Positions 1 to 42,941 of a stretch of 42,941 nt of DNA are shown piece after piece (position 1 is the stretch's first letter; each line of letters starts with the position of its first letter). The stretch is from Rhodospirillales bacterium. GTDB taxonomy: Bacteria; Pseudomonadota; Alphaproteobacteria; Rhodospirillales; Magnetovibrionaceae. The translations under genes were made by a program, and so were the position numbers. The DNA lies in NCBI GenBank assembly GCA_024653965.1, contig JANLGW010000087.1, positions 1 through 42,941 of the forward strand, written 5' to 3'. Under the pieces are notes generated by a model. That model searched no databases. It worked only from the letters and a program-made list of their open reading frames with translations, and was not told the DNA's origin.

Positions 1-361
1 CGGCAAACAGCCAGAAATTGACGCGCAAAAATCCGGCGGCAAAGGTGATGGGATCGCCGATGATCGGCACCCAGCTGAGCAGCAGACTCCACACCCCCCA
101 TTTGGCAAACCAATGGTCGGCTTTGTCGAGGTCGTCAACTTTAAAGGGAAACCACTTGCGGCCTTGCCAATGCAGGCACCAGCGGCCCAGCGCCCAATTC
201 ACCATCGCGCCCAACACATTGCCCGCCGTCGCCACGGCCCACAGCAATAGCCAATCGAACCCGCCCGCCGCCGTCAGCCCCGCCAGCACCGCTTCAGAAG
301 AAAAGGGCAAAATCGTCGCAGCCAAAAAGGCCGACAGAAACAGGCCGATGTAACCGTTCAT
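1..361 (-). CDS. yqaA: YqaA-family inner-membrane protein (partial, 3' end outside window)
   Basis: The minus strand is open from an ATG at 361 to the window edge, giving 120 residues without a stop. It starts MNGYIGLFLSAFLAATILPF, followed by a Ser-Glu turn, further hydrophobic helices, and LLLSWVPIIGDPITFAAG. This pattern matches YqaA, a small DedA/VTT (SNARE-associated) relative of about 140 residues, so only a short C-terminus is missing. The best parallel is the Ser-Trp-x-Pro-x-x-Gly-Asp motif near residue 95. The family lies in the cytoplasmic membrane; DedA relatives have been linked to lipid-carrier movement and membrane homeostasis, but YqaA itself has no firm function. It begins 4 bases after the panC stop, so it is probably the last gene of a panB-panC-yqaA unit. 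Confidence 0.78.
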   Translation of the reverse strand, partial: MNGYIGLFLSAFLAATILPFSSEAVLAGLTAAGGFDWLLLWAVATAGNVLGAMVNWALGRWCLHWQGRKWFPFKVDDLDKADHWFAKWGVWSLLLSWVPIIGDPITFAAGFLRVNFWLFA

Positions 362-365
362 CAAA

Positions 366-1256
366 TTAATCGGGATTGATGGGAAGGTTCTCCATTGAAG
401 AAACGGAGATGTTATCGATCAGCCGCGCCCGGCCCAGTTTGGCCGCGGCAAGAATACGCGCGGGCCGCATCGCATCATACACATGGAGCGACGCCAACGT
501 TTCGGCATCGACCACTGCGACGTAATCGACAGAGGCGAAGCCCGCCGCCGTCAACCGGGTGCGGGCATTCAGCTCCAGCCTTCCGCCGTCACCGCCAGCG
601 CGGAACTCTTCGGCCATTTGCATCAACGTGGCGTGAAGGGCGGGCGCAATGGCGCGTTCTTGCTCGGTCAGATACGCATTGCGCGACGATAGTGCCAAAC
701 CGTCTTTTTCACGCACCGTCTCGACGCCGTGAATTTCGGTGGGAATGCACAAATCATCCACCATACGGATGATGATCTGAAGCTGTTGATAGTCCTTCTT
801 GCCGAAAAAGGCGTGATCGGCCTGCGCCAGGTTCAACAGTTTCGCCACCACCGTGGCGACGCCGGTAAAATGGCCCGGACGATGCGCGCCTTCCAGCACT
901 GCATCCAATCCCGGCACATGAACTTCCGTAACCTCGCCTTCGGCAAACATTTCATCCACGCCGGGCGCGAACAAAACATGCGCGCCTTCGCCCGCAATCA
1001 GGGCGGCATCACGCGCTTCATTGCGCGGATAGGCGGCGAAATCTTCGCCCGCGCCAAACTGGGTGGGATTGACGAATAAAGAAACGATCACCCGGTCGCA
1101 GGTGGAAAGCGCGGTACGCACCAAGGCCAAATGGCCTTCGTGCAACGCGCCCATGGTCGGCACCAAACCGACGCTTAAATTCGACGCACGCCATTCGCGC
1201 ACCCGCGCGCGCAGCTCACGCCCCGTGCGCAACGTAACCAACGGCTTAGGCGTCAT
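366..1256 (-). CDS. panC: pantoate--beta-alanine ligase (pantothenate synthetase)
   Basis: PanC joins pantoate and beta-alanine using ATP, the last step of pantothenate (coenzyme A precursor) synthesis, in the cytoplasm. The 296-residue product shows the nucleotidyltransferase pattern in order: [12 protein letters not shown] (31-42, the HxGH-like ATP site), FVNPTQF (61-67), GKKDYQQ (152-158) and the KMSKS-equivalent LALSSRN (187-193). I chose the ATG at 1256 because the protein then begins just before the conserved N-terminus; an upstream frame extension to 1349 would run into panB and has no conserved residues. The gene overlaps the end of panB by 11 bases, consistent with translational coupling, and yqaA follows after 4 bases. 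Length is normal for the family. Confidence 0.97.
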
Positions 1257-2112
1257 GATCGTCCTTTTTCGGCATGCCAAAACAATGTTCCGGCCCAGGG
1301 AAAGCACCATTGCGCACTTCTTCGGCGTAACGGCGTGCGGATTCCGCAATGCCCGAACCCAAATCCATATAGCGTTTAACGAATTTCGGTTTGAAATCGG
1401 TAAACAGCCCAGCCATATCTTCGGTCACCAAAATTTGACCGTCGCAGGCGGGCGAACCGCCGATGCCGATGGTCGGCACATCGATTTCTTCGGTAATGCG
1501 CCGGGCCAGAGGCTCCATCACGCCCTCGACCACGATGGCGAACGCGCCCGCATCATTGACGGCCTTGGCGTCGGCAAGAATCTTCTGGGCTTCCGCTTCG
1601 CTACGCCCGCGCGCTTTGTACCCGCCTGCGGTATGAACCGACTGCGGCATCAAACCGACATGGCCCAGCACCGGGATGCCGCGCTGTACGAGGAAGCGCA
1701 CCGTTGCGGCCATTTCTTCGCCACCTTCGATCTTAACCCCGGCGCAGCCCACTTCTTTCATGATGCGCGCGGCATTGCGAAACGCCATTTCCGGGCTTTC
1801 TTGATAACTGCCGAACGGCATATCGACGATAACACACGACCGTTTGGCCCCGCGCATCACCGCCTGGCCGTGGGCGATCATCATTTCCAGCGTCACGCCG
1901 ACGGTATTTTCCAAGCCGTACAGCACCATACCCAAACTATCGCCCACCAACAGCAAATCGGTGTGCGCATCGAGCAGGCGCGCGGTCAATACCGTATAGG
2001 CGGTCAGGCACACCAGCGGCGTAGCCCCGTTCGAGCGTTTGCGCGCACGGATATCCAGGGTGGTGGTGCGGCGGACCGCGCCTTCGATGTCGATGGGTTT
2101 TAAGGTGCTCAT
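1246..2112 (-). CDS. panB: 3-methyl-2-oxobutanoate hydroxymethyltransferase (ketopantoate hydroxymethyltransferase)
   Basis: PanB adds a hydroxymethyl group from methylene-tetrahydrofolate to ketoisovalerate, the first committed step toward pantoate. The 288-residue protein has the family motifs: LVGDSLGMV (55-63, Mg2+ and substrate site), VDMPFGSYQ (96-104), VKIEGG (126-131), the HVGLMPQ segment (151-157), VVEGV carrying the presumed catalytic Glu196, and [13 protein letters not shown] (214-226). Length is normal. The ATG at 2112 follows a short leader with a candidate promoter at 2147-2175. It overlaps panC, and together they give two of the pathway's enzymes; panD and panE are not in the window. 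Confidence 0.97.
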
Positions 2113-2146
2113 GGCCGTTCCCCAACGGGTGAAAGATTGTTTGTAC

Positions 2147-2175
2147 TATATAGGCGTTCCCAGGCCCAAACGCAA
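2147..2175 (-). promoter_or_regulatory. candidate sigma70-type promoter for panB-panC-yqaA
   Basis: On the minus strand TTGCGT (2170-2175) is separated by 17 bases from TATATA (2147-2152), and the panB start is 35 bases further on. The spacing is ideal and each box matches the consensus in four or five positions. It lies in the only gap between the small membrane protein gene and panB. It is called by eye. Confidence 0.45.
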
Positions 2176-2198
2176 AAGGTTCGAAGCCCTTCGTTCCC

Positions 2199-2318
2199 TC
2201 AAGCCCCGCCGCCTTTACCCCGTTTTTTGAAGGCCCACCATATCACGGCGACAAAACAGACCGCCATCACCACCACCCAACTGGAACCTATGGAATCGAC
2301 GACGGCTTCGGCGCTCAT
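2199..2318 (-). CDS. 39-residue single-pass membrane protein, CcoQ-like in appearance
   Basis: A 39-codon gene starts at an ATG that overlaps the stop of the methyltransferase gene by 4 bases (ATGA), which strongly suggests coupled translation. The product has a short polar head (MSAEAVVDSIGSS), one hydrophobic helix (WVVVMAVCFVAVIWWAF) and a basic, glycine-rich tail (KKRGKGGGA). This plan, and the W-helix-WAF pattern, resembles CcoQ, the tiny subunit of cbb3 oxidases, but no oxidase genes are nearby and so short a sequence cannot settle the family. By the positive-inside rule the C-terminus would be cytoplasmic. It could instead be an uncharacterised small membrane protein working with the upstream DUF4405 protein. 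Confidence 0.55.
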   Translation of the reverse strand: MSAEAVVDSIGSSWVVVMAVCFVAVIWWAFKKRGKGGGA

Positions 2319-3118
2319 GACATCTGCTCCGCCCGAACCGCCACGATAAACAGCCGTTGAAAAGCAAACAGCGTCACGCCGTTGGCGCGTTTGGGATAGG
2401 CTTCGCGCAATTTGGCCGCCAGCCGTTCGCGAAACGGCGGCACCTGGGCCGGGGCCAGCGCTTCAAGCAGCGGTTTTAAGGCCGTTGACGCGATCCAATT
2501 GAGCGCCGCGTCATCGCCGTGCAATTCCTGCACATAGGTAGTGCGCCAAATATCCACGCTTGCGCAGTGGGGTTTGAGCCAGTCGTAATACCGCCCAGCC
2601 TCGGCCACCGGGGCCGGACGCAGCAAAGCCCCCAACGTTTGCGCCCACGGCCCCTCCGCCGCCGTCTCGCGCATCAAAACATGCGAAGGCTGACCGAATT
2701 GATCGGGCATCTGCACCGCCAACACGCCGCCGGGTTTTACAAAGCCCATCAGGCGCGGAAATAAAACTTCATGCCCATCGAGCCAATGCAGCGCGGCGTT
2801 GGAGAAAATCAGATCCTGCGCCTGGGCGGGCTGCCAGTGGGCCACGTCGGCCTGCACCCAATGCGCCACATCCCGATGTACCGTGCGCGCGGCAGCGAGC
2901 ATTTCCGGCGAATGATCGACGCCCTGAATATCGGCGCGTGGAAAACGATGGCGCAGATACGGCGTCACGCTGCCCGCGCCGCAGCCCAAATCCGTCACCT
3001 GCGCCGCCTCCGTCAGCGGCACACGCGCCAGCAAATCCAGCGCCGGACGAAGACGCAAATCGGCAAACGCCAAATAATGATCCGGATCCCAAACTTGGGG
3101 GGCGGCGGGAGCGCTCAA
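2315..3118 (-). CDS. tam: trans-aconitate 2-methyltransferase-like SAM-dependent methyltransferase
   Basis: The product (267 residues) is a class I SAM methyltransferase: motif I is TDLGCGAG (42-49), the acidic loop is GVDHSPEM (66-73), and SNAALHWL (106-113) is the substrate-side motif typical of Tam. The N-terminal WDPDHYLAF followed by Leu-Arg-x-Arg-Pro-Ala and the MPDQFGQPSH stretch also match Tam, which methylates trans-aconitate, a by-product that inhibits the citric acid cycle. The start is a TTG at 3118 whose last two bases form part of the upstream gene's TGA stop (TTGA overlap); no ATG or GTG lies between it and the conserved Trp. The next gene starts on this gene's own stop, so three genes are chained by 4-base overlaps. 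Family assignment is firm; substrate is by family. Confidence 0.85.
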   Translation of the reverse strand: MSAPAAPQVWDPDHYLAFADLRLRPALDLLARVPLTEAAQVTDLGCGAGSVTPYLRHRFPRADIQGVDHSPEMLAAARTVHRDVAHWVQADVAHWQPAQAQDLIFSNAALHWLDGHEVLFPRLMGFVKPGGVLAVQMPDQFGQPSHVLMRETAAEGPWAQTLGALLRPAPVAEAGRYYDWLKPHCASVDIWRTTYVQELHGDDAALNWIASTALKPLLEALAPAQVPPFRERLAAKLREAYPKRANGVTLFAFQRLFIVAVRAEQMS

Positions 3119-4014
3119 GGCTGATACCCATCAATCAATAACATTTTCACCACTTCACCCGCTTCATAGCCATGTTCTTCGGCAATGGTTTTAAGCTTCG
3201 CATCCGCATCCGCCACAATACCCCGTGCGGCGAGGCGCGCCTGAGCGGTTTCGACCGTCATGTTCAATTGCGCGGCCACCTCCGCCAACGTCTTACGCCC
3301 GATCCCGGTGCCGGAAAACTGCGCATCGACTTCGGCGGGCGTATAACGGGTCTTGATCTCGATCTTGGGTTCCAGCGGTTTGATGATTTCATAGAATGCC
3401 ATCGGCGTGATGGCGTTGAGCGCGGCCAAATCCATGATCGCCATTTCCGGCGAAGGAACCTTCACGCCCTTGGCCTTCAACGCCAACAGCGCATCATCCA
3501 GACCGATGCGCTGGCGCATGGCGAAGCCCGACAACGAGGACTCCTCGGCATGGCCGAAGGGCGGCTCATACGCGGGTGTCCTCACCCAGCTTTGTTTGAT
3601 CATTGCCGACAAATCCATCACCCAGTTGGCGGGCGGCAAGTTGTAAAGCGTCAGCCCAAAAAACGCCGCCGCGATGGCCAGCGAACCATACACCGTGCGC
3701 GACACATGCACATGACCGGATGCCCGTTCGGCCATATAGTTCTTGAACGGCTTCCAATTGTAGATCAGATGCGCGACACCAACGACGACAAAAACGATGG
3801 AAAAAATAACATGCAGATCGACCCAGCCTTCTTTGGTCAATCCCCACAATTTCCAGATCGTCCAAAAAGCGACCCGGCCTTCGGGCACGATGTACAACAC
3901 CACACCCGTCACGGTAGCGACGACAAACGACCACGTCGTCACCAACGAGGTCATGGCGCGATAGCTGGTTTTTTTGACTTTAACGTCGGGGGCGGGGGTC
4001 GCTGGGGTAAGCAT
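3115..4014 (-). CDS. DUF4405-type haem-b-like membrane protein with C-terminal helical repeats
   Basis: Three membrane helices are visible at about 23-43, 66-84 and 107-125. Histidines sit inside or beside helices 2 and 3 (His68, His82, His101, His103), the arrangement seen in DUF4405 and other small cytochrome b561-like proteins, so haem b binding is plausible but not shown. After residue 150 the protein is soluble and mostly helical. Two similar units there read roughly as a helix, an Ala-Leu-x-Ala-Lys/Arg-Gly-Val/Ile turn, then another helix (about 165-215 and 240-299). The 299-residue length is within the range for DUF4405 proteins with such tails. It has its own leader with AGGAG before the ATG and is translationally coupled to tam. 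A role in membrane electron transfer is inferred only from the fold. Confidence 0.7.
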   Translation of the reverse strand: MLTPATPAPDVKVKKTSYRAMTSLVTTWSFVVATVTGVVLYIVPEGRVAFWTIWKLWGLTKEGWVDLHVIFSIVFVVVGVAHLIYNWKPFKNYMAERASGHVHVSRTVYGSLAIAAAFFGLTLYNLPPANWVMDLSAMIKQSWVRTPAYEPPFGHAEESSLSGFAMRQRIGLDDALLALKAKGVKVPSPEMAIMDLAALNAITPMAFYEIIKPLEPKIEIKTRYTPAEVDAQFSGTGIGRKTLAEVAAQLNMTVETAQARLAARGIVADADAKLKTIAEEHGYEAGEVVKMLLIDGYQP

Positions 4015-4052
4015 GTTGCGTCTCCTGATGGGCGGTATCGGCTAAGCCGCCA

Positions 4053-4081
4053 AGTATATCAGTAATTGCTTATATATTGAA
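4053..4081 (-). promoter_or_regulatory. weak candidate promoter for the DUF4405-tam unit
   Basis: On the minus strand a good -10 box TATACT (4053-4058) lies 17 bases after a poor -35 box TTCAAT (4076-4081). The region is AT-rich against its surroundings and falls in the 93-base gap between the flavoprotein and DUF4405 genes. The Shine-Dalgarno AGGAG follows about 30 bases downstream. The weak -35 may mean an activator is needed, or that this is not a promoter. Confidence 0.3.
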
Positions 4082-4107
4082 GCCCGCGAACCGCGCCACG
4101 GCCCACC

Positions 4108-5556
4108 CTAGCCTAACCTCATCAAAAACTTAACAATCGCGCGGGTTCTGGACGAATACAGCGATGGTGTATAATACGCCCCCGCCGCCCGTTTGGAAAT
4201 TTCGCCTAACGTTGGATAAGGGGCGATGGTTGACGCCATGGCGCCGATTTTCAGGCCCTGCTCCATCGCCAGCACCCACGGCCCGATCAGTTCACCCGCG
4301 TGGCGTCCGACAATGGTGCAGCCGAGAATTTTACCGCGCCGCCCAACGATGACTTTAATCAAGCCTTCGTCCGTGCCTTCGGCCCGGGCCCGGTCATTGT
4401 CGGAAAATTCCGCCTTCAGCACACGCACGGCATCGCTGTAAGCGTCGCGCGCCCGGTTTTCGCTCAGGCCCACATGCGCCAGTTCCGGGTCGGTATAGGT
4501 GACAGACGGCACCAGGGCATGGTTGGCCTTGGCGGGCCACTTGAACAGCGCATTTTTAAGAACCACGCCCGCATGATAGGCCGCGACATGGGTAAATTGC
4601 GGCCCAGCTTTGCCCAAAATGGCCGCGACATCGCCGATGGCAAAAATGCGCCGGTTCGATGTCGCGCGCAGACGCGGATCGACTTCGATACCTTGCGGGC
4701 TGAAATCCACGCCCGCACGTTCCAGGCCCAACCCCAACACATTGGCGCGCCGCCCGGCGGCCACCAAGATGTGACTGCCTTGAATGACATGCTCGCGTTC
4801 GTCGGCATCGGCGACGATCACTTGGGGTGCGCTGGGTGTGCCTTGGGCGCGCACCACCTTAGCCCCTTCGTGCAGCACCACGCCGTCTTCAAGCAACCGC
4901 GTGCGCACCACCTCTACCGCATCGGCATCGTCTTGCGACAGGATACGGCCCATTTCCAATACCGTCACGTCGCTGCCCAATCCACGAAAGGCCTGCGCCA
5001 TCTCGCAGCCGATAGGCCCGCCACCGATGATAATAAGATGTTCGGGAATAGCGTCGAGGCCAAACACACTTTCGTTGGTGAGCGGTTGGAGCGCCGCCAA
5101 ACCCTCGATGGGCGGCACAACCGGCGCCGAGCCGGTGGCGACGACAAAATATTTTGCGCGAACGAGAACGCTTCCGGCTTCGACTTGATCCGGCGCAACG
5201 AACTGGGCGGGCGCACGGATGACCGTCACCCCCAACGCCTCGAACCGTTCTTGGCTGTCGTGCGGCGCGATGGCCTCGATCACGCCCCGCACATGGGCAG
5301 ACACCTTTTTTGCATCGATCGAGACCTTACCGGTCTTAATACCAAAGCGCCCCGCGCGACGCGCCGTTTGCGCCGCGTGCGCGGCGGCCAGCAGCGCCTT
5401 GGACGGCACGCATCCGGTATTGAGGCAATCGCCGCCCATATCGCCTTTTTCGATCAAGACCACCCGCGCGCCCATCTGCGCCGCACCCGCCGCCACCGAC
5501 AATCCGCCGGAGCCCGCGCCGATCACGCATAGATCGCAGATGATCTCATTGTCCAT
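4108..5556 (-). CDS. FAD-dependent pyridine nucleotide-disulphide oxidoreductase, mercuric-reductase-like
   Basis: This 482-residue flavoprotein has the lipoamide dehydrogenase/mercuric reductase layout: FAD-binding GAGSGG (13-18), the redox pair in GGDCLNTGCVPSK (41-53, Cys44 and Cys49), the NAD(P) Rossmann motif IIIGGGPIGCEM near 174-185, the FAD motif RIFAIGDVA, and a C-terminal dimer domain. The usual dihydrolipoamide dehydrogenase active-site His of the HPT motif is Tyr447 here (APYPTLGE, 445-452), and the C-terminal Cys pair of true MerA is absent. It is therefore neither a standard Lpd nor MerA; the substrate is unknown. The start overlaps the TVP38 gene by 11 bases. TVP38 and this flavoprotein type are often paired or fused in other bacteria, suggesting a membrane-linked redox job. 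Confidence 0.85.
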   Translation of the reverse strand: MDNEIICDLCVIGAGSGGLSVAAGAAQMGARVVLIEKGDMGGDCLNTGCVPSKALLAAAHAAQTARRAGRFGIKTGKVSIDAKKVSAHVRGVIEAIAPHDSQERFEALGVTVIRAPAQFVAPDQVEAGSVLVRAKYFVVATGSAPVVPPIEGLAALQPLTNESVFGLDAIPEHLIIIGGGPIGCEMAQAFRGLGSDVTVLEMGRILSQDDADAVEVVRTRLLEDGVVLHEGAKVVRAQGTPSAPQVIVADADEREHVIQGSHILVAAGRRANVLGLGLERAGVDFSPQGIEVDPRLRATSNRRIFAIGDVAAILGKAGPQFTHVAAYHAGVVLKNALFKWPAKANHALVPSVTYTDPELAHVGLSENRARDAYSDAVRVLKAEFSDNDRARAEGTDEGLIKVIVGRRGKILGCTIVGRHAGELIGPWVLAMEQGLKIGAMASTIAPYPTLGEISKRAAGAYYTPSLYSSRTRAIVKFLMRLG

Positions 5557-6340
5557 AACGCTTGGACCTCCGCTTTAATGCCTTAATCACCACCGGAAGC
5601 AACGACAGCAGCGCAAGGCCCAACACCGGCAGCAGCACTTGGGGCTGGAAAATCACCCCCATATCCGGCGTACCACCCGCCTCAAACACGCTGCCTAAAC
5701 CCGCGCCCACGTAAGCATACACGAAAGTGCCGGGAATGATGCCGATCGCCGTCGCCACCGCGTAGGTCGAAAGGCGCACATCGAGCAACGCCGGCACCAA
5801 ATTGACCAGCCAGAACGGAAATACCGGCACCAGGCGCAAAAACAGCAGATAACTAAAAGCGTTTTCGTGAAACCCGGCCTCCATCTTGGCCATGTTTGTG
5901 CCCGCGCGGGCGTGGCACAAATCGGCAAATGCATAGCGCGCGCCCAAAAAGATCAAGATTGCGCCCACCGTCGCCGCAACCACCACGTACATGCCCGCCA
6001 TAAGCCCGCCGAACACAAAACCGCCCGCCAGCGTCAACACGGTGCCGCCGGGCAACGACAGCCCCACCACCAAAATGTAGACGGCCATAAACACGGCCAC
6101 CGCCAAAATCTGGTTTTGCGCCGCCCACTCGACCAGCAAGGTGCGGTTGTCGGCCAACGCCTTAAAACTCAGCAATTCTTGAAAACCGCCGACAAAAAAC
6201 ACCGTAAGGGCAAAAAATACTAAGCCCACGGGAATATAACGCTTCAAGCCCTTAGGCCGCGGCTGCCAAGGTTCCAACTCGGCCTCGACCTGGACCACCG
6301 GTTTTGATATTTCTTCTTGTTTTTCAGGTGCTTCAGTCAT
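5546..6340 (-). CDS. TVP38/TMEM64 (VTT-domain) membrane protein
   Basis: The 264-residue protein has an acidic cytoplasmic head (about 1-33), then several hydrophobic helices. The VTT/SNARE-associated core is recognisable from GLSLPGGTVLTLAGGFVFG (about residues 93-111), FLRLVPVFPFWLVN and GIIPGTFVYAYVGAGLG, where re-entrant loops and conserved Gly/Pro residues lie. The C-terminus is a last helix followed by a basic tail. Family members sit in the cytoplasmic membrane; DedA/VTT proteins have been linked to lipid scrambling and ion homeostasis, but this subfamily's job is unsettled. It starts a minus-strand run and overlaps the flavoprotein gene by 11 bases. The upstream 137-base gap is shared with the divergent rpmH promoter. 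Confidence 0.88.
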   Translation of the reverse strand: MTEAPEKQEEISKPVVQVEAELEPWQPRPKGLKRYIPVGLVFFALTVFFVGGFQELLSFKALADNRTLLVEWAAQNQILAVAVFMAVYILVVGLSLPGGTVLTLAGGFVFGGLMAGMYVVVAATVGAILIFLGARYAFADLCHARAGTNMAKMEAGFHENAFSYLLFLRLVPVFPFWLVNLVPALLDVRLSTYAVATAIGIIPGTFVYAYVGAGLGSVFEAGGTPDMGVIFQPQVLLPVLGLALLSLLPVVIKALKRRSKRYGQ

Positions 6341-6477
6341 TTATGGGGTTCCCCTGCCGCGCAATATGCAAAGCATTGTGCGCCCCAATATGGAACGATG
6401 CCGCCGCCATGACCATCAAAAATACCTGGTTTAAGCCTGCGGCCCGGAAAAAAGCCCCAGAAAAACCGCCGATGGCG

Positions 6478-6506
6478 TTGACTAACGTGCCACAACCCCG
6501 TATACA
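6478..6506 (+). promoter_or_regulatory. strong sigma70-type promoter of the rpmH cluster
   Basis: TTGACT (6478-6483), a 17-base spacer and TATACA (6501-6506) lie 34 bases before the rpmH start codon. Both boxes are near consensus with perfect spacing, as expected for a ribosomal protein gene. A short leader carries GGAG at 6530-6533. Confidence 0.7.
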
Positions 6507-6540
6507 CCGGGCCTTGATTTTAGATTAACGGAGACGACCC

Positions 6541-6675
6541 GTGAAACGCACCTACCAGCCGAGCACCCTCGTTCGCAAGCGCCGCCACGGCTTTCGCGCC
6601 CGCATGGCCACCGTCGGCGGCCGCCGTGTTTTGGCCGCCCGTCGCGCCAAGGGCCGCAAGCGCCTGTCAGCCTAA
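6541..6675 (+). CDS. rpmH: 50S ribosomal protein L34
   Basis: A 44-residue, very basic protein starts at a GTG codon: [20 protein letters not shown], then an Arg/Lys-rich body with Thr-Val-Gly-Gly-Arg-Arg and a GRKRLSA end. This is the canonical L34 sequence and length. L34 lies in the large ribosomal subunit bound to 23S rRNA. A Shine-Dalgarno GGAG is 7 bases before the start, and a near-consensus promoter sits just upstream. It heads the conserved rpmH-rnpA-yidD-yidC-engB run; the rnpA start is only 15 bases after the stop. Confidence 0.97.
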
Positions 6676-6690
6676 CATTGCCGGGATGCC

Positions 6691-7101
6691 ATGGGGCAGC
6701 ACCTTCTGCGCCTGAAACGACGGCCGGAATTCCTCCGGGTCGCCGCGACGCGCAAAAAGTGGGCCGCCCCTGGGCTCATCCTCCAAGTTCGTGCCCATCC
6801 GGCGGACGGGGAACCGGCCTGCGCGGATGATTGCTTACGTGTGGGCTTTACGGCCAGCAAAAAAGTGGGCAATTCCGTCGAGCGCAACCGGGTTAAACGC
6901 CGCCTTAGGGCCTTAACCCGCGAAATTCTACCCGTCCATGCCAAATCGGGCTTTGATTTGGTACTTATCGGACGACGCGAAACAATAAATCGCCCCTGGC
7001 TTAAGTTGGTGGATGATTTATTGAAAGCACTCGATAAAATGGGCATCGCTCAAGGCTTGGGCCCAAACGCTGGGTCAGCAGTAAAGGACACGTCCGCATG
7101 A
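6691..7101 (+). CDS. rnpA: ribonuclease P protein component
   Basis: RnpA is the protein cofactor of RNase P, which with the catalytic RNA trims 5' leaders from tRNA precursors. The 136-residue product has the N-terminal Leu-Lys-Arg-Arg-Pro-Glu-Phe pattern, the central [20 protein letters not shown] block (51-70) with the RNR signature, and a C-terminal helix. Length and basic composition fit the family, with a slightly longer tail. It follows rpmH by 15 bases and its TGA overlaps the yidD ATG by 4 bases, so rpmH, rnpA and yidD are almost certainly co-transcribed. Confidence 0.96.
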
Positions 7102-7379
7102 ATCCGATCACATGGCTTTTCAAGGCCCTGATCAAAGGATATCAGTGGCTGATCTCGCCGGTTCTGCCGGGGAGCTGCCGCTATTATCCCACATGCTCGT
7201 CCTATGCCCTTGAAGCCCTGAGCAAACACGGGCCCCTGAAAGGCGGCTGGATGGGGCTTAAACGCATTCTGCGTTGCCATCCGTGGCACGACGGGGGCTT
7301 CGATCCGGTACCGGAACCACGCGACTTAAAACATTCAGGGGCGCACCGTTCGTGCGGCCACACGCACCACAACGCTTAA
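7098..7379 (+). CDS. yidD: membrane protein insertion efficiency factor YidD
   Basis: YidD is a small membrane-associated protein that helps the YidC insertase. The 93-residue protein has an amphipathic N-terminal helix, then the signature [17 protein letters not shown] (25-41), Gly-Trp-x-Gly-x-x-Arg-Ile-Leu-Arg-Cys-His-Pro-Trp and Gly-Gly-x-Asp-Pro-Val-Pro. The last 15 residues are His/Cys-rich (His79, His83, His88, His90, His91, Cys86), which is not part of the conserved domain but is common as variable tail. The start overlaps the rnpA stop (ATGA); yidC starts 60 bases downstream. Confidence 0.95.
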
Positions 7380-7439
7380 CCCTTAATAACCACGCCCGCC
7401 AGAAACTGACCGGGGCGTCGGGGGATTTGGAACACCAAT

Positions 7440-9179
7440 ATGGACAATCGCAACCTCATTTTGGCCATCGTGCTTTCCGTCGCCATTCTGTTTGGCTTTG
7501 AGATGCTCTTTCCCAAAGCGCCATCAGCCCCGGAAACCGCCGCCGTTCAGACCCAGGGTGTTGCGACCGATGCCACCGCCCCCGTCCCCCTTCTTGAGGG
7601 CAGCACCCCGGCTGCGCCCAACGCGCCACAAGTCGAAGAAGTGGCCGCTGAGAAAACAATCCAAGAGCTCATCACTGCCGGCCCGCGCATCGCCATCACC
7701 TCGCCCAGCGTAACGGGTTCGATTTCACTCACTGGCGGACGCATCGACGATCTGATCTTAAACGGTTATAGCGAAACACTGGACGAAAGCAGCCCCAAGA
7801 TCCGCCTGCTCACCCCACGTGGCGCGCTGGATGCCTATTGGGCCGAATACGGTTGGATCGGCGCAAACGTAAAACTGCCGAACGCCAATACCGTGTGGAG
7901 CGCCGACAAAACCGTGCTGAGCCCCGGCAACCCGGTGACGCTCACCTGGGACAATGGCGAAGGCTTGACGTTTACGCGCACCATCGATCTCGACAAAGAC
8001 TTCATGTTCACCGTCACCCAGCGCGTGACCAACGCATCCGCCGCCGCCGTAACGCTCAACCCGTTCGGCTTGCTGTCGCGCGGGGGTACGCCTACGGTTT
8101 CCGGGTTGTACATCCTGCACGAAGGTCCGCTGGGCGTATTCAACGGCACGCTCAAAGAAGTGGACTACTCCGATTTGATGGAAGACGGACCCACCACCAC
8201 GGCCTCTACCGGCGGGTGGATCGGCTTCACCGACAAGTACTGGCTGACCGCGCTGATCCCCGATCAAGCGACCGAGGTCAATACGCGCATGCTCTATACC
8301 AAGACCGGATTGGTGGAAAAGTACCAGGCCGATTTTGTCGGCGCTGCGACCACCGTGGCCCCCGGCGCCAGCGTCGAATCCACCACGCGCCTGTTCGCGG
8401 GCGCCAAACGCGTGGCGCTGCTCGATTCCTACGCCGCCGACCTTGGCATCGTGAACTTCGACCTAGCCATCGATTTCGGCTGGCTCTACTTCCTCACCAA
8501 ACCGATTTTCTATGCGCTGCATTGGCTGTATGGCGTGGTCGGCAACTTCGGCATCGCCATCTTAGGCCTGACCATTGCGATCAAACTGGTGCTGTTCCCA
8601 TTGGCCAACAAGTCCTACGTCTCGATGAGCAAGATGAAAAAGCTCGGGCCGCAGGTCAAAGCGCTGCAGGCGCAATTCAAAGACGACAAGATGCGCCTCA
8701 ATCAAGAAATGATGGCGCTGTATAAAAAGGAAAAGGCCAACCCGGCGGCAGGCTGTCTGCCGATGCTGGTGCAAATTCCAATTTTCTTTGCCCTCTATAA
8801 AGTGCTGCTGGTCACCATCGAAATGCGCCATGCGCCGTTTTATGGCTGGATTCAGGACTTGAGCGCCCGCGACCCGTTGAGCGTATGGACCTTGTTCGGC
8901 TTGATTCCCTGGGATCATCTGTCGATCATTCCCGTACCAATGGACATCGGCGTATGGCCGCTCGTCATGGGCTTCACCATGTGGCTGCAAATGCGCTTGA
9001 ACCCCCAGCCCACCGACCCCATCCAAGCCAAGATGTTCATGTACCTGCCGTTCATCTTCACCTTCCTGCTGGCCAACTTCTCGGCCGGTCTGGTGATCTA
9101 TTGGGCGTGGAACAACACCCTGTCCATCTTGCAGCAATGGGTGATCATGAAGCGCATGGGCGTAAAGGTCGGGAATTGA
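7440..9179 (+). CDS. yidC: membrane protein insertase YidC
   Basis: YidC (Oxa1/Alb3 family) inserts and folds inner-membrane proteins, alone or with Sec. The 579-residue protein has a first helix at about 6-24, a Pro/Ala-rich linker, a periplasmic beta-sandwich domain (about 65-340), then the five-helix insertase core. In the core are GNFGIAILGLTIAIKLVLFP, the cytoplasmic hairpin with MSKMKKLGPQVKALQ and AGCLPMLVQIPIFFALYKVL, and the last helices with the MFMYLPFIFTFLLANFSAG block. The conserved positive residue of the core groove appears to be a Lys in this protein. Length is typical of Gram-negative YidC. It lies between yidD and engB, the usual order. Confidence 0.97.
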   Translation: MDNRNLILAIVLSVAILFGFEMLFPKAPSAPETAAVQTQGVATDATAPVPLLEGSTPAAPNAPQVEEVAAEKTIQELITAGPRIAITSPSVTGSISLTGGRIDDLILNGYSETLDESSPKIRLLTPRGALDAYWAEYGWIGANVKLPNANTVWSADKTVLSPGNPVTLTWDNGEGLTFTRTIDLDKDFMFTVTQRVTNASAAAVTLNPFGLLSRGGTPTVSGLYILHEGPLGVFNGTLKEVDYSDLMEDGPTTTASTGGWIGFTDKYWLTALIPDQATEVNTRMLYTKTGLVEKYQADFVGAATTVAPGASVESTTRLFAGAKRVALLDSYAADLGIVNFDLAIDFGWLYFLTKPIFYALHWLYGVVGNFGIAILGLTIAIKLVLFPLANKSYVSMSKMKKLGPQVKALQAQFKDDKMRLNQEMMALYKKEKANPAAGCLPMLVQIPIFFALYKVLLVTIEMRHAPFYGWIQDLSARDPLSVWTLFGLIPWDHLSIIPVPMDIGVWPLVMGFTMWLQMRLNPQPTDPIQAKMFMYLPFIFTFLLANFSAGLVIYWAWNNTLSILQQWVIMKRMGVKVGN

Positions 9180-9198
9180 TTTCCCCGGACGCAAGTTG

Positions 9199-9873
9199 AT
9201 GAGCGACACCCCTGCACCGCCGACGCTCTTGCCCGCTGAAGACAGCTTCACGGGCGACGAGGTCGAGGCGGGGCGTTTGCTGTTCGCCCAGACCTGCACC
9301 TTTATGTTGGGCGCCGCCGGACTGGATCAAATCCCCGATACCGACCTGCCGGAAATCGCCTTCGCCGGACGCTCCAACGTCGGCAAGTCGTCGTTGATCA
9401 ACGCGCTGACCGGGCGCAAGACTTTGGCGCGCACCTCGCACACGCCGGGACGCACCCAACAGGTCAACTTCTTCGATCTGGGCGGACGCATGATCGTCGC
9501 CGATATGCCCGGTTACGGTTACGCCGAAGCGCCCAAGGGCCAAGTGGAAAAATGGACCCGCCTGATCAAGGCGTATCTGAAGGGCCGCGTGCAGTTGAAG
9601 CGCGTTTTAGTGCTGGTCGATTCGCGCCACGGCATTAAAGACACCGACCGCCAGATCATGAAGATGCTCGACACCGCCGCCGTATCGTATCAGGTGGTGC
9701 TGACCAAAACCGACAAGGTCAAGGCGGGGCCGCTGGAAAAACTGCTGGAACAAACGCACGCCGAATTAGTGCGCCACGTCGCCGCGCATCCCATCATCCG
9801 CCTCACCAGTTCGTCCAGCGCCACCGGCATCGAAGAACTGCGCGCCGAGCTCGCCCGCTTAGCCCCCAAATAA
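9199..9873 (+). CDS. engB: ribosome biogenesis GTPase EngB (YihA/YsxC)
   Basis: EngB is a TRAFAC GTPase needed for assembly of the large ribosomal subunit. With the ATG at 9199 the protein has 224 residues: G1 GRSNVGKSSL (57-66), G2 Thr in the RTSHTPGRTQ loop, G3 DMPGYG (102-107), G4 TKTDK (169-173) and a G5-like TSSSSATG near the end. I prefer this ATG over the in-frame TTG three bases upstream, because both give the same protein plus one residue. It follows yidC by 19 bases and is the normal neighbour in this cluster. The N-terminal 45 residues form the usual short extension before the G domain. Confidence 0.95.
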   Translation: MSDTPAPPTLLPAEDSFTGDEVEAGRLLFAQTCTFMLGAAGLDQIPDTDLPEIAFAGRSNVGKSSLINALTGRKTLARTSHTPGRTQQVNFFDLGGRMIVADMPGYGYAEAPKGQVEKWTRLIKAYLKGRVQLKRVLVLVDSRHGIKDTDRQIMKMLDTAAVSYQVVLTKTDKVKAGPLEKLLEQTHAELVRHVAAHPIIRLTSSSSATGIEELRAELARLAPK

Positions 9874-9888
9874 GCCCGCCAACCGCCC

Positions 9889-9924
9889 GTTAAATCCCGT
9901 GTTAAATCCAGTGTTAAACCCCTG
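9889..9924 (+). repeat. three tandem 12-base repeats before argB
   Basis: GTTAAATCCCGT (9889-9900), GTTAAATCCAGT (9901-9912) and GTTAAACCCCTG (9913-9924) stand head to tail in the 87-base gap between engB and argB; a looser fourth TTAAAC follows. The unit begins with GTTAAA each time. It may be an operator array or a product of slippage; no coding meaning was seen. Confidence 0.75.
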
Positions 9925-9960
9925 GTCTTAAACAACATCTTGATGTAGGTTTTTGCCACC

Positions 9961-10887
9961 ATGGCTGATGATGAAAAAATTAGACTAGACCCCGACGCCC
10001 CGCCCGAAGCTTGGCTGAATCAAGCCAAGACCCTATCGGAAGCGCTGCCCTATATGCGCCTCTATGCGGGCGAAACGCTGGTGGTCAAATATGGCGGCAA
10101 CGCCATGGGCGATCCCAAGCTGGCGGAACTGTTCGCGCGCGACATCGCGCTGCTGCGTCAGGTCGGCTCCAACCCCATCGTGGTGCATGGCGGCGGGCCG
10201 CAAATCGGCAGCATGCTGGAAAAGCTGTCGATCAAAAGCGAATTCATCGACGGCCTGCGCGTTACCGATCAAGCCACCGTGGACGTGGTGGAAATGGTGC
10301 TGGCCGGGTCCATCAACAAACACATCGTCAGCCAGATCAACGCCGCGGGCGGTTTCGCCGTGGGCCTGTCGGGCAAAGACGGCAATTTGATCTTGGCCGA
10401 CAAATTGCGGCGCACGGTCAAAGACAAAGATTCCAACATCGAACGGATCTTGGATTTAGGGCTGGTGGGCGAACCGCGTGTCATCACGCCGCATGTGCTG
10501 GATTTTTTCCAAGAAACCGACATCACCCCGGTCATCGCGCCCATCGGGCTGGGACCGAACGGCGAAACGCTCAACATCAACGCCGACACCGCCGCCGGAG
10601 CCATCGCCGGCGCGATGGGGGCAAAACGGTTGTTGATGCTCACCGACATCAAAGGCGTGTTGGATGAAAACGGCCAACTGATCGCCAAAATGACCGCCAC
10701 CGAAGCGCGCGCGCTGATCAAAAAAGGCGTCATCAAGGGCGGCATGATCCCCAAGGTGGAAACCTGCCTCGACGCCATCGACGACGGTGTCGAAGCCGCC
10801 GTCATCATCGACGGGCGCATTCCGCACGCGGTGCTGCTGGAACTGTTCACCAAACACGGCGCGGGCACGCTGATCCAGGCGGATTGA
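9961..10887 (+). CDS. argB: acetylglutamate kinase
   Basis: ArgB phosphorylates N-acetylglutamate, the second step of arginine synthesis. The 308-residue product belongs to the amino acid kinase family: [10 protein letters not shown] (41-50) holds the catalytic Lys, VVHGGGPQI (74-82) the phosphate loop, then [10 protein letters not shown], Leu-Asn-Ile-Asn-Ala-Asp-Thr-Ala-Ala and KGGMIPKVE near the C-terminus with the second conserved Lys. The extended N-terminal helix (about 1-38, with [13 protein letters not shown]) matches the arginine-inhibited hexameric type, so feedback control is likely by family knowledge. It follows engB by 87 bases, a pairing common in Alphaproteobacteria, with a 12-base tandem repeat in the gap. 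Confidence 0.97.
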
Positions 10888-10930
10888 AACTCCGCATCCT
10901 TGTCGACGCTCACCCCGGATACCTACCGTC

Positions 10931-10953
10931 ATGCCCGTGCTTGACACGGGCAT
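10931..10953. repeat. palindromic REP-like unit 1
   Basis: ATGCCCGTG (10931-10939) and CACGGGCAT (10945-10953) form a perfect 9-base inverted repeat around a 5-base loop. It is the kind of short GC palindrome often scattered between genes in Proteobacteria. Confidence 0.65.
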
Positions 10954-10987
10954 CCACGTCTTTAAAGGGCTTCATTTGAAGTCATGG

Positions 10988-11010
10988 ACCACCGGGACAA
11001 GCCCGGTGGT
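10988..11010. repeat. palindromic REP-like unit 2
   Basis: ACCACCGGG (10988-10996) and CCCGGTGGT (11002-11010) form a perfect 9-base stem with a 5-base loop (ACAAG), the same size as unit 1 and 34 bases after it. It may also act as a 3' end structure for argB mRNA, since no T-run terminator follows argB. Confidence 0.65.
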
Positions 11011-11216
11011 GACGATTCATGGTCCTCATTTCCTCTTTTTTACCCGCCCAAAGGCGCGGAAGATAAAAAAAGTGACGAAACGAAGCCAAATTATCTTTTG
11101 TTTTCAAAGAACGGTGTTTTTTTGTTTCGCAAAGCCAACGGTTTTCGCCGCGCTGAATGAATAGGAAAATATACCAGAATTTGCCAAAAAAAGCAAGCAC
11201 AACGTTGAAGTGTTCA

Positions 11217-11280
11217 CCACAGAGGACACAGAGTTCACAGGGGATAATTTCAACTCTGTGGTCTCTGTGCGCTCTGTGGT
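11217..11280. repeat. inverted repeat built from CACAGAG units
   Basis: The left arm has ACCACAGAG then GACACAGAG (11217-11234); the right arm (11254-11280) holds CTCTGTGGT, CTCTGTGCG and CTCTGTGGT. The arms are near-complementary with a 9-base internal period. Such CACAGAG-type intergenic repeats are seen in many unrelated bacteria. Confidence 0.7.
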
Positions 11281-11337
11281 TAAAAATAAACAGGCGATTT
11301 TCCGGCTGCGCAAATAAGCCCACGTCCCCACATCGTC

Positions 11338-11357
11338 ACCCCCGCGAAAGCGGGGGT
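11338..11357. repeat. palindromic REP-like unit 3
   Basis: ACCCCCGC (11338-11345), loop GAAA, GCGGGGGT (11350-11357): a perfect 8-base stem with a GNRA-type tetraloop. Confidence 0.65.
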
Positions 11358-11373
11358 CCATACGGCGCCGCCA

Positions 11374-11399
11374 TAGATTCCCGCGTGCGCGGGAATGAC
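11374..11399. repeat. palindromic repeat family A, copy 1
   Basis: A 26-base unit whose core ATTCCCGCG-TG-CGCGGGAAT is a perfect inverted repeat (11377-11396). It is identical over all 26 bases to the copy at 11441-11466. Confidence 0.8.
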
Positions 11400-11440
11400 G
11401 CGAGTTAATAAACTGTCGCCAAAATAGTCACCGAAATAGC

Positions 11441-11466
11441 TAGATTCCCGCGTGCGCGGGAATGAC
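11441..11466. repeat. palindromic repeat family A, copy 2
   Basis: Exact second copy of the 26-base unit at 11374-11399, in the same orientation, 41 bases after it. Two identical copies with flanking GAC are consistent with a mobile palindromic (REP/BIME-like) element. Confidence 0.8.
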
Positions 11467-11480
11467 ACATCAGACCATAA

Positions 11481-11515
11481 AAAAAGACCGGCGCTCGTTT
11501 GAGGCCGGTCTTTTT
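11481..11515. terminator. bidirectional intrinsic terminator
   Basis: AAAAAGACCGGC (11481-11492) pairs perfectly with GCCGGTCTTTTT (11504-11515) around an 11-base loop, giving a 12-base stem flanked by A and T runs. It works in principle on both strands: it ends the helicase transcript 20 bases past its stop and blocks readthrough from the argB side. Confidence 0.82.
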
Positions 11516-11534
11516 ATTGCATAGGGCGTTAACT

Positions 11535-13040
11535 TCAAGCGCTGGCGTTACCGCCGCGACGATTGCTTCTTAAGGGGCGTTGACCGCCGCCTGCGTTGCC
11601 GCCGCTGCGGCTCGGTTCGGTGCGCGGCCGAGCGCTCGATTGGGGGCTCGATTTGGCGCCCGACTTACCCGTTGCTTTGCCATTGGTTTTTTTGCTGCCG
11701 TGGCCTTGAGGCTCGCCGTGACCGTGGCCGCCGTGGCCCTTGTCGCTGTGGCGTTTGCCGTCGGTGGGACGGTGACCCTTTTTCTTCGGGTTGCCGCCTG
11801 CCGGTGTGCCTTGCATGCGCACCCGCGGCGGACGATTGCCGCCGCCACCGCCACGATTGGGCGGCGAAGTGCGCGGGATGGTCATGGCTTCGGCATGGAA
11901 CGGATGATCGGCCATCACCGGAATGGTTTGGCGGGTGATCTTTTCGATCGCGTCGAGATAATCGCGTTCTTCGGCGTCGCAAAACGAAATGGCGAAACCG
12001 TCTTCGCCCGCACGCGCGGTGCGCCCGATGCGGTGCACGTAATTTTCCGCATCGTTGGGCAGATCGAAGTTGATCACGTGGGTAATGCCGTCGACATCGA
12101 TGCCGCGCGCGGCGATATCGGTCGCCACCAATACGCGGACTTTGCCGTCGCGGAATTCTTTCAAGCTGCGCTGGCGATGGTTTTGCGCTTTATCGCCGTG
12201 AATGGCGCTGGCATTGACGCCGTTTTGCACCAGATGCTGCGTCACCCGATCCGCGCCGTGTTTGGTGCGGGTAAACACCACCACGCGGCTGATCGACGGG
12301 TCTTTCATCACGTGCGTGAGCAACGAACGCTTTTTGGCCTTCGGCACATGCAACACGCTTTGCACCACCCGTTCCGCCGTGGTGGCCTGCGGGGCCACTT
12401 CGACACGCACCGGGCTATCCATCATGGAATTCGCCAATACGGCGACGCCTTGCGGCATGGTGGCGGAGAACAGCACCGTCTGGCGGTGTTTGGGGATCAG
12501 CGTCGCGACTTTGCGCACGTCGTTAATGAAACCCATGTCGAGCATGCGGTCGGCTTCGTCGAGCACAAACACATCGACCTTATCCAAACGCACTTTATCT
12601 TGGTTCAACAGGTCCATCAGGCGGCCCGGAGTGGCGGTCAACACCAACACGCCGTCGCCCAACGCCTTGGACTGGGCGCCCAGAGGCACACCGCCGAAAA
12701 TCGCCAGCGATTTAACGCCATTGCCGTTGTCGCCCATGTGGCGGCCATAGGCGCGCACACTTTCGTCGATCTGCACGGCAAGCTCGCGCGTCGGCGCCAA
12801 GATCAGCGCGCGCGGCGATTTACGCACCGGCTTAGCATTCAGTTCATGCAGGCGCTGCAGCATCGGCAGCACAAACGCCGCCGTCTTGCCGGTGCCGGTC
12901 TGCGCCACGCCCAACAGGTCGCGGCCTTTCAGCAGGGGAGGTATGGATTGAAGCTGGATCGGGGTCGGGGTTGTGTAACCCTCCGACGCTACCGCCCGGC
13001 TCAGGGGCTCGATCAAGCCGAGCCCTTTAAAATCGGTCAT
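11535..13040 (-). CDS. rhlE: DEAD-box ATP-dependent RNA helicase, RhlE type
   Basis: The 501-residue protein unwinds RNA using ATP. It has the Q motif PTPIQ (25-29), Walker A AQTGTGKT (46-53), PTRELA (83-88), Thr-Pro-Gly-Arg (137-140), DEAD (161-164), SAT (192-194), FTRTKHGAD in motif IV, TDIAARGID (304-312) and HRIGRTAR (333-340). After about residue 395 the tail is low-complexity, rich in Gly, Arg, Lys, Ser and His, typical of RhlE-type RNA-binding tails. A paralogue-level name beyond RhlE-like is not certain. The cold-shock gene lies 77 bases upstream on the same strand, so joint expression at low temperature is plausible. A terminator follows directly. Confidence 0.9.
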   Translation of the reverse strand: MTDFKGLGLIEPLSRAVASEGYTTPTPIQLQSIPPLLKGRDLLGVAQTGTGKTAAFVLPMLQRLHELNAKPVRKSPRALILAPTRELAVQIDESVRAYGRHMGDNGNGVKSLAIFGGVPLGAQSKALGDGVLVLTATPGRLMDLLNQDKVRLDKVDVFVLDEADRMLDMGFINDVRKVATLIPKHRQTVLFSATMPQGVAVLANSMMDSPVRVEVAPQATTAERVVQSVLHVPKAKKRSLLTHVMKDPSISRVVVFTRTKHGADRVTQHLVQNGVNASAIHGDKAQNHRQRSLKEFRDGKVRVLVATDIAARGIDVDGITHVINFDLPNDAENYVHRIGRTARAGEDGFAISFCDAEERDYLDAIEKITRQTIPVMADHPFHAEAMTIPRTSPPNRGGGGGNRPPRVRMQGTPAGGNPKKKGHRPTDGKRHSDKGHGGHGHGEPQGHGSKKTNGKATGKSGAKSSPQSSARPRTEPSRSGGNAGGGQRPLRSNRRGGNASA

Positions 13041-13069
13041 GTATTATTTCTTCTTTTCATTAAAGGATC

Positions 13070-13097
13070 GGGCGCGGCCCCTATTGAGACCGCGCCC
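13070..13097 (-). terminator. GC-rich hairpin between csp and the helicase gene
   Basis: GGGCGCGG (13070-13077) pairs with CCGCGCCC (13090-13097) around a 12-base loop. On the minus strand it stands 20 bases after the cold-shock gene stop, with only a weak T-run after it, so it may be an incomplete terminator or an mRNA-stabilising hairpin letting some transcripts continue into the helicase. Confidence 0.45.
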
Positions 13098-13117
13098 TTA
13101 AAACCTTGGGCGCAGGA

Positions 13118-13327
13118 TTAGTCCTGAGCGACGAGGTTATCAGCGGCCATCTTGCCGTTTTTGCCTTCGACCATGTCGAACTTCACTTTCTGGCCGTCGC
13201 GCAGCGTGCCGAGGCCCGCGCGTTCAACAGCGGTGATGTGAACGAAAGCGTCTTTGCCGCCATCTTCAGGTTCGATAAAGCCAAAGCCCTTCGTGGCGTC
13301 AAACCACTTAACGGTACCGTTTGCCAT
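13118..13327 (-). CDS. cspA: cold-shock domain protein
   Basis: A 69-residue single cold-shock domain protein. The OB fold has MANGTVKWFDATKGFGFIEP at the start, RNP1 KGFGFI (13-18) and RNP2 DAFVHI (26-31), then a GQKVKFDM strand. It binds single-stranded RNA or DNA and acts as an RNA chaperone. Length is exactly typical. A Shine-Dalgarno TAGGAG is 9 bases before the ATG. The gap upstream (13328-13532) is 205 bases with no gene on either strand, leaving room for the long 5' leader that cold-shock mRNAs often carry. The gene on its downstream side is an RNA helicase, another common cold-response partner. Confidence 0.95.
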   Translation of the reverse strand: MANGTVKWFDATKGFGFIEPEDGGKDAFVHITAVERAGLGTLRDGQKVKFDMVEGKNGKMAADNLVAQD

Positions 13328-13532
13328 TTTTTAGTCACTCCTAGTAACAATGAATTTCAGCGGACAACCACCGTGGCGGCCCGCTGGGTTAACGTTCACA
13401 ACTGTCAGGAAGTAACTGGTTGGACCACGGATAGCGGCGAGCCAAAAACACACGACTTAGTGCAACGTGGGGCTGAGATATACCCTTTTGCCCAAAAAGG
13501 CAAGGTTTATCGCCCTTCGGCGGGGCAGGCCC

Positions 13533-15269
13533 CTACCACTTCTTGGCCGTGGTGAAGGCCGGATTGGGGAACAGATGAACGTGCTTGGCCATGTTGAAAG
13601 CCTTGGTGTCGGCGTTGGGTTTGCCAAACAGATAACCCTGGGCGTAGTCGATACCGCATTTGCGCACGAAGTCGAGGCACTCTTTATCATCGACCATTTC
13701 GGCAATGGTCTGAATGCCTAAATTCCGGCACAAGGTCGCCATGGATTCAAGCAACGCCTTGCCGCGCCGCGCGCGTTGGGCGTCTTTCACCACCGGGCCG
13801 TCCAGCTTCACCACATCGACTTCCAAGCGCATCAAATAGCCGAAGCTGGCCGCACCCGCGCCGAAATCGTCCAGGCTTACGTGGTGATGATCCTTGCGCA
13901 GGCGCTGGATGAAATTATTGGCGCGTTCCAAATCTTCCATCTTGGAAGACTCGGTGATTTCAAACAGCATGCGGCCCTCGGCCCATTTGTTATCCATCAA
14001 AATTTTATGCAGGCTGTCGACATACCAATCGCTGGCCACCGACTGACCGGAGATGTTCACCGCAATCGACAACGGGCTGTTGCGCGGAATGGTGTTGAGA
14101 AACGCCAAGCCCTTTTCCACCACCGCCATATCGAATTCCGGGATCAGGCCCGTTTCTTCGGCCATGGTGATGATTTCAAACGGCGACACGCCTTCTTCAA
14201 ACCGCGTCAGCGCCTCGTAGTGATGAATCTCGCCGGTCATGACGTTGACGATGGGATGAAACACCAAATGAAAATCCCGGTTCGCCACCGTGGTTTTGAA
14301 GGTCGAAACCTTGGCAGCCGCATCCTTCACCAGGCTGGACAAATTGGACGATAACTCATGCACGCTAAAACCGCCCGTGCCCTTGTCCTTAAAGCGGTTG
14401 ATGGCGTAGACCAAACCGTTCGCCAAGTCCGCTTCAGAAATGTTGTCGGCATCGACCGACATCGTCGCGGCTTCGACGGAGACGCCTTTTTTGGTGGGAT
14501 CGAACTCGCGCGCCACATCGGCCAACTGCGCTTCAAGACTTTTGACATCCAAATCGTTGGCGTGCACCAGGCCGAATTTACCTTCGTCAATCTGCGCCGC
14601 GCTGTCGCCGTCAACGGAGTTGGCGCGCAAGTACACACCTACGGTTTTATCCAATTCCGCCTGCTGGCGGGCATCCAAACGCCCCTTCAACTCACCAAAG
14701 CCCGCCATGTTGATTAAGGTGAGCTGATTGTCCTTCATGCCCGCTTCTTTGGTCGCCTTGAGCTTGCCGCCCAGCACGTCGGCAAACGAGTCGGCGTCAA
14801 ACAAATTGCTGTCGCCCTCGCGCACATGGCCGCCGGGTACTAAGCCTGCGCCGGTATTGCGCGAGATGCGCATGGCGAGGAAAAAGTGATTATCCAAATC
14901 TTCGAGAAAATAGCCCGCAAACGAAATGGGCAGGGCCGAGGATCGTTCACCCTGAAAGCGAATGACCACGTCTTCGATACGGCCCTGGCGGCGCGCCACG
15001 CCCAACAGCGAGCGCATCAGATCGATATCGTCCGGGTGTACGATATTCACCAGCTTGCGGCCCTTAAGCTCGTCGGTGGACAAACCCGTCAGCCCGGTCC
15101 ACGGACCACCGGCAAACACGATGGTTTCGTCCAAATCCACTTCAAGCAAAAAATCCGCCCAGCAAAACGCCAGCGCGACAAAACGATCGCGCTCGGTCTT
15201 TAGGCTTTCCGGAGCCACATCAACGGGTCGAACCTGAACGGTCGGGGTCACCGCTTTATCCCTTTTCAC
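13533..15269 (-). CDS. PAS - degenerate GGDEF - EAL protein (probable c-di-GMP phosphodiesterase)
   Basis: The soluble protein has three parts. A PAS-like domain comes first, with WTGLTGLSTDELKGR and VHPDD. A middle domain has the GGDEF order but lost its signature: QIDEGKFGLV stands where RIGGDEFxxL would be. The last is a C-terminal EAL domain of about 240 residues. The EAL domain keeps YEALTRF, VNISGQS, FEITES, LDDFGAG, VVKLD and QGYLFGKP, so the metal-binding residues look present; the usual AEGVE reads AEMVDD, with Glu to Asp. It probably hydrolyses c-di-GMP, with the dead GGDEF acting as a regulator. I chose the GTG at 15269, preceded by a run of G that can serve as ribosome site; an in-frame ATG at 15323 would add 18 residues that look non-coding. 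Confidence 0.85.
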   Translation of the reverse strand: MKRDKAVTPTVQVRPVDVAPESLKTERDRFVALAFCWADFLLEVDLDETIVFAGGPWTGLTGLSTDELKGRKLVNIVHPDDIDLMRSLLGVARRQGRIEDVVIRFQGERSSALPISFAGYFLEDLDNHFFLAMRISRNTGAGLVPGGHVREGDSNLFDADSFADVLGGKLKATKEAGMKDNQLTLINMAGFGELKGRLDARQQAELDKTVGVYLRANSVDGDSAAQIDEGKFGLVHANDLDVKSLEAQLADVAREFDPTKKGVSVEAATMSVDADNISEADLANGLVYAINRFKDKGTGGFSVHELSSNLSSLVKDAAAKVSTFKTTVANRDFHLVFHPIVNVMTGEIHHYEALTRFEEGVSPFEIITMAEETGLIPEFDMAVVEKGLAFLNTIPRNSPLSIAVNISGQSVASDWYVDSLHKILMDNKWAEGRMLFEITESSKMEDLERANNFIQRLRKDHHHVSLDDFGAGAASFGYLMRLEVDVVKLDGPVVKDAQRARRGKALLESMATLCRNLGIQTIAEMVDDKECLDFVRKCGIDYAQGYLFGKPNADTKAFNMAKHVHLFPNPAFTTAKKW

Positions 15270-15406
15270 ATCCCCCCCTTTGTCGGGCCGCACAGCAAGG
15301 GGGGCACCTCCACTGCAACGCATAGTTTACACACCCTTTTAGGGACTCGCACACTCTAAATTCGCGCCCGATTGACTCCCGCGCCGCCCCGGTCCATGTA
15401 AGGGAG

Positions 15407-16102
15407 ATGAACGCAAATGCCCCCAAACCCGCCAAATTACCGAGGTCCGCCCTGCGTCAGGCCGAAACGTGGGTGTTTGATCTCGACAATACCCTGTATT
15501 CGGGCGTTCACGGCCTGTTCGAGCAGATCGATGCGCGCATGAAGGCGTACTTGGCTCAGGTGCTCAATATCGACGAAACCGCCGCCTACGCCGTGCAAAA
15601 AACCTATTTTCGCGATTACGGCACCACGCTGCGCGGCATGATGCTGAACCACGCCATGGAGCCCAAGGCCTATCTGGATTTTGTCCACAACATCGATATT
15701 AGCGCCATCCCCCAAGCGCCTGAATTAAATGCCCAACTGGCGCGCCTGCCCGGGCGCAAGGTGATCTTCACCAACGCCGATTTGCCCCATGTGGAGCGTG
15801 TGCTGAAGCGCTTAGGCATCGCCGATCATTTCGACGCCGTGTTTGATATCTATGACGCCGACTTCATCCCCAAGCCCGCGCCGGAAATTTATGACACTTT
15901 GGTCAAGCGTTTTGCCATCGAGCCCAACCGCGCGGTGATGGTCGAAGACATCGCGCGCAATCTGCAACCCGCCGCACGGTTGGGCATGGCCACGGTATGG
16001 GTGCGCCCGGTGACCGAATGCGCCATCTGCAAGGAAGAACCCAGCGGCGCTTTTGTCGATTTTGAGACCGATGATCTGGTCGCCTGGCTGAGCGCGCTCT
16101 GA
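15407..16102 (+). CDS. HAD-superfamily pyrimidine 5'-nucleotidase
   Basis: The 231-residue protein is a HAD phosphatase: motif I FDLDNTLY (24-31, nucleophile Asp25 and acid Asp27), a helical cap (about 32-110), motif II VIFTNA (119-124), the Lys motif PKPAPE (155-160) and motif [11 protein letters not shown] (178-185). The DLDNTLY plus FTNA and VEDIARN combination is that of the SDT1/PHM8-like pyrimidine 5'-nucleotidase group, which removes phosphate from nucleoside monophosphates. The ATG at 15407 directly follows AGGGAG, an unusually short spacing. It lies 89 bases before dapD on the same strand; metabolic linkage to lysine synthesis is not evident. Exact substrate is open. Confidence 0.85.
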
Positions 16103-16190
16103 GCGCTTTGCGAAGGCTGGACTTAAAGCCGCCAAGGCCTTATGTTCCTTGAACTTTCAAACCCTTTCAGACCGAACGAGTTTTGCCGCC

Positions 16191-17039
16191 ATGAGCCATT
16201 CAGACCTTGAAAACACCATCAACGCCGCCTGGGAAAACCGCGATGCCATCAACCTCGATACCAAAGGCGAAGTGCGCAATGCGGTTGAGGAATGCATCAA
16301 CCTGCTCGATTCCGGCAAGGCCCGCGTGGCCGAACGCATCGACGTCGGCAATTGGAAGGTCAACCAGTGGCTCAAAAAAGCGGTGCTGCTGGGCTTTCGC
16401 CTAAACGACATGGCGTTGATCGAGGGCGGCCCCGGCGGCGCGCACTGGTTCGACAAGGTCGACAGCAAATTCAAAGGCTGGAACGACGCCAAGTTCCGCG
16501 CATCCGGCATTCGCGCGGTGCCCAACTGCGTGGCGCGGCGTGGCGCCTACATCGCGCCGGGCGTGGTGCTGATGCCGAGTTTCGTCAATCTGGGCGCTTA
16601 CGTCGATAGCGGCACCATGGTGGACGGTTGGTCCACGGTGGGTTCGTGCGCGCAGATCGGCAAGAACGTCCACTTATCGGGCGGCGCCGGCATCGGCGGC
16701 GTGCTGGAACCGTTACAGGCCAACCCCACCATCATCGAAGACAACTGCTTCATCGGCGCGCGCGCCGAAGTGGCCGAAGGCGTGATCGTCGAAGAAGGCT
16801 CGGTATTGGGCATGGGGGTTTATATCTCCGGCTCCACCAAGGTCATCGACCGCGCCACCGGGGAAATCTTTTATGGCCGCGTGCCCGCCTATTCGGTGGT
16901 GGTGTCTGGCTCGCAGCCTTCGCATCGCACCATGCCCAACGGCGAGCCTGCGCCGAATCTGTATTGCGCGGTCATCGTCAAACGCGTGGACGAAAAGACC
17001 CGCGCCAAGACCGCCATTAACGAACTGCTGCGCACTTAA
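16191..17039 (+). CDS. dapD: 2,3,4,5-tetrahydropyridine-2,6-dicarboxylate N-succinyltransferase
   Basis: DapD puts a succinyl group on tetrahydrodipicolinate in the succinylase branch of the diaminopimelate/lysine pathway. The product (282 residues from the ATG at 16191) has an N-terminal helical domain and then a left-handed beta-helix of hexapeptide repeats, about 105-235, including [33 protein letters not shown] and [20 protein letters not shown]. Length matches the family (about 275-285). A TTG at 16149 would lengthen the protein by 14 residues, but the ATG gives the known N-terminus [15 protein letters not shown]. dapE follows after 21 bases, so the two form an operon. Confidence 0.97.
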
Positions 17040-17060
17040 CCTTAAACGAGCGAACATCTC

Positions 17061-18215
17061 ATGGCGGACATCGACCCGGTCACACTCACCCAGGCATTGA
17101 TTCGCTGCCCGTCCGTCACGCCCGTTGATGCGGGCGCGCTCGGCGTATTGGAAGACGCGCTCAAACCGCTTGGTTTTACCTGCCACCGCCTGCCCTTCAG
17201 CGCGCCGGGCACACCCGACGTGGATAATCTTTATGCACGGCTGGGCACGTCCGGCCCCAATTTATGTTTTGCCGGACACACCGACGTGGTGCCGGTGGGC
17301 GAACAGGCGGCATGGAGCCATCCGCCGTTTGGCGCGGAAATCTCAAACGGTATTTTATATGGCCGTGGCGCGGTGGACATGAAAACCGCCATCGCCTGCT
17401 TCGCCGCCGCAACGGCGAGATACTTAGGCGAACAAGGCGACGCCTTCACCGGCTCGATCTCGTTTTTGATCACCGGCGACGAAGAGGGCCCGGCCATCAA
17501 CGGCACACCTAAGGTGCTGGAATGGATGAAGGCCAACGACGAAGTCATGGACGCGTGCATCGTCGGCGAACCCACCAATACCACCACCTTGGGCGAATGC
17601 ATCAAGATCGGACGGCGCGGCTCGCTCAACGGGTTCATCACCCAGCACGGCACCCAAGGCCACGTCGCTTATCCGCAACACGCCGACAACCCGGTGCCCA
17701 AATTGGTCAAACTTTTGTCCGCGCTTTCAATCGCGACGCTCGATCAGGGCACCGCGCACTTTCAGCCGTCGAACCTGGAAGTCACCACGCTTGATACCCA
17801 CAACCCCACCACCAACCTCATCCCCAATGCGGCCAAGGCGGGTTTCAACATCCGCTTCAACGATCTGCATACCTCCGCCAGCCTCAAAACCTGGTTATCG
17901 GATGCGCTCAACACCGTCGGCGAAAATTTCGATTTAGACATTCAGGTTTCGGGCGAGGCGTTCCTCACCCCACCGGGCCTGCTCTCCGACGTGATGAGCG
18001 CCGCCATCACCACCGTGACCGGCTTGACGCCGGAACTCAGCACCTCGGGCGGCACTTCCGACGCGCGCTTCATTAAAGATTTTTGCCCGGTCGCCGAGTT
18101 TGGCCTGATGAACGCCACCGCCCACAAAATCGACGAACGCGTGGACGTGGCCGACATTCACGCCCTGACCGACATCTATGTGGAAATGCTGCGCGGCTAT
18201 TTCGCCCGAGCATAA
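17061..18215 (+). CDS. dapE: succinyl-diaminopimelate desuccinylase
   Basis: DapE removes succinate from N-succinyl-LL-diaminopimelate, giving the precursor of lysine and of the peptidoglycan cross-link. The 384-residue M20-family metallopeptidase shows [11 protein letters not shown] (70-80, His73 and bridging Asp106 in GRGAVDMK), the catalytic Glu pair in TGDEEGPA (138-145), EPTNTT (170-175), the dimer-domain [20 protein letters not shown] (186-205) and the C-terminal [11 protein letters not shown] with a metal-binding His in ATAHKIDE. Length is normal. It lies 21 bases after dapD and is followed by a terminator-like hairpin. Confidence 0.97.
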
Positions 18216-18245
18216 TTCAAGCGCTTAAATCCCCCGCCAAAACAA

Positions 18246-18272
18246 AACGGCCCACCGATAGGGCGGGCCGTT
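18246..18272. terminator. bidirectional terminator between dapE and the dihaem cytochrome gene
   Basis: AACGGCCC (18246-18253) pairs with GGGCCGTT (18265-18272) across an 11-base loop. On the minus strand the stem is followed by TTGTTTTGG, a fair T-run for ending the cytochrome transcript; on the plus strand CGTTTGTGTTT follows, suitable for dapE. The two genes converge here. Confidence 0.68.
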
Positions 18273-18299
18273 CGTTTGTGTTTACCCTATCCCTGGGGA

Positions 18300-18803
18300 T
18301 TAATTGCCGTAATCTTCGTACAAGCCATACTCTGCGCCCTTGTGGCATTTGATGCAGTTCGAGCCGCGAGCGTAACCGACTTCCGCAGACATTTTGTGAT
18401 ACGTATCCTTGGCCGGATGGTGACGCACCCATTCCGGCGTTTCGGTAATCCGAATGGGATCAATCAAGCCCTTTTTGGCCCAAGCCTTTAAACGCAGTTC
18501 GGTGCGAATGCCGCCCTCGACATCCAGAGCGCCGGCAACCAGATACTCTTCGATGTGTTTGGCCGTTTCGGCATTAAGGCTGGCGTCTTCGCCGAAGTGA
18601 TTGCCCAGATCGGCCATAATCTTTTTCCACCCGCCCTGGGTCAACCTGCTGGGGGGGAACACCATATGGCACGCGCCGCATTCCTTGCGCACGGCTTCAT
18701 CTTCGACGGTGAGTTTCCGGCCCTCAAAATCCGCCGCGCCCGCCGAAGCGGCGCACAATGCAATCATCCCTGCGGCGGTTAAGCCGATCATTTTGCTGAA
18801 CAC
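18300..18803 (-). CDS. periplasmic dihaem c-type cytochrome (DHC family)
   Basis: The 167-residue protein has a signal peptide (MFSKMIGLTAAGMIALCAAS, cleavage likely after AGA near 23) and two haem c sites, CGACH (42-46) and CIKCH (150-154). The segment after the first site, MVFPPSRLTQGGWKKIMADL then GNHFGEDASL, is the hallmark of the dihaem cytochrome c (DHC) family, which transfers electrons in the periplasm, often with a cytochrome b partner; none is adjacent here. I chose the GTG at 18803 because GGAG lies 7 bases ahead and the signal peptide then starts properly; the same frame runs on to 18908 without such support. It lies downstream of a small membrane protein gene (18877-19197). Confidence 0.88.
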   Translation of the reverse strand: MFSKMIGLTAAGMIALCAASAGAADFEGRKLTVEDEAVRKECGACHMVFPPSRLTQGGWKKIMADLGNHFGEDASLNAETAKHIEEYLVAGALDVEGGIRTELRLKAWAKKGLIDPIRITETPEWVRHHPAKDTYHKMSAEVGYARGSNCIKCHKGAEYGLYEDYGN

Positions 18804-18876
18804 TCGAAGTCTCCTACGCTGACCATTGAACTGTCCTCTCATACAAGAAGACAAATGAACGGCGGCTGAATAATCG

Positions 18877-19197
18877 CTAGAAGCCAAGCCACGCGACAGC
18901 CAAGCCAAGGCCGAGGAACGTCATTAATGTATAGGACGTGATCATGCCGATCACCGACAGAAGGATCGCCCAAACGCCTAAGCCAATTTGCCCGACGAAC
19001 AAGGCTATGATGCCTAAAATCAGGCCCAGCGGCCCGAAGACGGGGGCAAGGATGAAGATGCTCAGCACCGCAAAACCCACCGCGAACAAACCCAACAGCG
19101 GTAAATTTTCATCGCGCGCGAGCGCCGAACGGCCCCCCACAACATCGCCCTTATCGATCTCGGTTTTCAAACTTATGGGAGGCTTTTTTTCATTCAT
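18877..19197 (-). CDS. small multi-helix membrane protein of unknown function
   Basis: A 106-residue protein with a polar, charged head ([20 protein letters not shown], to about 30) and then about 75 strongly hydrophobic residues in probably three helices rich in Gly, Leu and Ile. No Cys or His ligand and no known domain was recognised. The ATG at 19197 overlaps the truA stop by 8 bases and has GGAG 6 bases ahead, inside truA, so translation is likely coupled to truA. The dihaem cytochrome start lies 73 bases downstream on the same strand, so the three genes may be one transcript. Confidence 0.7.
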
Positions 19198-19990
19198 CTT
19201 CTGCTCCGACATCTTCCGACACGAAGGGCTTGGCCCCGGTTGCATGTTCATCATAACCGACGCGCATCAAATACAGCCCGTCGGGCGGCGCGGTTTGCCC
19301 CCCGGCGCTGCGGTCGCGCGCCTCAAGCGCGCGTTTGAGATCGGCTTTGGTCCAACGGCCAAAACCAACCGCACTTAACGTGCCCACCAAGTTGCGCACC
19401 TGATGGTGCAAAAATGAGCGCGCCCGCGCCTTGACGTGAATTTCATCGCCAAAGCGCGTCACGCTAAGCTCATCTAAAGTTTTGATCGGCGATTGCGCCT
19501 GACAGACTGCGGCGCGGAACGTGGTAAAATCGTGTTTGCCGATCAACACCTGTGCCGCGTCGTGCATGGCGGCGGCGTCAAGCGGCCCCGGCACCCACCA
19601 CACCCGCCCATGGCTGAGTGCGGCGCGCGCACGGCGGTTCAAAATCACATAAAGATATTCGCGCTCGACCGCAGAAAAGCGGGCGTGAAAATTTTCGTCC
19701 ACCACCTCTGCTTGGAGGATCGCCACCGGATGAGGCTTGGTGTGATAGTTAATGGCGTCGCGCACGGTTTTGACGGTGATATCGTCGCGCACCAAATCGA
19801 AATGCGCCACCTGGCCGCGGGCATGCACGCCTGCGTCGGTGCGCCCGGCGCAGTGTACCCGCACGGTTTCACCGGAAAAGGCCGTTATGGCCTCTTCCAC
19901 CACTTGTTGCACGCCTAGCCCCGTGTCCTGGCGCTGCCAGCCGACAAACGGGCCGCCGTCGTACTCAACTTGGAGCTTAAAACGGGTCAT
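19190..19990 (-). CDS. truA: tRNA pseudouridine(38-40) synthase
   Basis: TruA converts uridines 38-40 of the tRNA anticodon arm to pseudouridine. The 266-residue product begins with [17 protein letters not shown] and contains [18 protein letters not shown] (47-64) with the catalytic Asp52, followed by a conserved REYLYVI strand and [13 protein letters not shown] near residue 205. Length is normal; the C-terminal tail after GYDE is acidic and variable. In many Alphaproteobacteria truA follows fmt directly; here an opposite-strand gene lies between them. The short gap upstream (19991-20105) is shared with that gene's promoter. Confidence 0.96.
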
Positions 19991-20047
19991 GGCCCCCTTT
20001 TAGCACGATCTTGGACCGTCTGGGCCACAGGAAAACATCAAGCATTG

Positions 20048-20076
20048 TTGCCAATTCCAAGCTGGCCGCGTAAAAC
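20048..20076 (+). promoter_or_regulatory. candidate promoter for the 380-residue unknown gene
   Basis: TTGCCA (20048-20053), 17 bases, then TAAAAC (20071-20076), 29 bases before the ATG at 20106. A Shine-Dalgarno GAGGA (20095-20099) stands 6 bases before the start. Both boxes are moderate matches. Confidence 0.5.
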
Positions 20077-20105
20077 AAACACAGAACTTTATTCGAGGAT
20101 CCAGC

Positions 20106-21248
20106 ATGGCCAACGAGTTCGAGCGAGATCTCGACGCCCTACATATCATGCCCATGGGCATTATTCCGTTTGAAAACCGCTCGCTGGCGCATGCGCGGCT
20201 GATCAAAAATGGCCGCTTAGTCAGCATGATCGAGTTGTTTCAAGACTCCGATTCCGGCAGCGGCCAGATGACCGTCGACGACGCGGCGCGCCACCTGCGC
20301 GACCATGCCAACGCCTCGCCGCGCGACATCACCATTTTGCGCAAACTTGCGCGCCTGCCAAGCTACGACGTCTATAGCCTGCGTGTGGTGCTGCGCGAAC
20401 AAGAAATCCCGGTCAACGACGTCAATGCCCTAAAGCTTTCAAAAGAAAAAAGCCAAGAGCTGGCCGGGTACATGAAGGATTTTACCTTTCCGTTAATCCG
20501 CGAGATTTACGGCAGTACCGACGTCGACATCAAAGAGTTCGAAGACCTGCTGAAATTGTTTCGCAATCCAGACGTCAAAATGGCGCGCGAAAAACTGGAC
20601 ATGATGGCCAAGCGCTTGGACATCGATTTGATGGAATTGCCGCGCTTCTTGGAAGACTACGGCGATATCTTCCTGTCGCTGGCCTATTATAAACAATGTC
20701 TCGACAACATCGCGCCCATCACCCAGAACTTTTTGGACAGCCTGAGCAAAATCCGCTCCAACTGGGAACTGAAAAGCGACCAGAACCTGATCAGCACCTG
20801 CGAGATGCTGGAAAAAACCTTCACCGGTTTGAGCGCGCACTTAAAACGCCTGTTCGACGAGTTCGACGCTTCCACCAAAGATTTCTGGAACGACGTGTCG
20901 GCCGAGCGCTTTCGCCAAGTCGAAGCCTTGATCGAAAGTTACCACACCACCATCGGTGCGGTGCTGTGCGCGCTGTCGGTGAAAATGTCGGCGTGGAACC
21001 GCCTGTTCCCGCGCGACACCGTCGGCGGGCCGGTCAAACGTTCCGAATTCATCATGCTGGAGATGCGCCAGGGCATCGAGACGGTGCGCGAGATTCTCAA
21101 GAACGCCAAAGAAAGCAAACCCAAACAGCACCGGCAGTCCAAGTTCAAAACCTACGCCCAGGGCCAAGAAGAACGCGCCGCCGCCGCGCGCGGCCTTAAA
21201 AAGTCTGCCATGGCGGAAAGCGATCTGCCCAATCCCGATCGTTTTTGA
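20106..21248 (+). CDS. unknown 380-residue soluble, mostly helical protein
   Basis: I do not recognise a family. The frame is open for 380 codons with GAGGA at the right distance and codon use like its neighbours, so it is a real gene. The first 50 residues (with HIMPMGIIPFENRSLAHARL) may form a small beta-containing domain, followed by a long alpha-helical part with many charged residues (about 60-340) and a basic, Gln/Ala-rich tail. No signal peptide, membrane helix, Cys motif or nucleotide-binding loop is visible; it has only a few Cys residues. It faces away from truA and converges on fmt with a 20-base gap, splitting a pair that is usually adjacent. A helical scaffold or regulator is conceivable, but that is a guess. 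Confidence 0.75.
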   Translation: MANEFERDLDALHIMPMGIIPFENRSLAHARLIKNGRLVSMIELFQDSDSGSGQMTVDDAARHLRDHANASPRDITILRKLARLPSYDVYSLRVVLREQEIPVNDVNALKLSKEKSQELAGYMKDFTFPLIREIYGSTDVDIKEFEDLLKLFRNPDVKMAREKLDMMAKRLDIDLMELPRFLEDYGDIFLSLAYYKQCLDNIAPITQNFLDSLSKIRSNWELKSDQNLISTCEMLEKTFTGLSAHLKRLFDEFDASTKDFWNDVSAERFRQVEALIESYHTTIGAVLCALSVKMSAWNRLFPRDTVGGPVKRSEFIMLEMRQGIETVREILKNAKESKPKQHRQSKFKTYAQGQEERAAAARGLKKSAMAESDLPNPDRF

Positions 21249-21268
21249 TCTCGTTGTTCTCAGCACTT

Positions 21269-22198
21269 TTACAGCGCGGTGCCCACAAGGATAAGATGCC
21301 CGTTCAAAAACGCGCCCGCGTCCATCGCCGCTTTGCCCGCGGGCTGAACGCGCACCAACCGCACCGCGCCCTCGCCGCACGCCACCAGCAATCGATCGTC
21401 CAGCGTCACGCCGGGTTTACCGTGAGCGCTTTCGATGGTTAACGCCAACACCCGCACCCGCAGGCCATCCACCTCGAACCATGCCAGCGGATAAAACGCG
21501 CGCACCTGGGCCGAGACCGCTTGGGCGGGTTGGGTCCAATCGATGCGCGTTTCGGACTTGTCGATTTTGCTCGCATAGGTGACGCCATCTGCAGGCTGCA
21601 GCTTAGGCGTCAATTGCCCCGATGCCACGCCGTCGAGCGCTTGCACGATCAGGCGCGCACCCATGACCGCCAAAACGTCAAACAGCTCGCCTGACGTCTG
21701 CCTTGGTCCAATCGGCGTTTCTTCCACCAACACCACGTCGCCGGTATCCAGACCTGCGTCCATTTTCATAATGGTCACGCCGGTTTTGGCATCGCCCGCC
21801 TCGATGGCGCGTTGAATGGGTGCTGCCCCGCGCCAGCGCGGCAACAAACTCGCGTGAATGTTAAAACAACCCAAACGCGGCGCATCCAATACCGCCTGGG
21901 GCAAGAGCAACCCATACGCCACCACCACCGCGGCATCGACGCTCAACGCCGCAAAGGCCGTCTGTTCGTCGGTGCCTTTCAACGACGTGGGCGTGCGCAC
22001 CTCGATGCCTTGGGATTGGGCAAAGGCGTGCACGGGGCTGGGCGTCAATTTCTGCCCGCGTCCGGCTTTGCGCGGCGGCTGGGAATACACACACACCACA
22101 TCATGACCGGCATCAAGCAGCGCCTTCAACGCCGCCACGGAAAAATCCGGCGTGCCCATAAACACCAATTTGAGTTTTGCACCGCCCCCGCCCACCAT
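21269..22198 (-). CDS. fmt: methionyl-tRNA formyltransferase
   Basis: Fmt formylates initiator Met-tRNA using 10-formyl-tetrahydrofolate. The product has [16 protein letters not shown] at its start, the [16 protein letters not shown] block with conserved residues of the formyl-transfer site, and [16 protein letters not shown], then the C-terminal tRNA-binding beta-barrel. Length (about 310) is normal. The ATG at 22198 is chosen; an in-frame GTG at 22204 overlaps the def stop as GTGA and would add two residues, and is nearly as likely. def lies immediately upstream, giving the classic def-fmt operon. Confidence 0.96.
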
Positions 22199-22200
22199 GG

Positions 22201-22722
22201 TCACACCGTAACCGGTTTGCCGCGGCGCGACTTGGTGAGTTTGCGCAAGATCATGTTGCGCTTGAGCGCGGAAATGCGGTCCACGAACAACGTGCCTTCC
22301 AAGTGATCCATTTCATGCTGCACGCATACCGCCTGCAGACCGATGCATTCCATTTCGCGCACTTCGTTTTCATGATCCAGATAACGCACGCGCACCGATT
22401 TCGGGCGCACCACTTCGGCGAACTGATCGGGCAAGGACAAACAGCCTTCTTCGCGCAATTCTTCTTCATCGGATGCCCACACGATTTCCGGATTGGCCAT
22501 GCGGATAGGATTGGGCTCTTCATCCTCATGGGCGATATCCATCACCAGCACGCGCTTGAGCACGCCCACCTGCGGCGCGGCCAAACCGATGCCGTTGGCG
22601 GCATGCATGGTTTCCATCATGTCATCCATCAATTGGCGAATTTCCGCATCGACCTTATCCACGGGTTTGGCTTTAACCTTCAACCGCGGATCGGGGGCGA
22701 CGATAATGGGCAAGCGGGCCAT
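22201..22722 (-). CDS. def: peptide deformylase
   Basis: Def removes the formyl group from the N-terminus of new proteins; it is a metalloenzyme (usually Fe2+). The 173-residue sequence has all three motifs: [10 protein letters not shown] (44-53), EGCLSLPD (92-99, metal Cys94) and QHEMDHLEG (135-143, metal His136 and His140 with catalytic Glu137). Length is typical of type 1 deformylase. It is the first gene of def-fmt; a duplicated 11-base sequence lies 70-90 bases upstream. Confidence 0.97.
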
Positions 22723-22788
22723 GTAACCAGTCCTTACGCAAGGGCGAATATCTTTGTAAAATTGGACTTAAGGCCCCGGCGGGACTTA

Positions 22789-22813
22789 GTCAAGAAATCT
22801 GGGTCAAGAAATC
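22789..22813. repeat. direct repeat in the def / HD-GYP divergent gap
   Basis: GTCAAGAAATC occurs at 22789-22799 and again at 22803-22813, a 14-base period with 13 of 14 bases alike. It sits between the divergent def and HD-GYP genes, and on the minus strand each copy includes a TTGAC that could serve as a -35 box for def. A regulator binding site is possible. Confidence 0.5.
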
Positions 22814-22880
22814 CGGCTTTAAACGCCAGCTTTCCGGCAACATATGTTACGCTATAGCCCTAGAACAAAAGGAAAGTAGC

Positions 22881-24338
22881 ATGCGTGCAAGGTTGCATTA
22901 CTTAAGCATCTTGGTGATTCTGCCCATCTACGGAATCCAGGTTTGCCCCTACATCGAAAGCCTGAAAGTCTGGCAGGTGGTCGTGCCCATTGCCGTGGCG
23001 TTGAGCCTGCAATATCTGCTGCGCAAAACGCTTGGCCTGCGTTTGATTGCGGCGCAACCGCTGGAATGGCGGGTTGCCCGGACATTTTGGCTGGAACTCG
23101 CGCTGTTTGCCGCCAGCGCCGTCGGTTTGGCGCTTTACAATGCCCTGATGTACGACTTCCCCCTGGTCAGCGGCCTTAAAGTATTGGTGGGCGTGGCCGG
23201 TTTGGGCTTTTTTGCCGCCGTGGATTTGGCGCTGGAAGCGGAAATGCACGTGGCCGATGCCGTGGAGGCGGGCCAAGAACACTTTACCCCCAACGAAAAT
23301 CCCTATTCCATGACCCGCCGCGTCACGGTGTTCGCCACTGTTTCCATCGTCGTGTTGATCGTGGTGTTCATGCTTTTAGTGGTCAAGGATTTGGACTGGA
23401 TCATCCAGGTCGATCGCGCCGTACCGCTGGAACAAGCAAAGGCTTCCATTTTAAAGGAATTCGCCTTTGTGCTGGCGGTGGTACTGCCGCATACCTTGAA
23501 CATCATTCATTCCTACGCCCGCAATTTGCGCCGCACGCTGGGCAATCAAACCACCGTCATGGGGCGCATCACCCTGGGCGAATACGGCGTGCGGGTGCCG
23601 GTGGCGAGCAACGACGAATTGGGCTATATCGCCGCACACACCAATGAAATGGTGGCGAGCATCGAAGCGCACGCCTTTGAGCTGGCGCGCACCCGCGACG
23701 TCACCATTCTTTCCCTGGCCACCCTGGCCGAAACCCGCGACAACGAAACCGGCGCCCACATTCTGCGCACCCAGCGCTATGTGCGCATTTTGGCCCAGCA
23801 CCTTCACGACCACCCAAGCTTTCAAGACGAATTGACAGATGAAAACATCATCTTGATGTTCAAATCCGCGCCGCTTCACGACGTCGGCAAGGTCGGCATT
23901 CCCGACGCCATCTTGCTCAAGCCCGGCAAACTGAGCGACGACGAATTCGTCATCATGAAAACCCACGCTCAACTGGGCGCGGATGCCCTACGGGTGGCCG
24001 AACGCGAGCTGGGATCGAATTCGTTTTTGCGTTATGCCCGTGAAATCGCCCTCACCCACCACGAAAAATGGGACGGCTCGGGCTACCCCCAAGGATTGAA
24101 GGGCGGAGAAATCCCTCTTTGCGGACGCCTGATGGCGGTCGCCGACGTTTATGACGCGCTGATTTCCAAACGGGTCTACAAACCCGCCTTTTCCCACGAT
24201 AAGGCCATGGGCCTTATCCGCGAGGGTGCGGGCGTACATTTCGATCCGGAGATCGTGGCGGCGCTCGATGCGTGCGAGGATCAATTTCAAGCCATCGCGC
24301 GCCAATTCGGCGACCAACACACCGAAGCCGCCGAGTAG
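22881..24338 (+). CDS. membrane HAMP/HD-GYP domain protein (probable c-di-GMP phosphodiesterase)
   Basis: The 485-residue protein has several hydrophobic helices in the first 160 residues (for example about 4-20, 32-48, 70-90 and 95-112) and two more at about 148-170 and 193-208. A HAMP-like linker (GRITLGEYGVRVPVASNDEL) comes next, followed by an HD-GYP domain from about 270. The domain is intact: ETGAHILRTQRYV, LHDVGKVGIPDAIL (about 331-344) and HHEKWDGSGYPQGLKGGEIP (about 393-412), including the full GYP signature. It should hydrolyse c-di-GMP to GMP. A Shine-Dalgarno AAAGGAAAG precedes the ATG. No sensory domain I know is evident in the membrane part. rmuC follows after 47 bases. Confidence 0.9.
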   Translation: MRARLHYLSILVILPIYGIQVCPYIESLKVWQVVVPIAVALSLQYLLRKTLGLRLIAAQPLEWRVARTFWLELALFAASAVGLALYNALMYDFPLVSGLKVLVGVAGLGFFAAVDLALEAEMHVADAVEAGQEHFTPNENPYSMTRRVTVFATVSIVVLIVVFMLLVVKDLDWIIQVDRAVPLEQAKASILKEFAFVLAVVLPHTLNIIHSYARNLRRTLGNQTTVMGRITLGEYGVRVPVASNDELGYIAAHTNEMVASIEAHAFELARTRDVTILSLATLAETRDNETGAHILRTQRYVRILAQHLHDHPSFQDELTDENIILMFKSAPLHDVGKVGIPDAILLKPGKLSDDEFVIMKTHAQLGADALRVAERELGSNSFLRYAREIALTHHEKWDGSGYPQGLKGGEIPLCGRLMAVADVYDALISKRVYKPAFSHDKAMGLIREGAGVHFDPEIVAALDACEDQFQAIARQFGDQHTEAAE

Positions 24339-24385
24339 ACTACGCACGCCGCCTGCGCCTTTCGCGCATTGCCTTTCCTTAGGCC

Positions 24386-25531
24386 ATGGGGCAAAGTGCG
24401 GTCATGGATTTCACGCTCATCATCATTGTTTTGCTCGCCTTTCTGGCCGTCGGCTTAGGCCTGTGGTCCGCCTTTGGGCGGCGCCCGGGCTCGGCCATGG
24501 ACGACTTGGTCAAACATTTGACCCTTTCCCAGGCCGAATTGGCGGGCCGCCTGCAAGTCATGCACGAAGGCCAGATGCAGCTTTCGCGTTCCATGGAAGA
24601 GCGTCTGGAAACCGTCACCAAACGTTTGGGCGACGGCTTGAGCGAACACACCAAAAGCACCGGCGACGTCATCAAACAAGTGCATGAACGGCTGGCAGTA
24701 ATTGATTCGGCGCAAAAAAACCTGACCGATTTAAGCGATCAGGTGATGGGCTTGCAAAACATCCTGTCCAACAAACAAGCGCGCGGCGCGTTTGGCGAGG
24801 TGCAGTTGGGCGATCTGGTGAGTGATATCCTGCCGCCTTCGGCCTATGCCTTTCAAGCCACGCTGAGCAACGGAAAACGGGTGGACTGCCTGTTGAAACT
24901 GCCCAACCCGCCGGGCTCCATCGCCATCGATGCCAAATTTCCGTTGGAAAGTTTTCAAGGTTTGCGCGCGGCCCAGGACGATGCGGCAAAGGTGCTGGCC
25001 AACCGCCAATTTTCCGCCGACGTCATCAAACACGTCAAAGACATCGCCGACAAATACATCGTGGCCGGGGAAACGGCGGAAAGCGCTTTAATGTTTTTGC
25101 CGTCCGAAGCCGTCTATGCGGAACTGCATACCAATTTTCGCAACGTCATCGAAGAAAGCCACCGCAGGCGGGTGTGGATCGTTTCGCCTTCCACCCTGAT
25201 GGCGACCTTGATGACCGTGCGCGCGGTATTAAAAGATGCGCACATGCGCGAACAAGCGGGCGTGATCCAAACCGAAGTGCTGAAACTGCTCGACGACGTC
25301 GGGCGGCTGGACAAACGCGTGATCAGCCTGCAAACCCACTTCACCCAGGCGCAAAAAGACATCGGCGACATTCAGACCTCGACGGGTAAAATCTCGCGCC
25401 GCGCCGAACGCATCGAAGACATTCAGCTCAACAGCGAAAGCCCGGCTGCCGATCTTCCACCCGCTTCGCCTGCGCCGCTGGTGTCTGCGCGGCCTTCCGG
25501 CACGCAAGCCGACCTCGACCTAAATGATTAG
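24386..25531 (+). CDS. rmuC: DNA recombination protein RmuC
   Basis: RmuC limits recombination at DNA inversions; a nuclease-like fold has been proposed. The 381-residue product has one N-terminal membrane helix (about 8-27), a coiled-coil stretch (about 40-125, rich in Gln, Glu, Lys and Leu), and then the RmuC domain with SNKQARGAFGEVQLGDLVSD, VDCLLKLPNPPG, IAIDAKFPLESF and ALMFLPSEAVYAEL, followed by VWIVSPSTLMATL. This order is characteristic. An ATG at codon 7 (24404) is an alternative start that leaves the helix intact. It precedes an anchored cytochrome c gene by 37 bases; a functional link is not evident. Confidence 0.93.
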   Translation: MGQSAVMDFTLIIIVLLAFLAVGLGLWSAFGRRPGSAMDDLVKHLTLSQAELAGRLQVMHEGQMQLSRSMEERLETVTKRLGDGLSEHTKSTGDVIKQVHERLAVIDSAQKNLTDLSDQVMGLQNILSNKQARGAFGEVQLGDLVSDILPPSAYAFQATLSNGKRVDCLLKLPNPPGSIAIDAKFPLESFQGLRAAQDDAAKVLANRQFSADVIKHVKDIADKYIVAGETAESALMFLPSEAVYAELHTNFRNVIEESHRRRVWIVSPSTLMATLMTVRAVLKDAHMREQAGVIQTEVLKLLDDVGRLDKRVISLQTHFTQAQKDIGDIQTSTGKISRRAERIEDIQLNSESPAADLPPASPAPLVSARPSGTQADLDLND

Positions 25532-25568
25532 ATAAACGCAAAAGGCCAAAAACAGAAGGATTGCCCCC

Positions 25569-26024
25569 ATGAGCACTGAACCGATGAACTCCGATGGCCT
25601 GCACCCCGATGCGCCGCGTCAAAAATCGCCGATCAAATGGATGGCGTTAATCATGGGCATACTGGTCGTGCTGACCATCCTCACCATGTGGGACAAAGAA
25701 AAAATCTCGATCAAGGCCTCGCCCAAGATACCCGCGCTCAGCGCCCAAGGCCAGCATGGCCGTGACATCATCAATGCCAAATGCAGCGAATGCCACGGCG
25801 TCGACGGCACCGGCGGCTCGCGCAAAGGCCCGCCGATTTTGCACTCCCAATACCGCCGGGAAATTTTCCCCGACTATCAATTCAAGCGCGCGATGTTCGA
25901 AGGCAAACGCGAAAAGAACTGGCGTTTCGGCGCCATGCCGCCGGTGGAAGGCCTTAGCGAAGCGGACGCCGATGCGGTGATCGCCTTCGTGCGCGAAATA
26001 CAAGATTTCAACGGCATCGAATAA
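25569..26024 (+). CDS. membrane-anchored mono-haem cytochrome c
   Basis: A 151-residue protein with a short cytoplasmic head, an uncleaved N-terminal helix (IKWMALIMGILVVLTILTM, 22-40) and a class I cytochrome c domain: haem site CSECH (72-76), GTGGSRKGPP and the probable axial Met123 in GAMPP. The domain ends with a C-terminal helix that includes ADAVIAFVREIQ. It would carry electrons on the periplasmic side of the membrane. A Shine-Dalgarno AAGGA lies 8 bases ahead of the ATG. No oxidase or dehydrogenase gene is near, so partners are unknown. Confidence 0.9.
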   Translation: MSTEPMNSDGLHPDAPRQKSPIKWMALIMGILVVLTILTMWDKEKISIKASPKIPALSAQGQHGRDIINAKCSECHGVDGTGGSRKGPPILHSQYRREIFPDYQFKRAMFEGKREKNWRFGAMPPVEGLSEADADAVIAFVREIQDFNGIE

Positions 26025-26029
26025 TCGCC

Positions 26030-26071
26030 AAAAAAACACCGCACTGGCCCCGGGCAAGGGCGCAGTGCGGT
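26030..26071 (-). terminator. intrinsic terminator (minus strand)
   Basis: On the minus strand CAGTGCGGT (26063-26071) to ACCGCACTG (26038-26046) arms form a perfect 9-base stem around a 16-base GC-rich loop, followed at once by seven T (26030-26036). This is the best terminator in the window. It is downstream of recR by about 220 bases and just past the cytochrome stop on the other strand. Confidence 0.75.
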
Positions 26072-26131
26072 TTGGGGTGAAACGCCATCCGGAGGGGGCA
26101 ACAAAAAGGATGGGTTTTCATCTTAAAACCC

Positions 26132-26236
26132 TCAATCCGGACCCCCCGGTACGGAAAGAAGGTTTTGAGAACAAAAGCGCGCCAGGTAAATTCCCATCAC
26201 GCTCACCAATAGTTGTAGCACAATCAATATACGCAC
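26132..26236 (-). CDS. possible 34-codon mini-ORF (hydrophobic)
   Basis: From a GTG at 26236 an open frame encodes a short hydrophobic peptide (MRILIVLQLLVSVMGIYLAR, then FCSQNLLSVPGGPD). It could make a single membrane helix, but there is no good Shine-Dalgarno at a normal distance and a candidate promoter overlaps its first codons, so it may instead be upstream sequence of an RNA gene. Confidence 0.2.
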   Translation of the reverse strand: MRILIVLQLLVSVMGIYLARFCSQNLLSVPGGPD

Positions 26237-26240
26237 GCAA
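26212..26240 (-). promoter_or_regulatory. candidate promoter for a short transcript downstream of recR
   Basis: On the minus strand TTGCGT (26235-26240), 17 bases, TACAAC (26212-26217). The predicted start near 26205 leads to the strong terminator at 26030-26071, giving a transcript of about 175 bases with an internal 7-base hairpin (26112-26131). Confidence 0.4.
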
Positions 26241-26292
26241 AAAGAAAAAATGCCCCCGACATTTCCGCCCCAAGTTCACCCCTGGGACCGAT

Positions 26293-26907
26293 TCAGACCG
26301 GTTTGCGCGCCTTGAGCGCCGCAAACAGCGTGCCTTCGTCCAGATAATCCAATTCGCCGCCGACCGGCACGCCATGCGCCAGCGCCGACACCGTGACGCC
26401 CGTATTGCTCAAGCGTTCGGCGATATAATGCGCGGTGGTTTGCCCATCCACGGTGGCATTGGTGGCCAAGATGACTTCTTTGACTTCCGGGTTTTTGGCG
26501 CGTTCGACCAGTTGGCCCACGTTTAAATCTTCGGGGCCGATGCCGTCCAACGCCGATAGGGTGCCGCCCAGAACGTGATAAAGCCCACGAAAGCCCACCA
26601 CCCGGTCCATGGCCCACAGATCGCCCACTTCTTCGACCACGCAAATCTGACTGCGGTCGCGTTTGGGGTCCGTACACACGTGACACGGATCGGTCATGTC
26701 GATGTTGTGGCAGATTGAGCACGTTTTTACGCTTTGTGCCGTATCCTTAAGCGCGCGGGCCAGAGGCTCCATCAGCGATTCCCGGCGTTTGAGCAGATGC
26801 AGCGCCGCACGCCGCGCCGAGCGCGGCCCCAATCCCGGCACCTTGGCCAGCAATTGGATCAGCGCCTCGATGGTGCCCGGTCCGCCCATGCCGTGGGATG
26901 CGCTCAT
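26293..26907 (-). CDS. recR: recombination mediator RecR
   Basis: RecR works with RecO (and RecF) to load RecA on gapped DNA. The 204-residue product has the N-terminal helix-hairpin-helix [18 protein letters not shown] (22-39), a four-Cys zinc finger (Cys63, Cys66, Cys75 and Cys78), a Toprim domain beginning [13 protein letters not shown] (88-100), and the C-terminal YLDEGTL segment with Walker-B-like character. Length is typical. It lies 10 bases after ybaB, the usual order (dnaX-ybaB-recR). Confidence 0.97.
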
Positions 26908-26917
26908 CTTGTGGCCC

Positions 26918-27241
26918 TCAAAACGGCAGTTTGAAACCCGGCGGCAACGGCAAACCGCCGGTCATTTCCGCCACCCGATCGGCTTTAATGGCGGCAATTT
27001 GACCATTAGCGTCGTTGAACGCGGCTTTGATCAGGTCTTCCAGCATTTCCGGATCGCTTGGGTCGATCAAACTCGGATCGATGGACACGCTACGCACTTC
27101 GCGCTTGCCCGAAAGCCTAACACTGACCAGCGCGCCGCCAGCGGTGCCTTCGACCTCTAAGGCCTCCATCTCTTCTTGCATTTCGCTCATGCGGGCCTGC
27201 ATCTGCTGGGCCTGCTTCATCATTTGGCCGAGATTTTTCAT
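26918..27241 (-). CDS. ybaB: YbaB/EbfC nucleoid-associated protein
   Basis: A small DNA-binding, nucleoid-associated protein of 107 residues: [20 protein letters not shown] forms the first helix, then a beta-sheet part with [20 protein letters not shown] and a C-terminal helix ending in [12 protein letters not shown]. The ATG at 27241 gives the conserved N-terminus; upstream in-frame codons to 27295 carry no conserved residues. It precedes recR by 10 bases. The gene normally upstream, dnaX, is about 1.8 kb away here because three opposite-strand genes lie between. Confidence 0.95.
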
Positions 27242-27333
27242 CTGTTCTCCACATCCTCTAGGCGGGCCGTTATCCACAGGGTAGACGACACACACACTGG
27301 AATCCTTGATCGCCAGTGTATAGCATTGGGACC

Positions 27334-28173
27334 ATGCAACACCAAAGCCTGTTCGTCTTCGACATCGAAACCGTTCCCGACACCGACGCGGTGACCAATC
27401 TGGTGGGCTTGGATCCGCACGCCAGCGTGGCCGAGCGCCGCGAGGCGCTGGACGCTTATCATCTGGAGGTGACCGGCGGGGCCAACGCCTTCCCGCGCCA
27501 GCCGTTTCACCGTGTGGTGGCGGTCAGTTTCCTCGCCGCCGATATCGAAACCGACGGAAAATTCGAAACCTACTTCCTGAAAGAACTGCGTTCGGGCGGC
27601 GACGAAAAATCGCGCGAACGCGATCTGGTGGCGGGCTTTTTTCAATGGGTCGATAAAAAACATCCGCGCTTGGTGAGCTACAACGGACGCGGCTTCGATT
27701 TGCCGGTGCTGCGCCACCGCGCCATGGTGCATGGCGTCACGGCGGCGGCCTATCACGACACCTCGAACAAATGGGAAAACTACGGCTCGCGCTACGCGCT
27801 TGACGATCACTGCGACCTGCAAGAAGCGCTGACCGATTTCGGCGCGGCATCGCGCGGCCTGAAACTCAACGAAGTGTGTGCGGTGCTGGGTTTCCCCGGC
27901 AAGTTCGGCGTCGACGGCTCCCAGGTGGCGCCGATGTTCGACGAGGGCCGGGTGAGCGAAATTCGCGATTATTGTGAAACCGACGTGCTCAATACGTATT
28001 TAGTCTATCTGCGTTACCAATTGACCCGTGGCCGCGTAAACAAAGACGGCTACAACCGCGCGGTGGCCGACGTGATCGCTTTGATCAATGCTGAACGCGA
28101 GGTCCGCCTCCATTTGGGCGCATTTTTGGAAGCCTGGGGCGAAAGCTCAAACAACACTTTCCTGTTCGATTGA
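27334..28173 (+). CDS. DEDDy-type 3'-5' exonuclease (DNA_pol_B_exo2-like)
   Basis: The 279-residue protein (from the ATG at 27334) has the three exonuclease motifs: FVFDIETVPD with Asp10 and Glu12 (ExoI), VSYNGRGFDLPVLRHRA (ExoII Asp) and EIRDYCETDVLNTYLVYLR (ExoIII with Tyr-x3-Asp spacing), which fits the predicted 3'-5' exonuclease family related to DNA polymerase B proofreading domains. It should trim DNA or RNA 3' ends. A GTG at 27316 would add 6 residues; the ATG is preferred. It is divergent from ybaB with a 92-base gap. Function in the cell is not established for this family. Confidence 0.85.
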   Translation: MQHQSLFVFDIETVPDTDAVTNLVGLDPHASVAERREALDAYHLEVTGGANAFPRQPFHRVVAVSFLAADIETDGKFETYFLKELRSGGDEKSRERDLVAGFFQWVDKKHPRLVSYNGRGFDLPVLRHRAMVHGVTAAAYHDTSNKWENYGSRYALDDHCDLQEALTDFGAASRGLKLNEVCAVLGFPGKFGVDGSQVAPMFDEGRVSEIRDYCETDVLNTYLVYLRYQLTRGRVNKDGYNRAVADVIALINAEREVRLHLGAFLEAWGESSNNTFLFD

Positions 28174-28196
28174 CGCGCAATGCGTGTGTTTGTGAA

Positions 28197-28225
28197 TTGA
28201 CTTAATTTTTTGAGTGTGGTGTCAT
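28197..28225 (+). promoter_or_regulatory. candidate promoter for the 101-residue unknown gene
   Basis: TTGACT (28197-28202), 17 bases, TGTCAT (28220-28225). The -35 matches in five of six positions, the -10 in four. The leader carries a strong GGAGG (28271-28275) 7 bases before the ATG. Confidence 0.45.
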
Positions 28226-28282
28226 AACCCTCATCCGCCGGGGAGAGGATCGTAAAACGTTAACGATCTCGGAGGATACACC

Positions 28283-28588
28283 ATGAACACCAACAACATC
28301 GCCATTAGCAACGTTGCCATCGGCTTTCCCGGCGGCTTCAAAAACTACGCCACCCAAACCATGACGGTCACGTGCGCCATCACCGGCTTGGCCAACGGCG
28401 TAACGCCAAACGTCACGTTTCCTTGTCTCGAACTTCCCACCGCAATGACCTCGACCGGTAACGGCACATGGTCGGCAAGCAACACCGATACTTACGCGGC
28501 ACAGTCTTATTCCCTCACCATCGCAGGCAAAAACGTCGCCTTCACCGTTGCCGATGACGGTTCAGTCTCGAACATCATTGTCGCTTAA
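28283..28588 (+). CDS. unknown 101-residue protein, Thr/Asn/Ser-rich and probably all-beta
   Basis: No known family recognised. The protein begins MNTNNIAISNVAIGFPGGFK and is rich in Thr, Asn, Ser, Ala and Val with alternating hydrophobic pattern, suggesting a beta-sandwich. Two Cys (in VTCAIT and FPCLEL, 17 residues apart) could pair. There is no signal peptide or membrane helix. The gene has its own promoter candidate, a perfect GGAGG ribosome site and a long stem as terminator right after it, so it is a compact single-gene unit probably made in quantity. It lies between the exonuclease gene and another small beta-type gene, inside the otherwise conserved dnaX-ybaB interval. Confidence 0.65.
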   Translation: MNTNNIAISNVAIGFPGGFKNYATQTMTVTCAITGLANGVTPNVTFPCLELPTAMTSTGNGTWSASNTDTYAAQSYSLTIAGKNVAFTVADDGSVSNIIVA

Positions 28589-28595
28589 GCGCCTT

Positions 28596-28630
28596 ATCCT
28601 TCCCCGACACACTTAGGGTCGGGGAAGGAT
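28596..28630 (+). terminator. terminator-like hairpin after the 101-residue gene
   Basis: ATCCTTCCCCGAC (28596-28608) pairs perfectly with GTCGGGGAAGGAT (28618-28630) over 13 bases with a 9-base loop, 7 bases after the stop codon. The T-run after it is short (TTCCC), so it may be only partly effective. Confidence 0.6.
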
Positions 28631-28671
28631 TTCCCGCCCGCCCCTTACACAAAATCGTCATCGGCGCGTCT

Positions 28672-28677
28672 TATACT
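28672..28677 (+). promoter_or_regulatory. isolated -10 box before the 91-residue unknown gene
   Basis: TATACT lies 40 bases before the ATG at 28718, but no convincing -35 box is 16-18 bases upstream. A small GACCG/CGGTC stem (about 28681-28697) follows in the leader. Confidence 0.28.
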
Positions 28678-28717
28678 CAAGACCGAATCATCCGGTCAGA
28701 GAGCAGAGAGTCATAAG

Positions 28718-28993
28718 ATGTCCGTATCCATTGAATTCATTTTAGCCCAAGGCGATGCGCCCGTGCACCGCGGCGTCACCATTTTGGGCGTCACCGACGA
28801 AGCGCGGCAAAACGTTCAGGTGTATTACGAAATTCCGCTAAACGGCGTGCAGTCCGCCAACTTGCGCGCCGTTTCCGACGACTTAGGCCGTTGGGCGGTC
28901 GCGTTCCCCGGCGACTTCACGACTGGCACCGAAGTCACCGCCTTTGCGCGCAACGGCAGCGCCGAACTGGCGTGGCTGACCAAGGTGCTTTAA
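28718..28993 (+). CDS. unknown 91-residue protein, probably beta-sandwich
   Basis: A short protein without recognised family. It begins MSVSIEFILAQGDAPVHRGV and alternates hydrophobic and polar residues with several Gly and Asp turns, reading like a carboxypeptidase-regulatory or Ig-like beta domain (VTILGVTDEARQNVQVYYEI, then VSDDLGRWAVAFPGDF). There is no signal peptide, Cys or membrane helix. The ribosome site is weak compared with the neighbouring 101-residue gene. It ends 7 bases before the convergent dnaX stop. The two small genes are not obviously similar in sequence but share size, beta character and location. Confidence 0.6.
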   Translation: MSVSIEFILAQGDAPVHRGVTILGVTDEARQNVQVYYEIPLNGVQSANLRAVSDDLGRWAVAFPGDFTTGTEVTAFARNGSAELAWLTKVL

Positions 28994-29000
28994 AGGTACT

Positions 29001-30842
29001 TTAAAGTTCGTCGCTCGGAATTTCGTCTTCAAGCGCTGCGCTGGGCGGAGCCAAATCGACGTTCGTATCCTTAACCGCGACGATCTCTGCACCGGGAAAT
29101 GTTTCCAACACGGCGCGCACCAGCGGGTTGCGCGCGGCGGCGGCGCGTTCGGATGCGGCAGCCGCTTCTTCTTGTTGTTTCAACGTCGCTTGGCCGGCAT
29201 CACGCGAAACCGTCACCACCCAGCGCCGCGCCGTGTGGTCGTTCAGAAACTTCGTCAGACGCTGCGCCAGATCGCCGGGTGCATGATCGGCGGGATGATA
29301 TTCGATCTTGCCCGGCTGAAAATTCACCAAATGCACGTTGGAAATCAAATTGGCGTGCAAAATCATTTCACCCAGCGCTTCGCTCAGTTCCACCACTTGG
29401 GCAAAGGTATGCGGGTCGGGCAATTCGACCTCGGACATGCTTAACGGTTGGCTCAAGGGTTGGGCATTGGATTGCGCCGAACCGGAGAACGCGCGCCCTG
29501 CTGCCCCCCCCGACATGGTCGGCCCGTGGGTAACCGTAGGCGATCCATTCATAGAACCTTGGGCGTTCAATGAACCGCCGCCTCCCGAACTACCCATACC
29601 CGAACTATCCATGCCTGCCGGGCCGCCCCCGACATGCGGGGCGGTTGGCAATGGTTGCGGCGCATCTTGCAATTTCTTGAGCGCATCCGCCGGGCTGGGC
29701 AGTTCCAGGCCGTACATCAAGCGCACCAAAATCATTTCCGCCGCCTGCAACGCGCTGGGCGCGGTGCGCACCTCGCCCAAGCCCTTAAGCAACATCTGCC
29801 AGGCGCGGGTCAACGCCGCCATGGTCAGACCGTCGGCCATTTCCCGCCCGCGTGTGCGTTCCATTTCCGGCACACCCGGAGCATCGGCGGCAACGGGTGT
29901 GACCTTGATGCGCGTCAGCCAGTGCACCAGCTCCAGCAGGTCTTCGAGCACCTGAGCCGGATCGGCGCCACGGTCATATTGGTCGGCCAGTTGGCCCAAA
30001 GCGCCTTCGACATCGCCTTTCATGGCGGCGTGCAACAGATCGAAGGTCCGCGCCCGATCCGCCAAGCCCAGCATGTCGCGCACCGCGTCTTCGCCCACTT
30101 CGCCGGAAGTATGGGCGATGGCTTGATCCAGCAACGACAGGCCATCGCGCACGCTTCCATCGGCGGCGCGCGCGATCAGCGCCAGCGCCCCGTCGCTGAC
30201 CGAAACACCTTCTTTTTCGACGATGCCGCGAAAGTGCTTGGCCAGGGTATCCATGTCGATGCGTTTCAAATCGAAACGCTGACAGCGCGACAGCACCGTC
30301 ACCGGAACCTTGCGAATTTCGGTGGTCGCGAAAATGAATTTGACGTGTTCGGGCGGTTCTTCCAGCGTCTTCAACAAGGCGTTAAAGGCGTTTTTCGACA
30401 GCATATGCACTTCGTCGATGATGTAGACTTTATAACGCGCGTTGACCGGCTTGAAACGCACGCCTTCGATGATTTCGCGGATGTCGTCAACGCCAGTGCG
30501 GGATGCGGCGTCCATTTCCATCACATCAATGTGACGATCTTCGGAAATGGCCCGGCAGTTGTCGCACACGCCGCACGGCTGGGCGGTTTCGCCGCCCTTG
30601 CCATCGGGACCGATGCAATTGAGCGCACGCGCAATGATGCGCGCCGTGGTGGTTTTGCCTACGCCGCGCACACCGGTCAGCATAAAGGCATGCGCCAGAC
30701 GGCCCGACTGAATGGCGTTGGTCAACGTGCGCACCAACGCATCCTGGCCAATCAGGGTGTTAAAATCGGTCGGGCGGTATTTACGCGCAAGAACGCGATA
30801 TTCTTCGGTTTTAGCGGGTTTGGAGGGTGCGCCGTCGGACAT
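29001..30842 (-). CDS. dnaX: DNA polymerase III subunits gamma/tau
   Basis: DnaX is the clamp-loader ATPase that assembles the sliding clamp and links polymerase to helicase. From the ATG at 30842 the protein has about 613 residues: YRVLARKYRPTDFNTLIGQ at 15-33, Walker A GVRGVGKTTTA (57-67), a zinc-binding region with CGVCDNC, Walker B IIDEVHMLS and sensor FATTEIRKVP with the SRC arginine finger (VLSRCQRFDLK). A Gly/Ser/Pro-rich linker follows at about 395-460, then a tau-type C-terminal domain. The frame also continues 2 codons up to a TTG. No A-rich slippery heptamer was noticed, so gamma may be made otherwise or not at all. The SRP RNA gene lies just upstream. Confidence 0.96.
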   Translation of the reverse strand: MSDGAPSKPAKTEEYRVLARKYRPTDFNTLIGQDALVRTLTNAIQSGRLAHAFMLTGVRGVGKTTTARIIARALNCIGPDGKGGETAQPCGVCDNCRAISEDRHIDVMEMDAASRTGVDDIREIIEGVRFKPVNARYKVYIIDEVHMLSKNAFNALLKTLEEPPEHVKFIFATTEIRKVPVTVLSRCQRFDLKRIDMDTLAKHFRGIVEKEGVSVSDGALALIARAADGSVRDGLSLLDQAIAHTSGEVGEDAVRDMLGLADRARTFDLLHAAMKGDVEGALGQLADQYDRGADPAQVLEDLLELVHWLTRIKVTPVAADAPGVPEMERTRGREMADGLTMAALTRAWQMLLKGLGEVRTAPSALQAAEMILVRLMYGLELPSPADALKKLQDAPQPLPTAPHVGGGPAGMDSSGMGSSGGGGSLNAQGSMNGSPTVTHGPTMSGGAAGRAFSGSAQSNAQPLSQPLSMSEVELPDPHTFAQVVELSEALGEMILHANLISNVHLVNFQPGKIEYHPADHAPGDLAQRLTKFLNDHTARRWVVTVSRDAGQATLKQQEEAAAASERAAAARNPLVRAVLETFPGAEIVAVKDTNVDLAPPSAALEDEIPSDEL

Positions 30843-30905
30843 GGTCAAAATATCTGGGCCGCTTGGCCGCTCCCCTAAAAATCAGTGCCCCCGCAAGAAT
30901 GAGGT

Positions 30906-31000
30906 GGGAGACCAACACGCGACCCGAGACAAAACTCGTTACGGCTGCTTCCTTCCGGACCTGACCGGGTTGGCGAGAGGCTCGCCCACGGTGGTCTCCC
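30906..31000 (-). ncRNA. ffs: signal recognition particle RNA (4.5S, small bacterial type)
   Basis: On the minus strand the core reads GGTCAGGTCCGGAAGGAAGC, the SRP RNA apical loop where the Ffh protein binds. Outer arms GGGAGACCA (start, 30992-31000) and TGGTCTCCC (end, 30906-30914) pair perfectly, closing a single long hairpin of about 95 bases, the usual size of the 4.5S type. It guides ribosomes making membrane proteins to FtsY. A very good promoter sits just upstream with a predicted start at about 31000. Position next to dnaX is typical for Alphaproteobacteria. The exact 3' end is estimated from the pairing. Confidence 0.95.
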
Positions 31001-31006
31001 GCGCGG

Positions 31007-31035
31007 AGTATACCAACCGAGGCGCGCGCGCGCAA
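31007..31035 (-). promoter_or_regulatory. ffs promoter
   Basis: On the minus strand TTGCGC (31030-31035), 17 bases, TATACT (31007-31012). The expected start, about 7 bases past the -10, falls on the first G of the SRP RNA closing stem, which supports both calls. Confidence 0.68.
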
Positions 31036-31073
31036 AGCCCATATCGAGAAAAGTTCTAGGGTCGGATCGCTTT

Positions 31074-31118
31074 GGGTGGAATCACTTATGTGATCCCAGC
31101 TAAGGCGTGAATCCGCCC
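31074..31118. repeat. imperfect palindrome between ffs and the lipoprotein gene
   Basis: GGGTGGAATCAC (31074-31085) and GTGAATCCGCCC (31107-31118) are complementary at 10 of 12 positions; inside lies a perfect small palindrome ATCAC-TTAT-GTGAT (31081-31094). It may protect the 3' end of the lipoprotein mRNA, or be a REP-type unit. Confidence 0.5.
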
Positions 31119-31167
31119 CTATCAATATGTTAGAAGGCGACAGGTCGCTAAAAACAAAGGAAAACCG

Positions 31168-31788
31168 TCAGTTGACGGCGGCACCGAAGCGCGGCGGGAC
31201 CACGTTGATCACCACCGTCGGGCCAATGGTCGGCGTCAACGCAAAATTGACGTCCTTAGCTTCGTAGCGCCCTTCCCACACCGGCACAAAACGCAGCGTA
31301 ACGCTTGAACGCGCCTTTAAGCGCACGCCGTTGACGCAGCCGGTGGCCGGGGTTTTGTCGCCGAACTGAATGCTTTCGAGCGCCACCCCGGTTTTCAGAA
31401 AATCCGGCGCCCAAAAATCGTGATCCTTTGCATCGGCGTTTTCCAACACCAAGATGTATGGGCGATTTTGTTCCAACGACATGATCATGGGCCTGAAATC
31501 GCCATTCACGACACGCATCCGATAGGGCTGTACCGCCGCCCAATCGATGTCTTTTTGCATATCGGCACGATTGGCCAAACATTCATTAATGAAAGTCGAG
31601 GGCCTTGCGTTGGTGGACGTCATGCATCCACTCAAAGCCACGCCCAAAACAAAGGCTCCGCCAACCACGCCCACCCGGTTTTTCAAGCGCGGACGGCACA
31701 GTTCAACGCGACCCGCGAATCGATTCGCAAATCGACTTTCGATTCGCTGAACGAATCGAAAAAAACCCTTTACTTTCAATGCGGGCAC
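31168..31788 (-). CDS. cupredoxin-like outer lipoprotein
   Basis: The protein has a lipobox (FVLGVALSGC, Cys55 in the longest version), so it should be lipidated and exported. The mature part of about 150 residues has a cupredoxin-like pattern: RPYILVLENADAKDHDFWAP with His at the first ligand position, then TGCVNGV carrying Cys and VPVWEGRYEAKDV strands. Metal binding is suggested but the full Cys-His-Met set is not clear. Start choice is unsure: the frame opens with a GTG at 31788 after a G-run, giving a 54-residue pre-lipobox segment, unusually long. A TTG 34 codons later would give a normal signal peptide (MKNRVGVVGGAFVLG). Palindromes at 31715-31760 fall in this doubtful part. Confidence 0.6.
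   Translation of the reverse strand: MPALKVKGFFRFVQRIESRFANRFAGRVELCRPRLKNRVGVVGGAFVLGVALSGCMTSTNARPSTFINECLANRADMQKDIDWAAVQPYRMRVVNGDFRPMIMSLEQNRPYILVLENADAKDHDFWAPDFLKTGVALESIQFGDKTPATGCVNGVRLKARSSVTLRFVPVWEGRYEAKDVNFALTPTIGPTVVINVVPPRFGAAVN
31715..31760. repeat. pair of TTCGATTCG palindromes at the lipoprotein gene start
   Basis: GCGAATCGATTCGC (31715-31728) is a perfect 14-base palindrome. Ten bases further, TTCGATTCG (31738-31746) and CGAATCGAA (31752-31760) make a perfect 9-base stem with loop CTGAA. Both use the same CGATTCG word. They lie within the 5' end of the lipoprotein reading frame. Confidence 0.7.
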
Positions 31789-31938
31789 ACGAAACCCCCC
31801 ATATTAATAACAGGGGACACCCTAACAGGGCGTGGCGTTGCGTCCAAGATGCAATTCGCCCGATGTTTGAGAAAATTTAAAATCACTCGAAGAACAGGCC
31901 AAAATCGGCCTAATCAAGTTGGCACGGCAAAGAACGGA

Positions 31939-32169
31939 TCAACCGCCCTTGGCGCGACGTTCGGCCAGCACGCGGAGCGCCTCGCGCCCCTTGTTGTGCA
32001 AATCTTCCATGGTGCCTTCTTTGGCCAAGTGCGCCTTCAAATCCAGCAGCGCGCCCAGCAAAGTCGCCTCGTCAAGCTCATGCAATCCGGTCATACGCAA
32101 CGTGCGCATGGGATCCTTGGCCGGGTCCATATTTTTAAAAGCCAACTTGCTCGGATCACGCTTCAACAT
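31939..32169 (-). CDS. small unknown protein downstream of pheA
   Basis: A 76-residue charged protein (MLKRDPSKLAFKNMDPAKDP and onward) with a helical second half rich in Leu, Glu and Lys (LHELDEATLLGALLDLKAHL); no known domain. The start was set at the ATG (32169); a TTG 24 bases upstream is in frame. It begins about 100 bases after the end of pheA on the same strand. Codon use resembles its neighbours, so it is probably real, but function is unknown. Confidence 0.55.
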   Translation of the reverse strand: MLKRDPSKLAFKNMDPAKDPMRTLRMTGLHELDEATLLGALLDLKAHLAKEGTMEDLHNKGREALRVLAERRAKGG

Positions 32170-32268
32170 GTGCGTTCGGTTCCACGGGGTCAAAAGTTAG
32201 GAGATATCATCCCCACTTAAAGCCAAACCGCCCCTTTGGCAAGGAGTTTGGCGGCACAAATACACGGC

Positions 32269-33117
32269 TTAACCGATCACATCTCGCGCCGGAGCAGCCG
32301 GGTACGCGCCCATCACTTTAATTTCATGGGTGAAAAAGTCCAATTCCTCAAACGCGCGTTTCATGGCCGGGTCTTCGGGATGGCCCTCGACCTCGGCGAA
32401 AAATTGCGCCGCCTGAAAACTGCCGCCGACAATATAACTTTCCAGTTTGGTCATATTGATGCCGTTGGTGGCGAAGCCGCCCAGCGCCTTATAGAGCGCA
32501 GCGGGAATGTTTTTGACGCGAAACACAAAGCTGGTCACCACCTTGCCCGCGCCCAAAGGCGGCATGGAAGCTTTGGCGGACATGACCAAAAAGCGCGTGG
32601 TGTTGTGCTCGGCGTCTTCGATATTGGCGCGCAGCGACACAAGGCCATAAATTTCCGCCGCCAGCTTGGACGCAATCGCGCCCTGGGTCGGATCATCCAA
32701 TTCCTTGATCATGTGCGCGGCGCCCGCCGTATCGGCATGCACCACGGGGACAACGCCCAAATCTTTGATCAGGCTACGGCACTGATTAAGCGCATGCACA
32801 TGACTGTGGACATGGGTCAATTCGCCGATACCCACCCCCGGTAGCGCCAACAAATGATGATCGATGCGCTGGTAATGTTCGCCGACGATGTGCAGCCCGG
32901 AATCGGGCAGCAGATGGTGAATATCGGCCACACGCCCGGCCACCGTATTGTCGATGGGGATCATCGCCAGCCGTGCCTTGCCGCTACGCACCGCGGCGAA
33001 AGCATCTTCAAAGGAATAACAGCCGAGCGTTTGCATGTTGGGAAACACGGCCCGGCAGGCCATATCGGAATTGGCCCCGGCTTCGCCCTGAAAGGCGATG
33101 GTGTTATCAGCGCTCAT
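32269..33117 (-). CDS. pheA: prephenate dehydratase
   Basis: The 282-residue enzyme turns prephenate into phenylpyruvate on the way to phenylalanine. The catalytic domain begins IAFQGEAGANSDMACRAVFP and holds PIDNTVAGRVADIHHLL, HTRFLV-type motif HNTTRFLVM (about 169-177) and conserved Ser/Thr in the active cleft. A C-terminal ACT domain (about 195-270, with GGFATNGINMTKLESYIVGG) binds phenylalanine for feedback inhibition by family knowledge. No chorismate mutase domain is fused, so it is the monofunctional form. kdsB is 17 bases upstream on the same strand. Confidence 0.96.
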   Translation of the reverse strand: MSADNTIAFQGEAGANSDMACRAVFPNMQTLGCYSFEDAFAAVRSGKARLAMIPIDNTVAGRVADIHHLLPDSGLHIVGEHYQRIDHHLLALPGVGIGELTHVHSHVHALNQCRSLIKDLGVVPVVHADTAGAAHMIKELDDPTQGAIASKLAAEIYGLVSLRANIEDAEHNTTRFLVMSAKASMPPLGAGKVVTSFVFRVKNIPAALYKALGGFATNGINMTKLESYIVGGSFQAAQFFAEVEGHPEDPAMKRAFEELDFFTHEIKVMGAYPAAPARDVIG

Positions 33118-33134
33118 CGTTCAGCCCTTTAAAA

Positions 33135-33881
33135 TCAAGCGCCCCGGAGCAAAAGCGTCCTGGCGCGGTCAAGATCGGCGGGAGTATCGACTCCGAACGG
33201 AACCGTGTCAACGCGGGCCGCATCGATGCGCATGCCGTTTTCCAAGGCGCGCAGCTGTTCCAGCTTTTCACGATTTTCCAACACCCCGGGTTTAAGCGCC
33301 ACAAAACGCTCCAGCGCGGCGCGGCGATAGGCGTAAATCCCGATATGGTGATACAACGGCCCATCGTTCGCGGGCACCGTGGCGCGGGAAAAATACAGCG
33401 CGCGGGCCACGTCTGAGCCGGGGCTAAAACCCAGCACCGCCTTAACGACGTTGGGATTGGTCTTTTCTTCTTCATCGACGATTTCGGCGACCAAGGTAGC
33501 GATATCCACGCCGGGGTCCGCCATCGGCTTAAGCACAGCCTGCACCACTTGAGGATCGATTACCGGCAGATCGCCCTGCAGATTGACGATGATGTCGTGG
33601 TTGCCCTGGGGATCGATACGTTGCAACGCTTCAAAAATGCGGTCCGAGCCGGAGGGATGGTTCGGATCGGTCAGCACCGCCCGTCCGCCGTGCGCCTCGA
33701 CGGCTCGCTGGATTTCGGCTTCGGCGCACGCCACCACCACCGGGCCGATGGCGGCTTCGGTGGCGCGTTTGAGCACCTGCACGATCATTGGTAACCCGGC
33801 GATATCGGCCAGCGGCTTGCCCGGCAGACGCGTCGACGCCATGCGCGCCGGAATAATGACAAGGGGAGACGAAGGGGCCAA
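33135..33881 (-). CDS. kdsB: 3-deoxy-manno-octulosonate cytidylyltransferase
   Basis: KdsB activates Kdo with CTP for lipopolysaccharide inner core synthesis. From a TTG at 33881 the protein has 248 residues, exactly the usual length, and begins [20 protein letters not shown] then GKPL, the nucleotide-binding start of the family. [10 protein letters not shown] contains the metal-binding Asp, and [15 protein letters not shown] is conserved. GAGGA stands 8 bases before the TTG. The frame extends to a GTG at 33920, but the added residues are not conserved. The presence of kdsB shows a Gram-negative cell with Kdo-type lipopolysaccharide. pheA follows 17 bases after the stop. Confidence 0.93.
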
Positions 33882-34055
33882 AATACAATTCCTCAAACCA
33901 TTGAACCTCAAAAGGACCACAGTCTTGAACGCTATTCAAGATATACGCATTGCCGGCGGCGTTGCAGGTGAGGCGAGCTTGCGTGTAAAGTAAGCCAACA
34001 CCCTCAATGGGCCGCATAAAGACACAAAGATCATAACGATAAAGGAAAGCGCGCC

Positions 34056-34631
34056 ATGCTCAAAAACATCCTCGGATCCATTGTCTTCGTCGTCGTCGTC
34101 CTCGCACTGATCAATTTCATCGGCGATGCCATGGTTGACCCGGCCACTTCACCGCAGTCGCCAAGCCCCCTGAAGGCTGAAATCCAGGCCCCCACGCCCG
34201 AATCCGCCAAAGTATCCGATGCCGCGCCCGAGGCGGATCAACCCGAAGAAGTCGAGCCCGAAGCGGTTGAGCCCAAGGTCGTTGAACCGCAAGAGACTGA
34301 GCGTACCATTGCCATGGCGGGCGACGCAGCCGCGGGCAAAAATATTTTCCGCAAAAAATGCATGGGCTGTCATACCGCGACCAAGGGTGAACCCGACCGT
34401 ACGGGACCGAACCTATGGGACGTCGTCGGGCGCAAAAAAGGCGCGTCCCCAGAATATCGTTATTCGACGCCCATGAAGGCTTTGGGCGGCGTGTGGAACG
34501 AGGCGGATATTTTAGGCTTCATCGCCGGGCCGCGCACCTTCCTGCCCGACACCAAGATGACCTTCGCCGGGATTAAAAACGAACAGGAACGCGCCGATAT
34601 CCTCGCCTTTCTCAACACCTTAAAGGACTAA
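34056..34631 (+). CDS. membrane-anchored cytochrome c (CycM-like)
   Basis: The 191-residue protein has an N-terminal anchor helix (about 4-22), a Pro/Glu/Val-rich spacer (about 30-85 with repeated VEPxxVEP) that holds the haem domain away from the membrane, and a class I cytochrome c domain. The domain has CMGCH (102-106), GPNLWDVVGR (117-126) and axial Met168 in FLPDTKMTFAG. This is the pattern of alphaproteobacterial CycM/cytochrome c552-type carriers linking the bc1 complex to oxidases. AAAGGA precedes the ATG at 34056. It starts an eight-gene plus-strand run; hisN lies 6 bases downstream. Confidence 0.92.
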   Translation: MLKNILGSIVFVVVVLALINFIGDAMVDPATSPQSPSPLKAEIQAPTPESAKVSDAAPEADQPEEVEPEAVEPKVVEPQETERTIAMAGDAAAGKNIFRKKCMGCHTATKGEPDRTGPNLWDVVGRKKGASPEYRYSTPMKALGGVWNEADILGFIAGPRTFLPDTKMTFAGIKNEQERADILAFLNTLKD

Positions 34632-34637
34632 CGGCGC

Positions 34638-35411
34638 ATGACCGATCTGCACCCCTTCACCACGCTGGCCGCTCGGCTGGCCGACGCCGCCCGGCCGGAA
34701 ATCATGAGCCGCTTTCGCACCGGCATCCACGCCGATGTAAAGGCCGACTGTTCGCCGGTGACCGAAGCCGATCGCGCTTCGGAACGCGCCATGCGCGCCC
34801 TGATCAGCGAAACCTTCCCCGACCATGGCATCTTGGGCGAGGAATACGGATCGGAAAACATCGATGCCGAATACGTGTGGGTGCTCGACCCCATTGACGG
34901 CACCAACTCGTTCGTCACCGGCAAACCCCTATTCGGCACGCTGATCGCACTCTGTCAAAACAAGGTGCCCATCGTCGGCGTCATCGATGCACCGGGGGTC
35001 GGCGAGCGCTGGATCGGGGCAAAAGGCCAGCCCACCACCTTGAACGGGCAGCCCGTGACCACCCGTCCGTGCGCCGAACTCAGCACATCGTGGCTGTACG
35101 CCACCACTCCGGCCATGTTCAAGGGCGACAACGCCGAAGCGTTCGCCCGCCTCAGCCAAGCCGCCTGGCGCACGGTATACGGCGGAGACTGTTACGCCTA
35201 TGGCCTGCTGGCATCGGGGCACGTCGACTTGGTGTGCGAGGCCAGCCTCGGCACCTATGATTTCTGCGCCTTAGCCCCGGTTATCGAGGGCGCAGGCGGC
35301 ATCATCACCGATTGGTATGGCAAATCACTTTCGATGAATTCCGACGGTCGAGTGCTGGCGGCGGGCGATAAAACACTGCATACTCTGGCTTTGAGGGCGC
35401 TTAATCGTTAA
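34638..35411 (+). CDS. hisN: histidinol-phosphatase (inositol monophosphatase-like HisN)
   Basis: The 257-residue inositol-monophosphatase-fold enzyme has Mg2+ site residues in GEEYG (near 69-73) and VLDPIDGTNSF (near 82-92), and then GGDCYAYGLLASGHVDLVCE and YDFCALAPVIEGAGGIITDW. The tail of the second block and the GGDCYAYG motif are characteristic of HisN, which dephosphorylates histidinol phosphate in histidine synthesis in many Alphaproteobacteria, rather than of inositol or fructose bisphosphatases. It follows the cytochrome gene by 6 bases and precedes the diguanylate cyclase gene by 26. Confidence 0.9.
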   Translation: MTDLHPFTTLAARLADAARPEIMSRFRTGIHADVKADCSPVTEADRASERAMRALISETFPDHGILGEEYGSENIDAEYVWVLDPIDGTNSFVTGKPLFGTLIALCQNKVPIVGVIDAPGVGERWIGAKGQPTTLNGQPVTTRPCAELSTSWLYATTPAMFKGDNAEAFARLSQAAWRTVYGGDCYAYGLLASGHVDLVCEASLGTYDFCALAPVIEGAGGIITDWYGKSLSMNSDGRVLAAGDKTLHTLALRALNR

Positions 35412-35437
35412 TTGTTCCCCGGAGGGGGCATGTTCTG

Positions 35438-36712
35438 ATGACCGAAAAACACGATTGGGAAGCCGAGCTTCTCTGCGCCATCTCCAATTTGGTCTGCGTG
35501 CTCAACCAAGGACGCATCACTTATATCAATCCCGCAGGCATCACGATGTTGAGCGCCAAAGACGCCGATGCCGTATTGGGCCACGAGTTGGCGGATTTTG
35601 TGCATGCCGACTACGCCGATCTGCTGGCGCTGGGTATCGAGGCCTTCGCCGAGGAAGAAGCCGGCATTCCATTGAAACTACGCCCCATCAATGCTTCGCC
35701 CATCGACGTGCAGATGCGGGTGCGCGAATTGAAAGACCGCGCCGATGGCGACTACATGGTCGAGTGTCGCGACATTTCAAACTATATCCGCGCCTCTGAA
35801 GATGCGCGGCGGCGCGAACAGCGCTTGGGCGGCGTGCTGGCTACGGTCGGCGACGCCATCATCACCATCGACCAAAAAGGCATCATGCAGACCGTCAACC
35901 CCGCAGCCGAACGCATGTTCGGTTACGCCAAAAACGAAATGATTGCTCAGAACGTCAAATTACTGATGCCCGACCAATACGCCGACCACCACGACCAATA
36001 CTTGGACCACCACGTCAAATCCGGCGAATCGCGCCTTATCGGGCGGTCGCGCGAACTTGAGGGACAGCACAAAGACGGCACCAGATTTCCCATCGAGCTG
36101 TCGGTGACGGAACTGCGCGAAGGCACCCAACGCCTATTCACCGGCGTGGTGCGCGACATCACCGAACGCAGAAAAGCTCAGGAAAAAATCGAACACCTGG
36201 CTCATCACGATCCTTTGACGGGCCTGCCCAACCGCAATCTGTTCACCGAACGCATGGAGCGCGCAATCTATCGCGCCAAACGATCCGGCAAACCGTTGGG
36301 CCTGATGTTCGTCGATTTAGACAAGTTCAAACCCATCAACGATCAACTGGGACACGAAGCCGGAGACACGGTGCTCAAGACGGTAGCCGAGCGCATGGCC
36401 CATTGCGTGCGAACGTCCGATACCGTGGCGCGCATCGGCGGCGACGAATTCGTTGCCATCTTGGAAAATCTGGACCACTGGGAAAGCGCCGCTGTAGTGG
36501 CGCAAAAAATCATCCGCGCCCTAACCCAGCCCATCGATGTCTCCACCAACAAAACCGCACAGGTAGGCGCATCCATCGGCATCGCCATTTTCCCCGGAGA
36601 CGGCAATACCCTTGACGATCTGTCGCGCGCCGCAGACGTCGCCATGTACGCGGTCAAAGAAGCGGGCCGCAACAACTTCAAATTTTTCAACCAGCTCAAC
36701 AGCGCCGCTTAA
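35438..36712 (+). CDS. PAS-PAS-GGDEF diguanylate cyclase with FixL-like second PAS
   Basis: The 424-residue protein has a first PAS domain (about 12-120), a second PAS (about 128-245) and a GGDEF domain (about 250-424). The cyclase is intact: DPLTGLPNRNLF, FVDLDKFKPINDQLGHEAGD and GGDEF (334-338), with an inhibitory RxxD site RTSD at 325-328, so it should make c-di-GMP from two GTP and be product-inhibited. The second PAS has LLMPDQYADHHDQYLDHH, in which His185 lines up with the haem-binding His of FixL, and Arg205 with the FixL pocket Arg. An oxygen or redox sensor is therefore possible, but many non-haem PAS domains share this motif. It is flanked by hisN and yejA with short gaps. Confidence 0.9.
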   Translation: MTEKHDWEAELLCAISNLVCVLNQGRITYINPAGITMLSAKDADAVLGHELADFVHADYADLLALGIEAFAEEEAGIPLKLRPINASPIDVQMRVRELKDRADGDYMVECRDISNYIRASEDARRREQRLGGVLATVGDAIITIDQKGIMQTVNPAAERMFGYAKNEMIAQNVKLLMPDQYADHHDQYLDHHVKSGESRLIGRSRELEGQHKDGTRFPIELSVTELREGTQRLFTGVVRDITERRKAQEKIEHLAHHDPLTGLPNRNLFTERMERAIYRAKRSGKPLGLMFVDLDKFKPINDQLGHEAGDTVLKTVAERMAHCVRTSDTVARIGGDEFVAILENLDHWESAAVVAQKIIRALTQPIDVSTNKTAQVGASIGIAIFPGDGNTLDDLSRAADVAMYAVKEAGRNNFKFFNQLNSAA

Positions 36713-36723
36713 AAGGGACGCTC

Positions 36724-38610
36724 ATGATCCGGCCCAACACCGTTTTTACCTTCGCCCTTTGCGCTTTCATGCTGATGCCTTGGGCCGCCGTCGAAGCAGA
36801 TGACGCGCACCACCCGCAAACCACGCCCCCGCAGATTAGCAGCGAAGAGACCGTCGCCACGCACGCCATCGCCATGCATGGCCAGCCAAAATACGCGGCG
36901 GATTTCACCCACTTTGATTACGTCAACGCAGAAGCACCCAAGGGCGGCACGCTGCACCAGGGCGCGCAAGGCAGCTTCGACAGCTTCAACCCGTTCATCA
37001 TCAAAGGCGACAGCGCCGCAGGCGCAGGCAGCATTTACGACACGCTGATGACACCCAGCGAAGACGAGGCCTTTTCCCAGTACGGGCTGCTCGCCGAAAC
37101 CGTAGACATGCCCGATGACCGCAGTTGGATTGCGTTTCACCTGCGCAGCAACGCCAAATGGCACGACGGCCAGCCCATCACCGCCGACGACGTGATCTGG
37201 ACCTTCAATACCTTGATGGAAAAAGGCGCGCCGTTTTACCGCTTTTATTATGCCAGCGTCGCGAAAATCGAAAAACTCGATGAACGCAGCGTCAAGTTCA
37301 CCTTCAAACCCGGCGAAAACCGCGAGCTGCCCCTGATCGTCGGGCAAATGGCGGTGCTGCCCAAACATTATTGGCAAACCCGGGATTTTGAAAAAACCAC
37401 GCTGGAACCGCCCTTAGGCTCCGGCCCGTACAAATTCGGCGCGTTCGAAGCGGGTCGTTACGTGCAATATGATCGGGTGAACGATTACTGGGGCAAAGAC
37501 TTAGCAGTCAATGTCGGCAAAGCCAATTTCGACGCGCTGCGTTATGAATACTTCCGCGACGAAAACGTGATGGTCGAGGCGTTCAAGGGCGGGGTTATCG
37601 ACCTTAGGGTCGAAAACATTTCCAAGATCTGGGCCACCGCCTACGACATCCCCGAAGTCGCAAACGGCCAGATCGTCAAAGAAGAACTGAGCCACCAGCG
37701 CACCGCGCCGATCCAGGGTTATATCTTTAACCTGCGCCGCGACCTGTTCAAGGATGCGCGGGTACGTCAAGCGCTAGCCTATGCGTTCGATTTTGAATGG
37801 TCCAACCGCAATCTGTTTTACGGCCAATACGCCCGTTCGCGCAGCTATTTTGGCAACTCCGAACTGGAAGCCAAAGGCTTGCCTCAGGGCCGCGAGCTGG
37901 AAATTTTAAACGCTTACCGCGGGCGCATTCCCGACCAAGTGTTCACCGCCGAATACACCCCGCCCGCCACCGACGGCGACGGACGCATCCGCGACAACCT
38001 GCGCGAAGCGGATCGGCTGCTCAAGGAAGCCGGCTGGGAAATACAAGGTGCGCAGCGTGTCCATAAAGATAGCGGCCAGGTTTTCGACTTTGAAATCATG
38101 CTGGTCAGTCCCGCCTTCGAGCGCGTCACCTTGCCCTTTTCCAAGAACTTGGAACGCTTAGGCATCACCGCGCATGTGCGCACGGTCGATTCTTCGCAGT
38201 ACGTCAAACGAACGGAAACGTTCGATTTCGACATGATCACCTCGATTTGGGGCCAGTCCCTATCGCCGGGCAACGAACAGCGCGATTTTTGGGGTTCAGG
38301 CGCGGCGCAAACCGAGGGTAGCCGCAACCTCATCGGCATCAACGATGCTGTGGTGGACGAATTGATCGAATTGCTGATCGCCGCACCCAACCGCGAAGAA
38401 CTGGTGGCGCGCACCCGCGCACTGGACCGTGTGTTGCAATGGGGGCATTATCTGATTCCACAGTGGTATTCCAGCATCGACCGCATCATCTATTGGAACA
38501 AGCTATCGCACCCCGACGTCATCCCCCTGCAGGGCGCGGATTTAGGCTCGTGGTGGTTTGACGCCACCAAAGCCGCGACGATCAAAAGCGCCAACGGGCA
38601 GGCTAAATGA
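36724..38610 (+). CDS. yejA: ABC transporter periplasmic binding protein, YejA type
   Basis: A 628-residue family 5 solute-binding protein for oligopeptides. It has an N-terminal signal peptide ([20 protein letters not shown], cleavage near VEA at 25), then the family pattern GLAETV-type start, [45 protein letters not shown] and DVRVxN-like regions. YejA proteins deliver peptides (in E. coli also microcin C; in some Alphaproteobacteria peptidoglycan fragments) to the YejBEF membrane complex. It is followed by yejB after 37 bases. The GGDEF gene lies 11 bases upstream, an unusual regulatory neighbour. Confidence 0.94.
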
Positions 38611-38647
38611 ACTTAAGTTCCATAACCAGCACAGGCAAATAGCCACC

Positions 38648-39769
38648 ATGTTCGCTTACATCCTCCGCCGTTTGCTGTTTATCGTGCCGACGTTGCTCGG
38701 CATTATGGTGGTGAACTTCGTCATCGTCCAAGCCGCGCCCGGCGGCCCGGTGGAACAGATGATCGCCAAAATTCAAGGCACCGCCGTGGACGCCACCGCG
38801 CGGGTATCCGGCGCGGGCGGAGATATGTCCGGGCAGACTCAGAAACAAGGCACCGGACAAAGTAACGGCGGTGCCGCGCCCAACAGCAAATATCGCGGCG
38901 CGCAGGGTCTCGACCCTGAATTCATCAAACAACTGGAACGCATGTACGGCTTCGACAAACCCGCCCATGAACGCTTTTTACTGATGATGAAAAATTACGC
39001 GGTGTTCGATTTTGGCGACAGCTATTTTCGTGATCGCGCCGTCGTCGATTTGGTCATCGACAAGATGCCGGTATCCATCTCGCTGGGGCTGTGGACCACG
39101 CTGCTGGTTTATCTGATCTCAATCCCGCTCGGCATCATGAAGGCGGTGCGCGATGGATCCAAGTTCGATGTGGCGACGTCGTCGGTAGTCATCGTGGGCA
39201 ATGCCATTCCCAGTTTTCTGTTTGCGATTTTATTGATCGTGCTGTTTGCGGGCGGGCGCTATTTCGATTGGTTCCCCTTGCGCGGCTTGGTGTCGGACAA
39301 TTTTGCCGAACTTTCCATTTTGGGCAAAGTCAAAGATTACCTGTGGCACATGGTGCTGCCGGTGGGGTCGATGGTCATCGGCGGTTTTGCCGGGTTGGCC
39401 ATGCTGACAAAAAATTCATACATGGAAGAAATCAACAAACAATACGTCATGACCGCGCGCGCCAAGGGACTGACCGAGCGCCGCGTCATGTACGGCCATG
39501 TGTTCCGCAACGCCATGCTGATCGTGGTGGCGGGTTTTCCCGGCGCGTTCATCGGTATTTTGTTCACTGGCTCGCTGCTCACCGAAATCATCTTTTCGCT
39601 CGACGGCATCGGCCTGTTGGGCTTCAACGCCGCCATCAACCGGGATTATCCGGTGATGTTCGGCACGCTGTATTTTTTCACGCTGTTGGGGCTGTTGCTT
39701 AACTTGGTGGGCGACATCATGTACCACGTCATCGACCCGCGCATCACGTTCGACAAGCTGGAGCGTTAA
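38648..39769 (+). CDS. yejB: ABC transporter permease, YejB type
   Basis: The 373-residue permease begins [20 protein letters not shown] (first membrane helix) and has a long periplasmic insert before the second helix (about 55-105, Gly/Gln-rich, typical of YejB), then five more helices. The EAA-type motif is [20 protein letters not shown], which contacts the ATPase. The ATG at 38648 is chosen; the frame extends upstream into the yejA end without a conserved part. yejE begins 1 base after the stop, and the genes are surely co-transcribed. Confidence 0.95.
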
Positions 39770-39770
39770 G

Positions 39771-40823
39771 ATGGCGCAGAGAACTTTTTTCGGCATGACG
39801 ATTTCGCCGATCAACCAACGCCGCTGGACCAACTTCAAAGCCAATCGGCGCGGCTATTGGTCGCTGTGGCTGTTTTTGATTTTGTTCGTCTTCACCATGT
39901 GCGCGGAATTGGTCGCCAACGACCGCCCGGTCATCGTCAAGTTCGAGGGGCAATATTACGCGCCGATCCTGTTCGATTATCCCGAAACGACGTTCGGCGG
40001 ATTTTTGGAAACGCCCGCCGAATATTCCGACCCCGAAGTCCAAGACATGATCAACGCGCAAGGCTGGATCGTATGGCCGGTGGTGCGGTTTTCTTATGAC
40101 ACCGTGAACTACGCCCTTGCCGAACCGGCACCCAGCCCACCCAGCAAGGAAAACGTCTTCGGCACCGACGATCAGGGCCGCGACGTAGCGGCACGCCTGA
40201 TTTACGGCTTTCGTATTTCGGTGCTGTTCGGACTGACGCTGACGATCATCAGTTCCGCCATCGGCGTGGCGGCGGGCGCGGTGCAGGGTTATTTCGGCGG
40301 CTGGACGGATTTATTGTTCCAACGCTTCATCGAAATCTGGGCGGGGCTGCCGACGCTCTATCTGCTGATCATCTTGGCCAGCATCGTTGAGCCTAATTTC
40401 TGGTGGCTGCTGGGCATCATGCTGATGTTTTCGTGGATGAGTTTGGTGGGTGTGGTGCGCGCGGAGTTTTTGAAAACACGCAACTTCGATTATGTGCGCG
40501 CCGCCCGCGCGCTGGGCGTATCCAACGCCACCATCATGCGCCGCCATATCCTGCCCAACGCCATGGTCGCGACCATCACCTTTTTACCGTTCATCACATC
40601 GGGTTCCATCGTCACGCTCACCGCGCTGGACTTTTTAGGCTTCGGCCTGCCCGCCGGATCGGCGTCGCTGGGCGAGCTTTTAAATCAAGGTAAATCCAAT
40701 CTGCATGCGCCGTGGCTGGGCATCACCTCGTTCGTGGTCATTTCGGTGATGCTGACACTGTTGGTGTTCATCGGTGAAGCGGTGCGCGATGCCTTCGATC
40801 CACGAAAGGTGTTTCGCCAATGA
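39771..40823 (+). CDS. yejE: ABC transporter permease, YejE type
   Basis: The 350-residue second permease subunit begins with a cytoplasmic segment, a first helix YWSLWLFLILFVFTMCAELV (29-48), a periplasmic loop of about 90 residues, then the helices of the channel. The ATPase-contacting loop is FLKTRNFDYVRAARALGVSN, followed by RRHILPNAM. It shows the GTDDQGRDV motif common to DppC/OppC-type permeases. Its stop overlaps the start of yejF (ATGA). Together with YejB it forms the membrane channel of a peptide importer. Confidence 0.95.
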   Translation: MAQRTFFGMTISPINQRRWTNFKANRRGYWSLWLFLILFVFTMCAELVANDRPVIVKFEGQYYAPILFDYPETTFGGFLETPAEYSDPEVQDMINAQGWIVWPVVRFSYDTVNYALAEPAPSPPSKENVFGTDDQGRDVAARLIYGFRISVLFGLTLTIISSAIGVAAGAVQGYFGGWTDLLFQRFIEIWAGLPTLYLLIILASIVEPNFWWLLGIMLMFSWMSLVGVVRAEFLKTRNFDYVRAARALGVSNATIMRRHILPNAMVATITFLPFITSGSIVTLTALDFLGFGLPAGSASLGELLNQGKSNLHAPWLGITSFVVISVMLTLLVFIGEAVRDAFDPRKVFRQ

Positions 40824-42445
40824 CGCGCCTGCTCGACGTCAAAGATTTGGCCGTCACCTTCGGCCAAGGTGAACGCGCCACCCATGCGGTGCGCGGCGTG
40901 TCGTTTCACGTCGAAAAGGGCGAGACCGTGGCGCTGGTGGGGGAATCCGGTTCCGGCAAATCGGTGAGCGCGCTCAGCATCCTGCAACTGCTGCCCTATC
41001 CGCTGGCCAAACACCCATCGGGGTCGATTTTGTTCAAGGGCGAAGAGCTGATGGGGGCTTCGAGTGCGGCGTTGCGCGCCTTGCGCGGCGAAGACATCTC
41101 GATGGTGTTTCAAGAACCGCTTACCAGCTTAAACCCGCTGCACAGCGTGGGTGATCAAATCGCCGAGATCATCACCACCCACCATGTCAAAACGAAAGCC
41201 GAAGTTGCCGCGCGGGTTAAAGAGCTGATGGAACTGGTGGGGTTGGAGGCACAGATTTCGCGCCTGAACAATCTGCCGCACGAATTTTCCGGCGGCCAGC
41301 AGCAGCGCATCATGATCGCCATGGCGCTGGCCAATGAACCGGACCTGTTGATCGCCGACGAACCCACCACCGCCGTCGATGTCACCATCCAAGCGCAGAT
41401 TTTGAAACTGCTGGCCGACTTGCAGGCAAAAATGGGTTTAGGCATTTTGTTCATCACCCACGATTTAGGCATCGTCAAACGCATCGCCAAACGCGCTTAT
41501 GTCATGCAGGGCGGCGAGATCGTCGAACACGGCGATACCCAAACCCTGTTTGCCGCCCCCCAGCATCCCTATACGCAAAAGCTATTGGCCGCCGAACCGA
41601 AGGGCGTGCCCGACCCGGCCGTCGCCGCCGCACCGGAATTACTATCGGCCCGCAACATCAAGGTGTGGTTTCCCCTCAAACGCGGTTTTATTCGCCACAC
41701 CGCCGGTTATGTGAAAGCGGTGGACGGCGTCGAGCTGCGCGTACAAAAAGGCCACACGCTGGGCATCGTCGGTGAATCGGGTTCCGGCAAATCGACCCTG
41801 GCGCGCGCCCTGTTGCGCCTGGAACGCGCTCAAGGCTCGGTGACGTTCAAGGGCCAAGATATTTTTGCACTCACCGCCAAACAGGTGCGCCCATTGCGCC
41901 GCGAAATGCAGATCGTCTTTCAAGACCCGTTCGGCAGCCTTAGCCCGCGCATGTCGGTGGCCGAGATTGTCGGCGAGGGGCTTGAAGTCCATGAACCCAA
42001 CATCCCCGCCGCCGAACGCCGTGGACGGGTTGCCGGGGCGCTGCTTGAAGTCGGCTTAGAGTCCGCCATGATGGATCGTTACCCGCACGAGTTTTCCGGC
42101 GGCCAACGCCAGCGCATTTCCATCGCCCGCGCTTTGGTGCTGAAACCGGAATTGATTGTGCTCGATGAACCGACCAGCGCGCTCGATGTTTCGGTCCAGG
42201 CGCAGGTGGTGGAGTTATTGCGCGACTTGCAAAAGAAACACGGCCTTACTTATCTGTTCATCAGTCACGATCTTCGTGTGGTGCGCGCGTTGTCGCACGA
42301 CGTGATGGTGATGCGCCAAGGCAAGGTGATCGAACACGGTCCTGCCTATCAAATCTTCAACGCGCCCATCGAGCCTTATACCCGGGCGCTGATGAACGCG
42401 GCGTTCAAAATCGAAGCCGACGAGACGGGGGCGGTAAGCTCATGA
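40820..42445 (+). CDS. yejF: ABC transporter ATPase with two nucleotide-binding domains, YejF type
   Basis: The 541-residue protein has two ATPase domains in tandem. Domain 1: Walker A GESGSGKSVS (41-50), signature HEFSGGQQQRI, Walker B LLIADEPTTAVD. Domain 2 (from about 275): Walker A GESGSGKSTLA near 318, signature HEFSGGQRQRIS and Walker B LIVLDEPTSALD. Each has a C-terminal oligopeptide-type extension. It powers the YejABEF importer. The start overlaps yejE by 4 bases and the stop overlaps the next gene's ATG by 4 bases, so all are translated as a unit. Confidence 0.96.
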   Translation: MTRLLDVKDLAVTFGQGERATHAVRGVSFHVEKGETVALVGESGSGKSVSALSILQLLPYPLAKHPSGSILFKGEELMGASSAALRALRGEDISMVFQEPLTSLNPLHSVGDQIAEIITTHHVKTKAEVAARVKELMELVGLEAQISRLNNLPHEFSGGQQQRIMIAMALANEPDLLIADEPTTAVDVTIQAQILKLLADLQAKMGLGILFITHDLGIVKRIAKRAYVMQGGEIVEHGDTQTLFAAPQHPYTQKLLAAEPKGVPDPAVAAAPELLSARNIKVWFPLKRGFIRHTAGYVKAVDGVELRVQKGHTLGIVGESGSGKSTLARALLRLERAQGSVTFKGQDIFALTAKQVRPLRREMQIVFQDPFGSLSPRMSVAEIVGEGLEVHEPNIPAAERRGRVAGALLEVGLESAMMDRYPHEFSGGQRQRISIARALVLKPELIVLDEPTSALDVSVQAQVVELLRDLQKKHGLTYLFISHDLRVVRALSHDVMVMRQGKVIEHGPAYQIFNAPIEPYTRALMNAAFKIEADETGAVSS

Positions 42446-42941
42446 ACCTGCTATACATCAGCAACGACGACCCTGCCCCGTGGCGCACTGCGGTGGCCAA
42501 ACACATGCCCGGCGCGACGCTGTGGGTGTGGGGCCAGGACGATGTAGATTTAAACAAAGTGGATTACGCCTTGGTGTGGAAACCGGCAGCGGGGCTGCTG
42601 GCGCGCCTGCCCAACGTCAAAGCGATTTTCAATTTGGGCGCGGGCGTGGATGCACTGCTGCAAGACCCATTGCTGCCCCAATCCGTGCCCATCGTGCGTC
42701 TGGTCGATCCGCGCCTCGCGCAAGGCATGACCGAATACGTGGTGCATTGGGTGTTGCATGCTCATCGCGACTTCGCCGTTTACGCCCGCCAACAACGGGC
42801 AGGCCAATGGATTCAGCACCACAACGCCGACACCGCCAAACGCCGGGTGGGCATTTTAGGCTTGGGCGAATTGGGTCAGGCGGCGGCGCACGCCCTTTTA
42901 ATGCTGGGTTTTGAATCCATCTCCGGATGGAGCCGCTCGCC
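42442..42941 (+). CDS. ghrA: GhrA-like glyoxylate/hydroxypyruvate reductase (partial, right edge)
   Basis: The frame starts on the yejF stop (ATGA overlap) and is open to the window end, giving 166 residues. It begins MNLLYISNDDPAPWRTAVAK and shows NLGAGVDALL, VRLVDPRLAQGMTEYVVHWV and the start of the NAD(P) Rossmann domain RRVGILGLGELGQAAA. This is the D-2-hydroxyacid dehydrogenase pattern of GhrA, which reduces glyoxylate and hydroxypyruvate. The catalytic Arg, Glu and His lie past the edge, so activity cannot be judged. Its coupling to the peptide transporter suggests a metabolic link, but the substrate is unknown. Confidence 0.88.
   Translation, partial: MNLLYISNDDPAPWRTAVAKHMPGATLWVWGQDDVDLNKVDYALVWKPAAGLLARLPNVKAIFNLGAGVDALLQDPLLPQSVPIVRLVDPRLAQGMTEYVVHWVLHAHRDFAVYARQQRAGQWIQHHNADTAKRRVGILGLGELGQAAAHALLMLGFESISGWSRS

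Follow-up and report, generated by a model that had tools for sequence, protein, structure and literature searches.

The locus examined here raises the question of whether a bacterial diguanylate cyclase reads oxygen, or another state of a haem iron, through a FixL-like PAS domain. The window, by which we mean the whole stretch of 42,941 nucleotides that was analysed (contig JANLGW010000087.1 of a Rhodospirillales bacterium), contains a gene that a preliminary description, made from the letters of the DNA, had assigned to a diguanylate cyclase with a FixL-like second PAS domain. Pfam profiles placed PAS matches in two stretches of the 424-residue product and a GGDEF domain behind them (E 5.8e-51), and the second PAS domain (PAS-B) matched FixL without a gap, in agreement with that assignment. 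The first PAS domain (PAS-A) gave no match to the FixL family model NF041777, which covers residues 112-254 alone. The features discussed below are listed in Table 1.

Table 1. Positions in the window of the cyclase gene, its predicted domains and residues of interest, and its neighbours
Feature	Position	Strand	Basis
Cytochrome c, N-terminal hydrophobic segment, upstream, likely same operon	34056..34631	+	PF00034
hisN, histidinol-phosphatase, conserved upstream neighbour	34638..35411	+	TIGR02067, 303.5 bits, above cut-off
PAS-PAS-GGDEF diguanylate cyclase, 424 aa, ATG start	35438..36712	+	ORF and profile matches
PAS-A, about residues 12-118	35471..35791	+	two Pfam stretches for several PAS models
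PAS-B, predicted FixL-type haem PAS, about residues 125-245	35810..36172	+	phmmer to FixL chains, AF2 model, structural alignment
F-alpha helix, residues 179-195, with haem-ligand candidate	35972..36022	+	DSSP on model, residues 70-86
His185 codon, equivalent to BjFixL His200 / DosP His77	35990..35992	+	alignments
Arg203 codon, equivalent to BjFixL Ile218 / DosP Met95	36044..36046	+	alignments
Arg205 codon, equivalent to BjFixL Arg220 / DosP Arg97	36050..36052	+	alignments
GGDEF catalytic domain, residues 255-413	36200..36676	+	PF00990, E 5.8e-51
RxxD inhibitory-site motif RTSD, residues 325-328, intact	36410..36421	+	motif
GGDEF active-site motif, residues 334-338, intact	36437..36451	+	motif
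yejA-like peptide-binding protein, first gene of yejABEF-like importer, conserved downstream	36724..38610	+	PF00496

Resemblance of PAS-B to FixL

We compared PAS-B with FixL and with non-haem PAS domains, as the preliminary description had proposed. In phmmer searches, residues 118-242 aligned without a gap with R. meliloti FixL (1d06; E 6.4e-31); the E-value for B. japonicum FixL (BjFixL; 8js5) was 4.8e-29. DosP came next (1.3e-13), and no non-haem PAS chain did better than about 1e-6. Over 106 PAS-B positions, 48 residues were identical with R. meliloti FixL and 43 with BjFixL. Judged from these alignments, the likeness of PAS-B to FixL is real and far beyond chance.

An AF2 model of residues 110-256, calculated from 11 sequences and without haem, had a mean pLDDT of 82.8. 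Residues 19-147 of the model superposed on residues 143-271 of the FixL chain (Z 21.1, 1.1 Å rmsd, 129 aligned), a fit that is not independent of FixL, which was among the solved structures on which AF2 was trained. Other PAS domains scored lower, with DosP at Z 15.6, the FG214 haem PAS at 15.3 and the highest row whose title names no haem PAS at 14.8. A modelled fold shared with FixL shows by itself no function. The PAS fold and the ungapped FixL alignment group PAS-B with the haem PAS domains of the FixL/DosP type.

The whole protein is neither a FixL sensor kinase nor a DosP. Its output domain is GGDEF and its score against NF041777 is 138.5 bits, compared with a cut-off of 850; it carries Arg203 at the place of the DosP Met (+18), has no EAL match and scores 146.5 bits against NF008467 (cut-off 857). 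Flavin PAS domains have a conserved F-alpha Trp (FAD) or a Cys (FMN, LOV) (PMC10468136). Residues 125-250 are free of Trp and Cys, and a flavin PAS was rejected.

Residues of the predicted haem pocket

The offset of the structural alignment (19..147 on 143..271) places His185 on BjFixL His200 and Arg205 on BjFixL Arg220. The second PAS domain had been described as containing LLMPDQYADHHDQYLDHH followed by an Arg at 205, and this is what we found: the segment spans residues 175-192, and the FixL-matching His of its HHD pair is His185. The spacing from this His to Arg205 is +20, as in FixL and E. coli DosP; position +18, which holds the Met ligand in DosP, is Arg203. Both marks of a haem PAS, a His in the ligand place of F-alpha and a distal Arg at +20, are thus present. 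The Tyr-x3-His-Asp-x-Tyr segment, to which the preliminary description had likened this region, is a poorer guide. Its first Tyr is present (Y181), but this Tyr is not diagnostic because Asp takes its place in B. japonicum FixL.

For the remainder of the pocket we used 21 positions that, with their numbering, we take to be those of FixL; of these, our data support only His200 and Arg220 (alignment offset and title of 1y28). Twelve of the 21 are identical to BjFixL and most of the others are conservative, the hydrophobic pocket being retained. The distal change is Arg203 for Ile218, which puts an extra charge on the distal strand. On the propionate side, BjFixL Arg206 is replaced by His191, DosP likewise having His, and BjFixL His214 by Arg199, likewise Arg in R. 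meliloti FixL and DosP. BjFixL Tyr207 corresponds to His192. The distal and propionate-side differences from BjFixL count against a haem-bearing PAS-B. From sequence and model together, we consider it quite likely that PAS-B holds haem via His185, and a contact of Arg205 with O2 in the window protein is plausible from the alignment.

Conservation of His185 and Arg205

Homologues were taken from named genomes, 100 relatives' genomes and 317 genomes of the order, with 40 further stretches added. From 89 loci we obtained 79 distinct proteins of at least 300 bits, which together with the query make 80 rows related by descent, so that the counts below are not independent. A homologue was counted as being in the same place when hisN and yejA were both found by tblastn inside the retrieved stretch, and 16 of the 80, query included, had this order (hisN-DGC-yejA); flanks were mostly 1.5-2 kb, short enough that some of the loci scored as non-syntenic may be truncated, as L004 certainly is.

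Among the 16 same-place orthologues His185 was invariant. It is one of 12 invariant columns among the 121 of PAS-B and the sole one between 179 and 216: positions 179-184 and 186-193 all vary, and the nearby columns 184, 187 and 190 rank with the most variable of all. Position 205 ranked 98th of 121 in conservation, with Arg in seven of the 16, Met in four, and Lys, Ile, Ser, Val and Leu in one each. This pattern indicates that strong constraint in the hisN-yejA place acts on the proximal His but not on the distal Arg. Across the wider set, His185 was found in 53 of the 80 homologues, among which position 205 was Arg in 10 and Val in 30. Arg stood at 203 or 205 in 41 of these 53, and at both only in the query. 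None of the 27 homologues without His185 was in the same place, and 15 of them had at least three gaps between residues 178 and 199, compared with one of the 53 that have the His. In a quick tree made without the PAS-B columns, with long branches flagged, the query grouped with members of its taxonomic family in a clade of 11 rows (SH-aLRT 99), and the minimum number of changes on the tree was six for His and 10 for Arg.

These counts qualify the earlier proposal that Arg205 contacts bound oxygen. It stays plausible for the window protein, with its FixL spacing, but the residue is conserved neither in the same-place group nor among the His-bearing homologues. A conserved Arg as an O2 signature of the family was rejected on these counts, and shared O2 chemistry in the family is doubtful because Arg205 varies even within the genus.

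Haem may be bound while the cyclase reads the Fe(II)/Fe(III) redox state, or NO, CO or H2S, and not O2; orthologues that lack the distal Arg would then be fast-oxidising redox switches. Such a reading would account for the low rank of position 205 next to an invariant His185, and it agrees with an excerpted report that loss of Arg97 in DosP speeds autoxidation (PMC4263535). However, the window protein keeps Arg205 at the exact FixL spacing, which makes O2 at least as likely a ligand, and we give redox or other-gas sensing a small but real chance. A different alternative would do without haem: His185 could be a structural or other-ligand residue inherited from a FixL-like ancestor, in a domain that dimerises or binds a metabolite. 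PAS ligands are hard to predict, and distal and propionate residues do drift among the orthologues. Within the F helix, however, this drift spares His185 alone, and the helix often shrinks where the His is lost; a haem-less PAS-B seems to us improbable.

Several groups of homologues differ around the pocket. In three proteins of the same genus (L002, L003 and L066) His185 is kept, while Cys188 at the place of FixL Tyr203 and Trp236 at that of FixL Gly251 point to a remodelled pocket. Family f22 (L072, L074, L088-L100 and kin) has the same architecture with His185 and Arg203, and Val205 for Arg205; here the distal Arg may have shifted two residues along the strand. In the Terasakiella group (L005, L006, L077, L078 and L080) Tyr or Phe stands in for the ligand His while the F helix keeps its length, and these variants are natural candidates for haem-less or Tyr-ligated PAS domains. 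Natural variants include Met205 (L001, L059, L062), Lys205 (L007) and Tyr185 (L005).

The catalytic part

GGDEF and RxxD are both intact, which places the protein among the diguanylate cyclases; judged by motif, its catalytic site is intact. Cyclase activity is a prediction from these motifs, but with both of them intact and GGDEF kept in all 16 same-place orthologues and in 79 of the wider 80, an inactive GGDEF part that signals through protein contacts is very hard to credit.

Genomic neighbourhood

The cyclase gene had been reported to lie two genes after a cytochrome c gene and directly before a peptide importer, and the coordinates bear this out; the genes after the yejA-like one scored above the YejB and YejE-type cut-offs. 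Gaps along cytochrome c-hisN-DGC-yejA are 6, 26 and 11 bp, and from this spacing we infer that the four genes probably form one operon read as one transcript. A scan for promoters and terminators was uninformative, with two promoter-like sites (1.0 expected) and two terminator-like sites (4.2 expected). The cytochrome c gene was found in 12 of the 16 same-place loci, and L063, L071 and L079 have no cytochrome match between kdsB and hisN. We accordingly downgraded the cytochrome c as a dedicated partner, and its link to the cyclase is weak. Positions 31168-31788 of the minus strand encode a small protein resembling a lipoprotein. Its match to cupredoxin is weak (E 0.0064, under the cut-off), and its gene sits upstream of dnaX and close to pheA.

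Other candidate haem-type PAS domains in the genome

The nearest named relatives and the kinship codes suggest that the genome comes from a Magnetovibrio-like Rhodospirillales bacterium. The genome comparison covered 24 distinct PAS stretches, the query not among them, from loci matched by P0001 or the FixL model and thus a part of all PAS genes; nine carry the FixL His and six both His and Arg, the His/Arg site lying outside three of the 24. One of the six (L160, L161, L163, L164, L141 and L145) lies in a GGDEF protein (C119:985-2640) and five in frames that also match the FixL-model kinase part. No FixL above the family cut-off was found in the genome; none of 14 control genomes passed this cut-off either. 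A cbb3 oxidase is encoded (ccoN above cut-off). The window PAS-B would thus be one of about seven such PAS domains in a genome suited to low oxygen.

Discussion

Taken together, our results favour a soluble cyclase whose PAS-B carries a b-type haem on His185, as in FixL and DosP, with the state of the haem setting c-di-GMP output, and on balance we hold this joint reading to be reasonably probable. Under it, O2 binding or a change between Fe(II) and Fe(III) would alter PAS-B in its F-G loop and C-terminal helix, and this shift would change how the GGDEF dimer packs and thereby c-di-GMP output; both the direction of the response and control through the dimer are suppositions. PAS-A would probably serve in dimerisation or as a second input. 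We expect a five-coordinate Fe(II) haem because residue 203 is Arg and not the Met of DosP, and Arg205 would stabilise O2 on this FixL-like haem. As to the signal, we lean slightly towards a cyclase gated by O2.

FixL of R. meliloti and B. japonicum is the closest known system, sharing the ungapped match, His ligand, distal Arg, hydrophobic pocket and PAS fold. It differs in its histidine kinase output, and the window protein in turn differs from FixL in the three residues that replace Ile218, Arg206 and Tyr207 and in a PAS-A unmatched by the FixL model. E. coli DosP (PdeO) likewise has a haem-type PAS ahead of c-di-GMP domains with the same His/Arg spacing, whereas the window protein has Arg at the Met95 place, lacks EAL and is 24-28% identical over the domain. 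According to excerpts of one DosP study (PMC4263535), Arg97 holds bound O2, autoxidation rises more than 400-fold in R97A and R97E and reaches 0.16 per min in R97I compared with 0.0053 in the wild-type, and M95A or M95L increases O2 affinity. By analogy, fast oxidation may make redox reporters of the orthologues whose residue 205 is Met, Ile, Leu, Val or Ser.

Haem-binding PAS cyclases have been described before. In an excerpted account, KoBdcA of Kosakonia is a PAS cyclase that loses hemin on mutation of its His and shows higher activity with O2; its likeness to the window protein is one of description, and it differs in being described as membrane-bound and linked with the synthesis of cellulose (PMC13141831). 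SSFG_02181 of Streptomyces ghanaensis, a membrane PAS-GGDEF-EAL protein and in this unlike ours, binds hemin with its cyclase activity unchanged by haem, according to the excerpted paper (PMC7374567), an analogy that counts against haem control of the window cyclase. The PAS-haem entries in the part of a 2022 census table considered here are the phosphodiesterases AxPDEA1, PdeO and RbdA, and its haem-sensing cyclases use globins (PMC8846402); the FixL/DosP haem cluster of a 2023 survey takes in such PAS domains. As to a possible identity with CdgA of Azospirillum, excerpts of the paper on that protein do not mention haem, and in a plasmid search Azospirillum hits reached at most 38% identity among the 15 listed of 304 records. 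We found no paper on the window protein and none on FixL R220 in the open-licence literature. The window protein adds to an already known sensor type, of which two haem-binding PAS cyclases (KoBdcA and SSFG_02181) are published.

A bolder and distinctly speculative proposal concerns the family. Cyclases resident in this operon could keep their haem ligand fixed and swap the distal residue fast (Arg, Met, Lys, Ile, Val, Leu, Ser), re-tuning an O2 sensor to redox or another gas between neighbouring species; in the Met form this residue, placed two positions from the Met of DosP, could serve as an internal sixth ligand of a new kind. If our preferred reading of a haem-bearing PAS-B is true, a soluble GGDEF-only enzyme would join the short list of cyclases controlled by a haem PAS. 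Its orthologues, in which the proximal ligand stays constant and the distal residue changes, would then offer a natural series for asking how the distal residue sets O2 versus redox sensing.
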